DNA from: an uncultured Tenacibaculum sp.
GTDB taxonomy: Bacteria > Bacteroidota > Bacteroidia > Flavobacteriales > Flavobacteriaceae
Reading direction: 5' to 3'
DNA length: 64,000 nt
Assembly (NCBI RefSeq): GCF_947499065.1
Contig: NZ_CANMMT010000002.1
Span: 433,313-497,312, forward strand
Positions 1 to 64,000 of the stretch are shown in pieces. The notes beneath the pieces were generated by a model. The model made no database searches, was not told the DNA's origin, and saw only the letters and a list, made by a program, of their open reading frames with translations. How positions within the stretch are numbered: the stretch's first letter is position 1; the number at the start of each line of letters is the position of its first letter. Made by a program: the position numbers and the translations under genes.

Positions 1-476
1 GCATAACCAAATCCTTTTATTTTGTTTTCATTAGCTAAACCAATATTAAATGCTAAAGCCACGAAAATAAAGGTTAAAAAAGCACCAATAGCTAATAAAG
101 AAATAAAGTTAAAAATAGCAGAAGATTGTATTACTCCATAGGCTAAAAAAGGTATGCCTAAACCTAATACTAAACTTAGAGAAAGAGATAGAGAGACTCC
201 AATATATTGTCCTAAAAATATGGTACTTCTTTTTAAAGGTTGTGCTAATAAAAGTTCTGTAAATTCCCTTGAATTATAATAGTACATAATTCCGAAAATG
301 GTTCCTATTAAAGGAGTTAGTACAACTATAATATTCATTAAGGTAATCACAGCTTTAGAGGTGTCATTATTTAGAAATAATAAAACAAAACCAATAACTA
401 GATAAAAGAAGAAATATACATAACTCCATCTACTTCGTAGTAAATCCGAAAAACTATATTTTAATATTTTAAGCAT
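1..476 (-). CDS. nosY: NosY-type ABC permease, 5' part only (cut by window edge)
   Basis: Membrane subunit of the NosDFY ABC system that supports copper-centre assembly of nitrous-oxide reductase. The reading frame opens with ATG at 474-476 (protein begins MLKILKYSFSDLLRSRW) and stays open to the left edge, about 158 residues. It shows several hydrophobic helices separated by short polar loops, including a NSREFTELLLAQPLKRS segment typical of NosY and ABC-2 permeases. Its start overlaps the end of nosF by 8 bases, so the two are translationally coupled. The identity rests on hydrophobic pattern, motif resemblance and gene order; the C-terminus is not visible. Confidence 0.85.
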   Translation of the reverse strand, partial: MLKILKYSFSDLLRSRWSYVYFFFYLVIGFVLLFLNNDTSKAVITLMNIIVVLTPLIGTIFGIMYYYNSREFTELLLAQPLKRSTIFLGQYIGVSLSLSLSLVLGLGIPFLAYGVIQSSAIFNFISLLAIGAFLTFIFVALAFNIGLANENKIKGFGY

Positions 477-1176
477 GTTCCTTAGTTAAAATGTTAGCAA
501 TTGCATGTTCTAAATCAGTTTGATTGGTTTGCTCTTTTAGTTGCTCAATTTTTCCTTTAAAGTGAATTTTTCCATCTAAAAGAAACACAATTTCATCAGA
601 CATTTCTTCAACAAAACTCATGATATGAGAAGTAATTAAAATGGTTTTTCCTTTTTTCTTTTCCCATTTAATCAATTCTTTTAAATGCAGTAATGAAATA
701 GGGTCTAAACCAGTTGTAGGTTCATCTAATATTATTAAATCACTATTAAACATAAAGGTTAACACCAAGTTGACTTTTTGTTTGGTACCTCCAGATAAAT
801 TCCCAAGTTTTTGTTTTAAAAAAGGTTGCAACCCAAAGAGTTCTATTAAGCCAGAATCTAAAGCTTCTTTTGTACGAACATCTTTAATCATTTGAATTAA
901 CTCTGATACAGTAAGGTTCTCAGGGAAATTAGCAATTTGCGGTAGGTAATTTATGTTATTACGATAGGTGTGCTTTTTTAAAATATCCTTGTCGTTTATT
1001 TTAATAGTTCCCTTATCAGGAATTACCATTCCTAAGATACTTTTTATAAGCGTAGTTTTTCCAGAACCATTTGGACCTAGTATTGCAAAAATTCCTTTAG
1101 ATTGAATATCTAAATCCAATTCTTTCAATACAGTAATTTTACCAAAAGTTTTATGTAAGTTTTTAATGTGTATCAT
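469..1176 (-). CDS. nosF: NosF, ABC ATP-binding subunit of the copper-centre assembly system
   Basis: A 235-residue cytoplasmic ATPase that energises NosDFY, needed for CuZ maturation of NosZ. Visible motifs are Walker A GPNGSGKTT (about residues 34-42), the ABC signature LSGGTKQK (about 127-134), Walker B LIILDEPTTGLDP and the switch histidine in TSH. Length is normal for the family, which is shorter at the C-terminus than most exporters. The ATG overlaps the nosD stop by four bases (ATGA) and the stop overlaps nosY, so nosD-nosF-nosY is one translational unit. General ABC exporter ATPases look similar; gene context makes the NosF call firm. Confidence 0.93.
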   Translation of the reverse strand: MIHIKNLHKTFGKITVLKELDLDIQSKGIFAILGPNGSGKTTLIKSILGMVIPDKGTIKINDKDILKKHTYRNNINYLPQIANFPENLTVSELIQMIKDVRTKEALDSGLIELFGLQPFLKQKLGNLSGGTKQKVNLVLTFMFNSDLIILDEPTTGLDPISLLHLKELIKWEKKKGKTILITSHIMSFVEEMSDEIVFLLDGKIHFKGKIEQLKEQTNQTDLEHAIANILTKEHA

Positions 1177-2417
1177 TCTATTTTGTTCATTGATGGTTCT
1201 TTATCTACTAAATTATCTGGAGTAAATGCTGGTGATATTTTTTCAGAAAAATTGATAATATCTACAAACAAACTTCTTAACAATACTATTGCTTCTGGAG
1301 TCTTATTTACTACATAAGAAAAGAGTTTTACAGGTCTGTATGGTACATCTCCAATTCCGTTTTTATCTAAATCATAACCTGTATAAGAGCTCCAGTAATT
1401 GTTATTAAAACTATTGTCATTTAGTTTACTATTGTATGATAAATCGAAAGAATTGTTTAAAAAATTGTTTCTATAAAATTTATTAGCATAGCAAGCTCCG
1501 GCTATTTTTAAAGCCCATCCGTTACTAGTAAAAGTATTTTTAGAATAGTTAATTCTTGTAGATCCTTCAATATTAATTGCTGTAGTGTTTTCTTGAAAGG
1601 TATTGTTATTAATTTCAGCATCATAAATTTCTTTTAATAACAATCCATAGGAAGCTGTTCCCCAATTTTTTAAAAAGGTATTGTTGGTCATTGTTATAAA
1701 CTTTGAAAACATTACTGCTACACCTGAACCGTTATTTTCAAAAGTATTATGATGATATTCATCGTTGTTAGAGAACATAAAATGTAACCCATATCGTAAG
1801 TTTTTAAAACTTGAATTATTAAGAACCTTACTATGGGTTACAAATTCAAAATAGATACCGTCTCTTAAATTATGAACTTTATTCTCTTCTATCAGAACAT
1901 TAGAACTATGCCATAAGTGAATACCATTTCCCGATCCTGCTTCATCTTTAGCTTCACTAGAAATATGGTTATTTTTGATAAGTCCATGGTGAGATTTTTC
2001 AATTAAAATCCCGAAAAACACAGTTTTTAAACGAACATTTTCAATCTTAAAATACTTGCTTTTAGAAATATAGATAGCAGCAAAATCTTTGGTGTAACTT
2101 TTACCTACATTTTCTAAAGTAATTCCATTAATAGCAACACTATCTGAAGCTATTTTAAGAATGTATCCTTTTTTATTTCCATTAATAATGGCTTCTTTAT
2201 TGCCTATAATAGTTAAAGGTTTATTTATAAATATATCATGTTCGTTATATACACCTTTTCCTAAATAAATGGAATCATGTTTAGAAGCTACTTTAACGGC
2301 TTCTTGTATTGTTTTAATTTTACAATTAGAACAAACACGTAGCTGTTGCGCATTCACAAACATTCCAGTAAATAGGAGGATACAAGTGATTATATGATAT
2401 GTAACTTTTAGTTTCAT
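1173..2417 (-). CDS. nosD: NosD, periplasmic right-handed beta-helix protein
   Basis: A 414-residue exported protein with an N-terminal Sec signal (hydrophobic stretch ending MFVNAQQ, about residue 24). The body is a chain of short Asn-rich repeats (for example NNTF, KNNHISSEA, ENKVHNLRDGIYF) characteristic of the parallel beta-helix carbohydrate-binding/CASH fold of NosD. NosD works with NosF and NosY to deliver or assemble sulfur and copper for the CuZ site of NosZ in the periplasm. A CSNCK pair near residue 34-37 might bind copper, which is inference. It abuts the CopD-like gene without a gap and overlaps nosF. Confidence 0.93.
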   Translation of the reverse strand: MKLKVTYHIITCILLFTGMFVNAQQLRVCSNCKIKTIQEAVKVASKHDSIYLGKGVYNEHDIFINKPLTIIGNKEAIINGNKKGYILKIASDSVAINGITLENVGKSYTKDFAAIYISKSKYFKIENVRLKTVFFGILIEKSHHGLIKNNHISSEAKDEAGSGNGIHLWHSSNVLIEENKVHNLRDGIYFEFVTHSKVLNNSSFKNLRYGLHFMFSNNDEYHHNTFENNGSGVAVMFSKFITMTNNTFLKNWGTASYGLLLKEIYDAEINNNTFQENTTAINIEGSTRINYSKNTFTSNGWALKIAGACYANKFYRNNFLNNSFDLSYNSKLNDNSFNNNYWSSYTGYDLDKNGIGDVPYRPVKLFSYVVNKTPEAIVLLRSLFVDIINFSEKISPAFTPDNLVDKEPSMNKIE

Positions 2418-2852
2418 TTAAAATAGTAAACCAGTTCTAAAACTAACTCCAACCAATACAAATAGAATACTTACAAGAGTAACTAGAATAATATGAGCAG
2501 CTAATGGTTTTAGTTTTCTTTTTGGGATTAAAAAAAAACGTGCATGAATGGCTAATGCTAATGTGGTTGCTAATAAGACTAGTTTTAGTATTATATGTTT
2601 AGAAAAATAAGACTCTAATGTAAACCAATTAGACAATTCAGGTACTCGAATTAAAGCCAATGATATACCACTAATAACCAGTACTAATAAAGCAGGTAAA
2701 CCTATAGGTTCATAAGCCTTTTCAAAATTTTCAACTATTGAAAAATCATTCTTTTTTAAGGCTTTTGGGAGAAAACGAATAACCAAAATTAAATGGCCTC
2801 CAACCCAAATTGAAGCAGCAATAATATGTACAAAAATTAATAGTGAATACAT
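2418..2852 (-). CDS. CopD-like four-helix membrane protein of the nos operon
   Basis: A 144-residue integral membrane protein with four predicted helices. It opens with LIFVHIIAASIWVGGHL, a His-containing first helix typical of the CopD/DUF2214 group of copper- or haem-associated membrane proteins, and has a second conserved His in the third helix (LAIHARFF). It lies inside the nos operon, 10 bases after the NosL-barrel fusion gene and directly followed by nosD. This suggests a role in moving copper across the inner membrane for NosZ maturation. Family membership is moderately sure; the copper role is inferred from context. Confidence 0.7.
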   Translation of the reverse strand: MYSLLIFVHIIAASIWVGGHLILVIRFLPKALKKNDFSIVENFEKAYEPIGLPALLVLVISGISLALIRVPELSNWFTLESYFSKHIILKLVLLATTLALAIHARFFLIPKRKLKPLAAHIILVTLVSILFVLVGVSFRTGLLF

Positions 2853-2862
2853 TTTTAATGTG

Positions 2863-4275
2863 TTAAATAGCGTATTTAATACCTAACTGAAAAGATAAAT
2901 CTTCGTCCATTTGAATACCATTGTAGTTTTCATAAATAGGAGCACCAGCTTCAATACCAATTCTAAAATTTTTAAGGCTCGAGTTTTGATTAAACATAAG
3001 ATTAAAACCTAGAAATGTTTTTATTTTTTCGCCACCATAGTTATTGGTGTTTGCAGTAGGAACCATCATAGGGGTAAGCTCAGTATCTCTTCCTGATATT
3101 TTACCTTGAGAAATACCTAAAACTCTTCCGGAAATGCTAATCCAATTGGCAACTTTGTAAGCTCCCCAAATATTAATCTGTTGTGTGTTTCCTAATCTGT
3201 AATCTTGACTATTGGTTCCTGTTCTGAAGGTAAATAAAGGTTGTACTCCCCAAGAAATGTATTCGGTATTTCCTTTATAAGTTGCACCCAGGGTAATATC
3301 AAAAGTACCAGAACCTAGCTGCATAGCATAAGGAAGTTTGGCATTTTGCATCATAGGAGTATCATCTTTCTGTTTAATGTTACCAATTGGGATGTTTAAT
3401 GTACCATTTAAGTGGATAGAAGTATTCATTTTATTATAAATGCTATACAATGCACCTAATTTTAAATCCCCAAATCCAGAAGAACTTGTAGAAAAATCTC
3501 TAAACATGGTATTACCGCCCATCATCATACGAGCTTTTAAATTCATCTTATTTCTAACAAAATTTTGCATTAGCATAAGAGTTAACTTATCAGAAGGGGC
3601 ATACATTACTCCTAACATATACATATCCATAGTCATATTTTGTGGAGCAACCATGTATGTATTAAAAATAGAAGTGTTATTTATAGTAGAAGTTCCAGAA
3701 CGATTCCCGTCCATTTCCATATTCATATAACGAAACGAAACCATAAACCCATTTTTTGAGTGTAAATGATCTCCCATTACACCAATTGGTGCATGTGCAT
3801 CAGGTCTATTATGGTGCTCATGATGATGTTCTGTATCTCCAATTTTATTAGTATTAAAAGCATTTCTAATTTCTTGCCATGTATATAGTTTTCCTTTCTT
3901 AGTTTTTAGGATTAACTCAGCTTCTTTTTTAGTTTTAAAAGCAGATAAGTTAGCGCCCATAGGACTTTTAATAGCATTACTAATTAGATAAGTAGCTGTT
4001 ATAGCATTAATTTGTTTACCACTGTTATAATCGGCAACTGTTAGGTTAGAAATAGAAGTTGTTTTTTGCTCTTTTAAATAATTAGCAAGGCATTCAATAG
4101 CATCAAAGTTTAGAACTTTATTAGTGTTTGTTGTTGCTTGAGCATTATGTAATTTATCTTTAATAAGCATATTACATTGAATACACTGATTATAAGAATC
4201 TTGGTTTTGAGAAATAGCTGTTTTATTTAGAAATAGAACAACAATTAGGCAAAACAAATAATATTTTGCTTTCAT
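2863..4275 (-). CDS. NosL-like domain fused to a Met-rich outer-membrane barrel
   Basis: A 470-residue exported protein with two parts. After a signal peptide (to about residue 22), residues 30-140 copy the NosL plan: a CIQCNM copper site at 31-36, the FDAIECL segment and the KSPMGANLSAF segment, all matched in the next gene (nosL). A His-rich linker (about 149-172, with HHHEHH) leads to roughly 300 residues of alternating beta strands ending in an aromatic-poor ...FQLGIKYAI strand, as in outer-membrane transporters of the phenol-degradation MetA type. The start of the barrel is strikingly methionine-rich (MNMEMDG, NMTMDMYML, LMLMQNF, ARMMMGG). I infer copper transfer between outer membrane and NosZ; this is not proven. 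Confidence 0.75.
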   Translation of the reverse strand: MKAKYYLFCLIVVLFLNKTAISQNQDSYNQCIQCNMLIKDKLHNAQATTNTNKVLNFDAIECLANYLKEQKTTSISNLTVADYNSGKQINAITATYLISNAIKSPMGANLSAFKTKKEAELILKTKKGKLYTWQEIRNAFNTNKIGDTEHHHEHHNRPDAHAPIGVMGDHLHSKNGFMVSFRYMNMEMDGNRSGTSTINNTSIFNTYMVAPQNMTMDMYMLGVMYAPSDKLTLMLMQNFVRNKMNLKARMMMGGNTMFRDFSTSSSGFGDLKLGALYSIYNKMNTSIHLNGTLNIPIGNIKQKDDTPMMQNAKLPYAMQLGSGTFDITLGATYKGNTEYISWGVQPLFTFRTGTNSQDYRLGNTQQINIWGAYKVANWISISGRVLGISQGKISGRDTELTPMMVPTANTNNYGGEKIKTFLGFNLMFNQNSSLKNFRIGIEAGAPIYENYNGIQMDEDLSFQLGIKYAI

Positions 4276-4316
4276 TTTTTTGATTGATTTTATTGTTGAA
4301 TTCTAGTTATATTGTC

Positions 4317-4739
4317 TTAATTGAAGTGCTCTTTGATAGCTTCCCAATTAAATATGTTATTTCCATTAAGTTTAGCCTCGCTTTCAGTAGCGTAAGCTGA
4401 TAAATATGCGCCCATAGGGCTTTTAATTTGTTTATTTATTAGATAAGTAGCCTCAGTAGCATTAATTAATTTTTCAGGCTTTGTATAGTCTGTTACTAAG
4501 ATATGTGCTAAAGAGTTTTCTTCCTTGTTTTTAATATCGTTTAGCATACATTCCGTTGCATCGTATTTAGATGCTCTCCCTTTTTTAGTAACAATTTGTG
4601 CTGCGAATTTCTTCTCTACAATTGTCATCTTACAAAAGCTACAAGCGTCGGTACCATAATCAATTTTTTGAGGTTGCACTGTACAACTAGCTAATAAGAG
4701 TAAGGCAAATAAAAAGATAAAAGGCTTTATATAATTCAT
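4317..4739 (-). CDS. nosL: NosL, copper-binding lipoprotein
   Basis: A 140-residue lipoprotein with lipobox LLLASC (lipidated Cys19) and the Cu(I)-binding site CSFCKM at residues 33-38. It continues with the family segments YDATECM and KSPMGAYLSAY. NosL is a copper chaperone thought to hand Cu(I) to NosZ in the periplasm. It lies one base downstream of the unknown 196-residue membrane protein gene and 41 bases upstream of the NosL-barrel fusion, so the operon holds two NosL domains. Length and motifs are normal. Confidence 0.93.
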   Translation of the reverse strand: MNYIKPFIFLFALLLLASCTVQPQKIDYGTDACSFCKMTIVEKKFAAQIVTKKGRASKYDATECMLNDIKNKEENSLAHILVTDYTKPEKLINATEATYLINKQIKSPMGAYLSAYATESEAKLNGNNIFNWEAIKEHFN

Positions 4740-4740
4740 A

Positions 4741-5331
4741 CTAATTCTTTTTGGTTTGTTTTTTTCCTATGAAATAAGAAGCAAGTGTTAATAACATACC
4801 TATAAACATAAAGTAAGCCCCTAATCTAGGATAAGAATGTGCTGTAAAGTTTAAGATTTCTTTAGTACCCAATAAAGGAGGTTGAAATCCCATAACAGAG
4901 CCATCAGGGTTGGTAAACTTCATAATTGCTTTTGGATCTAAATTATGCCCGTAGTCATATTCCCATAAGTAGAAATCGTACATACCCGCAATACCTAAAA
5001 TAGTCATCACTATAAACCAACCTAAATACCATTTATAATTTGCTTTTAATCCTATAAGTACTCCTAAAGCTACCATAATTCCAATTACTATAGGAAAAAC
5101 TTTAAATTCAGGAATAGTTTTAGGTATGTATTGCATTCCTACATAATGATTCATTAAATTGATATTTTTAATATCAAACTCATTAGTATCAGAAAACTTA
5201 TTGATATAAATATCCATTCCAAGCGGAGTAGGGTATTGTGGAGCTTCTAAGGTAATATTCCAAAGAGGGAATATAAAGAGACCTAATAATAATAAAGCAC
5301 CGGCTATCATTGTAATTTTAGGCTGTTTCAT
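4741..5331 (-). CDS. Conserved-looking membrane protein of the nos operon, function unknown
   Basis: A 196-residue protein with about four membrane helices (residues 8-25, 80-98, 103-120, 168-188). A periplasmic loop rich in aromatic residues and prolines lies between the first two helices, including APQYPTPLGMDIYINKF and NLMNHYVGMQYIPK. A second loop carries YDFYLWEYDYGHNLDP. I do not recognise a named domain. Position between nosZ and nosL, and His/Met/Tyr-containing periplasmic loops, suggest an accessory role in copper delivery or electron transfer to NosZ. It begins 88 bases after the nosZ stop, beyond a strong hairpin. Confidence 0.75.
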   Translation of the reverse strand: MKQPKITMIAGALLLLGLFIFPLWNITLEAPQYPTPLGMDIYINKFSDTNEFDIKNINLMNHYVGMQYIPKTIPEFKVFPIVIGIMVALGVLIGLKANYKWYLGWFIVMTILGIAGMYDFYLWEYDYGHNLDPKAIMKFTNPDGSVMGFQPPLLGTKEILNFTAHSYPRLGAYFMFIGMLLTLASYFIGKKQTKKN

Positions 5332-5358
5332 CTTTTGCTTATTTAATTTTTGATGAAA

Positions 5359-5399
5359 GGCTGCTTGAAAACATATTCAATCTCAAAACTCAAGCAGCC
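5359..5399 (-). terminator. Intra-operon hairpin downstream of nosZ
   Basis: A perfect 9-bp stem (GGCTGCTTG at 5359-5367 with CAAGCAGCC at 5391-5399) encloses a 23-nt loop in the gap after the nosZ stop. On the minus strand the stem is followed by TTTCATC and only a weak T run, so it is probably a leaky terminator or an RNA-stabilising/processing stem. It could allow more nosZ than downstream assembly proteins. Confidence 0.6.
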
Positions 5400-5419
5400 A
5401 GTCAATCAAAAAAAATTAA

Positions 5420-7384
5420 TTACTCACCATCTAAAGACCAGGATAGTTCTATGTTAGAGCTTTTAGGGGATACTCTAACATATCCTTGCATCTCTTGATG
5501 CAGCGCCGAACAAAAATCAGTACAATAGAATGGCCAAACACCTACTTGTTTTGGTTCCCATAAAAATGTTTCAGTTTGTCCAGGCATAATTAATAATTCA
5601 GAAGTATTTGCACCAATCATGCTTACTCCATGGGGAACATCGTAATCTTGTTCTAAGTTGGTAATATGGAAGTATACTTTATCGCCTACTTTAATTCCTT
5701 CAATGTTGTCAGGGGCAAAGTGACTACGAATCATGGTCATGTATACATGTACAGTATTACCATCTCTAACTACTTTTGCATCTGCTTCGCTTTTAGTTAC
5801 AAAAGGATGTTTATTATCTTCTAATTTGAAAAACTTTTTAGAACGTGGTTTTACTAAATCAGCAGGAATACCAGCAGCATAATGAGGCTCTCCAACAGTA
5901 GGGAAATCTAGTAATAGCTCCATTTTTTCTCCAGAAATGTCATATAACTGTGCCGACTGTGTTACTTCTGGACCTGTAGGTAAATAACGGTCTTTTGTTA
6001 TTTTATTCATAACCAATACGTATTTACCAAATGGTTTGCGAGAGTTTCCTCCAGGAACCATTAAGTGTCCAGGTGAATAATAAGTAGGCTTTCTATCGAT
6101 TACTTCCCATGAACCTAATTTCCATTTTACAACTTCAGAAGAAATAAAGAACGTAGTATAAGCATTTCCTTCATTATCAAACTCTGTATGTAAAGGTCCT
6201 AAACCTGCTTGCTTTACACTACCAGCATTAATAGCTTCAAAATTCAAAATTGGAATTCCGTATGCGTCACCATCAAAAGATTTATCTTCAATAGCTTTCA
6301 TCATCTTACTGTAAGAGTGTACCGTTAAATCTGCTGATAATTTTCCACTACCTACAATGTATTCACCATCTGGACTCACATCACAACCGTGAGGAGATTT
6401 AGGGGTAGGTAAGAAGTAGATTGCTCCAGGTACTTCAGAAGGATCAATTACTAAAACTTCTTTTTTCATGGTAGATGTTGCTGAATGTGTATGCTCATCA
6501 TATACATTATGGGCATAGTTAGCAGGCATCTTTTTTCCTCCTCCGTTTTTTACATAATCAGCTACTTTTTTCCAGTTAATAGCCGTAATAAAGTCTTTAT
6601 CATTTTGTGAAGCATTTACTTCTAATAATGTATTTGCTTCTTCAGTATTGTAAGTGGTAAAGAAAAACCAATCTTTAGAATCTCCTCGTCCAGGATGTGC
6701 TTTGTCATAATCGAATCCAGGCATTAAAATTTGAAACTCTAAATCCATTCCTCCATCTTCTGGATTTACTTTAATAAATGATAAAGCTCCTTTAAAATTA
6801 CCTTTGTATTCTTTAATAGGCATATCTCTTTGAGGGACTGGTATAGCAAAACGAGTTCCTGCTACTACGTATTCTGTATTTTCTGTTACATATGAGGAAC
6901 TGTGGTTCCCTGCTGTATTAGGAATCTCAATAATTTCAGTAGTTTCAAAAGTAGACAAGTCTATCTTAGCAATACGAGGTGTATTGTTTCCATTGATAAA
7001 TACAAATCGACCATCTAAAACACCATTGGTTTGAGAGATATCAGGGTGATGGGCATCATCCCAAGGAATAAAACCATGAGAAGTATTTAGCATTGGTTTT
7101 GTTTCTTCATTAAATCCCCAAGCTTTTTCAGCATCTACTGAAAATACAGGAATAACTTTAAATAATCTTCCAGAAGGTAATCCATAAACGGCTAGTTGTC
7201 CACTGAATCCACCAGAAACAAATGCATAAAATTCATCATGTTCTCCAGGTGCTACGTATACTTTTTCTGCATTATTTCCTGACAATACTCCTTTATTAGT
7301 TCCTTTTTTATTATTGTTTCCGCAACTAATCAAAAACAGTGATGATGAGATTATTGCAAGAAATATTTTAATTGTAGTTTTCAT
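5420..7384 (-). CDS. nosZ: Nitrous-oxide reductase, clade II type
   Basis: Terminal enzyme of denitrification, reducing N2O to N2 in the periplasm. The 654-residue protein has a lipobox-type Sec signal (FLISCG, Cys21) instead of the Tat signal of clade I enzymes, which is the clade II hallmark. Histidines of the seven-bladed CuZ propeller are visible in DAHHPD, GNHSSSY, DEHTHS, SPHGCDV, GPLHTEF, SPGHLMV and GEPHYAAG. The C-terminal cupredoxin holds the CuA site: DVPHG (His about 585) and C621-x3-C625-x3-H629-x2-M632 in YCTDFCSALHQEM. It lies 19 bases downstream of a cytochrome c gene. The protein appears complete and catalytically intact. Confidence 0.97.
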   Translation of the reverse strand: MKTTIKIFLAIISSSLFLISCGNNNKKGTNKGVLSGNNAEKVYVAPGEHDEFYAFVSGGFSGQLAVYGLPSGRLFKVIPVFSVDAEKAWGFNEETKPMLNTSHGFIPWDDAHHPDISQTNGVLDGRFVFINGNNTPRIAKIDLSTFETTEIIEIPNTAGNHSSSYVTENTEYVVAGTRFAIPVPQRDMPIKEYKGNFKGALSFIKVNPEDGGMDLEFQILMPGFDYDKAHPGRGDSKDWFFFTTYNTEEANTLLEVNASQNDKDFITAINWKKVADYVKNGGGKKMPANYAHNVYDEHTHSATSTMKKEVLVIDPSEVPGAIYFLPTPKSPHGCDVSPDGEYIVGSGKLSADLTVHSYSKMMKAIEDKSFDGDAYGIPILNFEAINAGSVKQAGLGPLHTEFDNEGNAYTTFFISSEVVKWKLGSWEVIDRKPTYYSPGHLMVPGGNSRKPFGKYVLVMNKITKDRYLPTGPEVTQSAQLYDISGEKMELLLDFPTVGEPHYAAGIPADLVKPRSKKFFKLEDNKHPFVTKSEADAKVVRDGNTVHVYMTMIRSHFAPDNIEGIKVGDKVYFHITNLEQDYDVPHGVSMIGANTSELLIMPGQTETFLWEPKQVGVWPFYCTDFCSALHQEMQGYVRVSPKSSNIELSWSLDGE

Positions 7385-7403
7385 AAATTCTTGTTTTTGG
7401 TTA

Positions 7404-7907
7404 TTATAAGGTTCTGAAATATTCTAATACAGCTCTTGATTCTTTTTCAGTTAAATTCTGATTTGCCATTGGAGAACCATTGAACTTGATTAGTAATTCT
7501 TTAGCTATAGGATCTTTTTTTACCATTTCTTCTGGGTTTAAAATCATATTCATAACCCATTCTGGAGAACGTCTTTCTAAGATACCTGTAGGGTTTGGTC
7601 CTATAAATTTTCTATTTACTCTATGACATGATGAACACTTATTTTTAAATAATAGTTTACCTTCTTCAGCCATTGCTGTATTAATTGTAGGATCTAATTT
7701 TAAAGATTTAACAGGACCTATTCCTTTGTTGTTTAAATCAATTGTTCCGCTTTCAGTAGCTTTTTTTACTACTTTTTTAGCAGGCGTTTTTTTTACTGCT
7801 TCTTTAGATACTGTTGAAGAATTATAAGAAGGTCTTTTTTTATCATTACCACCACAGCTTATGAAAACTATGATTAGAAGCGTTGTTAGTAGGTTTTGTA
7901 ATTTCAT
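7404..7907 (-). CDS. Monohaem cytochrome c lipoprotein of the nos operon
   Basis: A 167-residue lipoprotein (lipobox VFISCGG, Cys18) with a Lys/Thr-rich spacer to about residue 70 and then a class I cytochrome c domain. The single haem motif is CSSCH in KNKCSSCHRV, and the axial Met is probably in GSPMANQNLT. It precedes nosZ by 19 bases in the same operon. A role as membrane-anchored electron donor to NosZ is the natural inference, as for cytochromes in other clade II nos clusters. Confidence 0.85.
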   Translation of the reverse strand: MKLQNLLTTLLIIVFISCGGNDKKRPSYNSSTVSKEAVKKTPAKKVVKKATESGTIDLNNKGIGPVKSLKLDPTINTAMAEEGKLLFKNKCSSCHRVNRKFIGPNPTGILERRSPEWVMNMILNPEEMVKKDPIAKELLIKFNGSPMANQNLTEKESRAVLEYFRTL

Positions 7908-7927
7908 ATGCTAAATTGATTTTAGAG

Positions 7928-8500
7928 TTAGTTATCTTTAGGTACTAAGACATCTCCAATAACATGGACCCATCCGTTACTTACTTTTACCGATTTTAAA
8001 ATTTTTGTATTTCCCACATACAAATCGTCACCTTGTTTTGTAACATCTAAATATTTACCAGATGCCATATATAGCTTTCTGTTTTTTCTAACATTTTTCT
8101 CCAAAGTTTTTATCGGGTAATTAGCTGGAGCTACATGGTTTTTGAGCACAAAAGCTAACTGTGATTTGTTTTCTGGTTTTAATAATGTTTCTACGGTTCC
8201 TTCTGGAAGTTTATCGAATGCTGTATTTATGGGAGCGAATACAGTTAATGGACCAGCATTTACAAGTGCATCTTCTACACCTGCGGCTTTTACAGCTACG
8301 ACCAATGTTTTAAAATCATCTAAGGATTTTGCTACTTGTAAAGCATTAGCTTCAGAATCTTTATCAACTACTGCTGCTTGTCCTTTATGTACTGTTGTAG
8401 TAGCTTTTGTATCATTATTAGAAGCTTCATTTTTAGTCTCTTTACATGAGATAAAAAAGACCAAAAGTATAAATGATAGTAAGGGAATTTTTATTTTCAT
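7928..8500 (-). CDS. Fasciclin-domain lipoprotein, first gene of the nos operon
   Basis: A 190-residue lipoprotein (lipobox FFISCK) with one fasciclin (FAS1) domain over residues 55-190. Visible family motifs are the H1-like GPLTVFAPINTAFDKLP and the H2-like GWVHVIGDVLVPKD. FAS1 proteins usually mediate adhesion or protein-protein contacts in the envelope. Here the gene is the promoter-proximal member of the nos operon, 20 bases before the cytochrome c gene, so it presumably works with NosZ or its cytochrome; the mechanism is unknown. Confidence 0.85.
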   Translation of the reverse strand: MKIKIPLLSFILLVFFISCKETKNEASNNDTKATTTVHKGQAAVVDKDSEANALQVAKSLDDFKTLVVAVKAAGVEDALVNAGPLTVFAPINTAFDKLPEGTVETLLKPENKSQLAFVLKNHVAPANYPIKTLEKNVRKNRKLYMASGKYLDVTKQGDDLYVGNTKILKSVKVSNGWVHVIGDVLVPKDN

Positions 8501-8525
8501 CTGTGTAAGATTTATAATTCTTGTA

Positions 8526-8571
8526 CAAATTTATAGAGCAGTTTTAAGTTAAAATATGATTAATATCATAT
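8526..8571 (-). promoter_or_regulatory. nos operon promoter with FNR/CRP-type box
   Basis: Reading the minus strand, a -7 element TAAATTTG (8533-8526) matches the Bacteroidota TAnnTTTG consensus exactly. Upstream is a perfect 7-bp inverted repeat ATATGAT-TAAT-ATCATAT (8554-8571) containing TGAT-N4-ATCA, the FNR/CRP half-site core. The repeat centre is 36.5 nt from the last G of the -7 box, placing it near -42, the class II activator position. The same geometry recurs at three other promoters in this window. Confidence 0.75.
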
Positions 8572-8604
8572 TAAAAGACTTTTTTATCTTTTATTGATTT
8601 ATAA

Positions 8605-8946
8605 TTAATCTATTTCGTGTAATTTTTTTAACTGTTTGTCTAAATACTTCCAACAATTCATATTAATTGTATCGAAAATATCAATCATTTTTTTTCCATA
8701 GGGGGTAAGTTTAGTTCCACCACCTTTTGAGCCTCCAGTACTTTTTATAACAATAGGTTTGTGGTTTGATTTATTAACAGAATCTATTAAATTCCAAGCC
8801 TTTTTATAAGACATTCCAAGTTCTTTAGCCGATTTTGATATAGAGTTAGTCCTATGAATAGATTTTAATAATTTTATTCTTCCTTCCCCTAAAAACATCT
8901 TGTTATCAGCCTCAATCCATATCCTACTTTTTATTTTATATATCAT
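8605..8946 (-). CDS. ModE-type winged-helix regulator (DNA-binding domain only)
   Basis: A 113-residue protein resembling the N-terminal LysR-type winged helix of ModE. It contains WIEADNKMFLGEGRIKLL, the helix-turn-helix SISKSAKELGMSYKKAWNLI and the wing GGSKGGGTKLTPYGKKM. The C-terminal molybdate-binding (MOP) domain of ModE is absent, as in many short ModE-like proteins. I chose the ATG at 8946 over an in-frame TTG six bases earlier. It sits between the nos and nap operons. Since NapA is a molybdenum enzyme, a link with molybdenum status or respiration is likely but unproven. It has its own FNR-type promoter. Confidence 0.8.
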   Translation of the reverse strand: MIYKIKSRIWIEADNKMFLGEGRIKLLKSIHRTNSISKSAKELGMSYKKAWNLIDSVNKSNHKPIVIKSTGGSKGGGTKLTPYGKKMIDIFDTINMNCWKYLDKQLKKLHEID

Positions 8947-8965
8947 AATCAAATGTTTAATAGCT

Positions 8966-9010
8966 CAAAACTATTTTAAATAGTAAAAGCTAACTATGAT
9001 ATATATCACT
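8966..9010 (-). promoter_or_regulatory. Promoter of the ModE-like gene with FNR/CRP-type box
   Basis: On the minus strand the -7 element is TAGTTTTG (8973-8966), a full match to TAnnTTTG. The upstream box on the plus strand reads TATGAT-ATAT-ATCACT (8995-9010) with TGAT-N4-ATCA core. Its centre (9002.5) is 36.5 nt from the final G of the -7 box, the same spacing as in the nos, nap and ompW promoters. Confidence 0.7.
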
Positions 9011-9148
9011 CTTGCTTATTCTTATTTATACTAAAAATAAATTAATAAAATATTAAAGGTTTTACGCTTTACTAAGTGATTGAAATTTAAGATTCTGTAA
9101 GGGTTTCGTTATATTTATGGAGATATAACGTTTTGATAAACTGTTAGT

Positions 9149-9193
9149 TATGATAAATGTCATATGATTCCTATTGAGTATTTCTGTAATTTG
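9149..9193 (+). promoter_or_regulatory. nap operon promoter with FNR/CRP-type box
   Basis: The box TATGAT-AAAT-GTCATA (9149-9164) has a TGAT-N4-GTCA core. Its centre is 36.5 nt upstream of the G closing GTAATTTG (9186-9193), a weaker -7 element that keeps the conserved TTTG half. The first nap gene starts 26 nt downstream. A weak -7 element is what one expects from an activator-dependent promoter. Confidence 0.65.
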
Positions 9194-9218
9194 TTAAACA
9201 ATTAAATATCAATTTTCT

Positions 9219-9455
9219 ATGCCTATTAAAAGTTATTTAGCACATCCACACGAAGGAAAAAAAGAAGAGCTTCAACAAGCAATTTCTGTTTTAAATGGCT
9301 GTGAAATTATACCTGCTGAAAATCAAAATGTTCTTGTAGTTGTTACAGAGACTAAAGATGATGCAGAAGATAAAAAGTTAAAAGAAGTTATAGAAACCAT
9401 AAAGAGTTTAAAATTACTAGCCTTGGTTTCAGGATTTAATACACCAATAAAATAG
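9219..9455 (+). CDS. napD: NapD-like chaperone
   Basis: A 78-residue soluble protein with the NapD ferredoxin-like plan: an N-terminal strand [10 protein letters not shown], an amphipathic helix, a central [17 protein letters not shown] strand pair and a C-terminal LLALVSGF strand. NapD binds the Tat signal of NapA and holds back export until the molybdenum cofactor is inserted. It is the first gene of the operon, 7 bases before napA. Similarity is by size, pattern and position, so the call is good but not certain. Confidence 0.8.
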
Positions 9456-9462
9456 ATACCAT

Positions 9463-11787
9463 ATGAGCGCCTCATTATCAAGTAGACGAAGTTTTATAAA
9501 AAAAATGGCTGCTACTGCAGCAATGACAGCTGCAGCAGCTATGTTCCCTGGAATTATTTTTGCTAACGAGCAATTAGAAGGAGTAGAGGGAAGAAGTTTA
9601 GATTGGAAAAAAGGACCATGTCGTTTTTGCGGTGTAGGTTGTGGAATTCTAGTCGGAGTAGAAAATGGAAAAGCAGTTGCCGTTAAAGGTGATCCAAATT
9701 CTACAGTAAATAAAGGATTACTATGTGTAAAAGGATACCATCAAATAATGTGTATTCAAGCAAAAGATAGATTAGAGCATGCTTTAGTTAAGAAGAATGG
9801 AACCTATGTAAAAACACCACTTAATGAAGCTTTAGATATAGTAGCAAATAAGATGAAAGAAACCATTGAAAAACATGGTAAAGATTCTGTTGCAATGTAT
9901 ACTTCTGGACAATCTACAATACCCGAAGGCTATGTAGCTTCTAAATTCATGAAAGGAGCTATTGGTACTAATAATTTAGATTGTAATGCTCGTTTATGTA
10001 TGGCAAGTGCTGTTGCTGGTTTCTTAACCACGTTTGGTGCAGATGAGCCTATGGGATGTTATGAAGATTTCGATTATGCTGATTACTATATAACTTGGGG
10101 TAATAATATGGCAGAAATGCATCCAGTTTTATTTTCTAGAATGTTAGAGCAAAAAAATATTAGAGGTGCTAAGATTATCGATTTTGCTACTAGAACAACG
10201 CGTTCGAGTATGGCAGCCGATAGATCTATATTATTTGAACCTCAAACAGATCTAGCAGTTGGTAATGCTATTTGTTATGAGATCATAAATAATGGTTGGG
10301 TAAATAAATCTTTTGTAGAGAAGTACTGTAACTTTAGTAAAGGACTTACCAAGATGGGCTATGGATTAGAAGATAAATATAAGTTTAACGATAAACCCAC
10401 AAAAATAAACTTCGAAGAGTACAAGGCTTTTTTAGAAGACTATTCTCCAGAGAAAGTATCAAAACTAACGAAAGTTTCTGTAAAAGATATTAAGTATTTA
10501 GCTTCAATATATGGTGATCCAAACAAAAAAGTAATGTCATTATGGTGTATGGGAGTTAATCAACATACTAGAGGTACATGGATGAATAATATTATTTATA
10601 ATATTCATTTATTAACAGGTAAAATTTCACAACCAGGTAATAGTCCTTTCTCTTTAACAGGTCAGCCTTCAGCTTGTGGTACTGCACGTGAGGTAGGAAC
10701 ATTTACTCACAAGTTGCCTAAAGGAGTTGTAATGAACCCTAAGCATAGAGCTAAAGCAGCTAAAATATGGAAAGTTCCAGTGGAGAAAATTCCAGCTAAA
10801 CCTACATATCATGCTACGGAGATGTTTAGAGCCGTTGATAGAGGTGATATTAAATTTATATGGACACAGGCCGTAAATCCACTAGTGTCTTTACCAAGAA
10901 CAAGTAGATTCCGTCCAGGTATGGAAAAAAAATCTTGTTTTGTAGTTGTATCAGATGTATTTCCAACTCCAACATCTGATGTTGCAGATGTTATTTTACC
11001 AGCATCTTGGCATATAGAAAAATCTGGGTTGTATGGAAATTCAGAACGAAGAACTCAACACTGGGATAAAATGGTAGAAGGACCTGGAGAAACAACTCCA
11101 GATGCTTGGATGTTTATAGAAGTAGCGAAACGTATGGGCTATGGTGATTTGTTTCCTTACTCAAGAGAAAACCATGTTGAAGAAATTTATAATGAATACC
11201 GTCAATTTCATGCAGGTAAAAAACATAATATGGCTCCAATTGAAGTTCTTAAAAAAGAATCAGGAGCAATATGGCCTTATGTAAATGGAAAATCGACACA
11301 ATGGCGTTTTAATTCTAAATATGATCCTGCTTGTAGCAATGGAGAAGAATTCCATTTTTACGGAAAGCCAGATGGTAAAGCTGTAATATGGCAGCGTCCA
11401 TACGAACCAGCGCCAGAAGTACCGGATAAAGAATATCCGTTTTGGTTAAATACAGGACGTGTAATTGAGCATTGGCATACAGGTTCTATGACACGTAGAA
11501 TCCCTGTTTTGCATAAAGCAATGCCAAATGCCTATGTTGAGTTTCATCCAGAAGATGCAAATGCCTTAGGAATTAGAAATGGAGAAAAAGTTAAAGTTTC
11601 TTCTCGTAGAGGATCTTGTGTATTACCTGCATCAATAAACGAAAGAGGTTTACCAACTAAAGGTCAGGTTTTTGTTCCTTTCTTTGATGAAAACATGTTA
11701 ATCAACGACGTTACTTTAGATGCTTTTTGTCCTATTTCTAAAGAGCCAGATTATAAAAAGTGTGCAGTTAAAGTAGAAAAAGTATAA
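9463..11787 (+). CDS. napA: Periplasmic nitrate reductase catalytic subunit
   Basis: A 774-residue molybdenum bis-MGD enzyme that reduces nitrate to nitrite in the periplasm. The N-terminus is a Tat signal (SRRSFIKK with a long Ala-rich core ending IIFA). The [4Fe-4S] site is C53-x2-C56-x3-C60-x27-C88 (CRFCGVGC ... GLLCVKG). The likely Mo-ligating cysteine is C179 in NARLCMAS. Further signatures include GVNQHTRGT and [14 protein letters not shown], which are typical of NapA rather than NasA or NarB. It is followed by napB after four bases. All key residues seem present, so the enzyme should be active. Confidence 0.96.
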
Positions 11788-11791
11788 GGTC

Positions 11792-12481
11792 ATGAGAAAA
11801 CGATTAGGTATTATATCTTTATTTGTAATTCTTTTTATTGCTTTTATTGCAATATGGAATTATAGCTATCAGACTGGAAGAGAGGATACATATGTTCTCA
11901 TAAAAGAAAGGGGGTTAACTCCAATTATCCCATTAGAAAAAGGTGTTTTTAAACGTTCAGAGCATGCTTTAGATTATGTTGAAATGCCTGTAGATGAAAC
12001 GCATCAACGAAGCATGAAAAACTATTATAATAATAGAGCCTTCTATGGTGCGCCACCAAGTATTCCTCATGATGTAAATAGTGAGAGAAACATGGGAGAC
12101 AATAGTTGTTTAAAGTGTCACGAAAATGGAGGATATGTAGAGAAATTTAAAGCATACACGCCTGTTACTCCTCATCCCGAACTGGTAAATTGTCGTCAAT
12201 GTCATGTTCCGCAGAAAAGTAATTCATTATTTGTAGCAAATAACTTTAAAAAAGGCACTATTCCTACAGTAGGTAATAATAATGCTTTATTGGGGAGTCC
12301 ACCAGCAATTCCACATCAATTACAATTAAGAGAAAATTGTTTAGCGTGTCATGCAGGACCTAGTGCACCTAAAGAAATTAGAGTATCGCACCCAGAAAGA
12401 ATTAATTGTCGTCAGTGTCACGTACCCAATAATAAAGTAACAGTAGATATAGGAAACTTTATCAGAAAAATGGAAAACTAA
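11792..12481 (+). CDS. napB: NapB-like cytochrome with duplicated dihaem module (tetrahaem)
   Basis: Electron-transfer partner of NapA in the periplasm. The 229-residue protein has an N-terminal membrane anchor (about residues 5-22) and four CxxCH motifs: C106-H110, C134-H138, C183-H187 and C206-H210. Ordinary NapB has two. Residues 86-140 (GAPPSIPHDV ... NCRQCHVPQ) and 168-212 (GSPPAIPHQL ... NCRQCHVPN) are clearly repeats of one dihaem unit, including the His ligands in IPH and in TPHPE/VSHPE. The stop overlaps the next ATG (TAATG). Confidence 0.88.
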   Translation: MRKRLGIISLFVILFIAFIAIWNYSYQTGREDTYVLIKERGLTPIIPLEKGVFKRSEHALDYVEMPVDETHQRSMKNYYNNRAFYGAPPSIPHDVNSERNMGDNSCLKCHENGGYVEKFKAYTPVTPHPELVNCRQCHVPQKSNSLFVANNFKKGTIPTVGNNNALLGSPPAIPHQLQLRENCLACHAGPSAPKEIRVSHPERINCRQCHVPNNKVTVDIGNFIRKMEN

Positions 12482-13107
12482 TGAAGAAAAACAAATACAT
12501 AAAATTAGTTAGTTACTTGTTTGTCATTGCTTTTTTAATGATTTCATGTAAACACAAAGAACACGAATATCATAGTATTACAGATAAGATAGAGGCAGAG
12601 AGTAAGCATTATAAAGGAGTATCGGTTTCATCAGAAAATTTTATTGATGGTTTAAACATGATTGAAGTAACAGAAAATGAAATCACGTTTAAAATACCTA
12701 CAAGAAAAGATAAAATTAAATCTTTTAAATGCACAGAATGTCATACACAGCCTTTGGCTAAGATGAAATCTGGAGATATCAAAAAGGCGCATTGGAATAT
12801 TAAACTAAATCATGCAAACTCTAATACAATGAATTGCATTACATGTCATAATAGCGATAATATGGATGAGTTAAGAAGTATTACTGGACATGGAATAGAT
12901 TTTAATAAAAGTTACAAACTATGTAGTCAATGCCATCAAAAACAATATAAAGATTGGACTGGTGGAGCACATGGAAAAATAATTAATAGTTGGGCGCCAC
13001 CTAGAGCATCAATGACATGTGTAAACTGTCATAATCCGCACTCACCGAGTTTTCATACTAAGTGGCCAGCACGATTTAATACACAAAAAGTTAAAGAACG
13101 TAAATAA
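12481..13107 (+). CDS. Tetrahaem cytochrome c lipoprotein of the nap operon
   Basis: A 208-residue lipoprotein (lipobox FLMISC, Cys23) with four haem motifs: CTECH (84-88), CITCH (119-123), CSQCH (148-152) and CVNCH (180-184). The last haem is followed by NPHSPSF, as in multihaem c3/c554-type cytochromes. It overlaps napB by one base and precedes the FeS-protein gene by seven. It probably carries electrons from the FeS/NrfD quinol-oxidising unit to NapB and NapA, in place of NapC. That role is inferred from operon context. Confidence 0.82.
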   Translation: MKKNKYIKLVSYLFVIAFLMISCKHKEHEYHSITDKIEAESKHYKGVSVSSENFIDGLNMIEVTENEITFKIPTRKDKIKSFKCTECHTQPLAKMKSGDIKKAHWNIKLNHANSNTMNCITCHNSDNMDELRSITGHGIDFNKSYKLCSQCHQKQYKDWTGGAHGKIINSWAPPRASMTCVNCHNPHSPSFHTKWPARFNTQKVKERK

Positions 13108-13114
13108 TTTAGGC

Positions 13115-14242
13115 ATGAGCAATAACAATAAAAAATGGTTTACTCTAAACCTAAATAGCAGACATAAACAAAAATCAAATTCTTGCGGATGTGGTAAGAC
13201 AGAAGGAGGATGTAATTCTAATTCTTCAAAGAAGGAACTTAGCAAAGAAGAATTCTTTGAAGCTGCAGTTGATGCATCTATAGGGGAAGAACGTCATAGA
13301 GATGGTTTTGAACAAGTTTTTGATGTGAAAATGGATAGGCGTAGTGCTTTTAAAAAGCTAACAGCAAGTTTATTAATAGGAGCTGGAGCGGTAACAACTT
13401 CTTGTAGTGTAACAACAAGTAGTGACACTAAAGAGAAAGCTCAAATAGACTGGGAAGAGCAATTTAAAGGAAACTATAAATTGATGACGGATGAAGAGAA
13501 GGACGCAACAGTGAATAGATTGGTTCGTTCTTACCAATTACGTACAGGAAAAACAATAAACATGTCTTCTAAAAATGCAGAAGAAGATGTGTTATTTGGA
13601 TATGCATTTAATATATCAAAATGTCAGGGATATATGGATTGTGTAAGTGCCTGTGTTGAAGAAAATAATCAAGATAGAAATTCTCAAATGCAGTATATCC
13701 GAATTCATGAAATGAAGGATGGAAAAGGTTTTAATTTTAATGAAGCTGATGATAATTATTATCATGAAGTACCAGCAGAAGGACATTTCTATATGGGAAC
13801 TCAATGTTTTCATTGTGATAATCCACCATGTGTTGAGGTTTGCCCAGTACAAGCAACTTGGAGAGAAAAAGATGGCTTAGTAGTAGTCGATTATGATTGG
13901 TGTGTAGGATGTAGATACTGTATGGCAGCTTGTCCATATGACGGACGTAGATTCAATTGGAGTAAGCCTGAAGTTCCTGAAGAAGAGATTAATAAAAATC
14001 AACATTACTTAGGAAATAGAATGCGTAAAAAAGGAGTCATGGAAAAATGTACTTTCTGTGTACAGCGTTCTAGAGCTGGTAAAAATCCAGCTTGTGTAGA
14101 GGCATGTCCTACGGGAGCTAGAATTTTTGGAAACCTATTAGATCCAAATAGCTCTATACGTTGGGTGCTAGAAAATAAAAAAGTATTCAGATTAAAAGAA
14201 GATTTAGGTACAGAACCAAAGTTCTGGTACTTCATGGACTAA
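13115..14242 (+). CDS. Four-cluster [4Fe-4S] protein, NrfC/PsrB-type, with long Tat-variant N-terminus
   Basis: A 375-residue electron-transfer subunit. Four cysteine groups bind four [4Fe-4S] clusters: CQGYMDCVSAC (170-180), CFHCDNPPCVEVC (231-243), CVGCRYCMAAC (263-273) and CTFCVQRSRAGKNPACVEAC (312-331). The twin arginine (DRRSAFKK) lies at residues 75-76 after a 70-residue extension, and a lipobox-like TTSC97 follows. Such an extended Tat region is known from Bacteroidota molybdopterin-oxidoreductase systems (TAT-variant family). The extension also holds a small Cys-rich patch, CGCGKTEGGC. It pairs with the NrfD-like gene 10 bases downstream. Confidence 0.88.
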   Translation: MSNNNKKWFTLNLNSRHKQKSNSCGCGKTEGGCNSNSSKKELSKEEFFEAAVDASIGEERHRDGFEQVFDVKMDRRSAFKKLTASLLIGAGAVTTSCSVTTSSDTKEKAQIDWEEQFKGNYKLMTDEEKDATVNRLVRSYQLRTGKTINMSSKNAEEDVLFGYAFNISKCQGYMDCVSACVEENNQDRNSQMQYIRIHEMKDGKGFNFNEADDNYYHEVPAEGHFYMGTQCFHCDNPPCVEVCPVQATWREKDGLVVVDYDWCVGCRYCMAACPYDGRRFNWSKPEVPEEEINKNQHYLGNRMRKKGVMEKCTFCVQRSRAGKNPACVEACPTGARIFGNLLDPNSSIRWVLENKKVFRLKEDLGTEPKFWYFMD

Positions 14243-14252
14243 AATATATAGT

Positions 14253-15470
14253 ATGAGAAGACTTAAAGTTTTTACAAGTTTAGTAAAAGACAGTTTAAAT
14301 ATAATTACACAAGGTTCTAAAAAGTACCACTTATGGATGGCTTTTTTAACTTTAGTAATGCTTGTTGGAATGTATTGTTATTCAATTCAACTAGAACATG
14401 GACTTAGTGTAACCGGAATGACGGATAGAGTTAGTTGGGGATTGTATATTTCTAACTTTACATTTTTAGTAGGAGTAGCGGCTGCGGCAGTTATGCTGGT
14501 AATGCCAACCTATGTATTAAAGGATATTGATTTTAAACAAGCGGTATTAATAGGAGAGGGGCTTGCAGTAGCAGCTCTTATTATGTGTTTAGCTTTTGTC
14601 GTTGCAGACATGGGAGGACCTTCTGTATTATGGCATATGATACCAGGTATTGGAGTTTTTAATTTTCCAAACTCAATGTTAACTTGGGATGTAATTGTTT
14701 TAAATGGATATTTATTTTTAAATATTACAATTCCATTTTATATATTATTTAAGCACTATCAAGGAAAAGAATCTAAAAAGAGTGTTTATGTACCAGGAGC
14801 AATATTATCGGTTTTTTGGGCAGTAGGAATACACTTAGTAACAGCATTTTTATATCAAGGATTACAAGCACGACCATTTTGGAATAATGCCTTGTTAGGA
14901 CCTCGCTTTTTAGCATCTGCATTTGCAGCGGGTCCAGCTTTAATTATTATAGTATTGGCTATTATAAGATCGTTTACAGCATTTAAAATTGAAGACAAAA
15001 CTTTGAAGAAGTTAGCAATGGTAGTTACTGTTGCTGCTCAGATTAACATTATCATGTTAATTTCTGAATTGTTTAAAGAGTTTTATGCGCCTACACACCA
15101 TAGTGAAAGTGCTTATTATTTGTTTTTTGGATTGGATGGAAAAACAGCTCTGTTACCTTGGATATGGACAGCTATTTCTTTAAATGTATTAGCAACTGTA
15201 ATACTAACGTTTCATAAGCTACGTAACAATTTAAAAGTATTATACTTTGCTTGTTTTATTCTTTTTATAGCAATTTGGATAGAAAAAGGTTTTGGCTTAA
15301 TAGTACCAGGTTTTATTCCAGGACCTTATGGTAAAATAGCAGAGTATACACCAACAGCAATAGAAATAGGAGTTACGCTGGGTATTTGGGCAATGGGAGC
15401 TTTAATTTTTACAGTTTTAGCAAAAACAGCCATTGGTATAGAAACTGGAAAGTTGAGGTATAAGAAATAG
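14253..15470 (+). CDS. NrfD/PsrC-type integral membrane quinol oxidase subunit
   Basis: A 405-residue protein with about ten membrane helices, typical of the NrfD/PsrC family that oxidises menaquinol and passes electrons to a four-cluster FeS partner. Recognisable segments are VSWGLYISNFTFLVGVAAA near residue 60-80, GPSVLWHMIPG, and the family-like WGLY and GPRFLASAFAAGPA motifs. It closes the nap operon, which lacks napC, napG and napH in this window, so this pair probably links the quinol pool to nitrate reduction. A rho-independent terminator follows. Confidence 0.88.
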   Translation: MRRLKVFTSLVKDSLNIITQGSKKYHLWMAFLTLVMLVGMYCYSIQLEHGLSVTGMTDRVSWGLYISNFTFLVGVAAAAVMLVMPTYVLKDIDFKQAVLIGEGLAVAALIMCLAFVVADMGGPSVLWHMIPGIGVFNFPNSMLTWDVIVLNGYLFLNITIPFYILFKHYQGKESKKSVYVPGAILSVFWAVGIHLVTAFLYQGLQARPFWNNALLGPRFLASAFAAGPALIIIVLAIIRSFTAFKIEDKTLKKLAMVVTVAAQINIIMLISELFKEFYAPTHHSESAYYLFFGLDGKTALLPWIWTAISLNVLATVILTFHKLRNNLKVLYFACFILFIAIWIEKGFGLIVPGFIPGPYGKIAEYTPTAIEIGVTLGIWAMGALIFTVLAKTAIGIETGKLRYKK

Positions 15471-15502
15471 CATAAAATAATAGGAAACAATTTATTTATA
15501 GA

Positions 15503-15536
15503 AGAGTGGTTTTTTAAAGAAAATCACTCTTTATTT
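15503..15536 (+). terminator. nap operon terminator
   Basis: Stem AGAGTG (15503-15508) pairs with CACTCT (15525-15530), extended by a wobble and four T-A pairs, and is followed by TTATTTAT. It lies 33 nt after the last nap-operon stop. Confidence 0.7.
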
Positions 15537-15599
15537 ATACAGTGATTTTTTTGTTCTATTAATTTTGTCTATCAAAATAAACTTGTTATTTTCGTTCTC

Positions 15600-15675
15600 G
15601 AAATGTCAAAATTTAAAGCCGGGGGGCTTTTGTTAAGACTAACTTCGAAAAGGAACTGAAAGTGTTCCTTTTTTT
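15600..15675 (+). ncRNA. Candidate small RNA (or leaderless 18-residue peptide gene)
   Basis: A clear promoter precedes this stretch: TTG at 15565-15567, 19 bp, then TATTTTCG at 15587-15594. The transcript would start near 15600. It contains a hairpin AAAGCC-GGGG-GGCTTT (15614-15629) and ends in a strong terminator, stem AGGAAC/GTTCCT followed by ten Ts (about 15650-15678). Inside is a short frame, 15603-15659, that would encode MSKFKAGGLLLRLTSKRN, starting three nucleotides from the predicted 5' end. I cannot tell whether the product is RNA, peptide or both; no known family is recognised. Confidence 0.5.
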
Positions 15676-15728
15676 TTTGCCTATTTGTAGCAAAATCATA
15701 TCTAAGTAATTCAGAAAATAAAAATAAT

Positions 15729-15761
15729 GTAGCATTAAACTCTGATTAAATTTAATGCTAC
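15729..15761 (-). terminator. Hairpin, possible minus-strand terminator
   Basis: Perfect 11-bp stem GTAGCATTAAA (15729-15739) with TTTAATGCTAC (15751-15761). On the minus strand it is followed by ATTATTTTTATTTTC. It lies downstream of the tiny hydrophobic peptide frame at 15810-15884. Confidence 0.45.
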
Positions 15762-15809
15762 GTGTTATATAGTTCACTTTTTTTAAGCCTCATAAGAATA
15801 ATTTTTAAC

Positions 15810-15884
15810 TTAAGAAATAAGAATTAGACAAGTAAAAGTTAATAATAAAAGAAGGAATAATAAAAAGGATTTAATTTTTCTCAT
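15810..15884 (-). CDS. Possible 24-residue hydrophobic peptide
   Basis: A short frame beginning ATG at 15884 encodes MRKIKSFLLFLLLLLTFTCL plus four residues: a basic N-terminus and one membrane helix. It resembles a signal peptide, a small membrane peptide or a type I toxin in pattern only. A stable hairpin lies 49 nt downstream on the same strand. I see no convincing TAnnTTTG element upstream, and chance AT-rich frames look similar, so this is weak. Confidence 0.25.
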   Translation of the reverse strand: MRKIKSFLLFLLLLLTFTCLILIS

Positions 15885-15963
15885 ATCGCATTAGTTTTAA
15901 ATAATAACGGTTGAATAGAAGAAAACCCTACCTAGTTTATTAAGAAACTTTATAAGAGGCCAT

Positions 15964-15985
15964 AAAAAAACGAACCGAAGTTCGC
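15964..15985 (-). terminator. Terminator of the first double-glycine peptide gene
   Basis: On the minus strand CGAAC-TTCG-GTTCG (15984-15971) is followed by a T run. It begins 9 nt after the stop of the peptide gene. Nearly the same hairpin, with one extra pair, ends the third peptide gene (22331-22346) and a decayed version follows the second. Confidence 0.75.
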
Positions 15986-15992
15986 TTAAATT

Positions 15993-16151
15993 TTATCCTG
16001 GAAGACATCTTCCTCTGTGACAAATAGCATAAGGATCGTTCCAAGCTACAGCACACTGCTTGTCTGTACTACAAGAAAGACTTCCTCCGTTAATAAATTT
16101 CTGTTCTTTTCTATTTAAAATAGAACCTAAGTTTGATACACTTTTAATCAT
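15993..16151 (-). CDS. Double-glycine leader peptide 1 (RiPP/bacteriocin-type precursor)
   Basis: A 52-residue peptide too short for routine ORF calling. Leader MIKSVSNLGSILNRKEQ ends with Gly22-Gly23, the usual cleavage point of C39-peptidase exporters. The core from residue 24 has four cysteines (27, 33, 44, 49) and polar residues. Two further genes at 22 kb share the leader pattern MxKxxSNLGxxLNxxEQ and the exact GG position. Such leaders are known in Flavobacteriia as putative natural-product precursors. No modifying enzyme or exporter lies in the window, so processing must occur elsewhere if it occurs. Function unknown. Confidence 0.8.
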   Translation of the reverse strand: MIKSVSNLGSILNRKEQKFINGGSLSCSTDKQCAVAWNDPYAICHRGRCLPG

Positions 16152-16173
16152 AGTAATAAATTTTTATTTGTTT

Positions 16174-16241
16174 CAAATTTAAATATTGAAAGAGAATAAA
16201 CTTTAAGAAAAACCATAAAATAAGTAAGGAATTACCTTGTA
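16174..16241 (-). promoter_or_regulatory. Promoter of peptide gene 1 with 22-bp-spaced direct repeats
   Basis: The -7 element on the minus strand is TAAATTTG (16181-16174). Two repeats, ACCATAA at 16212 and ACCTTGTAAT at 16234 (plus-strand reading), start 22 bp apart with AAGTAAGG between them. The first starts 31 bp from the -7 element. The same arrangement occurs at 19304-19371 and 22552-22620. Two-turn direct repeats are typical of LytTR-type regulators; that link is inference. Confidence 0.65.
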
Positions 16242-16314
16242 ATTTGTTATGAAATAGGTTTTTAATAAATATTTTGATTTGTTGGTCAAAAAAAAGAAGT
16301 GAATTGTGAATAAT

Positions 16315-16406
16315 AAAAAAGAAGAAGTTATCACCTCCAGACACTTCTTCTTTTAAAACTAACTAATCTATCAAATTGTAAAATGAAAAATCAAATTCTT
16401 AAATTA
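16315..16406 (-). ncRNA. Small RNA family, copy 1
   Basis: Transcribed on the minus strand from just below TATCTTTG (16419-16412) to a terminator with stem AAGAAGAAGT/ACTTCTTCTT and T run (16354-16315). Conserved with copies 2 and 3 are the segments AATTTAAGA, TTTTTCATTTTA and TTAGTTAGTT before the hairpin. The loop of this copy differs and holds GGAGGTGAT, complementary to the usual end of 16S rRNA. No open frame of note is conserved among the copies, so an RNA product is more likely than a peptide. Confidence 0.6.
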
Positions 16407-16411
16407 TATTT

Positions 16412-16478
16412 CAAAGATAGTTTAGAGGTATACTTGTTTTTTGAAAAATTAGATGAAGAGAAATAAAGTATCGATGAA
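16412..16478 (-). promoter_or_regulatory. Promoter and upstream repeats of sRNA copy 1
   Basis: The -7 element is TATCTTTG (16419-16412). Two TTCATC repeats (minus-strand reading) begin at 16478 and 16457, 21 bp apart, and the invariant block CGATACTTTA lies between them. The nearer repeat edge is 33 bp from the -7 element, as in copies 2 and 3. Confidence 0.55.
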
Positions 16479-16576
16479 TTACCTTGTTTTATAAGCTAAT
16501 TGAATTTTTGTTTATTAGAGATAAAATCAAGACGAAAGTCAACTGAAAAAAAGTTGGTTTTTTAATTTTTTAGTGT

Positions 16577-16660
16577 TATATTGTACTTATCTTATTGAGA
16601 CGTCAATAAGATTTCTTTTTCATAGCAATTTTCCCACTCAATTTTTTGAGTGGGTTTTTT
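16577..16660 (+). ncRNA. Candidate small RNA with two hairpins
   Basis: A possible promoter (TTG, 20 bp, TATATTGT at 16577-16584; one or two mismatches) precedes a predicted transcript from about 16590. It holds hairpin CTTATTGA-GACG-TCAATAAG (16591-16610) and a strong terminator CCCACTCA/TGAGTGGG plus seven Ts (16633-16660). The terminator points to the plus strand, so it cannot serve the lipoprotein gene, which also ends nearby but from the other side. That makes an independent plus-strand transcript plausible. Confidence 0.4.
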
Positions 16661-16676
16661 TATTTACTAGAATAAT

Positions 16677-18221
16677 TTACTTACAATTAGATTTAATACC
16701 TTTAAAGAACATTAATCTGTAGGCAGTTTCATGACCAATTTTTTGAGACATCCATTGCTTCCATTCATTAGAATTTTTATCAGTTGGTTCGCTACCTAAT
16801 ACACAATCACCAGTTAACATGGTATACATATATGCTCCTGTAGCTTTATCTAAGTTTCCATGCATATGCCAGTTATCACTATAAGCAGATTGTGAAGGAA
16901 TAGCTTCTTTAAGTTGAGCATATAAAGTACGAATTGGTATAGCACGAGCACTAGGTAATTCAGATTTTCTAACCATATATAATGCAGTGCCTAAATCAGT
17001 ACTATTATTTGTTTCGTTATAACGTTTATCTAAACCATAAAGCATTGATGTATTACCATGATTACCATTGTCTTGCATAGGGAAACCAAAAGAAAAATCA
17101 AATTTAGTTGGATCTATGTCATAACGTTTGTTTGGTTCAAAATTTGTGTTAGCTCTTCCGTAATTAAAATTAATAGGTGGTGTACCGTTTTTTTCAAGAC
17201 TTCTACTTGATTTATTTATCACCCATTTTAATCCATTTAAAATACCATTTTCAGAACTAGTCCCTGTATGATTATAATTTAGAATATTATCATTTATATC
17301 ACAATTCATAAAGGGAGATATAAAAGTAGGATTACCAGAATAATGCTCTTTATTCTTTTCTTCATTTTTGGTTTTTAAAACAATATCAGCAATACTATTG
17401 TCATATTCATAGTTAGAAGTACTAGCATTTTTATCAAGAATATGGGTATAGATAGCAGCTGCTGCTAAATAAGCTCCATTAGGAGTTGGGTGTTCTGTGG
17501 CTTTATCTTTTTTTGAACTTGGTAATTTTTTCCAAGACAATCCAGCAGGAATAGTTTCAATAGCTGAACCATCAGCTGTACGATAGGTATATTCTAAAAA
17601 ATGATTTATTGAAGCAGTTAAACCTTCATCTTTAGGCCACTGCATTAAAAGTAATGGTTTAGCACTACCTTCGGTAACTTTTTTAACGATTTTGTTTACA
17701 CCTAAAGCATAGTACCCTGGTAGTTTAGCAATAATATATGGGTCTGCAGAAATTATAACATAATCCCATTTTCTTGTATTGTTATTAGATAAGTATTTAA
17801 ATCTTTGTTCTTGATTTTCTGGCCAGTAATAGTATTGTAATAAAGAATGAGTATAATGATTTTCATTATATGTATTACCACTTTGCCCTAAACCATATGC
17901 AATAACTTTACTTTTATAAATATTTTCAAAAGCAACACTAACTTCTAAGTTATGAGAATTATCTTGTGCTAAGATTTTATTTAATTCATTAGCAACTTTA
18001 TCTGATAAAAAAGGAGCAATATTAGAATTTATAGATTTATTTGACCCAATAATTAAAATATTAAGTTCACCATCATTATTTATATCAAGCATAGAGTTTG
18101 AACTTAGAGAAGGATTGTCATCAGGTGGTATAGGAGATTTATCCGAACAGCTAATCAGAAAGAATATAGCTATAAAATAAACAAACTTCAAGGGATTGTG
18201 TGAAAAAGGGGATTTATTCAT
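16677..18221 (-). CDS. Large lipoprotein, SGNH-hydrolase-like N-terminal half, function unknown
   Basis: A 514-residue lipoprotein (lipobox FFLISCS). After a Pro/Ser-rich linker, residues 50-270 follow an SGNH/GDSL-like pattern: LNILIIGSNKS at the first block, an AYGLGQSGNTY block, DYVIISADPY, and HPTPNGAYLAAAAIY near the position of the catalytic Asp-His block. The C-terminal half (270-514) has no domain I recognise. The catalytic Ser is not obvious because the GDS motif reads GSN, so activity is uncertain. The gene stands alone, with sRNA-like elements on both sides. Confidence 0.6.
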   Translation of the reverse strand: MNKSPFSHNPLKFVYFIAIFFLISCSDKSPIPPDDNPSLSSNSMLDINNDGELNILIIGSNKSINSNIAPFLSDKVANELNKILAQDNSHNLEVSVAFENIYKSKVIAYGLGQSGNTYNENHYTHSLLQYYYWPENQEQRFKYLSNNNTRKWDYVIISADPYIIAKLPGYYALGVNKIVKKVTEGSAKPLLLMQWPKDEGLTASINHFLEYTYRTADGSAIETIPAGLSWKKLPSSKKDKATEHPTPNGAYLAAAAIYTHILDKNASTSNYEYDNSIADIVLKTKNEEKNKEHYSGNPTFISPFMNCDINDNILNYNHTGTSSENGILNGLKWVINKSSRSLEKNGTPPINFNYGRANTNFEPNKRYDIDPTKFDFSFGFPMQDNGNHGNTSMLYGLDKRYNETNNSTDLGTALYMVRKSELPSARAIPIRTLYAQLKEAIPSQSAYSDNWHMHGNLDKATGAYMYTMLTGDCVLGSEPTDKNSNEWKQWMSQKIGHETAYRLMFFKGIKSNCK

Positions 18222-18295
18222 AAGTTTTTAAATTTTGGACAAATTTAAAAGCTATTTTCAAATTTATGAATATGACAAAGTCCTTTTTTTAAGTA

Positions 18296-18634
18296 TTAAA
18301 TACCCGTAAAAATTAAAACAAGAGTTCTTATAATAAAAGTAAATACAAAAGTGTAATAAATATGTGTATTAAAAGATAAAAGAATGTTTTTTTTATCGTA
18401 ATACATTATGCGTACACCAGTAGAGATAAACATCAATAAAATTGAGAAATAAAATATAATATTATGAAAATATGTAGCTGTATTAATCAATAATATCGTA
18501 TAACCTATGGCAATTATAATACAAATTAAAATATCTAAAATATTACAAACTTTTCGACTAAAACTAGTTTTATTAACGTTTAGTTTTTCAGATTCATTTT
18601 TAGATAAATTGAGTAGGGGGAATAAATTAATCAT
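18296..18634 (-). CDS. Small membrane protein, unknown
   Basis: A 112-residue protein with three to four hydrophobic helices after a polar N-terminal 30 residues (SKNESEKLNVNKTSFSRK). No family recognised. It lies 34 bases downstream of the STAS-domain gene on the same strand, so the two may form a small operon and act together. ATG start at 18634. Confidence 0.6.
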   Translation of the reverse strand: MINLFPLLNLSKNESEKLNVNKTSFSRKVCNILDILICIIIAIGYTILLINTATYFHNIIFYFSILLMFISTGVRIMYYDKKNILLSFNTHIYYTFVFTFIIRTLVLIFTGI

Positions 18635-18668
18635 AGAGTAAAAATTTAACTCATGTAATAAATAGCTT

Positions 18669-18941
18669 TTAAGAAGCTGGATTTAAACGATTAAATATAT
18701 CTTTAGTACCATTTCCAGTAGTAGAAAATATTTTTTGATTTTTAACAGCTATAGCTCTTAATTTTTTGATAGCATTTAAGCCATCAGAGTCAATCTCTTT
18801 TATTTTATCTAAATTAATTACAGTCTTCTTATTTTTTGAAATATAGTGTTCAAAATAAGTAACAAAAGATTTAACAGTTGTACAGTTAATTTTACCTTTT
18901 AAATAAAAAATTCCTTTTTTTTCTGAGATTTGTAAAGCCAT
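18669..18941 (-). CDS. STAS-domain protein, anti-sigma-factor-antagonist-like
   Basis: A 90-residue single-domain protein with the STAS plan: an edge strand GIFYLKGKI, a helix, the strand KTVINLDKIKEI and the signature DSDGLNAIKKLRAIA, in which the Ser of DSxG is the usual phosphorylation site. Such proteins bind anti-sigma kinases or act as phospho-switches. No kinase or phosphatase partner is nearby. It sits upstream of the small membrane protein gene. Confidence 0.75.
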   Translation of the reverse strand: MALQISEKKGIFYLKGKINCTTVKSFVTYFEHYISKNKKTVINLDKIKEIDSDGLNAIKKLRAIAVKNQKIFSTTGNGTKDIFNRLNPAS

Positions 18942-19200
18942 GGATGTATTTTTTAGTGTTTGTATACGTAAATATCAGCTATAGATATCTAATAAGTTTA
19001 TTTCTTTCGGTAAAACGCAATTTACTTTCGATAAAAAGATGAAAAATAATAGATAAAATAAACTTAATTAATTGTTTTTATATTAGATAGTTAAAAGCTT
19101 TTTAACTAATTTATAATGTTTAAGATAAAGTTCAAATAGTTAATTACCTGATAAATGAAAAGGAAAAACACTGATTTGATAAAGAGGGATTTAGATTTAA

Positions 19201-19298
19201 TAAAAAAGCTCCCGGAGGAGCTAATAAAAAAGGGAATTAAACTGTATAAATCAAATCTAAAATCTTTATAAGATAATTTATTTAAATGAAAAATATGA
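19201..19298 (-). ncRNA. Candidate small RNA sharing the peptide-gene promoter type
   Basis: The transcript would run from about 19298 (below TATTTTTG at 19311-19304) to terminator AGCTCC-TCCG-GGAGCT plus T run (19222-19201). It has no ATG-started frame of note; the only frame over it uses a TTG start and reads through the terminator. It resembles the sRNA triplet in its AU-rich body and G/C-rich final hairpin, but is not an obvious copy. Confidence 0.5.
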
Positions 19299-19303
19299 GG
19301 GCG

Positions 19304-19371
19304 CAAAAATATATGTATGTAAACTATTTTTTTGAAAAAAAACCGTAAAAAAAGTAAGGAAAAACCGTAAT
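19304..19371 (-). promoter_or_regulatory. sRNA promoter with 22-bp-spaced direct repeats
   Basis: TATTTTTG (-7 element, 19311-19304) lies 31 bp from the first of two near-perfect repeats, ACCGTAA at 19342 and ACCGTAAT at 19364 (plus-strand reading). They are 22 bp apart, with AAGTAAGG between them. Of the four copies in the window this has the best-matched repeat pair. Confidence 0.65.
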
Positions 19372-19388
19372 ATTTAAAGAAGTAAAAA

Positions 19389-19592
19389 TTAAAAGCGAAA
19401 TAAGTTTAGAACGTAAATATTAAAATCTTTTAAAAAGAAAAGAAACACTATTATATAGATAATAAGAATAGCTATTCTATGATATTTTAAGTTCTTTTCA
19501 ACTCTAAATACTTTTACATAAAAATAAGCAATTATCCTAGGAGGAAAGTACATTAAAGAAAAAAAGATTATACAATAGAGAATAGCAAACAT
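19389..19592 (-). CDS. Small two-helix membrane protein, unknown
   Basis: A 67-residue protein with hydrophobic segments at about 4-25 and 42-58 and a basic middle (KVFRVEKNLKYHR). ATG start at 19592, about 50 bases after the end of sRNA copy 2 on the same strand. No family recognised. It could be a small membrane component of the accessory region or a chance AT-rich frame; length and composition leave doubt. Confidence 0.45.
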   Translation of the reverse strand: MFAILYCIIFFSLMYFPPRIIAYFYVKVFRVEKNLKYHRIAILIIYIIVFLFFLKDFNIYVLNLFRF

Positions 19593-19642
19593 ATGATTAA
19601 CAATTTTTTACCTCAAAAATAATAAAAATATTACAATACAAT

Positions 19643-19718
19643 AAAAAAGAAGCGTCCCCCCGGATAACTTCTTTTTTAACTAACTAAACTATAAAATGAA
19701 AAACAAAATCTTAATTTA
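19643..19718 (-). ncRNA. Small RNA family, copy 2
   Basis: About 76 nt from below TATCTTTG (19731-19724) to the terminator hairpin AAGAAG/CTTCTT with inner TCC-GGGG-GGA stem and T run (19677-19643). Nearly identical to copy 3 across promoter, body and hairpin; copy 1 is more diverged. The body has only a short frame on the opposite strand. Confidence 0.65.
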
Positions 19719-19723
19719 TACTT

Positions 19724-19790
19724 CAAAGATAGAGTAGAGGTTGGGGTGAATTTTACTTTTTTAGATAAAAAGAATTAAAGTATCGTTGAA
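19724..19790 (-). promoter_or_regulatory. Promoter and upstream repeats of sRNA copy 2
   Basis: -7 element TATCTTTG (19731-19724). Upstream, TTCAAC (from 19790) and TTTATC (from 19769) are 21 bp apart with the invariant CGATACTTTA block. The proximal edge is 33 bp from the -7 element, the same as in copies 1 and 3. Confidence 0.55.
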
Positions 19791-19914
19791 TAGTATTTTT
19801 TCACAAGTAAAAAGGAAATAATATAATTTAAGGAAAGAAAAAGTTAATTAAGGTATTAGTTGAGAATAATAAACTGTCTATTTTAGCTGAAAAATAAAAA
19901 AGAGATTAATATTC

Positions 19915-20535
19915 ATGGGAATTTTATCATTCTTTGGTTTGGGATCAAAAGGTCTATTACCAAAAGAAACAGAATTAGTTAATAAGCTAGATTTTAATGT
20001 CGAGCTAATGAAAGAGTTAAAAAATGAAGTAAAAAGTGAGTTAATTCAGTTACCATCAATTGACGAAGAAACTGCAGATATTATAGACGGACTTTATAAT
20101 GGAATTTTCACAAGTACTTCAGAAGATAGAGTAAATTCTATTGTCAAAAAATTTAAGGAAGTATTTAGAGCAAAAGGTTATTTGATATTTGCTTTTACAG
20201 GTGAAGATGATATTAAAAGTATTGGGGTCATAAAAGGAACTGATGATCTTGATATTTTAAAATATAGAAGAACGAACGGAATAAATCACGATTATGAAAA
20301 TGAAGATATAATTGCAAAAATATCAGAATGGAATGAAAGATATGGATTAATAGTAATTGGTTGCGGACAAGATTGGGTTGAATTAGAGTTCAAAAAATTA
20401 CCTTCTGATTTAAGTATTTTTTCAGAAGAAGTTTATGAATTTTGTCCAGATTCTGTTGATCAAGGAGTTGGAGAAGTAGAAAATTTGAAAGAGTTAATAA
20501 AAGAAATGAATGGAATATGGTTGTGGTGGGATTAA
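19915..20535 (+). CDS. DUF4253-like protein, unknown function
   Basis: A 206-residue soluble protein. The C-terminus (residues 175-206: EFCPDSVDQGVGEVENLKEL ... WLWWD) matches the DUF4253 signature of a CPD-x3-QG motif and a closing WWD. Residues 60-130 form a mixed alpha/beta segment with GYLIFAFTGEDD and IGVIKGTDD, also usual for the family. DUF4253 proteins are sometimes found near polymorphic toxins as possible immunity or housekeeping proteins; no toxin is seen here. The gene is bracketed by direct copies 2 and 3 of the sRNA. Confidence 0.7.
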   Translation: MGILSFFGLGSKGLLPKETELVNKLDFNVELMKELKNEVKSELIQLPSIDEETADIIDGLYNGIFTSTSEDRVNSIVKKFKEVFRAKGYLIFAFTGEDDIKSIGVIKGTDDLDILKYRRTNGINHDYENEDIIAKISEWNERYGLIVIGCGQDWVELEFKKLPSDLSIFSEEVYEFCPDSVDQGVGEVENLKELIKEMNGIWLWWD

Positions 20536-20553
20536 AAAATATAGTAATAAAAT

Positions 20554-20631
20554 AAAAAAAGAAGCGTCCCCCCGGATAACTTCTTTTTTAACTAATTAAA
20601 CTATAAAATGAAAAAACAAAATCTTAATTTA
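20554..20631 (-). ncRNA. Small RNA family, copy 3
   Basis: About 78 nt from below TATCTTTG (20644-20637) to the same AAGAAG/CTTCTT hairpin with TCC-GGGG-GGA core and T run (20589-20554). It differs from copy 2 by only a few bases. It faces the end of the DUF4253-like gene, so it could also serve as that gene's terminator on the plus strand. Confidence 0.65.
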
Positions 20632-20636
20632 TACTT

Positions 20637-20703
20637 CAAAGATAGAGTAGGGGTTGAGTTGAATTTTGCCTTTTTAGATTAAGCGAGATAAAGTATCGTT
20701 GAA
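20637..20703 (-). promoter_or_regulatory. Promoter and upstream repeats of sRNA copy 3
   Basis: -7 element TATCTTTG (20644-20637). TTCAAC (from 20703) and TTAATC (from 20682) are 21 bp apart on the minus strand, with CGATACTTTA between them. The spacing to the -7 element is 33 bp, as in the other copies. Confidence 0.55.
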
Positions 20704-20775
20704 TAGTATTTTCCTATAAGTAAATAGAATATTGAATGTGATTTATAAAAGGAAGAAGTTGAAGCTTTCAGAAAT

Positions 20776-20820
20776 AAAAAATCTGTATACCATTATTTAT
20801 AAATGATATACAGATTTTTT
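20776..20820. terminator. Bidirectional hairpin beside the tRNA fragment
   Basis: AAAAATCTGTAT pairs with ATACAGATTTTT across an AT-rich loop, with A and T runs on both sides. It directly abuts the duplicated tRNA-Leu end. Confidence 0.55.
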
Positions 20821-20876
20821 TCTGTGCACATAGCGGGAGTCGAACCCGCACGTCCTTACGAACACTAGCCCCTCAA
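20819..20876 (-). pseudogene. Duplicated 3' end of tRNA-Leu(GAG), probable att site
   Basis: 58 bp here match 22999-23056, the 3' part of the intact tRNA-Leu, with a single internal mismatch (T for A at 20866). The match covers the acceptor 3' strand, T arm, variable arm and part of the anticodon stem-loop, then stops abruptly. A truncated tRNA cannot function. Such duplicates mark the far end of elements integrated at a tRNA 3' end. Confidence 0.85.
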
Positions 20877-21311
20877 TTTAGAAGACATATTTTTTAAACT
20901 TCTTTAATGTTAGTTATCAGGTTATTATGTTTTTACTATTTATGTTTTTTGTATTAATTATAGGTACTTTTTTTAATTTAATTAATATAGTAATGTAGTT
21001 ATAATCAATGTTTTAGATGATAAATGTTAAAAATAAGTGATATTAAAACTTCTGTAATAATTGTTAATAAAAAAGCACAATCTCTTAAACGGTTGTCAAT
21101 GTAATTATATTAAAGTTATTAGAATTATTAAATAAATTAAGAGGAATTATAGAGGAGATAGATATCCAGTTCATTTAAACAAAATATTAATAAACTGTAG
21201 TTATCGCACAAGATTGTTATTTGGTGTAATTGATATAATAGGAAAATAATATATCTAGACTTGTGCTGAACGACTTAAACGCCAAAACCACGTTAAGAAT
21301 TAATGATATGA
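20877..21311. other. Gene-free AT-rich stretch inside the island
   Basis: About 435 bases with no convincing frame, hairpin with T run, or promoter that I can support. Probably decayed DNA. Confidence 0.5.
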
Positions 21312-21581
21312 CTAATGAAAATACATTAATAGACTAATAAAGATGCCAATAAGACCTAAAACAAAACCTAGTAACTTACTGGAAAAAGTTTCGGGATAAA
21401 CTTTGGTACTATTTTTTGGATTAGGATCTAAAGGCTCCACAATCGAGTGGATTAAACAAAATAAACCTAATAAAAGTACACTTATAAATGACATGCTTTC
21501 ACTTATAAAAGCATCATACATCACAGATAAAAAGACACAGGTATAGAATAAATTTTTAAAAGCAGTAAGAGTCTTTTTCAT
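21312..21581 (-). CDS. Small membrane protein, unknown
   Basis: An 89-residue protein with a possible signal-anchor (residues 8-24) and two further helices (33-46, 68-86), separated by a polar loop with VEPLDPNPKNSTKVYPE. No family recognised. It follows another small membrane protein gene by 45 bases on the same strand inside the tRNA-bounded island; the pair may be an operon of the island. ATG start at 21581. Confidence 0.55.
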   Translation of the reverse strand: MKKTLTAFKNLFYTCVFLSVMYDAFISESMSFISVLLLGLFCLIHSIVEPLDPNPKNSTKVYPETFSSKLLGFVLGLIGIFISLLMYFH

Positions 21582-21625
21582 AAATCAAATCTAGTAAAAA
21601 TAAAGTAAAACAGTAGATTCTGGCT

Positions 21626-21943
21626 TTACTTGAAAAGAAGTTTTGATTTGAGTTTCCAAAGAATGTGAGTTGTTATAGTACTTATGCTTCCAATAAATAA
21701 AAAAGCTAAATGTATAGCTAAAATCGGCATTCCACATTTAATACTGCCATCTTGGTTTGGATAAAAAAAACGTGGTAAAACAAAATTATTTAAAATAATA
21801 AAAAGAAGAAAAATTAAAAAATCAGGAATGTAAATTCCTTTATTATTTGATAATAAATTAATCATTTTCTTTTTGAAATAGTAAAGTGAAAATTGAATCA
21901 ATGAAACACCAAAAAAGAAAAGGTAAAGTAAAAACATAGACAA
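21626..21943 (-). CDS. Small three-helix membrane protein, unknown
   Basis: A 105-residue protein with helices at about 2-22, 38-56 and 74-96, and a loop PRFFYPNQDGSIKCGMP between the second and third. No family recognised. It lies upstream of the 89-residue membrane protein gene on the same strand. The start at 21943 is the first ATG; no Shine-Dalgarno sequence is evident, as is common in Bacteroidota. Confidence 0.55.
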   Translation of the reverse strand: MSMFLLYLFFFGVSLIQFSLYYFKKKMINLLSNNKGIYIPDFLIFLLFIILNNFVLPRFFYPNQDGSIKCGMPILAIHLAFLFIGSISTITTHILWKLKSKLLFK

Positions 21944-22042
21944 TTTAATTAAAACAAATATAGTAAATCAATAAACCTGGAGTATGGTGAATATAAGAAA
22001 AGAAAAGCGAACCGAAGTCAGTTTTGAAATAAGTTGAGAATC

Positions 22043-22204
22043 TTAACAAGTAAGTGGAATTTCAAACATGTTTTCAAAAGGAACACACATACTAAAATCG
22101 TCGTAACAACCATCGCAGCCTGGTTCACCATTGTTACCTCCTTTAATAGATTGTTGTTCTAATTTGTTTAAGGTTGTACCTAAGTTAGAAATGTTCTTTA
22201 ACAT
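22043..22204 (-). CDS. Double-glycine leader peptide 2 (RiPP/bacteriocin-type precursor)
   Basis: A 53-residue peptide from the ATG at 22204; a longer frame opening eight codons upstream is less likely because it runs into the -7 promoter element. Leader MLKNISNLGTTLNKLEQQ ends with Gly22-Gly23. The core has four cysteines (33, 36, 43, 53) and is acidic (EPGCDGCYDDFSMC). The leader is nearly that of peptide 3 and closely related to peptide 1. A decayed version of the shared terminator hairpin follows at about 22003-22018. Confidence 0.8.
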   Translation of the reverse strand: MLKNISNLGTTLNKLEQQSIKGGNNGEPGCDGCYDDFSMCVPFENMFEIPLTC

Positions 22205-22225
22205 AGTATAGATTTTTAAGTTCCT

Positions 22226-22289
22226 CAAACATATAAATAAAAGAGTTGAACAGATAAAAACCGTAATAAAAGTAAGAGATTTACTTAAT
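22226..22289 (-). promoter_or_regulatory. Promoter of peptide gene 2, variant repeat arrangement
   Basis: -7 element TATGTTTG (22233-22226). Repeats ACCGTAA at 22260 and ACTTAAT at 22283 are 23 bp apart with AAGTAAG between them. The first repeat is 27 bp from the -7 element, so this copy keeps the parts but deviates in spacing from the other three. Confidence 0.5.
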
Positions 22290-22324
22290 TAAAATTAATA
22301 AATAATATTCAAACATGTAAACAT

Positions 22325-22346
22325 AAAAAAGCGAACCGAAGTTCGC
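22325..22346 (-). terminator. Terminator of peptide gene 3
   Basis: On the minus strand GCGAAC-TTCG-GTTCGC (22346-22331) is followed by six Ts. It matches the terminator of peptide gene 1, with one extra pair. Confidence 0.75.
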
Positions 22347-22366
22347 CTAATCAAGATTGTTAGAAT

Positions 22367-22531
22367 TTAAGCACATTCAGCTATACAATCTGCAATTGAA
22401 TCTGCTTCACAATGATATACACCGTTACAATAACAAGCAAAAGTATCAAGAGATTTAAATTTTCCACCAGTTACTCCCTTTTGTTCATTGTTGTTTAATA
22501 CAATACCTAAGTTTGAAATGTTTTTTAACAT
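22367..22531 (-). CDS. Double-glycine leader peptide 3 (RiPP/bacteriocin-type precursor)
   Basis: A 54-residue peptide from ATG at 22531. Leader MLKNISNLGIVLNNNEQK ends with Gly22-Gly23, the same position as in peptides 1 and 2. The core (24-54) has five cysteines (33, 35, 41, 49, 53), in a different pattern from the other two, and several acidic residues. It is preceded by its own repeat-bearing promoter and followed by the shared hairpin. No modification enzyme or C39 exporter is in the window. Confidence 0.8.
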   Translation of the reverse strand: MLKNISNLGIVLNNNEQKGVTGGKFKSLDTFACYCNGVYHCEADSIADCIAECA

Positions 22532-22551
22532 AATTTGAGTTTTAAATTTCT

Positions 22552-22620
22552 CAAATCTAAGTAGTAAATGATAAGAAGATTAATTAAAAACCATAAAAAA
22601 AGTAAGGATATACCTTACTT
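22552..22620 (-). promoter_or_regulatory. Promoter of peptide gene 3 with 22-bp-spaced direct repeats
   Basis: -7 element TAGATTTG (22559-22552). ACCATAA at 22590 and ACCTTACTT at 22612 are 22 bp apart with AAGTAAGG between them; the first lies 31 bp from the -7 element. Geometry is identical to that of peptide gene 1 and the 19.3-kb sRNA. The second repeat also lets AAGTAAGG pair with CCTTACTT as a hairpin. Confidence 0.65.
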
Positions 22621-22842
22621 AACTAAAATTAACAAAATAAAGTAAAAGTGTAATTTTTTTAAACTTACTATATAGTCGCTAAAGTGATTTAAGTTATAAG
22701 TGTTCAAAAGTCCAACTAGCAATACAAGTATGTTTTTTAGAATTGGTGTAGAAACATATTATAAGAGAGTATAGAAATTTGAAAATTGTAGGAACTTTTT
22801 TATCAAAAACTTAAGTAAAAAGGGCTTGTTGTTTGTTTGTGT

Positions 22843-22932
22843 TTATTTGTTTGATTTATAGATGTGTAAAGCTTTTTTGCATAAGGATATAGGTACTGTT
22901 ACAGGTACTTTTATGCTTTTTTTCTTGAAAGG
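22843..22932 (-). pseudogene. Possible scrap of a tyrosine recombinase gene
   Basis: A 29-codon fragment between two stop codons on the minus strand reads KVPVTVPISLCKKALHIY in its middle. This resembles the strand-turn-helix segment of the catalytic domain of Bacteroidota tyrosine integrases (KT.VKV.IPL..KAL.I). It is 72 bases from the 3' end of tRNA-Leu, where an integrase is expected. The match is short and no other integrase motif survives nearby, so this is tentative. Confidence 0.3.
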
Positions 22933-23004
22933 CTAGGAGTGAAGTATAAAAAAACACTTATAAATATGTTTATAAGTGTTTGATAATTAAGGTTTTATTT
23001 TCTG

Positions 23005-23088
23005 TGCACATAGCGGGAGTCGAACCCGCACGTCCTTACGAACACAAGCCCCTCAAGCCTGCGCGTCTACCAATTCCGCCATACGTGC
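23005..23088 (-). tRNA. tRNA-Leu(GAG)
   Basis: Class II tRNA of 84 nt. Acceptor GCACGTA pairs with TATGTGC, and the anticodon loop is TTGAGGG (anticodon GAG). The long variable arm TTCGTAAGGAC precedes the T arm GCGGGTTCGACTCCCGC. The CCA end is not encoded. Its 3' part is duplicated at 20819-20876. Confidence 0.95.
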
Positions 23089-23095
23089 ATAAACT

Positions 23096-23124
23096 AAAAA
23101 AGTTAAGCAAATGCTTAACTTTTT
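23096..23124. terminator. Hairpin between the two tRNAs
   Basis: AAAAAGTTAAGCA pairs with TGCTTAACTTTTT with a two-base loop. On the minus strand it lies between tRNA-Lys and tRNA-Leu and may serve as a processing stem or a terminator. Confidence 0.5.
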
Positions 23125-23199
23125 GGTGACCGGGCTGGGGCTCGAACCCAGGACCCTCTCCTTAAAAGGGAGATGCTCTACCAACTGAGCTACCCGGTC
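23124..23199 (-). tRNA. tRNA-Lys(TTT)
   Basis: A 76-nt cloverleaf with acceptor GACCGGG/CCCGGTC, D arm AGCTCAGTTGGTAGAGC, anticodon loop CTTTTAA (anticodon TTT) and T arm CTGGGTTCGAGCCCCAG. The CCA end is encoded. It is the first gene of a tRNA-Lys/tRNA-Leu unit. Confidence 0.96.
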
Positions 23200-23223
23200 A
23201 TTGCTTCCTTGCAAAAGCGGTTG

Positions 23224-23231
23224 CAAATATA
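23224..23231 (-). promoter_or_regulatory. -7 element of the tRNA-Lys/tRNA-Leu unit
   Basis: TATATTTG on the minus strand, a full TAnnTTTG match, 25 nt before the 5' end of tRNA-Lys. No clear -33 TTG at the usual distance. Confidence 0.55.
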
Positions 23232-23306
23232 CAACTGTTCTTTAACCTAAAAAAGCTTTTTTGTAATAATTTTTACTCATATTTGTAACTGCTTAATTAT
23301 TAGTTT

Positions 23307-23837
23307 ATGAAAATTGTTTTATTAGGGTATATGGCAAGTGGAAAATCTACAATTGGTAGGTTATATGCCAAAAAAATGGGAATTTCTTTCATCGATTTGG
23401 ATGATTATATTGAAGAAAAAGAACAAAAGTCTATTTCTGAAATTTTTGAAACTAAAGGAGAAATATATTTTAGAAAACAAGAACACTTCTATTTAAAAGA
23501 ACTATTAGCTCTCGATGCAAGTTTTATTTTGGCTCTAGGTGGTGGAACTCCTTGTTATGCGGGTAATATGGATTTATTATTAGCCGATACAAATGTAAAA
23601 ACTGTATATATGCAAACAAGCATTAATACAATAGTAGAAAGGCTAAAAAATGAAAGAAACAAGCGTCCTTTAGTAGCAAGACTTAGTGAAGAAGAATTGC
23701 CAGAATACATAGCTAAGCATTTATTTGAAAGAAGTTACTTTTATAACAAAGCAACGATGAAACTTAAAATAGACGATAAAAAAGAAGAAACACTTCTTAC
23801 TGAATTAGAGGAATACGTTAATCCAAATAAGCAATAG
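23307..23837 (+). CDS. aroK: Shikimate kinase
   Basis: A 176-residue P-loop kinase that phosphorylates shikimate in the chorismate (aromatic amino acid) pathway. Walker A is GYMASGKSTIG (residues 7-17), the shikimate site includes DLDDYIE, the RKQEHFYL helix carries the conserved Arg, and GGGTP (about 79-83) and the lid RPL segment (NKRPLVARL) follow. Length and motifs are normal. The 3' end overlaps the convergent phosphoribosyltransferase gene by 20 bases. Confidence 0.93.
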   Translation: MKIVLLGYMASGKSTIGRLYAKKMGISFIDLDDYIEEKEQKSISEIFETKGEIYFRKQEHFYLKELLALDASFILALGGGTPCYAGNMDLLLADTNVKTVYMQTSINTIVERLKNERNKRPLVARLSEEELPEYIAKHLFERSYFYNKATMKLKIDDKKEETLLTELEEYVNPNKQ

Positions 23838-24321
23838 TTTCGTTTTCTTTAAACTCAACAGTAACATGTTCTTTAATAGAAGTAGATAAAGAAATTCCTT
23901 TAAAATCAGCTTTTACAGGATATTTTTTATGATTCCTATTTACTAATACAGCTGTTTTAAAACGTTTTAAAGGTACGTCTAAAAAATGCTTTACACCATA
24001 TATAAGAGTCGTACCTGAGTTTAAAACATCATCTACTAAAACTAATGATTTGTTTTCATACTCATTTACTTTTAAAGATGTTGTAATAGGAGAAATAGGA
24101 TTTTTCTTATCTATAGAAACTTTACATAATATAGGTTTCAAAGTAGAAATATTAGATAATACCTCCACAATTTTTTCAGCAAACAAATAACCATTATTGG
24201 CAATCCCGGCTATAATAATCTCAGTTTCATTACTATTACTCTCATAAATTTGAAAAGCAATTCTACGAGTTTTTTGTTCTATTTGAGTATTGGTTAAAAT
24301 AATAGTCTCAGCTGATGTCAT
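23818..24321 (-). CDS. Phosphoribosyltransferase, PyrR-like
   Basis: A 167-residue type I phosphoribosyltransferase. The PRPP-binding loop is SLVLVDDVLNSGTTL (about residues 90-104), and IIAGIANNGYLFAEK forms the first loop of the fold. Size and the VDDVLNSG motif resemble PyrR (pyrimidine regulator with uracil phosphoribosyltransferase activity), but the protein could act on other bases. No pyrimidine operon is nearby. It may be cotranscribed with the upstream S4-domain gene, 26 bases away. Confidence 0.8.
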   Translation of the reverse strand: MTSAETIILTNTQIEQKTRRIAFQIYESNSNETEIIIAGIANNGYLFAEKIVEVLSNISTLKPILCKVSIDKKNPISPITTSLKVNEYENKSLVLVDDVLNSGTTLIYGVKHFLDVPLKRFKTAVLVNRNHKKYPVKADFKGISLSTSIKEHVTVEFKENETIAYLD

Positions 24322-24347
24322 GTTTGTTGTAAATTTTTGTAAAGTTA

Positions 24348-24737
24348 TTATAAATTAAACTCTTTTTCGCTAGAATCTTCATAATAATCGTCAATATCAC
24401 GTCGGTCTTTTTTAGTTGGCCTTCCTGTACCTTTTTTTCTATAATAATCTTTAGAATATTTTAATAGCTCAGTCTTCTCAAACTCTTCTTTAGGAGTTAA
24501 GTCTTTCCTATATAAATCAACCAACTTTGCACCAACTCTATTAGGTGGTATATCTAAAACTTTAATTTTATAATTAATTTGATTTTTTCTAATCGTTATT
24601 TCTTCGTTTCCAAAGATATCTTTAGATGGTTTTAAATTAGTACCATCTATCTTTACATGTCCTTTTTTACAAGCTTCTGTAGCTATGCTACGTGTTTTAA
24701 ATAAACGAATACACCACAAATATTTATCAATTCTCAT
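24348..24737 (-). CDS. S4-domain RNA-binding protein, Hsp15-like
   Basis: A 129-residue protein with an N-terminal S4 domain (MRIDKYLWCIRLFKTRSIAT, with KKGHVKIDGTNLKPS) and a basic C-terminal tail containing KKGTGRPTKKDRRDID. This matches the HslR/Hsp15 family that binds stalled 50S-peptidyl-tRNA complexes. The -7 element TACCTTTG (24778-24771) lies upstream. The phosphoribosyltransferase gene follows. Confidence 0.85.
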   Translation of the reverse strand: MRIDKYLWCIRLFKTRSIATEACKKGHVKIDGTNLKPSKDIFGNEEITIRKNQINYKIKVLDIPPNRVGAKLVDLYRKDLTPKEEFEKTELLKYSKDYYRKKGTGRPTKKDRRDIDDYYEDSSEKEFNL

Positions 24738-24770
24738 ATAAAAAGGTTAAAATTTAAAATACATTTTTTA

Positions 24771-24778
24771 CAAAGGTA
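24771..24778 (-). promoter_or_regulatory. -7 element of the S4-domain gene
   Basis: TACCTTTG on the minus strand matches TAnnTTTG, 34 nt upstream of the start codon. Confidence 0.45.
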
Positions 24779-24816
24779 TAAAAATGGTAAATTGCGCGTT
24801 AAAATTTCAAAACTAA

Positions 24817-25710
24817 ATGATAAAATTTAAACATTTTTTTTATACGGCCATAGTAAGTGTTATCTTATATTCTTGTGGAACAGGTTCTGGTAATACTATT
24901 GCAGCTTTTGATCACAAAGGGCAGGCAGTAAAAGATAAAGACTCTATTATAAAATTTTTAAATAATTATTATTATGATGATACTAAAGACTCAATTAAGC
25001 CTTTAGTTTCAGGTAAAACTCCATTATCTCAAGATAGTAGGGTAATAAAGAAAAGTCACACTGTAAACGATATTGAATATGATTTGTATCATATTGTGGT
25101 TAAAGAAGGTGAATCTCCAAAAGGAAGTCCAACAGCTGTAGACTCTGTATTAACTAAATATCAAGTTTGGTATAGTACAAAAACTAGTGAATTTAAACTA
25201 GCAGAAACAGGTGCTACTGCACAATGGTGGAGTTTAGCCGTTACTACAGGAGCAGGATTTGCCCCAAGTCCAATAAGAGGATGGGCTTTTGGTATACCTA
25301 ATTTTAAAGCAGGTATTAATGATCCTATTAATGGACCTATTAATTATAAGAAATTTGGTAAAGGAATATTAATAATGCCTTCAGGTTTAGCATATCAAAA
25401 TAGAAGTGCTAATAGTGTACCAGCAAATGCGCAATTAATATTTTATATAGATTTATTAGATTTTGCTGTAAATACAGATCATGATTTAGATAAAGTCCCT
25501 ACTATATTAGAGGATATTAACAAAGACGGCATATTTATTAATGATAGAACAGATGATGATGCCTTACCTAATTATTTAGATTCAGATGATGATGGTGACG
25601 GTAAATTAACTAAAGATGAAGATGCTAATGGTGATGGTGATCCAACTAATGATTTTAGTGATCCAAACAAACCTACTGTACCAGATTATTTAAATAGAGA
25701 TATTAAATAA
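24817..25710 (+). CDS. FKBP-like lipoprotein with C-terminal calcium-type Asp-rich repeats
   Basis: A 297-residue lipoprotein (lipobox VILYSCG). Residues 100-230 resemble a FKBP-type peptidyl-prolyl isomerase fold (VDSVLTKYQVWYST, IPNFKAGI, GKGILIMPSGLAYQNRS, ANAQLIFYIDLLDF). The tail has DSDDDGDGKLTKDEDANGDG, typical of thrombospondin type 3 calcium-binding repeats. Similar lipoproteins in Flavobacteriia include folding factors such as GldI; I would not call this one GldI. Probably a periplasmic or surface folding aid. Confidence 0.75.
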   Translation: MIKFKHFFYTAIVSVILYSCGTGSGNTIAAFDHKGQAVKDKDSIIKFLNNYYYDDTKDSIKPLVSGKTPLSQDSRVIKKSHTVNDIEYDLYHIVVKEGESPKGSPTAVDSVLTKYQVWYSTKTSEFKLAETGATAQWWSLAVTTGAGFAPSPIRGWAFGIPNFKAGINDPINGPINYKKFGKGILIMPSGLAYQNRSANSVPANAQLIFYIDLLDFAVNTDHDLDKVPTILEDINKDGIFINDRTDDDALPNYLDSDDDGDGKLTKDEDANGDGDPTNDFSDPNKPTVPDYLNRDIK

Positions 25711-25720
25711 AATAGATATA

Positions 25721-25752
25721 AAAAAAACCGAAGTTTTAACTTCGGTTTTTTT
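25721..25752. terminator. Bidirectional terminator
   Basis: ACCGAAGTT pairs with AACTTCGGT, flanked by A and T runs. It serves the FKBP-like gene and the convergent beta-barrel gene. Confidence 0.85.
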
Positions 25753-25772
25753 TATATGCTAGATTTATATTT

Positions 25773-26378
25773 TTAGAATCTATATGATAAACCTACAATA
25801 ATTTGATTTACTCTTGTATCAAAATTAACAGTACTTGTATTTAGTAAACTACTTTCTGTATCAGAAAAAGCTCTTTCCCAGCGTACATCTAAACCTAATT
25901 TTCCTATATCAACACCAGCTCCTAATTGCATTCCTACAGAAAAACCATCAGCTTTTACATTAGTTATATTACTAATGCTAAAATCTCCATCTAAAACATA
26001 TTGGAATGAAGGTCCCGCAAAAACACGTCCAATGCCAAAAACCTTTTTCCCTAATAATACAGGTATATCAATTTTTCTAAACTCATAACTAGTAGTACTT
26101 GGATTTGCAGATTTAGGTAAATAAACAACTTCATTACTTAATTGTGTATACACTAATTCTGGTTGAATAAATAAACCAAGCACAGGGATTTTTCCACGTA
26201 ACCAAATACCAGCATGAAATCCTGTTTTACTTTTTGCTCCGCTAAGAATATCACTACTTACATTTGAAATAGATTTAGAATTGTAGTTAACACCTCCTTT
26301 AATTCCAAAATGTATTTGACTTTGTGCAAACTGAATACTTCCTATAAAAAGAAGCGCCATTAAAATTACTTTTTTCAT
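25773..26378 (-). CDS. Outer-membrane beta-barrel protein, PorT/OMP_b-brl type
   Basis: A 201-residue protein from the ATG at 26378 (MKKVILMALLFIGSIQFAQS, a clean Sec signal); the longer frame adds 26 unlikely residues. The body is alternating amphipathic strands (IHFGIKGGVNYNSK, GFHAGIWLRGK, FIQPELVYTQ) closing with IIVGLSYRF, an aromatic C-terminal strand. This is the small porin-like barrel common in Bacteroidota. Specific role unknown. Confidence 0.82.
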   Translation of the reverse strand: MKKVILMALLFIGSIQFAQSQIHFGIKGGVNYNSKSISNVSSDILSGAKSKTGFHAGIWLRGKIPVLGLFIQPELVYTQLSNEVVYLPKSANPSTTSYEFRKIDIPVLLGKKVFGIGRVFAGPSFQYVLDGDFSISNITNVKADGFSVGMQLGAGVDIGKLGLDVRWERAFSDTESSLLNTSTVNFDTRVNQIIVGLSYRF

Positions 26379-26447
26379 CTTTTTTTTGATTTGAATGTAT
26401 GTATAAAACTTATTTTTAATTAATATATTGGATGAGTATAAATAAAG

Positions 26448-26480
26448 AAGCATCATTTTAAGACTAAAATGATGCTTTTT
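26448..26480. terminator. Terminator of the transketolase gene
   Basis: AAGCATCATTTTA pairs with TAAAATGATGCTT around AGAC. T-rich flanks on both strands. Confidence 0.75.
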
Positions 26481-26499
26481 AATTTTATGTTTTGAAAGT

Positions 26500-27450
26500 T
26501 TATTTTCTAGAAATTACTTTTTCAACAGCTTTAATGATTGCTTTATCGTTTATTTCGTATTTCTCCATCAATTCAGCTGGAGTAGCAGATTCACCAAAAG
26601 TATCATTTACAGCAACAAATTCTTGTGGAGTAGGGGCATTAGTAGCTAAACAACGAGCAACACTTTCACCTAAACCTCCATATTTGTTATGCTCTTCAGC
26701 AGTAACAATACAACCAGTTTTTGCAACAGATTTTAAAATAATCTCTTCATCTAAAGGCTTAATTGTATGTATATTGATTACTTCAGCAGAAATTCCTTTT
26801 TCTTCTAATTGCTCAGCAGCTTGTAAAGCTTCCCAAACTAAGTGTCCAGTAGCTACAATAGTAACATCGTTTCCTTCAGTTAATTTAATTCCTTTTCCAA
26901 TTTCAAAAGGTTCATCAGTCATAAATACTGGTACTTTTGGTCTACCAAAGCGTAAATAAACTGGTCCTTCAAAATTAGCAATAGCAATAGTAGCTGCTTT
27001 TGTTTGACTGTAATCACAAGTATTAATAACTGTCATACCAGGCAACATTTTCATTAAACCTATGTCTTCTAAAATTTGGTGTGTAGCTCCATCTTCACCT
27101 AAAGTTAATCCTGCGTGAGAAGCACAAATTTTTACATTTTTATCTGAATAAGCAATAGATTGACGAATTTGATCGTAAACACGACCAGTAGAAAAGTTTG
27201 CGAAAGTTCCTGTAAAAGGTATTTTACCTCCAATAGTTAATCCAGCTGCAATTCCCATCATGTTTGCTTCTGCAATACCAATTTGGAAAAAACGCTCAGG
27301 ATGATTCTTCTCAAAATCTCCCATTTTTAACGATCCAGTTAAGTCTGCACATAATGCAACAACATTTTCGTTTGTTTTTCCTAATTCAGTTAAACCATCA
27401 CCAAATCCAGATCTGGTATCTTTTTTTTCAGTATAAGTATATTTTTTCAT
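26500..27450 (-). CDS. Transketolase C-terminal (Pyr and C domain) subunit
   Basis: A 316-residue protein matching the second half of transketolase: ADLTGSLKMGDFEKNHP, FFQIGIAEANMMGIAAGLT with the catalytic Glu, and the C-terminal EEHNKYGGLGESVA segment. Flavobacteria often split transketolase into N- and C-halves encoded side by side. Here the neighbouring upstream gene is maf, not the N-half, so the thiamine-diphosphate-binding partner must be encoded elsewhere. The enzyme acts in the non-oxidative pentose phosphate pathway. Confidence 0.88.
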   Translation of the reverse strand: MKKYTYTEKKDTRSGFGDGLTELGKTNENVVALCADLTGSLKMGDFEKNHPERFFQIGIAEANMMGIAAGLTIGGKIPFTGTFANFSTGRVYDQIRQSIAYSDKNVKICASHAGLTLGEDGATHQILEDIGLMKMLPGMTVINTCDYSQTKAATIAIANFEGPVYLRFGRPKVPVFMTDEPFEIGKGIKLTEGNDVTIVATGHLVWEALQAAEQLEEKGISAEVINIHTIKPLDEEIILKSVAKTGCIVTAEEHNKYGGLGESVARCLATNAPTPQEFVAVNDTFGESATPAELMEKYEINDKAIIKAVEKVISRK

Positions 27451-27503
27451 CAGTTATGTTGTGTGAAATACGGGTCAAAAATAATCTTTTATAAAAATGT
27501 ATG

Positions 27504-28085
27504 CTACAAATTTATCAATTCTTTGTAAAGTTTATGAACAGGAAAGCCCATAACATTAAAATAACTACCTTCTAACTTTGTAATTCCTATTTTTCCAATC
27601 CATTCTTGAATACCATAAGCCCCAGCTTTATCAAAGGGTTTGTAGGTATTTATGTAATAGTTAATTTCATCATCGGTAAGTTCTTTAAATGTTACTATTG
27701 TTGTATCATTTAATATATGTTTATGTTCTTTTCCTGATAAACATATAGAAGTTATTACTTGATGTGTATTATTTGATAATTCTTTAAGCATTTGAAAGGC
27801 CTCTTCGTAATTTTTAGGCTTACCAAGCGCTTTGTTATTAAACCAAACAATAGTATCTGATGTAATTAATAAATCATTTTCATTTAATTCATCTATAAAA
27901 GGCTCAGATTTTAAATTGGCTAAAAAATCAGTTATTTCGGTACCTAATAATTCAGGTGGATAAATTTCTTCAACTTCTTTTGTTCTTATTTCAAAATCGA
28001 AATCTAAATCTTTAAGAAGTTGTTGTCTTCTAGGTGAATTAGAAGCCAAAATAATATTGTAATTGGATAATTTATTTGATAACAT
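27504..28085 (-). CDS. maf: Maf family nucleotide pyrophosphatase
   Basis: A 193-residue protein from ATG at 28085; a longer start seven codons upstream overlaps the preceding gene more deeply. Motifs are ILASNSPRRQQLL (S-x-R-R loop), TSDTIVWFNNKALGKP and GAYGIQEWIG, the standard Maf signature. Maf proteins hydrolyse non-canonical nucleoside triphosphates and affect septum formation. It overlaps the end of the UbiA-family gene by about 14 bases, an operon arrangement common in Flavobacteriaceae. Confidence 0.92.
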   Translation of the reverse strand: MLSNKLSNYNIILASNSPRRQQLLKDLDFDFEIRTKEVEEIYPPELLGTEITDFLANLKSEPFIDELNENDLLITSDTIVWFNNKALGKPKNYEEAFQMLKELSNNTHQVITSICLSGKEHKHILNDTTIVTFKELTDDEINYYINTYKPFDKAGAYGIQEWIGKIGITKLEGSYFNVMGFPVHKLYKELINL

Positions 28086-28968
28086 ATTTAAAATAGTAAG
28101 TAACAATAGGAATACTAAAAATACCTAGTAAATAGGCTATATTGATTGCTTTAGAGGCTAGTTTATATCCTTTAGGTCCATTAGCATTGATTAAGAAATA
28201 CATAACAATTAATTCAGGAATAGTACAAAGTAGAAAAATAGCTAATAAAAAGGCTCTACTTTTAATATAGATTACAGAAAAATATAATACAATAATACAT
28301 ATTGCTATAACTAAAATTAAAGCGATATTCTTAGTTCTTTTTCTTCCTAAAATTACGGGTAATGTTGTGTTTTTTCTAGAGTAATCATAATCTATTCTAT
28401 TAATATCAATTATAGTATCTCTAAGTAGATTACTTAAAAAAGAAAGTATAGCAAATAGAATAGCAATAGATTGCAATTTAAAGAATAAATCCCACTGAGT
28501 TGGAGTTAAATTAATAGGAGCATCAAACCATAAAACAATCAGAATTATAAAAGGTTTTAAAAACGACCTACCAATACTATTAATAAATGTTTTATTCATA
28601 GTATTAGCTGCATAAATAATAGTAGCAATTAAGCAACAGATGAAAATAAAACTATAATAAGGCTTGTTTATTTTAAATGATAATATAGTTCCTAGGAAAA
28701 TACCTAAAAAAGAAAAAAGAATAACGAACTTTTTTATCTTATAAAGAGGGAAAACATTTTTCTTACCTTTTTTTCGTCTGTAATAACTAGATAAATATCC
28801 TGTTGCTATTATAAAAGAAGTAGCTAATGCTAAAATGCTTAAATCTAAAAAAGACAGTGTTGTTTTAAAACCACAACCATATAAGAAGCAGTATTTAAAG
28901 AGAAAGAGGATAAAGGTAAAATAGAGTAGTTCTTTCCAACGAATTATATTAAAAAAAACAGAAAGCAT
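28072..28968 (-). CDS. UbiA-family prenyltransferase homologue lacking the first Asp-rich motif
   Basis: A 298-residue protein with eight to nine membrane helices. Placement before maf matches the geranylgeranylglycerol-phosphate geranylgeranyltransferase-like genes of Flavobacteriaceae. The second Asp-rich motif is kept (RDTIIDINRIDYDYSRKN, Asp184, 188, 193, 195) and is followed by TTLPVILG. At the first motif, where NDxxDxxxD is expected, the sequence is GYLSSYYRRKKGKKN, with no Asp. Catalysis is therefore doubtful or altered. The ATG is directly adjacent to the smpB stop. Confidence 0.8.
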   Translation of the reverse strand: MLSVFFNIIRWKELLYFTFILFLFKYCFLYGCGFKTTLSFLDLSILALATSFIIATGYLSSYYRRKKGKKNVFPLYKIKKFVILFSFLGIFLGTILSFKINKPYYSFIFICCLIATIIYAANTMNKTFINSIGRSFLKPFIILIVLWFDAPINLTPTQWDLFFKLQSIAILFAILSFLSNLLRDTIIDINRIDYDYSRKNTTLPVILGRKRTKNIALILVIAICIIVLYFSVIYIKSRAFLLAIFLLCTIPELIVMYFLINANGPKGYKLASKAINIAYLLGIFSIPIVTYYFKYVIK

Positions 28969-29426
28969 TAATTAAATGCTTTTTTAATTCTTGCCAAATT
29001 CTTTTTGTTGTCTCTATCTTTTATAGTTTGGCGTTTATCGTGAGTCTTTTTTCCTTTAGCTAAAGCTATTTCAAGTTTTGCCCAACCGTTTTCATTAATG
29101 AAAAGTTTTAAAGGAACTATTGTACTTCCTTTAGCTTCAACTTCTCTTTCAAGTTTTTTTAATTCACGCTTGTTTAATAATAAACGGCGTTCACTTTTAG
29201 GTTTGTGGTTATAACTATTTCCAAAAGCATATTCTTCAATATACATATTAATAACAAAAAGCTCACCTCGATCATTAAATTCACAAAAACTTTCGGTAAT
29301 ACGAGCCTTACTAAGTCTTATTGATTTTATTTCAGTACCTGTAAGCTGAATACCAGCTGTATATTTATCAAGTATCTCGTATTCAAAACGAGCTTTTTTA
29401 TTCTGTATGTTGATGTTTTTTTGCAT
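28968..29426 (-). CDS. smpB: SsrA-binding protein
   Basis: A 152-residue protein from ATG at 29426, preferred over a TTG four codons upstream. Motifs are IQNKKARFEYEI, GIQLTGTEIKSIR, AYIEEY-like MYIEEYAFGN, RRLLLNKRELKKL and the C-terminal KGKKTHDKRQTIKDRD tail. SmpB carries tmRNA to stalled ribosomes in trans-translation. It is the first gene of the smpB-UbiA-maf unit. Confidence 0.95.
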   Translation of the reverse strand: MQKNINIQNKKARFEYEILDKYTAGIQLTGTEIKSIRLSKARITESFCEFNDRGELFVINMYIEEYAFGNSYNHKPKSERRLLLNKRELKKLEREVEAKGSTIVPLKLFINENGWAKLEIALAKGKKTHDKRQTIKDRDNKKNLARIKKAFN

Positions 29427-29480
29427 AAGTAAAAGCAAATATAAATATAATTGTTAAGCTTATTTATAAAAATAATAAAC

Positions 29481-29525
29481 TATGATTTTAGTCATGATTT
29501 TACATAAACCTTCAAAGTAATTTTG
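29481..29525 (+). promoter_or_regulatory. ompW promoter with FNR/CRP-type box
   Basis: TATGAT-TTTA-GTCATG (29481-29496) has its centre 36.5 nt upstream of the G that closes TAATTTTG (29518-29525), a full TAnnTTTG match. Sequence and spacing match the nos, nap and ModE-like promoters. Confidence 0.7.
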
Positions 29526-29560
29526 TCTTTGAAATAAGTGAATAATTAAATTTAAAAATT

Positions 29561-30190
29561 ATGAAAAAATTAGTGTTAGGCTTAATTTTCGGGGTGTTAT
29601 TAGTAGGGAACATCAATGCTCAAGAAAAAACAAAAGATGAGAAAAAATGGCAAGCTAGGTTTAGATGGGTATCTGTAATGCCTAATGAATCTGCTAGAAT
29701 AGGAACTATTGGAGGAGATGTTGAAATTAGTAACAGTTTTATCCCTGAACTAGATTTTACCTACTTTTTTACTGAAAACATTGCAGCTGAATTAATTTTA
29801 GGAACAGCGAAACATAATGTAAATGCTGTAGGAACAGCTTTAGGTAATGTAGATTTAGGACATGTATGGTTGTTACCTCCAACTTTAACGGTACAATATC
29901 ACTTTAATTTAAATAATTTTAGACCTTATGTAGGTGCTGGTGGTAACTATACTATTTTTTATAGTGCTAATCCAGGTGCTGTTGTTGATGTATCTTACAA
30001 AAATTCTTTTAGTTATGCATTTCAAGCTGGATTTGATTATGATTTAGATGATACATGGTTTTTAAATGTAGATGCTAAATACATAGGTTTAAGTACAGAT
30101 GTTACCGTAAATGCTGGGGCAGCTACTGTTCCTGCTGCCGTAGATATAAATCCACTATTAATTGGTTTTGGTGTTGGTATGAGGTTTTAA
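29561..30190 (+). CDS. ompW: OmpW family outer-membrane protein
   Basis: A 209-residue barrel protein with Sec signal (MKKLVLGLIFGVLLVGNINA). OmpW features are WVSVMPNESARIG near residue 34, ISNSFIPELDFTYFFTENIAAELILG, HVWLLPPTLTVQYHFN and the closing INPLLIGFGVGMRF. OmpW proteins form narrow eight-stranded channels for small hydrophobic molecules. In Escherichia coli the gene responds to FNR, and here too an FNR-type box sits at the promoter, which is consistent with control by oxygen. Confidence 0.9.
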   Translation: MKKLVLGLIFGVLLVGNINAQEKTKDEKKWQARFRWVSVMPNESARIGTIGGDVEISNSFIPELDFTYFFTENIAAELILGTAKHNVNAVGTALGNVDLGHVWLLPPTLTVQYHFNLNNFRPYVGAGGNYTIFYSANPGAVVDVSYKNSFSYAFQAGFDYDLDDTWFLNVDAKYIGLSTDVTVNAGAATVPAAVDINPLLIGFGVGMRF

Positions 30191-30215
30191 TGATTACTGA
30201 TATATAAATATAAAG

Positions 30216-30240
30216 AGCAACCTTTTTGGGTTGCTTTTTT
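30216..30240 (+). terminator. ompW terminator
   Basis: AGCAACC pairs with GGTTGCT, followed by six Ts. Confidence 0.88.
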
Positions 30241-30313
30241 TATTAACATAACTTTAAATTTTATCGTATAATATTCTTGTAGTTTTGTTAAAACAAACAG
30301 TAAAATAAAACTT

Positions 30314-31045
30314 ATGCGTTATATGTATGCAATTTGTATACTATTCCTAGTTTCTTGTAAACCTCAGTTTACAGCGCAAGAGATAGTAGACAAATCAATA
30401 GAAAACTCTAATTTGAGTGCGTTGAAAAATGCTACAATTTCTTTTAATTTTAGAAAGAAATTTTATCAAGCTAACAGGAATAATGGTCTTTTTGAGTTTA
30501 TCAAAGAAGAAAAAAAAGATTCTTTAACTATTAAAGATATATTATCAAATGATAGTTTTAAACGATATGTAAATGATAGTTTGGTTGAATTACCAGAGAA
30601 AAAGCAAAAGGGGTATGGAAATTCAGTAAACTCAGTACATTATTTCTCAATTTTACCTTTAGGATTAAATGATAAGGCAGTTTTTAAGAAAGTACTAGGA
30701 GAAACTACCATAAAAGGAAAAGAATACTACAAAATAGAAGTAACTTTTAGTGAAGAAGGTGGTGGAACCGATTTTGACGATGTATTTATTTATTGGTTTT
30801 CTAAAGATAACTTTCAGTTAGATTACCTAGCTTATAAGTATCATACAAATGGAGGAGGAGTACGTTTTAGAGATGTAAAAAAAGAAACTTTGGTCGATGG
30901 AATTCGTATTGTAGATTATAACAACTACAAACCTTTAAATAAAGACATCGATTTTTATAACATCGATAAATTATACGATGAAGGAAAGCTTAAAAAAGTT
31001 TCTGAAATTATTTTAGAAAATGTTCAAATTAAATTAAACAAATAG
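30314..31045 (+). CDS. DUF6503-like lipoprotein
   Basis: A 243-residue lipoprotein (lipobox LFLVSCK) with an LppX/LolA-like beta-rich pattern: AQEIVDKSIENS at the start, ATISFNFRKKFY, KGYGNSVNSVHYFSILPLGL, TTIKGKEYYKIEVTF, FIYWFSKDNFQLDYLAY and GIRIVDYNNY. This matches a Flavobacteria family sometimes mislabelled as deoxyribose-phosphate aldolase (DUF6503). No enzymatic motif is visible. It may bind lipid or another hydrophobic ligand in the periplasm, by analogy of fold only. Confidence 0.7.
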   Translation: MRYMYAICILFLVSCKPQFTAQEIVDKSIENSNLSALKNATISFNFRKKFYQANRNNGLFEFIKEEKKDSLTIKDILSNDSFKRYVNDSLVELPEKKQKGYGNSVNSVHYFSILPLGLNDKAVFKKVLGETTIKGKEYYKIEVTFSEEGGGTDFDDVFIYWFSKDNFQLDYLAYKYHTNGGGVRFRDVKKETLVDGIRIVDYNNYKPLNKDIDFYNIDKLYDEGKLKKVSEIILENVQIKLNK

Positions 31046-31048
31046 AAG

Positions 31049-31546
31049 TTAATCTACTTTTAATAAAGTAGGAGACTTCACATCATCAATGGTTGTAATG
31101 ATGTACAAATTTGCATTATTACGATCATTGATAAATTCATATTTTTCTTCATCTAAAATTTTATTAGCTAAAGCGGGAGTTGTATTGCTATGACCAACTA
31201 CTAAAACCGTTTTTCCTTTAGTTGCTTTTTCAAATTCTGAATCAAATAAATTCTTTGGGTTGTATGAAAGTACTTCTAAATTTTTATTTTTTGCTGTTGG
31301 AGCAGCAGTCTGTTGTGTTCTTTTGTAGTTAGTAGCATAAACCATATCGAAATCAACATCTTTAAGAACTTCAGCCCATTTTTTTGCACGTGCTAATCCT
31401 TTTTCATTCAGATTAGGGTCTTTATTAGTAGCATCAGTTCTGTCTTTTTCGGCATGGCGAATTAAATAGTAAGTTGTTGTAACGGTTTCTTTTTTAGTAC
31501 AAGAACTTATGATAAATAATAAGATAAAAAGTTTAAAGTATTTCAT
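31049..31546 (-). CDS. Histidine phosphatase family lipoprotein
   Basis: A 165-residue exported protein (lipobox FIISSC). The catalytic motif is LIRHAEKDRT (His about 31), and the second catalytic His is in VLVVGHSNTTPA. PNLNEKGLARAKKW is also typical of the branch 1 phosphoglycerate-mutase-like (SixA/PhoE) fold. The substrate is unknown and periplasmic. It follows the PEP-binding-domain gene by three bases, so it is the last gene of a DUF4956 operon. Confidence 0.85.
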   Translation of the reverse strand: MKYFKLFILLFIISSCTKKETVTTTYYLIRHAEKDRTDATNKDPNLNEKGLARAKKWAEVLKDVDFDMVYATNYKRTQQTAAPTAKNKNLEVLSYNPKNLFDSEFEKATKGKTVLVVGHSNTTPALANKILDEEKYEFINDRNNANLYIITTIDDVKSPTLLKVD

Positions 31547-31549
31547 TTC

Positions 31550-33451
31550 CTAATCGTTAAAGTATCTAGCTTGTTTAATGTATAAATTTCTATTATTGCC
31601 ATCAATTTTAAACTCGATGTCTAAGCCAAAATTAAGAAAGGTTTTTCGTCTTTTATAAACTTTTTTATAAAAGTATTTTTTTATAGTATAAAGTTGTTTT
31701 GATAAATTTAAAATTTCATCTTCAGAAAGTATCAATTTGTTTTTACTTAAACTTGAGTAGGTAATAACTTCAATAACTTCTTTATTAGAATATAATTCAA
31801 TATCAGCTCCTTCATAACATAAAATTTGCTCGCTTACAATATCTTTATTTGGATTTACAACTGGTTCTTCACCTAGTTGGATATTGATGACATTTCCATA
31901 AAAATCTTTTCGATATAAGTTTTTTGTAATTGCTACACCATTTGCTATTTCATTAGGAAAAGAGCGATGTGCTAAAATTCCCATTGCTACTGTTTTTTGA
32001 TTGATATTAAATAATTCTCGTTCTAAAAATGCTGATTTGTTCCATAAGCTAGCCCAAACTTTTTTTATAGCCTTAGCAAATGTTTTTTTTGAATCATTTA
32101 AAACACCAGTTTTAGATGTGTATAAACCAGCACCGCTAAAACCAATGATATCTTCTGCGTTGGTAGAGCTTCTAAAGCGAATTCTATCATAGTTACAATT
32201 ATCGCTAATTCTTTTATTGATGTTAGCGATTAATACAGAATCAATAGGAGCTTTTTTTATTTCTTTTTTTATTTTTTTTAGATTGATAAAAAGCAAACTA
32301 TCATTTTTAAATGTATTATAATTATCAATAGTTTTAAGGATGAGTTTGCCAATATCATGCTTTTTAATATGCTGTAAATAATAGTAAAAAGGAATTGCAA
32401 AAGAACATTCTGGAACTTTAAAATTAGAATTTAAAGATAACTTGTACAATTCTCCAAAATTAGCAGCTTTTCCACCTACAGCATCAATCATCTTATGATG
32501 TAAGTCTTTTCCAGAAATTAACTGATGTACTTTACTGTTAATGTCTAAATCTTTTAATTTTCTTTTTCTCTCTTTAGTTTTTCTATCAAATTTCTTTTTT
32601 GAAATAGTTTTAATTAAAAAAGTGTCTGGTTTAACTTCAAAAGAAACATAATTTCCATTTTTTTCTTTTAGAAGAGGGTTGGTATAAGCATTTTTATAGG
32701 TTGCAACAGGTATTTTTCTATTAATCCCTAAAACTGAGATATGACTTAAAGGTGTTTGCATTCTAGTAGTAATTACTCCATTTACAATGGGTAATCTTAA
32801 AATAGGTTTGTTTACCACAACAATATCAGTCTTATCAATTTTTTCATTTTCTAAGTTGTCAATGTCAATAAAGCGTAATTTTCCATAAGATTTGTTTAAA
32901 GAAATAGGTTGATAAATTTGGTTACCATAAATCTCATTTGCTGAAATTGTAGGAATTAATAACTGTTTTTTTTCTTTGACTAATCTAGAAGTGTTTAAGA
33001 AGAACTTAAAATTTTTGAAATAAGAAGTACTTTTAACCTTATTGTATAGAAAAATAATGTCTTGAATACTCATTTTATCAGCAGGAGATAGTTCTAAAGT
33101 ATAAGTGTTTAGGTTTTGATAGTAGTTAATATTAGCAAGTAAAAATCGTTTGTTTTTGTGCTGTTCTTTGTAATTATACTTATTGAAGTTGTCTAAAGGA
33201 ATGTCGTACTCTAGGTAGTTTATAACAAACTCATAGTGATATTTATAAGTTTTATTGTTGGTATAATACAGTTTTTTGTTTTTTAAGTTGTAAACTATTT
33301 TTAGCGATTTTACAAAGCCATATTTGTTAGATAATGGTTTGTGAGATAGTTTATTAAATTCTTCAATTGTTTTTAAACTGCCTTTATAATTTTGCGCATG
33401 TAAGTTAAACGCAAGAAATAAAAAAGTAACTATTGTAATTAAAGGCTTCAT
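31550..33451 (-). CDS. Exported PEP/pyruvate-binding domain protein
   Basis: A 633-residue protein with a Sec signal (LFLAFNLHAQ). Residues about 225-250 carry TPLSHISVLGINRKIPVATY, like the phosphohistidine 'mobile' domain of PEP synthase. Residues 320-630 match the PPDK N-terminal ATP-grasp domain (AVGGKAANFGEL, RFRSSTNAEDIIGFSGAGLY, VWASLWNKSAFLERE). The order is the reverse of PEP synthase, and the PEP-binding barrel is missing. Its location outside the cytoplasm makes a metabolic PEP synthase role unlikely. It overlaps the DUF4956 gene by one base. Confidence 0.82.
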   Translation of the reverse strand: MKPLITIVTFLFLAFNLHAQNYKGSLKTIEEFNKLSHKPLSNKYGFVKSLKIVYNLKNKKLYYTNNKTYKYHYEFVINYLEYDIPLDNFNKYNYKEQHKNKRFLLANINYYQNLNTYTLELSPADKMSIQDIIFLYNKVKSTSYFKNFKFFLNTSRLVKEKKQLLIPTISANEIYGNQIYQPISLNKSYGKLRFIDIDNLENEKIDKTDIVVVNKPILRLPIVNGVITTRMQTPLSHISVLGINRKIPVATYKNAYTNPLLKEKNGNYVSFEVKPDTFLIKTISKKKFDRKTKERKRKLKDLDINSKVHQLISGKDLHHKMIDAVGGKAANFGELYKLSLNSNFKVPECSFAIPFYYYLQHIKKHDIGKLILKTIDNYNTFKNDSLLFINLKKIKKEIKKAPIDSVLIANINKRISDNCNYDRIRFRSSTNAEDIIGFSGAGLYTSKTGVLNDSKKTFAKAIKKVWASLWNKSAFLERELFNINQKTVAMGILAHRSFPNEIANGVAITKNLYRKDFYGNVINIQLGEEPVVNPNKDIVSEQILCYEGADIELYSNKEVIEVITYSSLSKNKLILSEDEILNLSKQLYTIKKYFYKKVYKRRKTFLNFGLDIEFKIDGNNRNLYIKQARYFND

Positions 33452-34011
33452 TAAATTGTAGAATAATGGATAACAATATCCGTGGTGTTGTTAAGATAGT
33501 CAATCTTTTTTACATCAATTTTTTGAATTGTAATGTTCAATTGTTTTTCAATAGATTTTATTAATTCTTGTTCATCTTGAAGATTAAAGTTTTCAGTGTT
33601 AGCATAAGTAATTGTAGTGGTTTTTAATTTCTTATGCATGAAAATTTTTTCTAATACTCCAATAAAAATAATAACAATGATGTTTGAAAGTATAAGCTCT
33701 TTATAGTAATGCCATTCGGTTAAAGAATTAATAATAGATAAACCTATAATGGAGAATAGGTAAGTCATTTCTTTAATGCTTATAGCCGAAGTTCTGTAGC
33801 GGATAATTCCAAAAATAGCAAAGAGTCCTAAAGCAAAACCTAGTTGTAATTCAATACTTTTAAGGAGGTAACAAAGCAAAAAAACGATTAACCCGATAAT
33901 GAAGTAGGTAAAAACATAATCGCTGTTCTTGTTCGATTTATAATAAATAAAACGAATTATTATGATAGAAATGACAATGTTTATGAGTAGTTTAAGTAGG
34001 AATTCATTCAT
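33451..34011 (-). CDS. DUF4956 membrane protein
   Basis: A 186-residue protein with four membrane helices in the first 110 residues. The DUF4956 signature is LGFALGLFAIFGIIRYRTSAISIKEM (about 75-100, given here in part as FAIFGIIRYRTS), and a soluble C-terminal alpha/beta tail ends IVIHYSTI. DUF4956 proteins often sit beside polyphosphate-polymerase-like or kinase-like genes and may gate ions or export polymers. Here the partners are the exported PEP-binding protein and a histidine phosphatase, all three in one overlapping operon. Confidence 0.85.
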   Translation of the reverse strand: MNEFLLKLLINIVISIIIIRFIYYKSNKNSDYVFTYFIIGLIVFLLCYLLKSIELQLGFALGLFAIFGIIRYRTSAISIKEMTYLFSIIGLSIINSLTEWHYYKELILSNIIVIIFIGVLEKIFMHKKLKTTTITYANTENFNLQDEQELIKSIEKQLNITIQKIDVKKIDYLNNTTDIVIHYSTI

Positions 34012-34066
34012 CGATAGCTGTATTGTTTTTACTAAAATAGGAAATTATTAGATTTCTATAAATAAG

Positions 34067-34096
34067 AAAAGCCAAAACACAAAGGTTTTGACTTTT
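34067..34096 (-). terminator. clpB terminator
   Basis: AAAAGcCAAAAC pairs with GTTTTGaCTTTT with one mismatch. On the minus strand it is followed by TTATTT. Confidence 0.6.
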
Positions 34097-34120
34097 CGAA
34101 ATAACTATATATATAAACTA

Positions 34121-36724
34121 TTAATTTTCTACTAAACTAGATTGGTTTCTAAAAACTAACTTATCGTCAAAAGCGTCCAATAAAATAATGCTGTCAGTTG
34201 TTATTTTACCTGATAATATTTCTTTAGATAATTGGTTTAATACCTGTTTTTGTATGACACGTTTTACCGGACGTGCTCCAAATTCAGGTTGAAACCCTTT
34301 TTCAGCTAAATAACCAATAGCTTCATCCGTAGCATCTAGAGTAATTCCCTGCTCTGATACCATTTTCTTTACGCTGTTTAGCTGTAACTTCACTATTTGC
34401 TTAATATTATCTTGCGATAAAGGTGTAAACATAATAATGTCGTCAATTCTATTTAAAAACTCAGGACGAACTGTTTGTTTTAGTAATCCTAAAACTTCAG
34501 TTTTAGCTGTTTCCATTGTAGAGTAAACATCTCCTTTAAAGTTTTCAAACTTTTCTTGAATTATATGGCTCCCCATATTTGAAGTCATAATAATGATTGT
34601 ATTTTTAAAATCAGCTACACGACCTTTATTATCAGTTAACCTACCTTCATCTAAAACTTGTAAAAGAATATTAAAAGTATCAGGATGAGCTTTTTCAATT
34701 TCATCCAATAAAACTACCGAATATGGCTTTCTTCTAACAGCTTCAGTTAATTGTCCACCTTCATCATAACCAACATATCCCGGAGGTGCTCCAACTAAAC
34801 GACTTACTGAATGACGTTCTTGATATTCACTCATATCAATACGAGTCATTGCATTTTCATCGTCAAATAAATAATCAGCTAAAGCTTTTGCTAATTCTGT
34901 TTTACCAACTCCAGTAGTTCCTAGGAATAAGAAACTTCCAATTGGTTTATTAGGATTTTGTAATCCTGCTCTTGATCTACGTACAGCGTCAGAAACAGCT
35001 TCAATAGCTTCTTCTTGTCCAACAACACGTTTGTGTAATTCGTCCTCTAATTTTAGAAGCTTTTCTCTTTCCGACTGTAACATTTTCGTTACAGGTACAC
35101 CAGTCCATTTAGCAACAACTTCTGCAATGTCATCATAAGTAACTTCTTCTTTAATTAAAGCGTTCTCACTTTGATTTGCTAAAATTTCTTGCTGTGTTTC
35201 TAATGCTTCCTGAGCCTCTTTTATCTTACCATAACGTATTTCAGCAACCTTTCCGTAATCTCCTTGACGCTCTGCTTTTTCGGCTTCTACTTTGTAGTTT
35301 TCAATGTCTGTTTTTAATTGTTGGACAGCATCTACTACACTTTTTTCAGATTGCCATTTAGCATTTATTTCATTGCGTTCTTCTTTTAAGTTAGCAATAT
35401 CAGCATTTAACGATTTTAACTTTATCTCATCATTTTCTCGTTTAATAGCTTCAATTTCTATCTCTAACTGCATTATTTTACGATCTAAGACATCTAATTC
35501 TTCTGGCTTAGAGTTAATCTCCATTCGTAATTTAGAAGCAGCTTCATCCATTAAATCAATGGCTTTGTCTGGTAAAAAACGATTGGTAATATAACGTTGC
35601 GATAATTCTACAGCTCCAATAATGGCCTCATCTTTAATACGAACTTTATGATGTGTTTCGTATTTATCCTTAATACCACGTAAGATTGAAATAGCGCTTT
35701 CTGTATCTGGTTCATCTACCAATACTTTTTGAAAACGACGTTCTAAAGCTTTATCCTTTTCAAAATACTTTTGATATTCATCTAGAGTAGTGGCACCAAT
35801 AGCTCTCAGTTCACCACGAGCTAAAGCTGGCTTTAAAATATTAGCAGCATCCATAGCTCCTTGACCACCTCCAGCACCAACTAAAGTGTGAATTTCGTCT
35901 ATAAATAAAACAATATCACCTTCTGAAGTAGTAACTTCTTTTACAACCGACTTTAAGCGCTCTTCAAATTCACCTTTGTATTTTGCCCCCGCGATTAAAG
36001 CTCCCATGTCTAAAGAAAAAATTTGTTTTTCTTTTAAGTTTTCAGGAACATCACCACGAATAATTCTATGAGCTAAGCCTTCTGCAATAGCAGTTTTACC
36101 AGTACCTGGTTCACCTACTAAAATTGGATTGTTTTTTGTTCTTCTTGATAAAATTTGAAGTAAACGACGAATTTCTTCATCACGTCCAATAACAGGATCT
36201 AATTTTCCATCTTGTGCTAATTGATTTAAGTTTTTAGCATATTTATTTAATGAATTATACGTTTCTTCTGCACTTTGAGATGTAACACGATCTCCTTTAC
36301 GTAATTCATTAATAGCAGCTATGACTAACTTTTCAGTAGCTCCTTGATCTTTTAAAGCTTGTCCAATTCCGCTTTTTGATTTTATAATGGCAAGTATTAA
36401 ATGCTCGATAGATACGTATTCATCGTTCATTTTTTTTGCAATAATACTTGCTTCATTTAAGGTTTTACTTGCTTCTCTAGAAAGCATTATATCGACACCA
36501 GAAACTTTAGAGTAACTTTCTAGTTGTTTGTCTAAAATTTGCTGTACAACATCTAAATTGATGTTGAGTTTTTTTAATATAAATGGTAACACATTTTCAT
36601 CAACTAAAGAAATAGCCTTAAAAATATGCTCATTTTCTATTTGATTATGACCATAACTTTGCGCTAATTGCTGCGCTTGTTGAATGGTTTCTTGTGATTT
36701 TATTGTATAATTGTTAAAATTCAT
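34121..36724 (-). CDS. clpB: ClpB disaggregase
   Basis: An 867-residue Hsp100 chaperone that works with DnaK to dissolve protein aggregates. It has the Clp N-domain (1-150), NBD1 with Walker A GEPGTGKTA and the LFIDEIHTLVGAGG block, a long coiled-coil middle domain (about 400-530), and NBD2 with FLGTTGVGKTE and VVLLDEIEKAHPD. The C-terminal D2-small domain contains GARPVKRVIQ. All ATPase motifs are intact and length is standard. It lies alone between convergent and divergent neighbours. Confidence 0.97.
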   Translation of the reverse strand: MNFNNYTIKSQETIQQAQQLAQSYGHNQIENEHIFKAISLVDENVLPFILKKLNINLDVVQQILDKQLESYSKVSGVDIMLSREASKTLNEASIIAKKMNDEYVSIEHLILAIIKSKSGIGQALKDQGATEKLVIAAINELRKGDRVTSQSAEETYNSLNKYAKNLNQLAQDGKLDPVIGRDEEIRRLLQILSRRTKNNPILVGEPGTGKTAIAEGLAHRIIRGDVPENLKEKQIFSLDMGALIAGAKYKGEFEERLKSVVKEVTTSEGDIVLFIDEIHTLVGAGGGQGAMDAANILKPALARGELRAIGATTLDEYQKYFEKDKALERRFQKVLVDEPDTESAISILRGIKDKYETHHKVRIKDEAIIGAVELSQRYITNRFLPDKAIDLMDEAASKLRMEINSKPEELDVLDRKIMQLEIEIEAIKRENDEIKLKSLNADIANLKEERNEINAKWQSEKSVVDAVQQLKTDIENYKVEAEKAERQGDYGKVAEIRYGKIKEAQEALETQQEILANQSENALIKEEVTYDDIAEVVAKWTGVPVTKMLQSEREKLLKLEDELHKRVVGQEEAIEAVSDAVRRSRAGLQNPNKPIGSFLFLGTTGVGKTELAKALADYLFDDENAMTRIDMSEYQERHSVSRLVGAPPGYVGYDEGGQLTEAVRRKPYSVVLLDEIEKAHPDTFNILLQVLDEGRLTDNKGRVADFKNTIIIMTSNMGSHIIQEKFENFKGDVYSTMETAKTEVLGLLKQTVRPEFLNRIDDIIMFTPLSQDNIKQIVKLQLNSVKKMVSEQGITLDATDEAIGYLAEKGFQPEFGARPVKRVIQKQVLNQLSKEILSGKITTDSIILLDAFDDKLVFRNQSSLVEN

Positions 36725-36865
36725 GTTTTGTAGATTTCAAATTCAATACCATTCAAAAAAAAGTAAATAAAACGGTCAAAATGTCTTTATTTTTATTGTT
36801 TCTGCTGACTTTTTGACTTGTTGAAAGGAATTGTAAATTGAGGCGACAGAATCAAAAAAATAGTA

Positions 36866-37258
36866 ATGGGTATATTAAATTCAATATTTGGTAGTAAAAA
36901 AACTAAAAAAGAGGAACAACAATCATTTGTAAATTGGATTCCTTTAACTTCAATAAATCAATTAGAAGAAATCAAAAAGCAATCTAAAAATGAAGTTGTA
37001 GCTATTTTTAAGCATTCGACAAGATGTGGTATTAGTAGTATGGCTATAAAACGTTTTGTAAACAGTTTTGATGAGTCGATGAAAGACTTTAAAGTGTACT
37101 ATTTGGATTTACTTTCTTATAGAGATTTATCAAATGAGGTAGGGTATGAATTCCAAGTTTTACACCAATCACCTCAGTTATTGGTAATTAAAAATGGAAT
37201 AGCTGTAGCACATGCTTCACACTATAGTATTGCTGAAATTGATTTAAAAAGTTTTTAA
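36866..37258 (+). CDS. ytxJ: YtxJ/BrxC-type monothiol bacilliredoxin
   Basis: A 130-residue thioredoxin-fold protein. The active-site motif is FKHSTRCGISSMAIKRF, with one Cys in TRCG-S rather than CxxC, characteristic of the YtxJ/BrxC family that reduces bacillithiol mixed disulfides. The N-terminal 20 residues are basic (SIFGSKKTKKEEQQ). Presence of this family suggests that the organism uses bacillithiol. Standalone gene; the helicase gene follows after 71 bases with its own promoter. Confidence 0.87.
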   Translation: MGILNSIFGSKKTKKEEQQSFVNWIPLTSINQLEEIKKQSKNEVVAIFKHSTRCGISSMAIKRFVNSFDESMKDFKVYYLDLLSYRDLSNEVGYEFQVLHQSPQLLVIKNGIAVAHASHYSIAEIDLKSF

Positions 37259-37276
37259 AAAACCTAATGTTTATTG

Positions 37277-37306
37277 TTGTATTTATCTAAATACATCGTA
37301 ATTTTG
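37277..37306 (+). promoter_or_regulatory. Promoter of the helicase gene
   Basis: TTG (37277-37279), 19 bp, TAATTTTG (37299-37306): a full Bacteroidota -33/-7 pair. The -7 box ends 23 nt before the TTG start codon. Confidence 0.6.
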
Positions 37307-37329
37307 CGTCTCCCAAAAAAGTTTTAAAA

Positions 37330-38889
37330 TTGAGTAACGAAACAACGACGACTTCACAAGCTCCTAAAGGAAAAAGCTTATATAGCTACCAAAAGGATGC
37401 GCTTAATAGAATTTTTAAAAGTTTTGAAAATGCTCCCCCAAATTATCATCTGTTATATCAGTTACCAACAGGAGGAGGGAAGACAGTAATTTTCTCAGAA
37501 ATTACACGTCAATTTTTAAAACATTATCAAAAGAAAGTTTTGATAATGACACACCGTATAGAACTTTGTAAACAAACAGCTAGAATGTTAAGCGAGTTCG
37601 GTGTTGAAAATAAAATTATAGATAGTAAAGCTAGCTTAGACGATCAAGGTCAATATGATTGTTTTGTAGCAATGGTTGAAACACTTAACAATCGTTTGAA
37701 CGACGATATGTTAGATATTTCAGATGTTGGATTAGTAATTATTGATGAGGCTCACTATAATTCGTTTACCAAATTATTTAAGTTTTTTGATAAGTCGTTT
37801 GTTCTTGGTGTTACAGCAACTCCATTAAGTTCGAATATCAAATTACCAATGCGAGATAATTATGATGAGTTAATTGCTGGTGAAAGTATTGGTAACTTAA
37901 TTCAGAATGAATATTTAGCAAAAGCAAATGTATATTCATATAATGTAGGTTTAACTTCGTTAGAAGTTGGTGCGAATGGTGATTATACCGTAAAGTCTTC
38001 AGAGGATTTATATACAAACACAGACATGTTATCTAAGCTTTTACAAGCTTATGAAGAACGTGCTAAAGGAACTAAAACACTTATCTTCAATAATGGTATT
38101 AATACTTCGTTACATGTATTTGATACTTTTAAGAAAGCAGGATATCCAATTGCTCATTTAGATAATACAAATACTAAAAAAGAGAGAGATTTTATATTAC
38201 AGTGGTTTCATAAAACACCAAATGCTATTATCACTTCTGTAAGTATTTTAACAACTGGATTTGATGAACCATCTGTGCAGTCTATTATTTTAAATAGAGC
38301 GACAAAATCATTAACATTATACTACCAAATGATTGGTAGAGGATCTCGTATTTTACCAGGAAAATCTGAATTCAATGTAATTGATTTAGGTAATAATTTC
38401 CACCGTTTTGGACCTTGGGGAGCTGATTTAGATTGGCAAAAAATGTTTAGATCACCTAATTTCTATTTAGATAATTTATTATCTGATGAAGAAATTGAAA
38501 GTGATTTTAGATATGAATTACCTGCAGATGTAAAAGAAGAATTTTCAAATTCTACCGATTTATATTTTGATGTAAAACGAGTATATGTAGATACAATTCA
38601 GGCAGGTCAATCTTCTAAAAAAGTACTTGAAAAATCAATAGAACATCACGCAAAACTTTGTATTGAAAATAGTGAAGACGTTTTTGATGCTTTAATTTTA
38701 GCTAAAAAACTAGGCGGTGATATTGATGATAGAATTTTTAGATATTCTAAGTGTATTTGTAAGAGTACACACAATTTTATAGATTGGTTACAAGATGATT
38801 ATAGAAAGAAATTAAATACGTATTTACGTAATAATTTCGATGAAGTTTACGAACAAATTCACGGTCATCCACCACCAGAAGAAGAATAA
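37330..38889 (+). CDS. Superfamily II DEAD/DEAH helicase
   Basis: A 519-residue ATP-dependent helicase. Motif I is QLPTGGGKTV (about residues 44-53), motif II is VIIDEAHYN, motif III is GVTATP and motif VI is QMIGRGSR, the RecQ/type III restriction-like DEAD box set. A C-terminal 150-residue extension has no known domain. The start codon is TTG (37330); no ATG occurs before motif Ia, and the promoter lies just upstream, so the TTG is credible. Nucleic-acid substrate unknown. Confidence 0.88.
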   Translation: MSNETTTTSQAPKGKSLYSYQKDALNRIFKSFENAPPNYHLLYQLPTGGGKTVIFSEITRQFLKHYQKKVLIMTHRIELCKQTARMLSEFGVENKIIDSKASLDDQGQYDCFVAMVETLNNRLNDDMLDISDVGLVIIDEAHYNSFTKLFKFFDKSFVLGVTATPLSSNIKLPMRDNYDELIAGESIGNLIQNEYLAKANVYSYNVGLTSLEVGANGDYTVKSSEDLYTNTDMLSKLLQAYEERAKGTKTLIFNNGINTSLHVFDTFKKAGYPIAHLDNTNTKKERDFILQWFHKTPNAIITSVSILTTGFDEPSVQSIILNRATKSLTLYYQMIGRGSRILPGKSEFNVIDLGNNFHRFGPWGADLDWQKMFRSPNFYLDNLLSDEEIESDFRYELPADVKEEFSNSTDLYFDVKRVYVDTIQAGQSSKKVLEKSIEHHAKLCIENSEDVFDALILAKKLGGDIDDRIFRYSKCICKSTHNFIDWLQDDYRKKLNTYLRNNFDEVYEQIHGHPPPEEE

Positions 38890-38900
38890 AAAATAGATTC

Positions 38901-39458
38901 TTAGTTCAAATTATTTAGAGTCCTATTTAAACTACGAACCGTAATTCCTAAATAGTTAGCAATATCTTTTTTAGAAAATACTTTATCGAAGTTTGGATAG
39001 GATTTTTTTAGTTTTAAAATATTTTCTTCTATAGAATACGATTGTTGAAACGAGTGTCTTGGTGCTTTGTAAGCAATTTTAGCTGCAAGTGATTTCATCA
39101 CAAGTCTATTAAAAATAGGATCGTTTTCAAGTAATTGAGTATAGTTTTGGTGAGAAATTTTATATAACTCTACTTCAGAAATGGCTTCAATGGTACAAAA
39201 ACTTAATTTTCTACTAAAAACTTCTAATTCACCAAATTCCATTCCTTCTCCTAAGAATTCTTGGATAAAATCTTTTCCATTTTCATCAGATAAATAGCAT
39301 TTAGTAATACCACTTTTTATAATGAATAATGAATGATAACGCTTATCTTGTTTTAAAACAACCTCTTTTGCAGTATATTTTTCTAGTGTAAAATAATCTA
39401 AATGTTTTTCAACTAGAACTTCAACATAGGATAGAAAATCAGGATTTATTCGAATCAT
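38901..39458 (-). CDS. Crp/Fnr family transcription regulator
   Basis: A 185-residue regulator with an N-terminal cyclic-nucleotide-binding-type beta roll (about 20-115: VLKQDKRYHSLFIIKSG, EFLGEGMEFGELEVFS) and a short C-terminal helix-turn-helix (KDIANYLGITVRSLNRTL). It has no cysteine cluster for an FeS centre, so it is not an oxygen-sensing FNR of the classical kind. The divergent promoter region holds a 12-bp palindrome that may be its operator. It may control the divergent HD-hydrolase/MFS pair. Confidence 0.85.
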   Translation of the reverse strand: MIRINPDFLSYVEVLVEKHLDYFTLEKYTAKEVVLKQDKRYHSLFIIKSGITKCYLSDENGKDFIQEFLGEGMEFGELEVFSRKLSFCTIEAISEVELYKISHQNYTQLLENDPIFNRLVMKSLAAKIAYKAPRHSFQQSYSIEENILKLKKSYPNFDKVFSKKDIANYLGITVRSLNRTLNNLN

Positions 39459-39469
39459 TTTTATAGTTG

Positions 39470-39481
39470 GGACATTTGTCC
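39470..39481. promoter_or_regulatory. 12-bp palindrome GGACATTTGTCC, possible operator
   Basis: GGACA-TT-TGTCC lies 12 bp upstream of the Crp-type regulator gene and 51 bp upstream of the divergent HD-domain gene. Regulators of this family often bind palindromes at their own divergent promoters. It differs from the TATGAT-N4-RTCA boxes, so it would serve a different regulator. Confidence 0.4.
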
Positions 39482-39531
39482 TTTTATAAGAATTATAATA
39501 GTTAGTTTTTTGCAGTGTAAAATTATAAATA

Positions 39532-40113
39532 ATGAATTACATGAAGGGTTTTTTAGAGCAAATAAATTTTATAAAAGAAATAGATAAGTTAAAGTATATA
39601 CAACGAAAAACAAAGTTGTTTAATAGCAATAGATGTGAGAATGATGCAGAGCATAGTTGGCATTTAGCAATGATGACAATTATTTTAGCAGAACATTCTG
39701 ATGTTAAGATAGATGTTTTAAAAGTTTTAAAAATGGTTTTGATTCATGACATTGTTGAAATTGATTCGGGAGATGTTTTTATTTTTGATAATGATAAGAA
39801 CCATAAAAATACTTTTGAAGAATTAAAAGCTGCCAAAAGAATATTTGGATTATTACCAGAGAAGCAGGCTAAGGAATTTATTGATATCTGGTTAGAATTT
39901 GAGGAAGGAGAAACCAATGAAGCTAAATTTGCCAAAGCAATGGATCGTTTTGAACCTATTTTACAAAATGTTTCTAATAATGGAGGAACTTGGAAAGAAT
40001 ACAATGTTCCGCTAGATAAAGTATTAAAAAAGACGAGTCCAATTGAAAACGGATCGAAATTGATATGGGATTACTCAAAAAAAGAAATAGAAGAAGTATT
40101 TACATCATTCTAA
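39532..40113 (+). CDS. HD-domain hydrolase, YfbR-like
   Basis: A 193-residue protein. The metal-binding HD signature is CENDAEHSWHLAMM (His/Asp ligands), then VLIHDIVEIDSGD and the last Asp in AKAMDRFEPI. This set matches HD-domain 5'-nucleotidases of the YfbR/HDDC2 type. It ends directly at the MFS start (TAAATG), so the two genes are cotranscribed. The substrate is likely a nucleotide, which is inferred from family. Confidence 0.82.
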   Translation: MNYMKGFLEQINFIKEIDKLKYIQRKTKLFNSNRCENDAEHSWHLAMMTIILAEHSDVKIDVLKVLKMVLIHDIVEIDSGDVFIFDNDKNHKNTFEELKAAKRIFGLLPEKQAKEFIDIWLEFEEGETNEAKFAKAMDRFEPILQNVSNNGGTWKEYNVPLDKVLKKTSPIENGSKLIWDYSKKEIEEVFTSF

Positions 40114-41286
40114 ATGAAAACAACAAACACTAAATTATATTCTACAAGTTTTATTCTTGTTTGTATTAGCTCGTTATTTTTTTCAGCAAGTTACAATATG
40201 TTAATTCCTGAATTACCAAATTATATAAGTGGCTTAGGAGGAGCAGAATACAAAGGATTAATTATTGCACTGTTTACGTTAACAGCAGGATTATCAAGAC
40301 CTTTTAGTGGTAAGCTTACAGATACTGTTGGGCGTAAACCAATTATGATTTTTGGTGCGTTAGTTTGTATTATTTGTGGGGTTTTATATCCAATTTTAAC
40401 TACTGTATCAGGTTTTTTATTTTTACGTTTATTACATGGATTTTCTACAGGTTTTAGTCCAACAGCCATTGCAGCCTATGTATCAGACATTATACCTAAA
40501 AATAGACTAGGAGAGGCAATGGGAATTCAAGGGTTGTGTTTTAGTTCTGGTTTAGCTTTAGGGCCAGCTTTGGGAAGTTATATTAAACTTTATACAAGTT
40601 ATACCATTCTTTTTTATAGTTCATCATTACTAGCATTGCTATCTATTGTATTAATTTTAAGAGTAAAAGAAACTTTAATCAATACTCAAAAAATACAGTA
40701 TGCTACATTTAAAATAGCTAAAGGAGATATAATTGCTAAAGAAGCATTACCATCGGCAGTTATAACATTTGTAACTTATTTAGGTTTTGGAGTTATTTTA
40801 ACTTTGATACCAGATTGGAGCGAACATTTAACAATTATAAATAAGGGAACATTTTTTATTGTATTTACAATTTCGTCTTTATTTGTAAGAATGATAGCAG
40901 GAAAAGTTTCTGATAAATACGGAAGAATAATAGTGATTCAAATAGGACTTATAGTTTTAGCTATCTCACTGGTTTTATTGGGCTATTTAAATTTTAAAAA
41001 TGGCTTATTAATTAGTGCAGCCATATATGGTTTAGCTATGGGAATTTTATCGCCAACAATTAATGCTTGGACAATAGATTTAAGTAATCCATTAACCAAA
41101 GGAAAATCTATAGCAACAATGTATATTGCTTTAGAGGCAGGAATTGGGCTTGGTGCATTTTTCTCTGGTTGGTACTATAGAGATGATATTTTAAAAATCC
41201 CTATAACTTTTTATACCTGTGCATTTTTTGCTGTTGTTGGCTTGTATTATATTACTAGGTTAAAAATAAATAAAGATTATAAATAA
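40114..41286 (+). CDS. MFS transporter
   Basis: A 390-residue protein with 12 predicted helices. The MFS loop 2-3 motif reads GKLTDTVGRKPIMIFG (motif A: GxLxDrxGRkp) and recurs in degenerate form in the second half (GKVSDKYGRIIVIQIG). LRLLHGFSTGFSPTAIAAYVSD resembles drug-efflux members. It follows the HD-hydrolase without a gap and may be under control of the divergent Crp-type regulator. Substrate unknown. Confidence 0.88.
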   Translation: MKTTNTKLYSTSFILVCISSLFFSASYNMLIPELPNYISGLGGAEYKGLIIALFTLTAGLSRPFSGKLTDTVGRKPIMIFGALVCIICGVLYPILTTVSGFLFLRLLHGFSTGFSPTAIAAYVSDIIPKNRLGEAMGIQGLCFSSGLALGPALGSYIKLYTSYTILFYSSSLLALLSIVLILRVKETLINTQKIQYATFKIAKGDIIAKEALPSAVITFVTYLGFGVILTLIPDWSEHLTIINKGTFFIVFTISSLFVRMIAGKVSDKYGRIIVIQIGLIVLAISLVLLGYLNFKNGLLISAAIYGLAMGILSPTINAWTIDLSNPLTKGKSIATMYIALEAGIGLGAFFSGWYYRDDILKIPITFYTCAFFAVVGLYYITRLKINKDYK

Positions 41287-41316
41287 AAAAAGATGCTCAA
41301 AATGAGCATCTTTTTA
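41287..41316. terminator. Bidirectional terminator between MFS and fumarylacetoacetase genes
   Basis: AGATGCTCA pairs with TGAGCATCT around three As, with A and T runs on the sides. Confidence 0.88.
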
Positions 41317-41336
41317 TTATAAATTATATGGTTTTA

Positions 41337-42617
41337 CTATTCTATAGCAGGTAAAATTTTACCAACACATTCACCAAAGCCAATACGTACTTTATCGTTT
41401 TTAGAATATCCACGCATAATAACTGTATCGTGATCGTTGATAAACTTACGTTCTGTACCATCATTCATCTTGATAGGGTTTTGACCTCTCCAAGTTAATT
41501 CAAGCATAGAACCAAAACTATCTTTAGTAGGACCAGAAATAGTTCCACTTCCCATCATATCTCCAGCGTTTACAGGACATCCATTTACAGTATGATGTGC
41601 TAATTGCTGAGCCATAGTCCAGTACATGTACTTAAAGTTTGAATTACAAACTACAGTTTCTTCTGCATTTTCTGGTTGAATAGCCATTTGTAAGTTAATA
41701 TCATAACTTCCTTTTCCTTCTTTTCTTAAGTATGGTAAAGGTTCGTGAACTTGTTTAGGATTTTCAACTCTAAAAGGCTCTAAAGCATCTAAAGTAACAA
41801 TCCAAGGAGAAATAGTAGAAGCAAAGTTCTTTCCTAAGAAAGGACCTAACGGTACATATTCCCAAGCTTGAATATCACGAGCAGACCAATCGTTAAATAA
41901 TACCAATCCGAAAATATAATCTTCAGTTTCTTCGATTGGAATACGTTCTCCTAGGTGGTTAGAAGCTGTAGTTATGAATGCCATTTCTAATTCAAAATCT
42001 AATAATTTTGAAGGACCAAAGTTAGGTGTAGTTTCTCCTTCACTAGGTCTTTGTTGTCCTAAAGGACGACGAATAGGTGTTCCTGATGGAATAATAGAAG
42101 AGCTTCTTCCGTGGTATCCGATAGGTATGTGTAACCAGTTTGGTAATAAAGCATTTTCAGGATCACGGAATAAAGAACCTACGTTTGTAGCATGTTCTTT
42201 ACTGGCATAGAAATCTGTATAATCACCTACAGCAACAGGCAATTGCATTTCTACATCTTCCATTCTAAAAATTACCTTGTCTTTATGATCTGCATTGTCA
42301 CGTAATTTACCATTAGTAACATCAAAAATATCGGCAATTCTATTTCTAACTAAACGCCAAGTTTTTCTACCGTCGGCAATAAAGTCATTTAAAGTATCTT
42401 GTAAGAAAATATCATCAGTAAGAGGAATACCTTCAAAATATCCAAGTTGGTGTAAGGCCCCTAAATCAATAGCAAAATCACCAATTCTAGTACCAATAGT
42501 AATAATATCGTCTTTAGTAATAAATACTCCAAAAGGAATATTTTGGATAGGAAAATCTGAGTTCTCATTAACAGTTAACCAAGATTTTCTATTAGGATTA
42601 TTCGCAGTAATTTCCAT
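41337..42617 (-). CDS. fahA: Fumarylacetoacetase
   Basis: A 426-residue hydrolase for the last step of tyrosine/homogentisate breakdown, giving fumarate and acetoacetate. Motifs are VGDYTDFYASKEHATNVG at the start of the catalytic domain, GYHGRSSSI, LDFELEMAF with metal-binding Glu residues, FNDWSARDIQAWEY, and GDMMGSGTISGP. Length fits the eukaryote-type enzyme. It is not clustered with other tyrosine-degradation genes in this window. Confidence 0.95.
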   Translation of the reverse strand: MEITANNPNRKSWLTVNENSDFPIQNIPFGVFITKDDIITIGTRIGDFAIDLGALHQLGYFEGIPLTDDIFLQDTLNDFIADGRKTWRLVRNRIADIFDVTNGKLRDNADHKDKVIFRMEDVEMQLPVAVGDYTDFYASKEHATNVGSLFRDPENALLPNWLHIPIGYHGRSSSIIPSGTPIRRPLGQQRPSEGETTPNFGPSKLLDFELEMAFITTASNHLGERIPIEETEDYIFGLVLFNDWSARDIQAWEYVPLGPFLGKNFASTISPWIVTLDALEPFRVENPKQVHEPLPYLRKEGKGSYDINLQMAIQPENAEETVVCNSNFKYMYWTMAQQLAHHTVNGCPVNAGDMMGSGTISGPTKDSFGSMLELTWRGQNPIKMNDGTERKFINDHDTVIMRGYSKNDKVRIGFGECVGKILPAIE

Positions 42618-42865
42618 TGAATTTGTTGTGTTTTATTTTACATCAAACCTACATATTTTTTTCAATTTTACCCAATTTCATGGTTAAAAAATTAGAAAAG
42701 AAAATAATAATTTATTGTTATATAAAACTTAAAATAAATACTGATTAAATGAATTGACTTTATCACATAATCGTAGTGGTAATGCTTATTAAAGTCTATT
42801 TTAAGTATATTCGCTTATAAAATGCTATGCAATATTTCAGATTACTTCCTATATAAATTAAACCA

Positions 42866-43396
42866 ATGAAAATGAAAATAAGACAAGAAAGAATAACCGA
42901 TTTTAAAGAAGTTTTCAGTTTAATAAAAGAAGCCTTTAAAGACGAGCAATTTAGTGATCATAAAGAACAGTTTTTAGTAGAAAGATTAAGAAAATCAGAA
43001 GCTTTTATACCAGAATTATCTTTAGTTGCAGAGATAGACGGAAAAATTGTTGGACATATTTTAATTACCAAGTTAAAAATTAACAATTCTGTTAATGAAT
43101 TTGAATCTTTAGCATTAGCACCAGTTTCAGTATTGCCAACATATCAAAATAGAGGAATAGGAGGAAAACTAATTATAGAAGCACATCAAAAAGCAACAGA
43201 TTTAGGATATAAATCAATTGTTTTATTAGGACACGAAAATTATTATCCACGATTCGGATACAAGCAAGCAAGTGAATATGGTATTGAGTTGCCATTTGAA
43301 GTTCCAAAAGAGAATTGTATGATAATTGAGTTAGTAAAAAATGGATTGAAAGGTGTTAGTGGAACTGTTGAATATCCAAAAGAATTTAGTGAATAA
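42866..43396 (+). CDS. GNAT N-acetyltransferase
   Basis: A 176-residue acetyltransferase. The acetyl-CoA loop is VLPTYQNRGIGGKLI (Q/R-x-x-G-x-G), and YPRFGYKQASEYGIELPF marks the YhbS-like subfamily. Substrate unknown. Its stop overlaps the ATG of the 60-residue protein by one base. The start at 42866 (MKMKIRQERI) is likely, but a second Met two codons later is equally possible. Confidence 0.87.
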   Translation: MKMKIRQERITDFKEVFSLIKEAFKDEQFSDHKEQFLVERLRKSEAFIPELSLVAEIDGKIVGHILITKLKINNSVNEFESLALAPVSVLPTYQNRGIGGKLIIEAHQKATDLGYKSIVLLGHENYYPRFGYKQASEYGIELPFEVPKENCMIIELVKNGLKGVSGTVEYPKEFSE

Positions 43397-43578
43397 TGAA
43401 ATTTATTATCCGTTTTATATTGGAATTGGAAAAGATTCCTGCTGTAAAAATAAAATGGTCAATAATTGATATAGAGTTAAAAGAATGGTTATTTCCGCAC
43501 TTGCTAAGGTTAACATCAGATAAAAGAAAGTCTGTTGCTGGTAAAGCAGAAAAGATGATTGATAAATTGAAAAAATAA
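43396..43578 (+). CDS. Small basic protein, unknown
   Basis: A 60-residue protein, basic and helical (KFIIRFILELEKIPAVKIKW ... SVAGKAEKMIDKLKK), beginning in a TAATG overlap with the acetyltransferase gene, which argues that it is real. No family recognised. The antisense frame in the same place lacks any start signal. Confidence 0.5.
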   Translation: MKFIIRFILELEKIPAVKIKWSIIDIELKEWLFPHLLRLTSDKRKSVAGKAEKMIDKLKK

Positions 43579-43628
43579 AAAAACGGAGGATTTTTTCTTC
43601 CATTTTATTCAACATATATAATAGAATA

Positions 43629-44339
43629 ATGACATTAGAAAAGTATTCAAAAGAATTAATTTTAGTTTTAGATAAGCTAAAAATAACCCCAACAGTAAAG
43701 TCAGATATCAATAACAATATTAAAGCACATTTAGAGAATAATAATGATTATCTGGCTCTGGAGTATTTACTAAATTGTATTTCGGAGTTAGAGTTAGAAG
43801 TACATTCAGACTTAAAAAATAAAATATATTCACTTGGAGAATTTATAGAATTAGATAAAGATGATATAGATGAATTAATCAAACCAATGCCAAGGATAGA
43901 CCTACAAAATAAAACTGAAGCAGAAAAAGGAGAGGTTTTATGTTATTGGTTTGAAAATAAGAATATTGGTCTTGAAAAAAAGCGATATCATAAAATAATA
44001 ATTCCATTAAAGACGTTTGATTCTGGTTTAGATGTATCGCAACCTGAAGAAACTAGCATTATATCAGAATGGATTTCATTAGATAGGAAGGATCCCTTTG
44101 ATTTGGATAATTTAACTATAACTACAACTCCTGAAGATAATACTGAAACATCAGTATATATAGGTACTAGGTATAATCCATGTGATATAAAAAAGATGAA
44201 ACTCGAAAAAGTTAATGATGATTTATATAAAGTAACCTGTGAATTATTTATTGAATTTGAATATGAAATGGTAGCTAAAAATGAGTTCTTTAAATTTTCT
44301 ACTTTACTTGAATTAAATAGAAATATCATAGAAGAATAA
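43629..44339 (+). CDS. Protein of unknown function
   Basis: A 236-residue acidic soluble protein. The first 80 residues are helical, with a pattern (YSKELILVLDKLKITPTVKS ... NDYLALEYLLNCISELE) resembling small immunity proteins. The rest is beta-rich (residues 100-236), with VYIGTRYNPCDIKKMKL. No motif that allows a function call. It lies in a run of plus-strand genes of mixed function, upstream of a thioredoxin-like gene by 14 bases. Confidence 0.65.
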   Translation: MTLEKYSKELILVLDKLKITPTVKSDINNNIKAHLENNNDYLALEYLLNCISELELEVHSDLKNKIYSLGEFIELDKDDIDELIKPMPRIDLQNKTEAEKGEVLCYWFENKNIGLEKKRYHKIIIPLKTFDSGLDVSQPEETSIISEWISLDRKDPFDLDNLTITTTPEDNTETSVYIGTRYNPCDIKKMKLEKVNDDLYKVTCELFIEFEYEMVAKNEFFKFSTLLELNRNIIEE

Positions 44340-44353
44340 ATCAATTGTTTTAG

Positions 44354-44944
44354 ATGAATAAAAAACTATTACTAGTATTACTAGTATCTATTTCAAGCTT
44401 AGCATTCGGACAAAAAACAGAGTCTGATTCATTAAAAAAAGCTATGATGAAAGAAATGAGTCTTAAAGGTTTATTTAAAGAAAAAATTTATGATTTTAAA
44501 GAAAAAAAATTACCACTATTTGAGCTAACACTTTTGAATGGTAAAAAGATTAAGTCAGAATTTTTAAAAGGAAAACCAACAGTAATAAATTTTTGGTTTA
44601 GTAATTGTCATCCTTGTATAGATGAAATGCCACTTTTAAATAAAATAAAATCAGAATTTGGAAGCACAGTAAATTTTATTTCAATTACTTTCCAAAGTAA
44701 TTCTGAGGTTAATGAATTTTTAAAGTCAAATAAATTTGAATTTACTCATGTTATTGAGGCAAAAGAATATATAGATACTTATGGCTTTTTTGGATATCCT
44801 AAAACTTTAATTCTAGATAAGAATTTAATAATTAAAAATATAGAGAAACGAATTCCAAATGATATTGATAATGAAGAGAAGAATAAAGCTGAATTTATAG
44901 CTAGAATATCAACACTACTTGAGGAATTAAAAAAATCCAATTAA
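44354..44944 (+). CDS. Exported TlpA-like thioredoxin-fold protein
   Basis: A 196-residue exported protein with Sec signal (LLLVLLVSISSLAFGQ). The redox motif is NFWFSNCHPCIDEMPLL (CHPC, about residues 80-83), and GFFGYPKTLILDKNLII supplies the cis-Pro loop. This is the TlpA/ResA-like fold typical of periplasmic disulfide reductases. It has few neighbours of known function, so the substrate is unclear. Confidence 0.87.
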   Translation: MNKKLLLVLLVSISSLAFGQKTESDSLKKAMMKEMSLKGLFKEKIYDFKEKKLPLFELTLLNGKKIKSEFLKGKPTVINFWFSNCHPCIDEMPLLNKIKSEFGSTVNFISITFQSNSEVNEFLKSNKFEFTHVIEAKEYIDTYGFFGYPKTLILDKNLIIKNIEKRIPNDIDNEEKNKAEFIARISTLLEELKKSN

Positions 44945-44953
44945 AACCTAACA

Positions 44954-45433
44954 ATGATAAGAAAAGCCACAGAAAAAGATGTTGATCAAATTTGGGAGAT
45001 TTTTCAAGCCGTTATAAAAACAGAAGATACCTATGTTTTTTCACCAAAAACACCTAAAACCGATTTACAAAAACACTGGTTTGCAAGTTATATGCATACA
45101 TACGTATTTGAAGAAGAAGGCCAAATTCTAGGAACTTATATTGTAAAACCTAATCAGATCGATTTAGGAAGTCATATTTCCAATGCAAGTTATATGGTTT
45201 CTCCAAAAGCTCAAGGAAAAGGTATTGGTAAAAAATTGTGTGAGCATTCTCTAAAATTAGCCAAAGACATAGGTTTTATTGGAATGCAGTTTAATATTGT
45301 AGTGAGCACCAATAAAGGAGCTGTTGCTCTTTGGAAGAAGTTTGGTTTTGAAGTTATAGGCATAACTCCCAAAGCATTCAAGCATAAAACACTAGGGTTC
45401 ATAGATGCTTATATTATGTATAAAGAATTATAA
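44954..45433 (+). CDS. GNAT N-acetyltransferase
   Basis: A 159-residue acetyltransferase (MIRKATEKDVDQIWEIF start). The acetyl-CoA loop is VSPKAQGKGIGKKLCEHS, and VSTNKGAVALWKKFGFEVIG is the usual C-terminal motif B. Nine bases downstream of the thioredoxin-like gene. Substrate unknown. Confidence 0.9.
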   Translation: MIRKATEKDVDQIWEIFQAVIKTEDTYVFSPKTPKTDLQKHWFASYMHTYVFEEEGQILGTYIVKPNQIDLGSHISNASYMVSPKAQGKGIGKKLCEHSLKLAKDIGFIGMQFNIVVSTNKGAVALWKKFGFEVIGITPKAFKHKTLGFIDAYIMYKEL

Positions 45434-45457
45434 AAGGATATTAAAAATAGGAATAAA

Positions 45458-45488
45458 ATCAGCACTCAATAAGTGTTGATTTTTTTTA
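45458..45488 (+). terminator. Terminator after the acetyltransferase gene
   Basis: ATCAGCACT pairs with AGTGTTGAT (one wobble), followed by a T run. Confidence 0.8.
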
Positions 45489-45567
45489 TACAAAACACCA
45501 AAGAAAAAGAGGTAAAATAAGATTAAAATAAAGCTAAAATTGCATAAATCTTAATTAATAAAATTAG

Positions 45568-45575
45568 TACATTTG
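45568..45575 (+). promoter_or_regulatory. glyA -7 element
   Basis: TACATTTG, a full TAnnTTTG match, 25 nt upstream of the glyA start. Confidence 0.5.
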
Positions 45576-45600
45576 ACTACTTATTTAACAACATAGCAAG

Positions 45601-46875
45601 ATGCGAAAAGATCATCAAATATTTGATTTAATTCAAGAAGAAAAAGAACGTCAACTACATGGTTTAGAGTTGATAGCTTCTGAAAATTTTGTAAGTGAGC
45701 AAGTAATGGAAGCTCAAGGTTCTATTTTAACCAATAAATATGCTGAAGGATACCCTGGTAAACGTTACTATGGAGGATGTGAAGTTGTAGATGTTGTAGA
45801 GCAAATAGCTATTGATAGAGCTAAACAGTTATTTGGAGCTGAATATGTAAACGTTCAACCACATTCTGGTTCTCAGGCAAATACAGCTGTTTTTGCTGCT
45901 TGTTTAAAGCCAGGTGATACTATTTTAGGTTTCGATTTATCTCATGGAGGACACTTAACACACGGTTCGCCAGTAAACTTCTCTGGAAAATTATACAATC
46001 CAGTGTTTTATGGAGTAGATAAAGCTACAGGTATTATTGATTATGATCATTTAGAGCAGCAAGCTAAAGAGCACAAGCCAAAGTTAATTATTGCTGGAGC
46101 TTCTGCTTATTCTCGTGATATCGATTTTAAAAAGTTTAGAGAAGTAGCTGATAGTGTTGGTGCTATTTTAATGGCAGATATTTCACACCCGGCTGGATTA
46201 ATTGCTAAAGGCATTTTATCGGATCCATTACCTCATTGTCATATTGTAACAACAACTACGCATAAAACATTACGTGGACCTCGTGGAGGAATGATCATGA
46301 TTGGAAAAGACTTTGAAAATCCATTTGGATTAAAATTAAAGTCAGGGAAATTAAAGAAAATGTCAACATTGATAAATTCAGCAGTTTTTCCAGGAAACCA
46401 AGGTGGACCATTAGAGCACGTTATTGCTGCTAAAGCAGTTGCTTTTGGTGAAGCTTTAACTGATGAGTTCTTAGAATATCAATTACAAGTAAAAGAAAAT
46501 GCACAAGCAATGGCTAAGGCATTTGTAGCTAAAGGATACGATATTATTTCTGGAGGAACTGATAACCACTGTATGTTAATCGATTTACGTAACAAAGACA
46601 TTACCGGAAAAGAAGCTGAGGAGGCTTTAGGTAAAGCAGAAATTACAGTAAATAAAAACATGGTGCCATTTGATACTCAAAGTCCATTTGTAACTTCAGG
46701 AATCCGTGTTGGTACTGCTGCTGTAACTACAAGAGGATTAGTTGAGTCTGATATGGAAACTGTAGTAGACTTAATTGATGAAGCATTAATGAACGCTGGA
46801 AACGACGAAGCTTTAGAGCAAATAGGAGAGAAGGTATACGATTTAATGCACGACAAGAGATTATTTGTAATGTAG
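45601..46875 (+). CDS. glyA: Serine hydroxymethyltransferase
   Basis: A 424-residue PLP enzyme interconverting serine and glycine with tetrahydrofolate. Motifs are [46 protein letters not shown], and the PLP-lysine loop [14 protein letters not shown]. Length is normal and all catalytic residues are visible. It stands alone with its own promoter and a shared terminator. Confidence 0.97.
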
Positions 46876-46898
46876 AAATACCATTCTTATAGATATAA

Positions 46899-46925
46899 AA
46901 AAAGCGACCATTTGGTCGCTTTTTT
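46899..46925. terminator. Bidirectional terminator of glyA and rmuC
   Basis: AGCGACCA pairs with TGGTCGCT across two Ts, flanked by A and T runs. Confidence 0.9.
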
Positions 46926-48268
46926 TATTCGTTATCTTCAGCTCTTTCTATAATAGTTTGTGGTAAAGCCTTTTTAGCTTTAGCTCCCATTTTCTTTAGC
47001 TTCTCTACACTAGTTATTAGGTTTCCTCTACCATCTACTAATTTATTCATGGCAGCGGTATAATCAGCTTTGGTACCGTCAATTTTCTTACCAATACTGA
47101 TTAAATCTTTTAATAATCCTTCAAACTTATCGTATAAAGCACCAGCTTGCCTAGCAATTTCAATGGCATTACGTTGTTGCTTTTCGTTATTCCACATAGT
47201 ATCAATAGTACGTAAAGTGGCTAATAAGGTTGTTGGTGTTACAATTACAATATTTCTTTCAAATGCTTTATTGTATAAAGTATTGTCAAGGTTTAAAGCT
47301 ACTGCAAATGCTGGTTCTATAGGAACAAAAAGTAACACAAAATCAGGAGAAGCTATTTTATAAATATCTTCATATTTCTTGTCAGATAATTGTTCTACGT
47401 GGCGTTTTAAAGAGTTTAAATGCTCTTTTAAAAAGCGTTCTTTCTCTGCTTCATCTTCAGCATTTACATATTGTTCATACGCAGTAAGCGATACTTTTGA
47501 ATCGACAATCATTTTCTTATTGTCTGGTAAATGAATTACAACATCAGGTAAAATTCTTTTGCCTTCTTCATTGGTAAAACTTTGCTGAACAAAATACTCT
47601 CTATCTTTTTCTAAACCAGATTTTTCTAAAACTCTTTCTAAAACCAATTCTCCCCAGTTTCCTTGAGTTTTACTATCACCTTTCAATGCTTTTGTAAGGT
47701 TTATAGCTTCTTTACTCATTTGAGCATTGAGTTCTTTTAAACCTAATAATTGTTCTTTTAAGGCAGAATGCATAGAAATACTTTCTTTTTGAGTATCGTC
47801 TACTTTCTTTTCAAAAGTTTTAATTTTTTCCTGTAACGGATTTAAAATATTTTGAATATTTTCTTTGTTTTGAGCGGTAAATTTAGTCGACTTTTCATCT
47901 AGAATTTTGTTCGCTAAATTTTCAAATTCCTTGGTGAATTTATCTTGAAGCTTTTCAACTTCTTCTTTATTTTCGTTTAATTTTAATTGAAGATTTTTAA
48001 GCTCTTCATTTTTTCTAGCCAATTCAATACTAGAAAATTCTTTTTCACGTCTAATCTCTTCAATTTCCTTAACTTTTTCTTCAAGGCGATTCTGAATTTC
48101 TCTTTTTTGAACCTCCATATTAGATTGGTTAATTTCTATAGCAGACATTTCTTTTTCCAAATCAGAAACCACTTGTTTCGTCTTTAATTTAGAAATTAAC
48201 GTACCAATTATAAAACCTAAAATAAGGGTAAATAAAGCTACTAATATGATTATAAGAGTTGTATTCAT
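46925..48268 (-). CDS. rmuC: RmuC family DNA recombination protein
   Basis: A 447-residue protein: one N-terminal membrane helix (about 4-24), a coiled coil over 30-170, and the RmuC nuclease-like domain (ALKGDSKTQGNWGELVLERV, PDVVIHLPDNKKMIVDSKVS, VLLFVPIEPAFAVAL, RNIVIVTPTTLLATLRTID). It lies convergent to glyA. RmuC limits inversion between repeats; the biochemical activity is little known. Confidence 0.92.
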   Translation of the reverse strand: MNTTLIIILVALFTLILGFIIGTLISKLKTKQVVSDLEKEMSAIEINQSNMEVQKREIQNRLEEKVKEIEEIRREKEFSSIELARKNEELKNLQLKLNENKEEVEKLQDKFTKEFENLANKILDEKSTKFTAQNKENIQNILNPLQEKIKTFEKKVDDTQKESISMHSALKEQLLGLKELNAQMSKEAINLTKALKGDSKTQGNWGELVLERVLEKSGLEKDREYFVQQSFTNEEGKRILPDVVIHLPDNKKMIVDSKVSLTAYEQYVNAEDEAEKERFLKEHLNSLKRHVEQLSDKKYEDIYKIASPDFVLLFVPIEPAFAVALNLDNTLYNKAFERNIVIVTPTTLLATLRTIDTMWNNEKQQRNAIEIARQAGALYDKFEGLLKDLISIGKKIDGTKADYTAAMNKLVDGRGNLITSVEKLKKMGAKAKKALPQTIIERAEDNE

Positions 48269-48372
48269 TGAGTTTTTATAAATTTAAAAGAAAACAAATA
48301 TAGCACAAGATAGGTTAAAAATGTTTGATTTTTATAAGGAAAACCGTATCATTGGCTTTTCCTTTTTAATCG

Positions 48373-48927
48373 ATGATATCAAAATTTATATATACCAAAG
48401 TTTTAGGTTGGAAATTAGAGGGTAGTTTCCCTGAAAACCTAAAAAAATATGTAGTTATAGGAGCTCCACATACAAGTTGGAAAGACTTTCCTATTGCTAT
48501 TTTGGCTAGAAATTCATGGGGCGTTCCTATTAATTTTATAGCTAAAAAATCCTTGTTTAAACCTCCATTTGGATTTATTTTCAGATGGTTAGGAGGGAGG
48601 CCTGTTGATAGAACTAAAACTTCCAATAAAGTAGATGCGATTGTAGCTGTATTTAATAAACACGATGAGTTTAGATTAGCTCTTTCACCAGAAGGAACTC
48701 GTCAGAAAGTAAAAAGCTGGAAAACTGGATTTTATTATATAGCTAAAGGTGCCAATGTACCTATTATTATGTTCACTTTCGATTTTGAAAACAAAACTGT
48801 AAGAGTTTCTGAACCTTATTATACTACTGACGATATGGATAAAGACTTTAAACATTTTTACAATTATTATAGAAATGTTAAAGGTGCAATACCTGAGTTA
48901 TTTGTAGTGCCAGACGAGGTTGAATAA
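48373..48927 (+). CDS. PlsC-like acyltransferase
   Basis: A 184-residue protein with the 1-acyl-glycerol-phosphate acyltransferase pattern: APHTSWKDFPIA (H-x4-D, with the catalytic His and Asp), FIFRWLGGRPVDRTK (block II) and LALSPEGTRQKVKSW (block III). It lacks a strong membrane anchor, as does the short bacterial subfamily. Substrate is probably an acyl-lipid precursor. ATG at 48373 is the first good start; a long antisense frame here is a shadow. Confidence 0.85.
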   Translation: MISKFIYTKVLGWKLEGSFPENLKKYVVIGAPHTSWKDFPIAILARNSWGVPINFIAKKSLFKPPFGFIFRWLGGRPVDRTKTSNKVDAIVAVFNKHDEFRLALSPEGTRQKVKSWKTGFYYIAKGANVPIIMFTFDFENKTVRVSEPYYTTDDMDKDFKHFYNYYRNVKGAIPELFVVPDEVE

Positions 48928-48945
48928 CAAAATACTTTACAACAT

Positions 48946-48980
48946 AAAAAAGGTTCTGATTAATACATCAGAACCTTTTT
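48946..48980. terminator. Bidirectional terminator between acyltransferase and sulfatase
   Basis: AAAAAGGTTCTGAT pairs with ATCAGAACCTTTTT across about six bases. Confidence 0.9.
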
Positions 48981-48997
48981 ATTTTTAAGTCGTTATC

Positions 48998-50329
48998 TTA
49001 ATTTCTAATCTCTGTTAATTTTGCTAATAATTCATCTTTCATAGCGCTATTTGCAGCACTCAAAGGCAGCTGATTAGCATTCATAAAATTTGTATTCTCT
49101 AAAGGATCGCTTGCTAAATTGAATAAGGCTTCGCTACCATCGTTGTATAAAATATATTTATGAGTAGCATTTCTAATAGTATAGTCTACAGTACCATCGT
49201 CGTTTCCATCTTCTATAAACGTATAATCTCTACTGTTATCATTGGTATTTTGAGTAAGTAAACTTTTAAAACTTCTACTATCGTGTATAGAAGAAACACT
49301 AACACCAGCAATATCAGCAATGGTTGCAAATAAATCGGTAAGATTAATCAATGCATCTTCGGTTTGATTAAATCGAGTAACACCTTTCCCGCCAATAATC
49401 ATTGGTATATTGATTCCCCCTTGAAAAATAGTTCCTTTTCCTTTTTTATATCCCTGTAATACTTGATTTGGAGTACCGTTATCACCAATAAATATAATAA
49501 TGGTATTATCTCTTACTTCTTGACTCATAGAGCTTAATAAACGTCCATACTCACTATCCATAGCTTCAATCATAGCTAAATAGTAAGGTAATGGATTAGC
49601 ATCTATACTAGCTTGGTCTGAAGGTAAAGCTCCTTGGCTATGTAAATCATTTGGAGGTAAGTGAAAAGGTGTATGTGGTGCATTGTATGCTAACCATAAA
49701 AACCATGGTTTTGTTTGGTCTTTAACCCAGTCTATAGCTAAGTCGGTAACCTTCGTAGTTGCATATTCTGTAGATGTTTGTGTTTGTCCGTTAATGGTTA
49801 AATTCCAATTAGTATACGATTGCAAACCACCGCTTAATGGCCCAGCATAATAATCGATTCCCATATTATTAGGATGGTTGGCGTTTTTAGATAAATGCCA
49901 TTTCCCAATTACGGCACTACTATACGAATTGCTTGCATTTGATTTGATATAATCTTGTAAAGCTACTTCTGAAGTAGATAAAGGATCATCAACTTTTAAA
50001 ACACCATTTCTAATTCCGTATTTCCCAGTTATAATAGAAGCTCTGGTTGGAGAACAAGTAGGATTAGACCACGCATTATTAAATCGTACACCAGAATTAA
50101 TTAAATTTTGCAGATTCGGCATTGTTGGTTTTTGATTTCCAATACTGTATCCTGGAGTTGCATCTAAGCCCATATCATCGGCAATAACAAACAGTATATT
50201 AGGAGCGCTTTCATTTTGTGTAGGGTTTCCATCTGGATTTTCATTAACTATGGAATCAGAAGAACTACATGAAATAATAAAGAAAGAAACAACAGCAAAA
50301 AATAGCATACGTTTTATGTGAGTAGTCAT
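48998..50329 (-). CDS. Arylsulfatase-family lipoprotein
   Basis: A 443-residue lipoprotein (lipobox FIISCSS). The metal-binding DD is at residues 51-52 (VIADDMGLDATPGY) and the formylglycine site is C92-S-P-T-R96 (NPTCSPTRASIITG). GKWHLSKN, NAPHTPFHLP and GDNGTPNQVLQG are other sulfatase blocks. The Cys form needs an FGE-type or anSME-type maturase. Similar enzymes in marine Bacteroidota desulfate algal polysaccharides. Next to it, divergently, is the YHYH-protein gene. Confidence 0.92.
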   Translation of the reverse strand: MTTHIKRMLFFAVVSFFIISCSSSDSIVNENPDGNPTQNESAPNILFVIADDMGLDATPGYSIGNQKPTMPNLQNLINSGVRFNNAWSNPTCSPTRASIITGKYGIRNGVLKVDDPLSTSEVALQDYIKSNASNSYSSAVIGKWHLSKNANHPNNMGIDYYAGPLSGGLQSYTNWNLTINGQTQTSTEYATTKVTDLAIDWVKDQTKPWFLWLAYNAPHTPFHLPPNDLHSQGALPSDQASIDANPLPYYLAMIEAMDSEYGRLLSSMSQEVRDNTIIIFIGDNGTPNQVLQGYKKGKGTIFQGGINIPMIIGGKGVTRFNQTEDALINLTDLFATIADIAGVSVSSIHDSRSFKSLLTQNTNDNSRDYTFIEDGNDDGTVDYTIRNATHKYILYNDGSEALFNLASDPLENTNFMNANQLPLSAANSAMKDELLAKLTEIRN

Positions 50330-50529
50330 ATCAAGGGTTTTTAATGTGTTATGTTGATTTAGACAGCTAAAAAGCTAAAAAGTTTAATTTATGGGTAGAT
50401 TTTTTTTGAAATACTATCATTAGATCTTAGTTTTTTGTACCTTTTAATAAAAATAATGAAAAAATATTGGCTTTTAATTAAACTATTCTAACTTTTCTGT
50501 ATCTAAAGTTAAACCAACACCCCCAAATT

Positions 50530-51792
50530 ATGAAAGTATATTTTTCTAAAAGTTTAGCTCAGTTTTTAACCATTTCTTTATGTACACTGTTGTTTTCATG
50601 TTCTAGTAGTAGCGGTATTCATTCGGATGATCCCGATATTGGAGAAGAACCTACAATACCTTGTAATGTTTCCGAAATTTTTGGTAACGAAACAAGCAAT
50701 GCTGTCTGTTTTGAAATAGATAATAATGTTAGAAAAGTATATACCAATAACTTTCCAGCGCATAGTTATGGACCTTGGGCTGGACCTAATACTTTAGCAG
50801 CTCAAGATTTTGAATATTCTATGTGTTTATATCCAGAATTAACTTCAACTATTACAGAAATTAAAGAAGATCCTAGTTCGCAAGCTTGTGGAGGAGGAAT
50901 TATTTTTGGGGTGTCAAATCAAGGGGTAAATTACTCTCCTTTTGCTAGATTATACTGGGTTAATCCGAACACACAAGAAGAAAATTTAAATTGGCATGTT
51001 GAAGCTGATTTTACATTGGCAATGGATTCAAATGGGGGACATGTAAATAATGTAAGTAGGTATCATTATCATAATATACCCAAAGATTATTTTACCAATG
51101 ATTTAAAAATTGATGGAGCTCAACATTCTCCTATTTTAGGTTATGCTGCAGATGGTTTTCCTATTTATTACAAGTATTTGTATACAGATGCCACTACAAC
51201 GGCTTCTAACCCAACTGTTTCAGCATTTACTAGCGGATATTCATTAAAGCAAGGAAATCGTCCTGGAGATGGTATTACGGCTCCTGATGGCGCTTACGAT
51301 GGAACTTATATTGAAGATTATGAGTATACTGGTGCCGATTTAGATGAATGTGGAGGACGTTTTGCCGTAACTCCTGAATATCCAAATGGAACTTATTATT
51401 ATGTGTTAACCGATAACTGGCCGTATATTCCAAGATGTTTTAAAGGAAAATACGTAGATAATTCATTTCAAATTAGTCCTGGTTGTCCTGATTCAACGGC
51501 GGCACAAGATTGTAGTACTGTTGCTGTTACTTCAATTAATGCCAATGTTTTTGAAGATTTGAAAAACAAACTGGATTCAAAATTATATGAAAAGTTAAAC
51601 GATTTAGATTTTGGAAGTAGATATGCTGACGCAAAGATCAATCAGATTAAAATTTATACGACTGATGGAAGCTTAGCGTATACATCAAATTCAACAAATG
51701 AATTGAATAACAACACAATGCACGATTTAAAGTCTTTTTATGTTCAAGTTGATTTTTCAAATGGAAGTATCACCAAAAAAATTTCAGCATAA
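50530..51792 (+). CDS. YHYH-domain lipoprotein
   Basis: A 420-residue lipoprotein (lipobox LLFSCSS). The YHYH motif appears in SRYHYHNIPKDYF near residue 180, followed by HSPILGYAADGFPIYYKY and EDYEYTGADLDECGGRF, the recognised pattern of this domain; the family often adjoins sulfatases or sits in marine surface systems. The extreme C-terminus (320-420) is a less conserved region. Function in the envelope is unknown. Four bases separate it from the next gene, so they are cotranscribed. Confidence 0.85.
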   Translation: MKVYFSKSLAQFLTISLCTLLFSCSSSSGIHSDDPDIGEEPTIPCNVSEIFGNETSNAVCFEIDNNVRKVYTNNFPAHSYGPWAGPNTLAAQDFEYSMCLYPELTSTITEIKEDPSSQACGGGIIFGVSNQGVNYSPFARLYWVNPNTQEENLNWHVEADFTLAMDSNGGHVNNVSRYHYHNIPKDYFTNDLKIDGAQHSPILGYAADGFPIYYKYLYTDATTTASNPTVSAFTSGYSLKQGNRPGDGITAPDGAYDGTYIEDYEYTGADLDECGGRFAVTPEYPNGTYYYVLTDNWPYIPRCFKGKYVDNSFQISPGCPDSTAAQDCSTVAVTSINANVFEDLKNKLDSKLYEKLNDLDFGSRYADAKINQIKIYTTDGSLAYTSNSTNELNNNTMHDLKSFYVQVDFSNGSITKKISA

Positions 51793-51795
51793 CTT

Positions 51796-52248
51796 ATGAA
51801 AGCGTTTATTCTTTTAATTAGTACTTATTTTCTTACGTTTTTTCATGCTGCTGGTATAGCAGAATACCATTATTTTATGGAGAATGACTATGTAGTTTTA
51901 AAGTTTGAAATGGACAAACACGAACTAGAACATTATCGAATTAATAAAAACTGTCAACAAAGTAAATTGTTTGACATTTGTATTCAAGAGTATTTATTAT
52001 CAAAAACTGATTTACAGTTGAATAATCAAAAAGTTGATTTCGACTTTTTAGAATCGTCAACTTATAACGATCATATTATTTTTAATTTTAAATCAAAGAA
52101 AACCTATAAGAATATCACCGATTTACAAATTGATAACACCTGTTTTTACGAAGTAAATAAAAAGTTTAAAAATAGAATTCGAATTGATATAAAACAGTTC
52201 CAAAAATCATTTTTATTGACTAAAGGCAAGGGGAGTATTCAGTTATAA
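51796..52248 (+). CDS. Small exported protein, unknown
   Basis: A 150-residue exported protein (Sec signal TYFLTFFHAAG). The body is beta-rich (YHYFMENDYVVLKFEMDKHELEHYRI) with two cysteine pairs and resembles the DUF6702-like exported proteins of Flavobacteriia in size and pattern only. It follows the YHYH-protein gene by four bases and converges on the LytT gene. Confidence 0.6.
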   Translation: MKAFILLISTYFLTFFHAAGIAEYHYFMENDYVVLKFEMDKHELEHYRINKNCQQSKLFDICIQEYLLSKTDLQLNNQKVDFDFLESSTYNDHIIFNFKSKKTYKNITDLQIDNTCFYEVNKKFKNRIRIDIKQFQKSFLLTKGKGSIQL

Positions 52249-52251
52249 AGC

Positions 52252-52962
52252 TTAGGTTTTTAAAAGCTTGTTTACGTTTATTTTATACAGTTTCCCAATA
52301 GGAATGCTATATTCTTCTATAGTTATTTTATTGCCTTCAATGCTCTTAATATGTTTTAAACCAATAGCAAAAGACTTGTGTACTTGTAAAAAGTTTTCGG
52401 GAGGTAAAACTTCTAACATTTCAGAAATTTTTTCTCTTACAGTAACTGTTTGTTTTGTTGTAATTACTTTGGTGTAATTTCCAGCAGCTTCAATAAATAA
52501 AATATCATCGGTTTCTACTTTGATATGACTTTTATTCTGTCGCAAAAACAACTGTTTGTTAGTTTTAGATGTCTCTGTATTAATTGTAGAAGACTGTTTA
52601 GGGCTACTTTGTGGTGTATCAATTACCTTATTTACCGCTTTTAAAAAACGTTCAAAACTGAATGGTTTTAAGAGGTAATCAACAACGTTTAGCTCGTAAC
52701 TTTCCAAAGCAAATTCACTATAAGCCGTAGTAACTATAACTTTAGGAGGATTTGATAATGTTTTTAAAAAATCGAAACCTTTTAGTTTAGGCATATTCAA
52801 GTCTAAGAAAATCAAATCAACAGTATGTTCACTTAAATAGCTTAAAGCTTCAATAGCGTCGTAACAATGCTTTTTAAATTCTAAATTAGGAAGCAAATCA
52901 CAATAATCTTTAATAATATCGTGAGCTATAGGTTCGTCATCAACAATAATATAGGTAATCAT
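52252..52962 (-). CDS. LytTR response regulator
   Basis: A 236-residue two-component regulator. The receiver domain has DDEPIAHDI and the phospho-acceptor Asp in VDLIFLDLNMPKLKG, then TTAYSEFALESYELNVVDYLLKPF. The LytTR DNA-binding domain (140-236) has FLRQNKSHIKVETDDILFIE and FLQVHKSFAIGLKHIKSIEG. It overlaps the sensor kinase gene by four bases. Such LytT proteins bind two-turn direct repeats; no target here is proved. Confidence 0.92.
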   Translation of the reverse strand: MITYIIVDDEPIAHDIIKDYCDLLPNLEFKKHCYDAIEALSYLSEHTVDLIFLDLNMPKLKGFDFLKTLSNPPKVIVTTAYSEFALESYELNVVDYLLKPFSFERFLKAVNKVIDTPQSSPKQSSTINTETSKTNKQLFLRQNKSHIKVETDDILFIEAAGNYTKVITTKQTVTVREKISEMLEVLPPENFLQVHKSFAIGLKHIKSIEGNKITIEEYSIPIGKLYKINVNKLLKT

Positions 52963-53804
52963 AATTTAGAAATATTCAATTGAGATTTGTAAATATCATT
53001 GGTTTTATAAAAGGACAATGTATGTGTTTTTGGGTATACCAATGCAAGTCTACGTTTTAAATTTTGTAAACCAATGCCTCCTTTTTCGTTATTAACAACA
53101 GTTTCATCAAAATTGTTTTCAATATCAAAATAAACGTTGTTTTTTTCGGCTTTCATATTGATATAAACATAAGCATTATCTCTTAAGTTTTCTACTCCAT
53201 GTTTAAAAGCATTCTCTAAAAGTATGATAAATAACAAGGGCATTACTTCATAATCGTTTCCTTCAATATCGTAATTAAATTGAATATCAATGTTTTTGCG
53301 ATATCGCATTTTATGAAGCTCAATATAGGTTTGTAAATAACTTATTTCTTCCGATAAAAGTACGGTTTCCTTTTGTCCGTCGTAAATACTATAACGCATC
53401 ATATCAGAAAGCTTTAAAATCAATTCTTTTGCCTTTTTAGAATCTTTATCAACCAAGCCATATAAGTTATTTAGCATGTTAAAGAAAAAATGAGGACTTA
53501 CTTGACTTTTTAAATGTAACAATTCAGCATTTTTCTTTTCCTTTTTAAGACTCAAAATAGATTTTATCTGTTTAAAAGTCCATCTAATCAATAAAAAGAT
53601 GAGAAGTAAGAAATAAAAAAAACTAAAAGTTACAAAAGGCTCACTGCTTCCAAAAGCATCATTAAATATCAGAATAATGACTGCTATAAAGATTAATATA
53701 AACCAAGAAAGTTTTTTAGGAATTCGTTTAAACATATGGGTATTTGCGTGTAATTCAAGTTCAATATTAGACAAATTAATTGCTACCAACAAATTAGTTG
53801 ACAA
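52959..53804 (-). CDS. LytS-type sensor histidine kinase
   Basis: A 281-residue kinase with two N-terminal membrane helices and the His_kinase domain SPHFFFNMLNNLYGLV (phospho-acceptor His), then LLENAFKHGVENL (N box) and GGIGLQNLKRRLALVYP (G box). The short length shows there is no large sensor domain. It pairs with the overlapping LytTR regulator and faces the divergent ABC/M1 operon, which may be its target. Confidence 0.88.
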   Translation of the reverse strand: MSTNLLVAINLSNIELELHANTHMFKRIPKKLSWFILIFIAVIILIFNDAFGSSEPFVTFSFFYFLLLIFLLIRWTFKQIKSILSLKKEKKNAELLHLKSQVSPHFFFNMLNNLYGLVDKDSKKAKELILKLSDMMRYSIYDGQKETVLLSEEISYLQTYIELHKMRYRKNIDIQFNYDIEGNDYEVMPLLFIILLENAFKHGVENLRDNAYVYINMKAEKNNVYFDIENNFDETVVNNEKGGIGLQNLKRRLALVYPKTHTLSFYKTNDIYKSQLNISKL

Positions 53805-53964
53805 ACAAACTTTAGGAAGTGATAAACGTTCATTTTTAAGTGATAAAGAGCCTTTATAACGCCATGAAACCTTTGTAACACCGTTTGTATTCCATACATC
53901 ACAAATACTTTTTTAGCGCATGGTTAGCGGTTAGGTTTGCTGTAAACAATTAAAAATTAACTAC

Positions 53965-54858
53965 ATGGAACTTATCATAGAAAATCTTTCAAAAACCTAT
54001 TCAAATGGCGTGCAAGCCTTGCAAACTATATCCTTAGAAATTCCAAATGGAATGTTTGGTTTGTTAGGGCCAAATGGAGCGGGGAAATCTACTTTAATGC
54101 GTACGATTGCTACACTGCAAGAAGCAGACAAAGGTGCTATTAAACTAGGAAATTTAGATGTTTTAAAACAAAAAAATGACATCCGAAAAGTATTAGGTTA
54201 TTTACCACAACAGTTTGGATTGTACCCAAAAATATCGGCAGAAGTATTGTTAAATCATTTTGCTGTACTTAAGGGAATTACCAACAAGGGAGAACGAAAA
54301 GAAATAGTAGAAAGTCTTTTGCACAAAACAAATTTATACAAGGTTAGAAAACAAAACCTTCATGGGTTTTCTGGCGGAATGAAACAGCGTTTTGGTATAG
54401 CACAAGCCTTATTAAACAGTCCAAAATTATTAATAGTAGACGAGCCTACAGCGGGATTAGACCCTTTAGAACGCAATCGTTTTTATAATATTCTTAGTGA
54501 AATAGGGGAGAACACGGTGGTTATTTTATCTACTCATATTGTAGAAGATGTAAAAGAACTGTGTACCAATATGGCCATTATAAACCAAGGACAAGTATTG
54601 CTTAAAGGAAATCCAGTTCAAATAATAGATAGTTTGAAAGGAAAGGTATATGAGAAAACAATTCAGAAGGAAGAATTAAAAAGTTATAAGCAAGCTTATC
54701 ATGTAATTAGTGAGAAGTTGTTTTTAGGAAAACCAATTATAAATATTCTAAGTGAAAGCAATCCACATAACGGTTTTACACCAGTTAAGGCAAGTTTAGA
54801 GGATGTGTATTTCTCTCAAATATTTGGAGCAAATAATCAATTAAAACAAGTTGTATAA
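53965..54858 (+). CDS. ABC transporter ATP-binding protein
   Basis: A 297-residue ATPase with GPNGAGKST (Walker A, about residues 34-42), GFSGGMKQR (signature) and LLIVDEPTAGLDP (Walker B). It overlaps the following ABC-permease/M1 gene by eight bases. Its C-terminal third resembles the regulatory tail of such export ATPases. The LytS/LytT genes lie divergently upstream. Confidence 0.93.
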   Translation: MELIIENLSKTYSNGVQALQTISLEIPNGMFGLLGPNGAGKSTLMRTIATLQEADKGAIKLGNLDVLKQKNDIRKVLGYLPQQFGLYPKISAEVLLNHFAVLKGITNKGERKEIVESLLHKTNLYKVRKQNLHGFSGGMKQRFGIAQALLNSPKLLIVDEPTAGLDPLERNRFYNILSEIGENTVVILSTHIVEDVKELCTNMAIINQGQVLLKGNPVQIIDSLKGKVYEKTIQKEELKSYKQAYHVISEKLFLGKPIINILSESNPHNGFTPVKASLEDVYFSQIFGANNQLKQVV

Positions 54859-57800
54859 TATGTGGTACGAGATATTTAAATTCGAATTAAAGTACAGAGC
54901 TAAACGTGCAGATACTTATGTGTTTTTTCTAGTACTCTTCTTGTTTTCAATGGTTGGTGTCGACTTTATTTTTCAAGGAATGGAGTTTACCACAGTTAAA
55001 AAGAATGCACCGTTGGTTATTGCCAAAACTATGGGCGCTATTACCGGAATTTTTATGATACTAGCTTCTATGATTATGGGAGTAGCTGTATTGCGCGATT
55101 TTGAATACAATATAGAATCACTAATGTATGTAAATCCCATAAAGAAAAAAGAGTATTTGTTAGGACGCTTTTTAGGTTCATTTACCGTATTGTTTTTTGT
55201 GTTTACAGGGATTTTATTTGGAATGATTTTAGGCGAATTTATGCCGTGGCATAATCCAAATGACCTGAATCCTTTTAGTTTGTCAGTTTATTTAAAACCA
55301 TTTGTAATTATTACGTTACCAATCCTTTTATTTGGAGCCTGTTTGTTTTTTGTAACAGGAGCTTTAAGTAGAAAATTGGTGGTAGTTTACACGCAAGGAG
55401 TGGTGTTTTTTGTAGCGTTTATGCTAACAAAAGCGATAAAGAATGAGTATTTACAAGCTATTATGGATCCATTTTCCTTAACTACTTTAACCTTGCTTAC
55501 CGATTCTTGGAGCATTGTAGACCGTAATGTATTTAATATTCCTTTTAGTGGAGTTTTATTGTACAACAAGCTATTTTGGATGCTATTAGGTGCTGTTATT
55601 TTATGGTTTGGATATCGAAAATTTAGTTTTAATTTAATTCGAAACAAACGCTTAAAGAAGAAAGGTTTAGCAACAACAATTACAGAAGAGAATTCAAATT
55701 ATGCGACCAAAATTCCGCAGTTTACATTTCAAAAAGAGTTGCAAACAAAATGGACACAGTTTTTACATTTATCATGGTTTTATTTTGTCAATATCTGTAA
55801 GCAGCCATCCTTTTGGGCAATTATGATTTGTGGAATGATTATCATTCTCATCAATTCGGTAAGTTTAGGAACCATTTATGGAGTTGATAGTTACCCAAAA
55901 ACATATTTTATTGTAGAAGAACTTCAAGAAACCTCTTCGTACTTTTTTATCATCTTATTAGTGTTCTATTCAGGAGAAATTATTTGGAAAGAAAGAGGCG
56001 CAAATGTAAACCTGATATACGATGCAACACCAATTTCAAACTTTATTAGTTTATTGAGTAAATACGTGGGTTTATTACTGATTTATATGGTGTTAATAGC
56101 TACGTTGATACTCACTGGAATCATTTTTCAAACCCTAAATGGTTATTATGATTATGAGTTGGAAGTTTACTTTTATGGATTCTTTTTAGAAGTATTGCCA
56201 TTTTTAGCCTTGTACACATGTATAGCCATCTTTGCGCAGGTAGTAACCAACCGTAAGTTTGTAGGAATCTTAGCAGTACTGTTATTTTTTATGTTCAATA
56301 TAGCCTTGGCTGTTATGGGCTACGACCATGATTTGTATTGGTTTGGAGGAAGTTCTTTAGGAAAATATTCCGATATGAATGGCTATGGACACCTTTTAAA
56401 ACCTTATTTATTCATTAAAACCTATTGGTTTTTAGTTGGATTGTTGCTACTTATTTTAGGAGCTATACTTTCGGTAAGAGGAACAGAAAACAGTCTTAAA
56501 AAACGATGGAGTAGTGGTAAGTACAGTATGAGTAAGCGCTTAAAAACCTTTACAATTGTAGTATTTTGTTCGTTTTTAGGGCTAGGAACCTACATTTATT
56601 ACAATACAAATGTTTTAAACAAGTACTGGACAAATACAGAAGAAATAGCCTTTAGAGCATCTTATGAAAAGGAATTAAAGAAGTTTGAATATATCAAACA
56701 GCCCAAAATTACTAGCGTTAATTTACAGGTTGAATTGTATTCTGAAAAGCAAAATTATACAGCAAAAGGAAGTTATATACTAAAGAATACTAGTGAGATA
56801 CCAATTGACAAAATTCATGTTCAAAAGAAGATTGAAGACTATGTTTCGCTTAAAAATGTCACTTTTGAAGGAGGTGCTAAGCTAGACAATCGTTATCAAA
56901 AATACGATTATAGTATTCACCAATTAAACAAGACGTTACAACCAGGTGACTCTATTAAAATGAGTTTTGTACAAGAATATACGAGTCAAGGATTTGAGAT
57001 GAAAAGCAGCAATCAGAGCATCGTACATAATGGTACATTTTTTAACAATAATAGCTTTCCAACCTTAGGGTATAATAGAAAGTATGAACTTAGAAATAAA
57101 AACGATAGAGCAGAATTCGACTTGCCAAAACGATTGAATAAAGCTAGGAGGGAAGATGCTAACGAATTGGAAAATGCTCGTTCTGGAAGCGATTCTGATG
57201 GAATACAGCTTGAAATTGTTATTGGAACTAACAAAAATCAAACTGCTATAGCTCCAGGGAATTTGGTAAAGCAATGGAAATCAAACAATCGAAATTATTT
57301 TCATTATAAAACAGCCATTCCAATTATTAATTTTTATTCAATAGTATCGGCAGAATATGAATTAGCAAAAGATACTTGGGTAGCACCAAAAACTAAAAAC
57401 TTAGTTGAATTAGAAGTGTATTATCATAAAGGACACGAATACAACTTACAACGTATGATAGATGCTATGAAAAAGTCTTTTGATTATTATAGCACATATT
57501 TTAGTCCGTACCAATATGACCATATGCGTATTACTGAGTTTCCTCGTTATGCACAATTTGCGCAGTCATTTCCTGGAACGGTGCCATTTTCTGAAGCTAT
57601 GGGATTTGTATTAAATATTGATGATGAAAAAGACGTAGACATGGCGTTTTTTATAACAGCACACGAATTGGCTCATCAATGGTTTGGTATGCAAGTAGAG
57701 GCTGCGAATGTACAGGGACAACATTTTATTTTAGAAACATTATCGCAATATGCAGCTTTAATGGTACTTAAAAAACATTTTTCTAAAGAGAAAGTAGCAC

Positions 57801-58120
57801 AGTTTTTAGAATTACAAGAAACAGATTATAAAGAAGGATTGCGTAAGGAATCAAAGCAAGAACCTTCGTTAGCATTGGTTGAAAATCAGTCGTATGTATA
57901 CTATGCAAAAGGAGCAATTAATATGTATAAATTGCAAGAAGCAATAGGAGAAGACCGTGTAAATAGGGCATTAAAAAAGTTTATAGCAGACTGGCATAGT
58001 CAACACGGAAAGCTAAAAACAGCGATCAAACGATATGCAACAAGCAAAGATTTACTAGCATATATTAAAAATGTAACTCCAGAAAACAAGCAAGAGCTTA
58101 TAAATGAGTTGTTTAAATAG
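54851..58120 (+). CDS. ABC-2 permease fused to M1-type metallopeptidase
   Basis: A 1089-residue fusion. Residues 1-590 carry about 12 membrane helices of an ABC-2 permease, with a large extracellular loop. Residues about 610-1089 are an M1 aminopeptidase-like domain with HELAHQWFG (HExxH zinc site); the likely third ligand is Glu in FILETLSQ, nineteen residues after the second His (the classical spacing is eighteen). This architecture is known in Bacteroidota and is paired with the ATPase just upstream. Substrate export plus peptide trimming is a plausible role. Confidence 0.88.
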   Translation: MYNMWYEIFKFELKYRAKRADTYVFFLVLFLFSMVGVDFIFQGMEFTTVKKNAPLVIAKTMGAITGIFMILASMIMGVAVLRDFEYNIESLMYVNPIKKKEYLLGRFLGSFTVLFFVFTGILFGMILGEFMPWHNPNDLNPFSLSVYLKPFVIITLPILLFGACLFFVTGALSRKLVVVYTQGVVFFVAFMLTKAIKNEYLQAIMDPFSLTTLTLLTDSWSIVDRNVFNIPFSGVLLYNKLFWMLLGAVILWFGYRKFSFNLIRNKRLKKKGLATTITEENSNYATKIPQFTFQKELQTKWTQFLHLSWFYFVNICKQPSFWAIMICGMIIILINSVSLGTIYGVDSYPKTYFIVEELQETSSYFFIILLVFYSGEIIWKERGANVNLIYDATPISNFISLLSKYVGLLLIYMVLIATLILTGIIFQTLNGYYDYELEVYFYGFFLEVLPFLALYTCIAIFAQVVTNRKFVGILAVLLFFMFNIALAVMGYDHDLYWFGGSSLGKYSDMNGYGHLLKPYLFIKTYWFLVGLLLLILGAILSVRGTENSLKKRWSSGKYSMSKRLKTFTIVVFCSFLGLGTYIYYNTNVLNKYWTNTEEIAFRASYEKELKKFEYIKQPKITSVNLQVELYSEKQNYTAKGSYILKNTSEIPIDKIHVQKKIEDYVSLKNVTFEGGAKLDNRYQKYDYSIHQLNKTLQPGDSIKMSFVQEYTSQGFEMKSSNQSIVHNGTFFNNNSFPTLGYNRKYELRNKNDRAEFDLPKRLNKARREDANELENARSGSDSDGIQLEIVIGTNKNQTAIAPGNLVKQWKSNNRNYFHYKTAIPIINFYSIVSAEYELAKDTWVAPKTKNLVELEVYYHKGHEYNLQRMIDAMKKSFDYYSTYFSPYQYDHMRITEFPRYAQFAQSFPGTVPFSEAMGFVLNIDDEKDVDMAFFITAHELAHQWFGMQVEAANVQGQHFILETLSQYAALMVLKKHFSKEKVAQFLELQETDYKEGLRKESKQEPSLALVENQSYVYYAKGAINMYKLQEAIGEDRVNRALKKFIADWHSQHGKLKTAIKRYATSKDLLAYIKNVTPENKQELINELFK

Positions 58121-58131
58121 TGAAATATGAT

Positions 58132-58165
58132 TATAAAAAGGAATTTGTAAAAATTCCTTTTTATA
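58132..58165 (+). terminator. Terminator of the ABC/M1 operon
   Basis: TATAAAAAGGAATTT pairs with AAATTCCTTTTTATA around a three- to four-base loop. Confidence 0.8.
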
Positions 58166-58272
58166 GTTTCATCTATAATTAATTGATATTCAACGAGTAA
58201 AATTGACCATTGAACGATTATTTTTCTAAATAGCTGATAATTTTCATAATATAAAGTATAAAATTTAGATAT

Positions 58273-58422
58273 ATGAAAACGCAGCCAACACCAATCAAAT
58301 TTATCAAAGCATACGGAAATCAGTACGAAATAAAGTTTCCGAATTTAAAAAAGCCTCTAACAGTAACACGTTATTATTATGAACGTTTGGTTAACAGTCC
58401 TGAAGAGTTTACGTTCATTTAA
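58273..58422 (+). CDS. Small protein, unknown
   Basis: A 49-residue basic protein (MKTQPTPIKFIKAYGNQYEI, closing SPEEFTFI). It has good coding character, with Lys, Tyr and Pro balanced rather than AT-noise, and is followed by an inverted repeat (TCCTGAAGA and TCTTCAGGA). No family recognised. The promoter is not evident. Short basic proteins of this type recur beside accessory DNA in Bacteroidota. Confidence 0.55.
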   Translation: MKTQPTPIKFIKAYGNQYEIKFPNLKKPLTVTRYYYERLVNSPEEFTFI

Positions 58423-58931
58423 TCTTCAGGACTAGAGGTGTTTATTTATATGATTGATTTCTATAAGAAAACATGAATAGGGCTGTTTTATAAATATTCT
58501 ATTTAACATAATATAAATTATAGTGCAAATGTCTTATTTGGTAATTTATAGGTTTTCGCCATTTGGTAGCTATAATTCCATATTATGTAAAATATCCCAT
58601 AAAGTCTAAAGTCTTGAACACACAATCGGCTCTTGGCTTTAGTACTAAATATGTAGAACTTTAATTAATCCTTTTTTCGTGTTTCATTTTCTTTTGTCTT
58701 GATGCAAAAGAAACAAAAAATCAAGCCTGCATATAATTTTGGAAACAATTAACGGCTCATTCGCTATATTTCAGGAAACATTGTAACTAATTAAGATTAT
58801 TTTGAAATCTTTTTATAATTGAAACTATTAAAAATATGTATTACTAACCCCCAAAATATGCTCGCTCATTTCTCCTATTGTTTTGACCAAAATTTTATGA
58901 GGCCAAGTTTAACATTGAGATTCTTTTATAC
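58423..58931. repeat. Gene-free stretch with repeat-like sequence
   Basis: No supported gene. It holds TTTCTTTTG ... CAAAAGAAA (58685-58715, a hairpin arm pair), and on the minus strand a 14-codon frame MAKTYKLPNKTFAL. Blocks such as the CTTTTGTCTTGATGCAAAAG segment are the sort of sequence that recurs in flavobacterial genomes next to accessory genes; copy number cannot be judged from this window. Confidence 0.35.
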
Positions 58932-59267
58932 TTAAGTTAAGTCGTGAATCTCCGCATTATGAGCGTGATTTGATATTAAATTTATAGAATTTTCACATGC
59001 AGATTCAGAAAAATACAATTCGCTCGTACCAATTATTTGACCATTACTTGCCTTTAAACTGAAATAATATTTTCCATTAGACGATTTCTTTTTTAAAAAT
59101 TTTTGAATGTCTCTAGAATTAAGTTTTACAGATTCAATACCATTTAAACATCCAGCTTTAGACTGATAACCTTCACTATTCAATAAAGTTTTATTATAAA
59201 AAGATTTCAATCTAAAATAATAATAACCTCTACTAGATGATTTATATAGTTGAAATTTTGTTCCCAT
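58932..59267 (-). CDS. DUF1508/YegP family protein, two repeats
   Basis: A 111-residue protein made of two copies of the YegP (DUF1508) unit: FQLYKSSSRGYYYFRLKS with SEGYQSKAGCLNGIESV, and FLKKKSSNGKYYFSLKASNG with GTSELYFSESACENSI. YegP-like proteins are small, soluble and of unclear function. It lies nine bases after the caspase-like gene and is last in that unit, so the two are probably cotranscribed. Confidence 0.88.
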   Translation of the reverse strand: MGTKFQLYKSSSRGYYYFRLKSFYNKTLLNSEGYQSKAGCLNGIESVKLNSRDIQKFLKKKSSNGKYYFSLKASNGQIIGTSELYFSESACENSINLISNHAHNAEIHDLT

Positions 59268-59276
59268 TAATTAAAT

Positions 59277-59969
59277 TTATTTTTTTTGTTCTTCAGCGTC
59301 TTCATCACTATATATAATATCTTTTGCAGGATTCTCTGCAACTATTATTCCTTCTTTCTCTCCATCCTTATTTAGATCAACTTGGATAATTTCTATTACC
59401 TCTGTATGCAATAAATACCCTGTTTCAGAAATAGTTTCTAACCTATCAAAGCATTTAAACCTCATATCTGTAGCCTTTAATACTTTTTCAGTAGCTACAA
59501 TAGGATCTAAATTAAGATAAACAGAATTAAACAAAAATACGTTAAATCCGATGAGCATTTCACTACTATCTAGTGAAAGTCTTGGTCCACATATATATTC
59601 AATTTCTGGACAAATAAAGAACATATCATATGCTACTTTATTAAGTCCTCCACGACAGCATGATAATAATAAAATGTTTTCATCAGCTAAACAATTTGCA
59701 TTGTATAATAACTCTCCAAAATTTTTCCAAGAGCACTCGTAATCTTCCGCCTCATTTGTAAAACCTTGGTTGTCTCCGTGAGCACTTAAGTATATTATAT
59801 CATATTTTTTATCTTCTTCAAGTACTTTTACTAATTCTTCATTATTTTCAATATTACATACATTAACATCATAGTCATAAAGCTCTAGTTGTTTTCCTAT
59901 TACTAGAGTTTCATTTTCCTCATCTTTTGTTAGAAGAAGGTTTAGAATTAAAGCATTATTGTCTAACAT
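59277..59969 (-). CDS. Caspase/CHAT-like protein with His/Cys dyad
   Basis: A 230-residue soluble protein. The likely catalytic His64 is in DIIYLSAHGDNQGF and the likely Cys104 or Cys105 in NILLLSCCRGG, the strand-His-Gly and strand-Cys order of caspase/CHAT-clan peptidases. Ala/Gly-rich context after the Cys also fits. The C-terminal tail has DLNKDGEKEG, like a calcium-binding loop. In bacteria, CHAT and caspase-like proteases often act as effectors of abortive-infection systems. Whether this one does is inference. It follows the 732-residue gene after 104 bases. Confidence 0.72.
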   Translation of the reverse strand: MLDNNALILNLLLTKDEENETLVIGKQLELYDYDVNVCNIENNEELVKVLEEDKKYDIIYLSAHGDNQGFTNEAEDYECSWKNFGELLYNANCLADENILLLSCCRGGLNKVAYDMFFICPEIEYICGPRLSLDSSEMLIGFNVFLFNSVYLNLDPIVATEKVLKATDMRFKCFDRLETISETGYLLHTEVIEIIQVDLNKDGEKEGIIVAENPAKDIIYSDEDAEEQKK

Positions 59970-60020
59970 TGAATGGTTTTGAATATGATAAATATAATAA
60001 AAATTCAGCCTTCATTTCCA

Positions 60021-60089
60021 TTCATTCTACACACATTATACTCTCCTCCCACGTCGTCGCATAAAAAGTTAGTTTAAAGTCCATTAACA
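60021..60089. repeat. Direct repeat, copy A
   Basis: TTCATTCTACACACATTATA (60021-60040) and CTCCCACGTCGTCGCATAAA (60046-60065) match copy B at 62410-62470 with scattered substitutions, ending in CCATTAACA in both. The shared block lies in the same orientation on either side of the 732-residue gene. Its CCATTAACA end includes the last codons of that gene. Confidence 0.7.
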
Positions 60090-62272
60090 GTAACAAAACT
60101 AGAGTCGATGAAACGTTGATTGTTAGGAAGTTCATATTCAATAAATTCTTGATTAGAAATTGAATACTTAAGAATCTTAGTATTATTGAAAATATCATCT
60201 TCAGTCAGATAAATACTATTAGATGAACCGAAACTAACATGAGTAATATCTCGAAGATGATCATTTCCATCACGATCCTTCATAATAATTGACCTTGTAT
60301 TAATACTGAAGTTTCTAAGTGTTATATATTCACAAACAGCATCTATACGTCCGAAATCCAAATAAGCTGCACATAGTTCTAGATCATTCCCGCTACTACG
60401 ATAATCAATAGAAATGGTGCGTGACTCTCGTAGATGAACAATTGCATGGTAATTAATAGAAATTTCATTTAGACTTAACAAGATCAAAATACTGGTTCTA
60501 CGAATTGAACCCTTAATAAGTAAAAAATCTACTTCATTATGAACAATTTTCTGAATAGTAATATTCTCCAATATAGCATCATATCCATTATTAGAAAATG
60601 GATCGTCCTGTTCATTTTCCTCTAACCATCTCTTTACGGATTCTTCAGTTTTTACAATTTCACCCAATTCTTCAATGGTTAATAATGGTTGAGTGTTAAA
60701 ATCTTTGTCAATTTTATAAAGAATAGCACCACTCCTCTTACCAAAATTGCTTTTTATTCCAACGAATGACTCTTTGTACTTGATTAGTTCCATTGGTAAT
60801 TCTAAGCTAGACTTTTGGGTTTCTTGGAAATCAAGAAAATGAATAATCCTTTCATTTACTTGAACATGACAACCTATAACACCAGAGGAAGAGGTTTCAA
60901 CCACAAGATTTGTGATTCTTTCACCTGACTCTGATTTATAGAATATTTTAGACGTAATATCCTCTTGAGGATTCCAAAAGAAGCATTTGCTGCTACTACA
61001 ACCAATAATTAATACACCACTCTCAATTTTAACAACCTCAAACCTTAAAGTTCTAAATTGTTTCTCCAGTGGAAGCTGCGCAAGAACTAAGTCAAAATTA
61101 CCAACTTCACGTATGGTTAGCTCCTCATCCGTAACTAATACAAGAAATTCATTTGGAAGTCTCTTGGTAATAATAGCCTTATCTTTTTCAATATACAGAT
61201 CATTTACATCAAACTCCAAATACCCTTTTAAAGACCTAAAAATTCGATTTAGATTTTCAAAAAGATACCTATCGTTTCTATATTCCTCCACTAAATCTAT
61301 ACTTAGTTTCATTTTGCGTTTTATTTCGCGAATGAACATTCCCAAATGCCCTACAAAATAGGCTCCATGAATAGGGTTCCAATTAAGTAATTGGAAATCA
61401 TTAATTATTGCTTTTGGAATTCGCTTCAAACAATCATATGCCATAATTCCGCCTTGTATAAAGCGAATATGGTCTAAATTTTCAGGTGACCAGGCGTCTT
61501 CGCTCCATGCATCCGTTATTTCCTGTAATTCTGAAATTTTGAATATAGATTGTGTAATGTTTTGGCTGAAAATAAACTTTTGCCTCATATCCGAAATGCT
61601 TTCATTGTAATCATCTAAGACCTTTTCAAGCATTTTCATTTTATCAGAATTTACCCAAGAATATCTACTATCATCAAATACCTCATTAACAAATTGATCA
61701 ATGCTCTCAGTATTATTAGGAAAACCAGTCTGTTCGATTAGAGAAGCCAATTTTTGTTCTATTCTTAAAACTGCTAATTTAGTCTCATCACTCTGAATCT
61801 TAATCTCTTGAATGTCCTTATGGGATTCTCTTAAGATTGTATTGGACTCTCCAGTTTCTATTTGTTGGTTAGCTTCTAATATTCCAATTACTTTTGACAA
61901 TTGAGACTTAATATCCTTAAATTCAACTTTATCACTAATACTCTTTAAGTAATTGAAGGCTGTTTGATATTTTTGTTTAGCTAGTTCTTCCTCAAATATT
62001 GTGTAAAACCGTTTAAGCTCATTATTTGAATTAAGGGCATCAATGATGTTTTTAGATTTGTTATTAATTTGGATATTTTTAAGTAATTTTTGCTTTTCCT
62101 TTTCTCTTATATCCTTATTTGGACACCATTTAACCAAAGTTGTATTGAAACAACCTTTTATTTGATTATTAACATCATCTTTTTTAAATAATATTTTATA
62201 GATAGTAGGATTTAAATCAGTGGCAATTCCTGCTCCATAACTAACAATAAATGATAATAAAGTTAACTCCAT
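60074..62272 (-). CDS. Large protein with helical N-terminus and beta-rich C-terminus, possible sensor
   Basis: A 732-residue protein. It opens with a hydrophobic stretch (LTLLSFIVSYGAGIATDL), then a mostly helical region to about 260, including a predicted coiled coil (170-200, ILRESHKDIQEIKIQSDETK). The N-terminus resembles the effector-associated helical modules seen on bacterial STAND and defence proteins. From about 350 to the end the pattern is beta-rich and repetitive, like a propeller (VLVTDEELTIREVGNFDLVL, GVLIIGCSSSKCFFWN). It lies upstream of the caspase-like gene and is flanked by direct repeats. Function unknown; a sensor partner for the caspase-like protein is my inference. Confidence 0.6.
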   Translation of the reverse strand: MELTLLSFIVSYGAGIATDLNPTIYKILFKKDDVNNQIKGCFNTTLVKWCPNKDIREKEKQKLLKNIQINNKSKNIIDALNSNNELKRFYTIFEEELAKQKYQTAFNYLKSISDKVEFKDIKSQLSKVIGILEANQQIETGESNTILRESHKDIQEIKIQSDETKLAVLRIEQKLASLIEQTGFPNNTESIDQFVNEVFDDSRYSWVNSDKMKMLEKVLDDYNESISDMRQKFIFSQNITQSIFKISELQEITDAWSEDAWSPENLDHIRFIQGGIMAYDCLKRIPKAIINDFQLLNWNPIHGAYFVGHLGMFIREIKRKMKLSIDLVEEYRNDRYLFENLNRIFRSLKGYLEFDVNDLYIEKDKAIITKRLPNEFLVLVTDEELTIREVGNFDLVLAQLPLEKQFRTLRFEVVKIESGVLIIGCSSSKCFFWNPQEDITSKIFYKSESGERITNLVVETSSSGVIGCHVQVNERIIHFLDFQETQKSSLELPMELIKYKESFVGIKSNFGKRSGAILYKIDKDFNTQPLLTIEELGEIVKTEESVKRWLEENEQDDPFSNNGYDAILENITIQKIVHNEVDFLLIKGSIRRTSILILLSLNEISINYHAIVHLRESRTISIDYRSSGNDLELCAAYLDFGRIDAVCEYITLRNFSINTRSIIMKDRDGNDHLRDITHVSFGSSNSIYLTEDDIFNNTKILKYSISNQEFIEYELPNNQRFIDSSFVTVNGL

Positions 62273-62409
62273 ATAATAATATGATTAATTAAAAAATGTA
62301 CTGTAAATTTTGTCGGAAATTAAATTTTGAAAAGTACTTCTTCAAATATAAAAAAATAGCACTCATTTAATTGCTGTATTGTACAATAAATCACGCTTAG
62401 AAAAGCATT

Positions 62410-62470
62410 TTCATTCCACACACATTACACTTCCCTCCTACGTCATCGTGTAAAGAGTGTTCCATTAACA
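62410..62470. repeat. Direct repeat, copy B
   Basis: TTCATTCCACACACATTACA (62410-62429) and CTCCTACGTCATCGTGTAAA (62435-62454) match copy A near the end of the 732-residue gene, with the closing CCATTAACA shared. The intervals between blocks are the same length in both. Confidence 0.7.
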
Positions 62471-62673
62471 TTGTAAAGAAGCTTTTGGAGTAAAATTTTT
62501 TAAAGAAACTATAGTAACAACTTTCGCTTTTAGCCAAAGCTCAAGTTACATAACGCAGAACATTATAATACAAAGAATAAGCAAAGTTTATTCTTTGATT
62601 TAAAGCCAAAGAAATATTTTTTTCTTCTAAACAAGAGACTGTTAATTCTAAGATGATAACAAATAGATATAAA

Positions 62674-62711
62674 ATACAAAAGAAACAGTATTTTAACTGT
62701 CTCTTTTGTAT
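62674..62711 (-). terminator. Hairpin downstream of the desaturase-family gene
   Basis: ATACAAAAGA-ACAGT and ACTGT-TCTTTTGTAT form a stem with one internal mismatch. On the minus strand it is followed by TTTATAT. Between the two repeats and this hairpin (62480-62670) I see nothing I can support. Confidence 0.7.
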
Positions 62712-62789
62712 TTGATAATTATTCCATAATCTAATAAAAATATATCCCCACTCTCCTACTCATTTTACTATAATTTATTGGTTTGATAA

Positions 62790-63554
62790 TTATTGCTTTT
62801 TAAATAGCCCTTTAAAATAGTCTACCATAGGTTTAAACACAATGACAAACGGATTGTGTCCCATAAATCCAGTAGTAACACCATAGGTTACTTTTTCTGT
62901 TTCGGGAACATAAGTCCCAAAAACTCTGTCCCAAAAAATAAGCATTCCACCATAGTTTTTATCTAAGTATTTTTCGTTAGAACCATGGTGTACTCTATGA
63001 GCAGAGGGTGTATTGAAAAACTTTCCTTCTAGCAGTCCTAATTTTCCTATGGCTTCCGTGTGTAATAAAAATTGATACAATAAACTGATGGCTAATGATA
63101 ATGATATTAGGGTGGGATTAAAACCTAAAATAACCAACGGCACATAAAACAGGATACTCGTAAACTTACCTACCCAATTTAAACGACCCGCTGCGGTTAA
63201 ATTAAACCACATACTTGAATGATGTGTATGATGGATTGACCATAAAAATGGAATTTCATGACTCCATCTATGGTACCAGTAATAGACCATTTCTACCACC
63301 ATAAAAGTTATAAGAAATGTGTAAATATTAACTGGAATTGTAAATAATTTGAAAGACTCAACAGCTTCAAATAAAAATAATCCCCAAGCCAATGAAATTG
63401 GTTTTATGAATCTACCAATAATGATAATTGCCAAATTAGAAAGAGAATCTTTTGTGCTATAACTTCCCTTTTTAGTAATTAAAGACCAAATAATCTCAGC
63501 GAATATTAAACCTATAAAAATCAAGAAGAATACTTTTGCGTATGTTGTTTCCAT
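62790..63554 (-). CDS. Sterol desaturase/fatty acid hydroxylase family protein
   Basis: A 254-residue membrane protein with three to four helices. The diiron His motifs are HRWSHEIP, HHTHHSSMWFN and HHGSNEKYLDKNYGG, in the order of the fatty-acid hydroxylase superfamily. Likely an inner-membrane oxygenase acting on a lipid; the substrate is unknown. The gene is alone; an AT-rich gap of 112 bases separates it from the LytTR gene on the same strand. Confidence 0.9.
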   Translation of the reverse strand: METTYAKVFFLIFIGLIFAEIIWSLITKKGSYSTKDSLSNLAIIIIGRFIKPISLAWGLFLFEAVESFKLFTIPVNIYTFLITFMVVEMVYYWYHRWSHEIPFLWSIHHTHHSSMWFNLTAAGRLNWVGKFTSILFYVPLVILGFNPTLISLSLAISLLYQFLLHTEAIGKLGLLEGKFFNTPSAHRVHHGSNEKYLDKNYGGMLIFWDRVFGTYVPETEKVTYGVTTGFMGHNPFVIVFKPMVDYFKGLFKKQ

Positions 63555-63666
63555 AATATTTGTGTGTTAATTATGGTTCAAAAGTATTGAGGGAAAGAGT
63601 GTTTATTTAAAAAATGAAAGTGAAGCTGCTAAAATAGAAAGTGAAACGACCTTAATGTTATTTTAA

Positions 63667-64000
63667 CTATTGATGGTGCATCCAATTTTTTAATTGTGGC
63701 GCTTTAGCCTTGCTAACAACTATTTGTTCCTGTGGTTTTGGATTGACATTTAAAATCAATTTTCCATTAAAATAGAGCTGAAGATTTTCGATAGCGTTTC
63801 TATTGACTATAAACTGTCTATTAGCTCTAAAAAATAGCGCTGGATTTAATTCTGTTTCAATGTCTTCAAGTTTTTTATCGATTATAAAACTTTTATTGTC
63901 TTTAACAACCGCTTTTACAATACTATCATCAATAGTAAAATAAGCCACATCGTTTACATTTAAAGGGATTAAGGTATCTCGTTGTTGAACCAAATAAGTG
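63667..64000 (-). CDS. LytTR-domain protein, C-terminal part only (cut by window edge)
   Basis: The frame stays open to the right edge; the annotated in-frame TTG at 63993 is not the start. The visible part is a LytTR DNA-binding domain: TLIPLNVNDVAYFTIDDSIV, FFRANRQFIVNRNAIENL and LYFNGKLILNVNPKPQEQIVVSKAKAP. It is probably the output domain of a response regulator whose receiver domain lies outside the window. It closes with LKNWMHHQ. Confidence 0.88.
   Translation of the reverse strand, partial: TYLVQQRDTLIPLNVNDVAYFTIDDSIVKAVVKDNKSFIIDKKLEDIETELNPALFFRANRQFIVNRNAIENLQLYFNGKLILNVNPKPQEQIVVSKAKAPQLKNWMHHQ

Follow-up and report, generated by a model that had tools for sequence, protein, structure and literature searches.

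Three minus-strand units in the window (the whole 64,000-nucleotide stretch of Tenacibaculum DNA analysed here) are part of a 16-copy family in their own genome. The copies share a recurring promoter geometry and a terminator-like hairpin whose loop is G-rich in most of them, but no conserved reading frame. We predict that each encodes a small RNA, in most cases of about 70-100 nt. From the sequence we infer that the units are transcribed and that a LytTR-type response regulator activates them, in which case it would switch on each copy at two direct repeats 21 bp apart. On balance, we favor a set of sibling sRNAs under LytTR control, which would pair with translation starts and work like the FopS RNAs of Bacteroides and the streptococcal csRNAs.

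A preliminary description of this DNA had reported three related units on the minus strand, and we found them there, coordinates included (Table 1). Their similarity is far above chance, with unit 3 matching unit 2 at E 1.1e-61 and unit 1 at E 1.7e-20 in a whole-genome search. The sequences TATCTTTG, TTTTTCATTTTA and CGATACTTTA are common to all three, as had been described, but TTAGTTAGTT, also thought to be shared, occurs only in units 1 and 2 and gives way to TTAATTAGTT in unit 3. Likewise, the shared hairpin is present in every unit, but its loop region is CCGGGGGGA in units 2 and 3 and CTGGAGGTGAT in unit 1. The upstream repeats have the described 21-bp period throughout, although their cores, TTCATC/TTCATC in unit 1, are degenerate in unit 2 (TTCAAC/TTTATC) and unit 3 (TTCAAC/TTAATC). 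A spacing of 33 bp from the -7 box could not be reproduced: the distance to the box is 59 bp from the start of repeat 1, 38 bp from the start of repeat 2 and 44 bp from the end of CGATACTTTA. At best, 33 bp corresponds to where the second TTCATC ends, 32 bp from the box. The predicted +1 was set 12 nt past the first base of the -7 box, based on the -12 to -5 position of the sigma-A box in Flavobacterium psychrophilum given in excerpts of PMC9723704.

Table 1. Features of the three units and of the peptide gene downstream of unit 1, in window coordinates
Feature	Position	Strand	Basis
Unit 1 predicted sRNA, about 94 nt, predicted +1 at 16407	16314..16407	-	
Unit 1 terminator hairpin, loop region CTGGAGGTGAT, then T tract	16317..16354	-	
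Unit 1 -7 box TATCTTTG	16412..16419	-	
Unit 1 direct repeats TTCATCGATAC / TTCATCTAAT, 21 bp apart, LytTR-like site	16448..16478	-	sequence likeness
Unit 2 predicted sRNA, about 80 nt	19640..19719	-	
Unit 2 terminator hairpin, loop region CCGGGGGGA	19643..19677	-	
Unit 2 -7 box TATCTTTG	19724..19731	-	
Unit 2 direct repeats TTCAACGATAC / TTTATCTAAA, 21 bp apart	19760..19790	-	
Unit 3 predicted sRNA, about 81 nt	20552..20632	-	
Unit 3 terminator hairpin, loop region CCGGGGGGA	20555..20589	-	
Unit 3 -7 box TATCTTTG	20637..20644	-	
Unit 3 direct repeats TTCAACGATAC / TTAATCTAAA, 21 bp apart	20673..20703	-	
Double-glycine-leader peptide gene (MIKSVSNLGSILNRKEQKFINGG...), starts 165 nt downstream of unit 1, own repeat-type upstream region	15993..16151	-	

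Calling the units triplicated was an understatement. A search of their own genome returned 14 copies at E<=0.01 and two weaker ones. The wider model search that had been suggested places the family in 13 of 116 genomes of the genus, the own genome counted, with no matches in the sampled genomes outside it; among those sampled, the family thus occurs only in some genomes of one genus. Because all seven named matches are Tenacibaculum, we take this to be the host genus. One of the outside-genus searches scored only 10 candidates per genome and recovered 10 of the 14 own copies, so weak members elsewhere may be missed. The 40-genome searches used stricter filters, and the alignment behind search model R1 was imperfect and had only 8 pairs. 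The preliminary description did not recognize how many copies there are, that the repeats are LytTR-like, or that the family is linked with double-glycine-leader peptide genes.

For comparison across genomes we hand-listed 70 matches, including L053 6784 and L084 4440; matches that duplicated one another by overlap were dropped, as were three weak ones, of which two are in L057 and one is in L211. Leaving out L168 1501 as well, which has no recognizable box, gave 69 distinct copies from several species. The same layout recurs across them: two direct repeats, the -7 box, an AU-rich body and a terminator-like hairpin. The idea that promoter geometry and RNA are conserved but protein is not therefore holds well beyond the window, since this layout recurs and no frame does. 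An ATG-started frame is absent from 49 of the 69 predicted RNAs, and the longest is 15 residues and unclosed. We also considered a peptide on the plus strand, where MKNQILKLYF-like starts are seen, but rejected it because unit 2 is frame-shifted relative to unit 3; in the first 20 copies such starts differ or are absent. As had been supposed, the units lie outside known RNA families: the region has no Rfam match at the gathering score, and only RefA9 (E 2.3, plus strand) among eight sub-threshold matches at E<=5 overlaps a unit.

Across the 69 copies, the promoter is marked by two TTCATCTA-like direct repeats 21 bp apart and a -7 box with the consensus TATMTTTR, and repeat 1 lies 59 bp from the box in 55 copies. 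The mean TTCATCTA score is 5.72 of 8 at -38 and 5.43 of 8 at -59 before the box, against a background of 2.67 (sd 0.45). A score of at least 6 of 8 is reached at -38 in 59 copies and at -59 in 52, compared with 2 of 69 at one control place. Repeat 1 is outside model R1, which was used to find the copies, but the repeat score helped pick among candidate boxes, so this check is only partly independent. Passages of PMC4064291 describe LytTR sites as direct repeats separated by about 12 bp and give the AlgR core as CCGTTCGTC, but state that AlgR sites themselves need not be spaced as direct repeats; LytTR repeats are placed upstream of the -35 element in an excerpt of PMC6193735. The family has the geometry of a LytTR promoter, for which a period of 21-22 bp is expected: two direct repeats 21 bp apart precede the core promoter. 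Compared with the AlgR core, the 9-mers at these two places score 4.78 and 4.52 of 9 (background 2.0). Thus, the repeats resemble LytTR regulator sites in both sequence and spacing, and a LytTR-type regulator probably switches on the sRNA units. A LytTR gene driven by its own promoter of this type was rejected as a candidate, as model R2 gave a single weak match (E 0.26) over 30 of the 42 LytTR loci. The same promoter also stands ahead of protein genes, such as a FIST-kinase operon, which makes the motif an entry to a wider regulon.

Direct half-sites spaced by about 21 bp can also be bound by AraC-type activators, and an AraC-like gene, named from a reading of its sequence, adjoins the site at C2:510305. 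An AraC-type or other direct-repeat activator could therefore bind the repeats in place of a LytTR protein, with the rest of the model kept. We consider this unlikely, as the half-site CCATTCATC resembles the AlgR core and the own genome encodes 42 LytTR domains.

Downstream of the promoter, TTTCATT occurs in 36 of 69 bodies compared with 26 of 269 flank windows, and TTAGTTA-like sequences in 43 compared with 11. Folds of 10 and of 69 copies give, in multiple paralogues, an unpaired 5' stretch followed by a single terminator hairpin; in the 10-copy fold, weak A-U stems appear in some bodies. The terminator-like hairpin carries GGGG in 48 of the 69 copies, and CCGGGGGG recurs in 24 although the stem letters vary; we would guess that the G-rich loop serves either for a second pairing or as a handle for a protein. 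This loop conservation could also mean that the RNAs do not act by start-codon pairing and that the G-rich loop instead binds a protein or the anti-Shine-Dalgarno end of 16S rRNA. Three of the 69 hairpins (at 16317 in the window, L208 6621 and L046 19441) contain GGAGGTGA, complementary to the 16S tail. However, GGGG is missing from 21 hairpins and the body beyond the hairpin is conserved as well. As for a protein partner, the RRM-1 domain of the RbpB type known for FopS (PF00076) has no match in the own genome, whereas the control, Bacteroides ihuae, was positive. Binding through the loop alone is accordingly a rather improbable account.

If the units instead act by start-codon pairing, as we favor, the AU-rich 5' body would base-pair around the translation start of its target messages. 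An anti-start-codon seed that represses translation would be made up of UUUUUCAUUUUUA (complement of UAAAAAUG) and UUAGUUAGUU (complement of AACUAACUAA), and different copies would serve different messages, some for exported proteins and peptides. The first targets predicted are a serine carboxypeptidase gene in L081, a cytochrome c gene at 7404-7907 of the window and, for the L054 copy, the double-glycine peptides. Evidence for this prediction is weak and mixed. When eight own bodies were tested on 481 predicted start regions, no more than 3 of 50 shuffles reached the real mean energy for five of them, and the other three were no better than shuffles (window 16317, 17/50; window 19641, 10/50; L046 4986, 35/50). 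TAACTAAC-N4-30-ATGAAA coincides with a predicted start at 6 of 8 non-self sites, compared with 110 of 550 for permuted octamers, a post-hoc comparison made after the 6/8 observation. TAACTAAC-N-ATGAAA shows no genome-wide excess, with 10 sites (two of them antisense to sRNAs) compared with 12 for a reversed control.

One lineage, L054/L212, appears antisense to a peptide-gene start, its pairing being reached by 6 (L054) and 5 (L212) of 2000 shuffles; with 16 own copies tested, we estimate the L054 value at about 0.05. In a 60-shuffle test, one shuffle reached L054 and two reached L212, and 19 other bodies were unremarkable. L209 (2/120 shuffles) and L172 (1/120) also stand out when all 69 copies are paired with peptide starts. 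Three of 15 own bodies favor 12 peptide starts over 481 others (L054, p<0.001; L050, p 0.015; L046 4986, p 0.034), and five lean the opposite way (p>0.9). The idea that every copy pairs with double-glycine peptide starts is not supported, given these mixed p values and a mean z of 0.06 over the 69 copies.

The peptide genes are linked to the family by position. For six of the 16 own copies, a double-glycine-leader peptide gene follows on the same strand after 106-401 nt, and a 400-kb control stretch contains no such gene. Among all 69 copies, 4 of which have less than 760 nt of DNA downstream, a peptide gene follows within 450 nt in 15 cases and within 700 nt in 17, some of these being orthologous pairs. 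The units might accordingly belong to the peptide genes as 5' leaders or attenuators whose hairpin controls read-through, but for the remaining ten own copies the 450 nt downstream contain no such gene. Furthermore, most of the listed peptide genes have upstream repeats of their own (TAAGGT..ACCTTAC..TTACGGTTTTT or variants) and a -7-like box near the ATG. Some copies also stand in tandem in intergenic space, as in L062, where no same-strand ORF of at least 35 codons separates the three copies. We therefore give the leader interpretation little credence. Returning to sibling sRNAs, a fuller circuit can be drawn in which a LytTR regulator would drive many-copy start-codon antisense RNAs against secreted proteins and peptides, the adjoining double-glycine peptides being partners or signals; we offer it tentatively and hold it to be doubtful as a whole. 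Titles and abstracts of the literature searched offered no precedent for a peptide-plus-sibling-sRNA cassette in Bacteroidota.

A dispersed mobile repeat (MITE- or REP-like), conserved through copying and not function, would suit the high copy number, the clusters and the patchy species range, but it is very improbable, as copies from different species have diverged in spacer and stem yet keep the repeat phase, -7 box and hairpin, the same promoter precedes protein genes, and no transposase family was found among 10 neighboring proteins scanned. The 4.4 kb of the region also has no phage- or plasmid-collection match (BLAST, low-complexity filter on), so the known transposon end that the preliminary description had raised as a counter-explanation is not indicated. 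Both a known RNA family and a mobile element were rejected as far as tested against Rfam and these collections.

To our knowledge, few flavobacterial small RNAs have a known regulator or target. For the present family, sequence yields a promoter code, a copy set and candidate targets, so that two questions become testable in a genus that includes fish pathogens: which of the 42 LytTR domains would be at work, and what role a 16-copy sibling set has. Multicopy sRNAs near double-glycine-leader peptide genes also recall streptococcal competence control, in an unrelated phylum.

Several known systems share parts of this arrangement. In the Firmicutes, AgrA-RNAIII and the VirR-regulated RNAs have a LytTR regulator driving a regulatory RNA, as would be the case here, but they are not known to be many-copy families. 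Rfp18 of F. psychrophilum is, like the present family, a flavobacterial sRNA conserved across species; excerpts of PMC9723704 describe a strong structure with a third stem-loop, and by that description, not by sequence, it is set apart from a family with one main hairpin. The streptococcal csRNAs under CiaRH are sibling sRNAs of 87-151 nt with direct repeats, whose sequence can pair with start codons and whose target comC encodes a secreted peptide precursor (passages of PMC4507080 and PMC8186281). They resemble the Tenacibaculum family in being siblings and in the use of direct repeats by a response regulator (predicted here); the start-codon complementarity predicted for the Tenacibaculum RNAs has weak and uneven support. 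In contrast, the CiaR repeat is TTTAAG-N5-TTTAAG and not TTCATCTA with a 21-bp period, and peptide genes adjoin some of the sRNAs in Tenacibaculum; sequence kinship was compared via Rfam only. FopS of Bacteroides thetaiotaomicron comprises 14 paralogous sRNAs that pair with translation-start regions, have canonical sigma-ABfr promoters and are bound by the RRM protein RbpB, their structure being deposited in Rfam (according to parts of PMC11697453). The Tenacibaculum family differs in its LytTR-like repeats and in having no Rfam match, a comparison in which the FopS accession was not confirmed in the searched library. Nevertheless, both have many paralogues per Bacteroidota genome, an unpaired 5' stretch and one terminator hairpin, and the translation-start pairing shown for FopS is what we propose for the Tenacibaculum RNAs.

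The three window units follow one minus-strand order: an element resembling TTCATCGATACTTTA, one resembling TTCATCTAAT 21 bp further, 28 bp, TATCTTTG and an A/T-rich start region. The AU-rich stretch carries TTTTTCATTTTA with TTAGTTAGTT (in unit 3, TTAATTAGTT), and the 3' end is a hairpin around AAGAAG / CTTCTT followed by a T tract; for the loop region, units 2 and 3 read CCGGGGGGA, unit 1 CTGGAGGTGAT. The preliminary description of these units as a triplicated small RNA with upstream repeats was correct overall; its distance of 33 bp between repeats and -7 box was wrong, and unit 3 reads TTAATTAGTT in place of TTAGTTAGTT. Beside unit 3 lies a 62-nt piece with 97% identity to the end of tRNA-Leu(GAG), which looks like an integration scar.

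The units belong to a larger family. Scoring 40 of 208 first-look candidates from a DNA search yielded at least 10 genomic copies; a covariance model raised this to 14 (E<=0.01), to which promoter and hairpin convincingly add two weaker ones. Of these 16 own copies, spread over four contigs, 15 lie on the minus strand. Copies also form clusters and tandems, as at loci L055 and L062, and a STAS-domain protein (Pfam) and its look-alike adjoin sRNA clusters in two species. Among 59 genomes, four matched, every one in the same genus, and the 23 from other genera gave no match; 13 of 116 genomes matched in a genus-wide search (our own included), and 1 of 299 in a search of the taxonomic family under strict filters (236 genera), again our own. 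A pattern scan of named genomes recovered seven stretches; they come from two uncultured Tenacibaculum isolates, T. aiptasiae and T. ovolyticum, four genomes altogether. Because match scores are identical between loci of genus members and named Tenacibaculum loci (L162 and L214; L163 and L210), we take the matched genus to be Tenacibaculum.

Across 69 distinct copies, the predicted RNA spans 45 to 102 nt between +1 and the last position matched by the model, and no conserved reading frame was found among them. The final 62 nt fold computationally as a hairpin in 69/69, at -12.5 kcal/mol or better in 68, and GGGG occurs in 48. The body contains TTTCATT in 36/69 copies, compared with 26/269 flank windows, and a TTAGTTA-like block in 43/69, compared with 11/269.

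In the promoter, repeat 1 lies 59 bp from the -7 box in 55 of 69 copies, box and spacing having been chosen by score among candidates, and the mean match to TTCATCTA peaks at -38 (5.72/8) and -59 (5.43/8) over a background of 2.67. A weaker third peak, in phase at -80, reaches at least 6/8 in 22/69 copies versus 2/69 at a control place; it is absent from all three window units. The -7 box agrees with TAnnTTTG, given for the main flavobacterial sigma factor in part of PMC9723704, and a TTG at -33 shows no conservation across 35 copies. A pair of direct repeats separated by about 12 bp, directly upstream of the core promoter, typifies LytTR regulators according to portions of PMC4064291 and PMC6193735, and AlgR sites need not keep direct-repeat spacing (PMC4064291, in part). 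CCATTCATC is similar to CCGTTCGTC of AlgR. Our genome encodes 42 LytTR domains in 4.0 Mb, an unusually large set. Some protein genes also carry the same promoter upstream, their ATG lying about 88-97 nt past repeat 1: a perfect copy precedes an operon of a FIST-domain protein and a histidine kinase, a candidate sensor for the regulon, and a few further genes carry weaker versions.

This promoter is also followed by another conserved RNA or leader (GAAACATAAAGTAAATCTCGCCGAACAGATAGAGGTCCC and variants), seen as three tandem copies in our genome and singly in each of two other species. No sub-threshold Rfam match in those loci spans it; one of them, to the Bacteroides sRNA BTnc231, has E 1.3e-4 and 38.1 bits, short of the 80.4-bit cut-off. 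Another genome, G012, has near-identical tandem units in which the same promoter is joined to another RNA body.

Coordinates of features in the window and in loci (L) or contigs (C) of our own and related genomes
Feature	Location	Strand
Predicted sRNA unit 1	window 16315-16478	-
Predicted sRNA unit 2	window 19643-19790	-
Predicted sRNA unit 3	window 20554-20703	-
Weaker own copies	C2:150667; C4:23422	
tRNA-Leu(GAG)-like piece	window 20815-20876	-
tRNA-Leu(GAG) end	window 22995-23056	
STAS-domain protein	window 18669-18941	-
STAS look-alike	L055 9880-10158	+
Peptide-gene upstream repeats, TAAGGT..ACCTTAC..TTACGGTTTTT (example)	window 16152-16260	-
Cytochrome c gene	window 7404-7907	
FIST-domain protein and histidine kinase operon	L081 4587-6842	-
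GAAACATAAAGTAAATCTCGCCGAACAGATAGAGGTCCC RNA or leader	L144 3622-4495	-
GAAACATAAAGTAAATCTCGCCGAACAGATAGAGGTCCC RNA or leader	L152 2326	+
GAAACATAAAGTAAATCTCGCCGAACAGATAGAGGTCCC RNA or leader	L154 2197	+
BTnc231 sub-threshold match	L152 1949-2031	+
G012 tandem units	L148 2601-3366	-
G012 tandem units	L151 2277-2858	-

Six of the 16 own copies have a double-glycine-leader peptide gene (type MLKNISNLG...EQ..INGG) 106-401 nt downstream on the same strand. In the whole set such a gene occurs within 450 nt of 15/69 copies and within 700 nt of 17/69, some being orthologous pairs. The opening 400 kb of contig C1, taken for another purpose before the peptide count and likewise free of family copies, contains none. 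Since most of these peptide genes have their own upstream direct repeats, of ~22-bp period and distinct from those of the sRNA, sRNA and peptide gene appear to be transcribed separately, each under its own repeat-type control.

Body complements of TAAAAATG and AACTAACTAA suggest an anti-start-codon seed. Against 481 predicted start regions, the mean pairing of five of eight own bodies is reached by only 0-3 of 50 dinucleotide shuffles, and three pair no better than shuffles (10, 17 and 35 of 50). Among single predictions, a cytochrome c gene (-31.4 kcal/mol) and the L081 serine carboxypeptidase gene (-29.9) come out best. Genome-wide, the two-block pattern is not enriched (10 sites versus 12 for the control); its non-self sites fall at predicted starts in 6/8 cases versus 110/550 for permuted octamers, a post hoc comparison. 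In one lineage, copy L054 and the corresponding T. aiptasiae copy L212 are antisense to the first peptide-gene codons (6 and 5 of 2000 shuffles); such pairing with peptide-gene starts is not supported family-wide (mean z 0.06). The pairing tests are thus mixed, and we favour with moderate confidence the reading that the family comprises sibling antisense sRNAs under LytTR control, in which pairing would be the weakest step.

No such Tenacibaculum family appeared among the matches listed by a literature search covering neither subscription papers nor preprints, and the available part of one review (PMC9029176) names the genus once, as a list entry. The tested defining features (Rfam match, promoter and RRM-1 partner) argue against membership in known families, FopS and csRNAs. 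The proposed family would operate in like manner to streptococcal csRNAs and FopS, judging from portions of PMC4507080, PMC8186281 and PMC11697453; in the last, FopS of Bacteroides has 14 paralogues, the same RNA layout and start-region repression.
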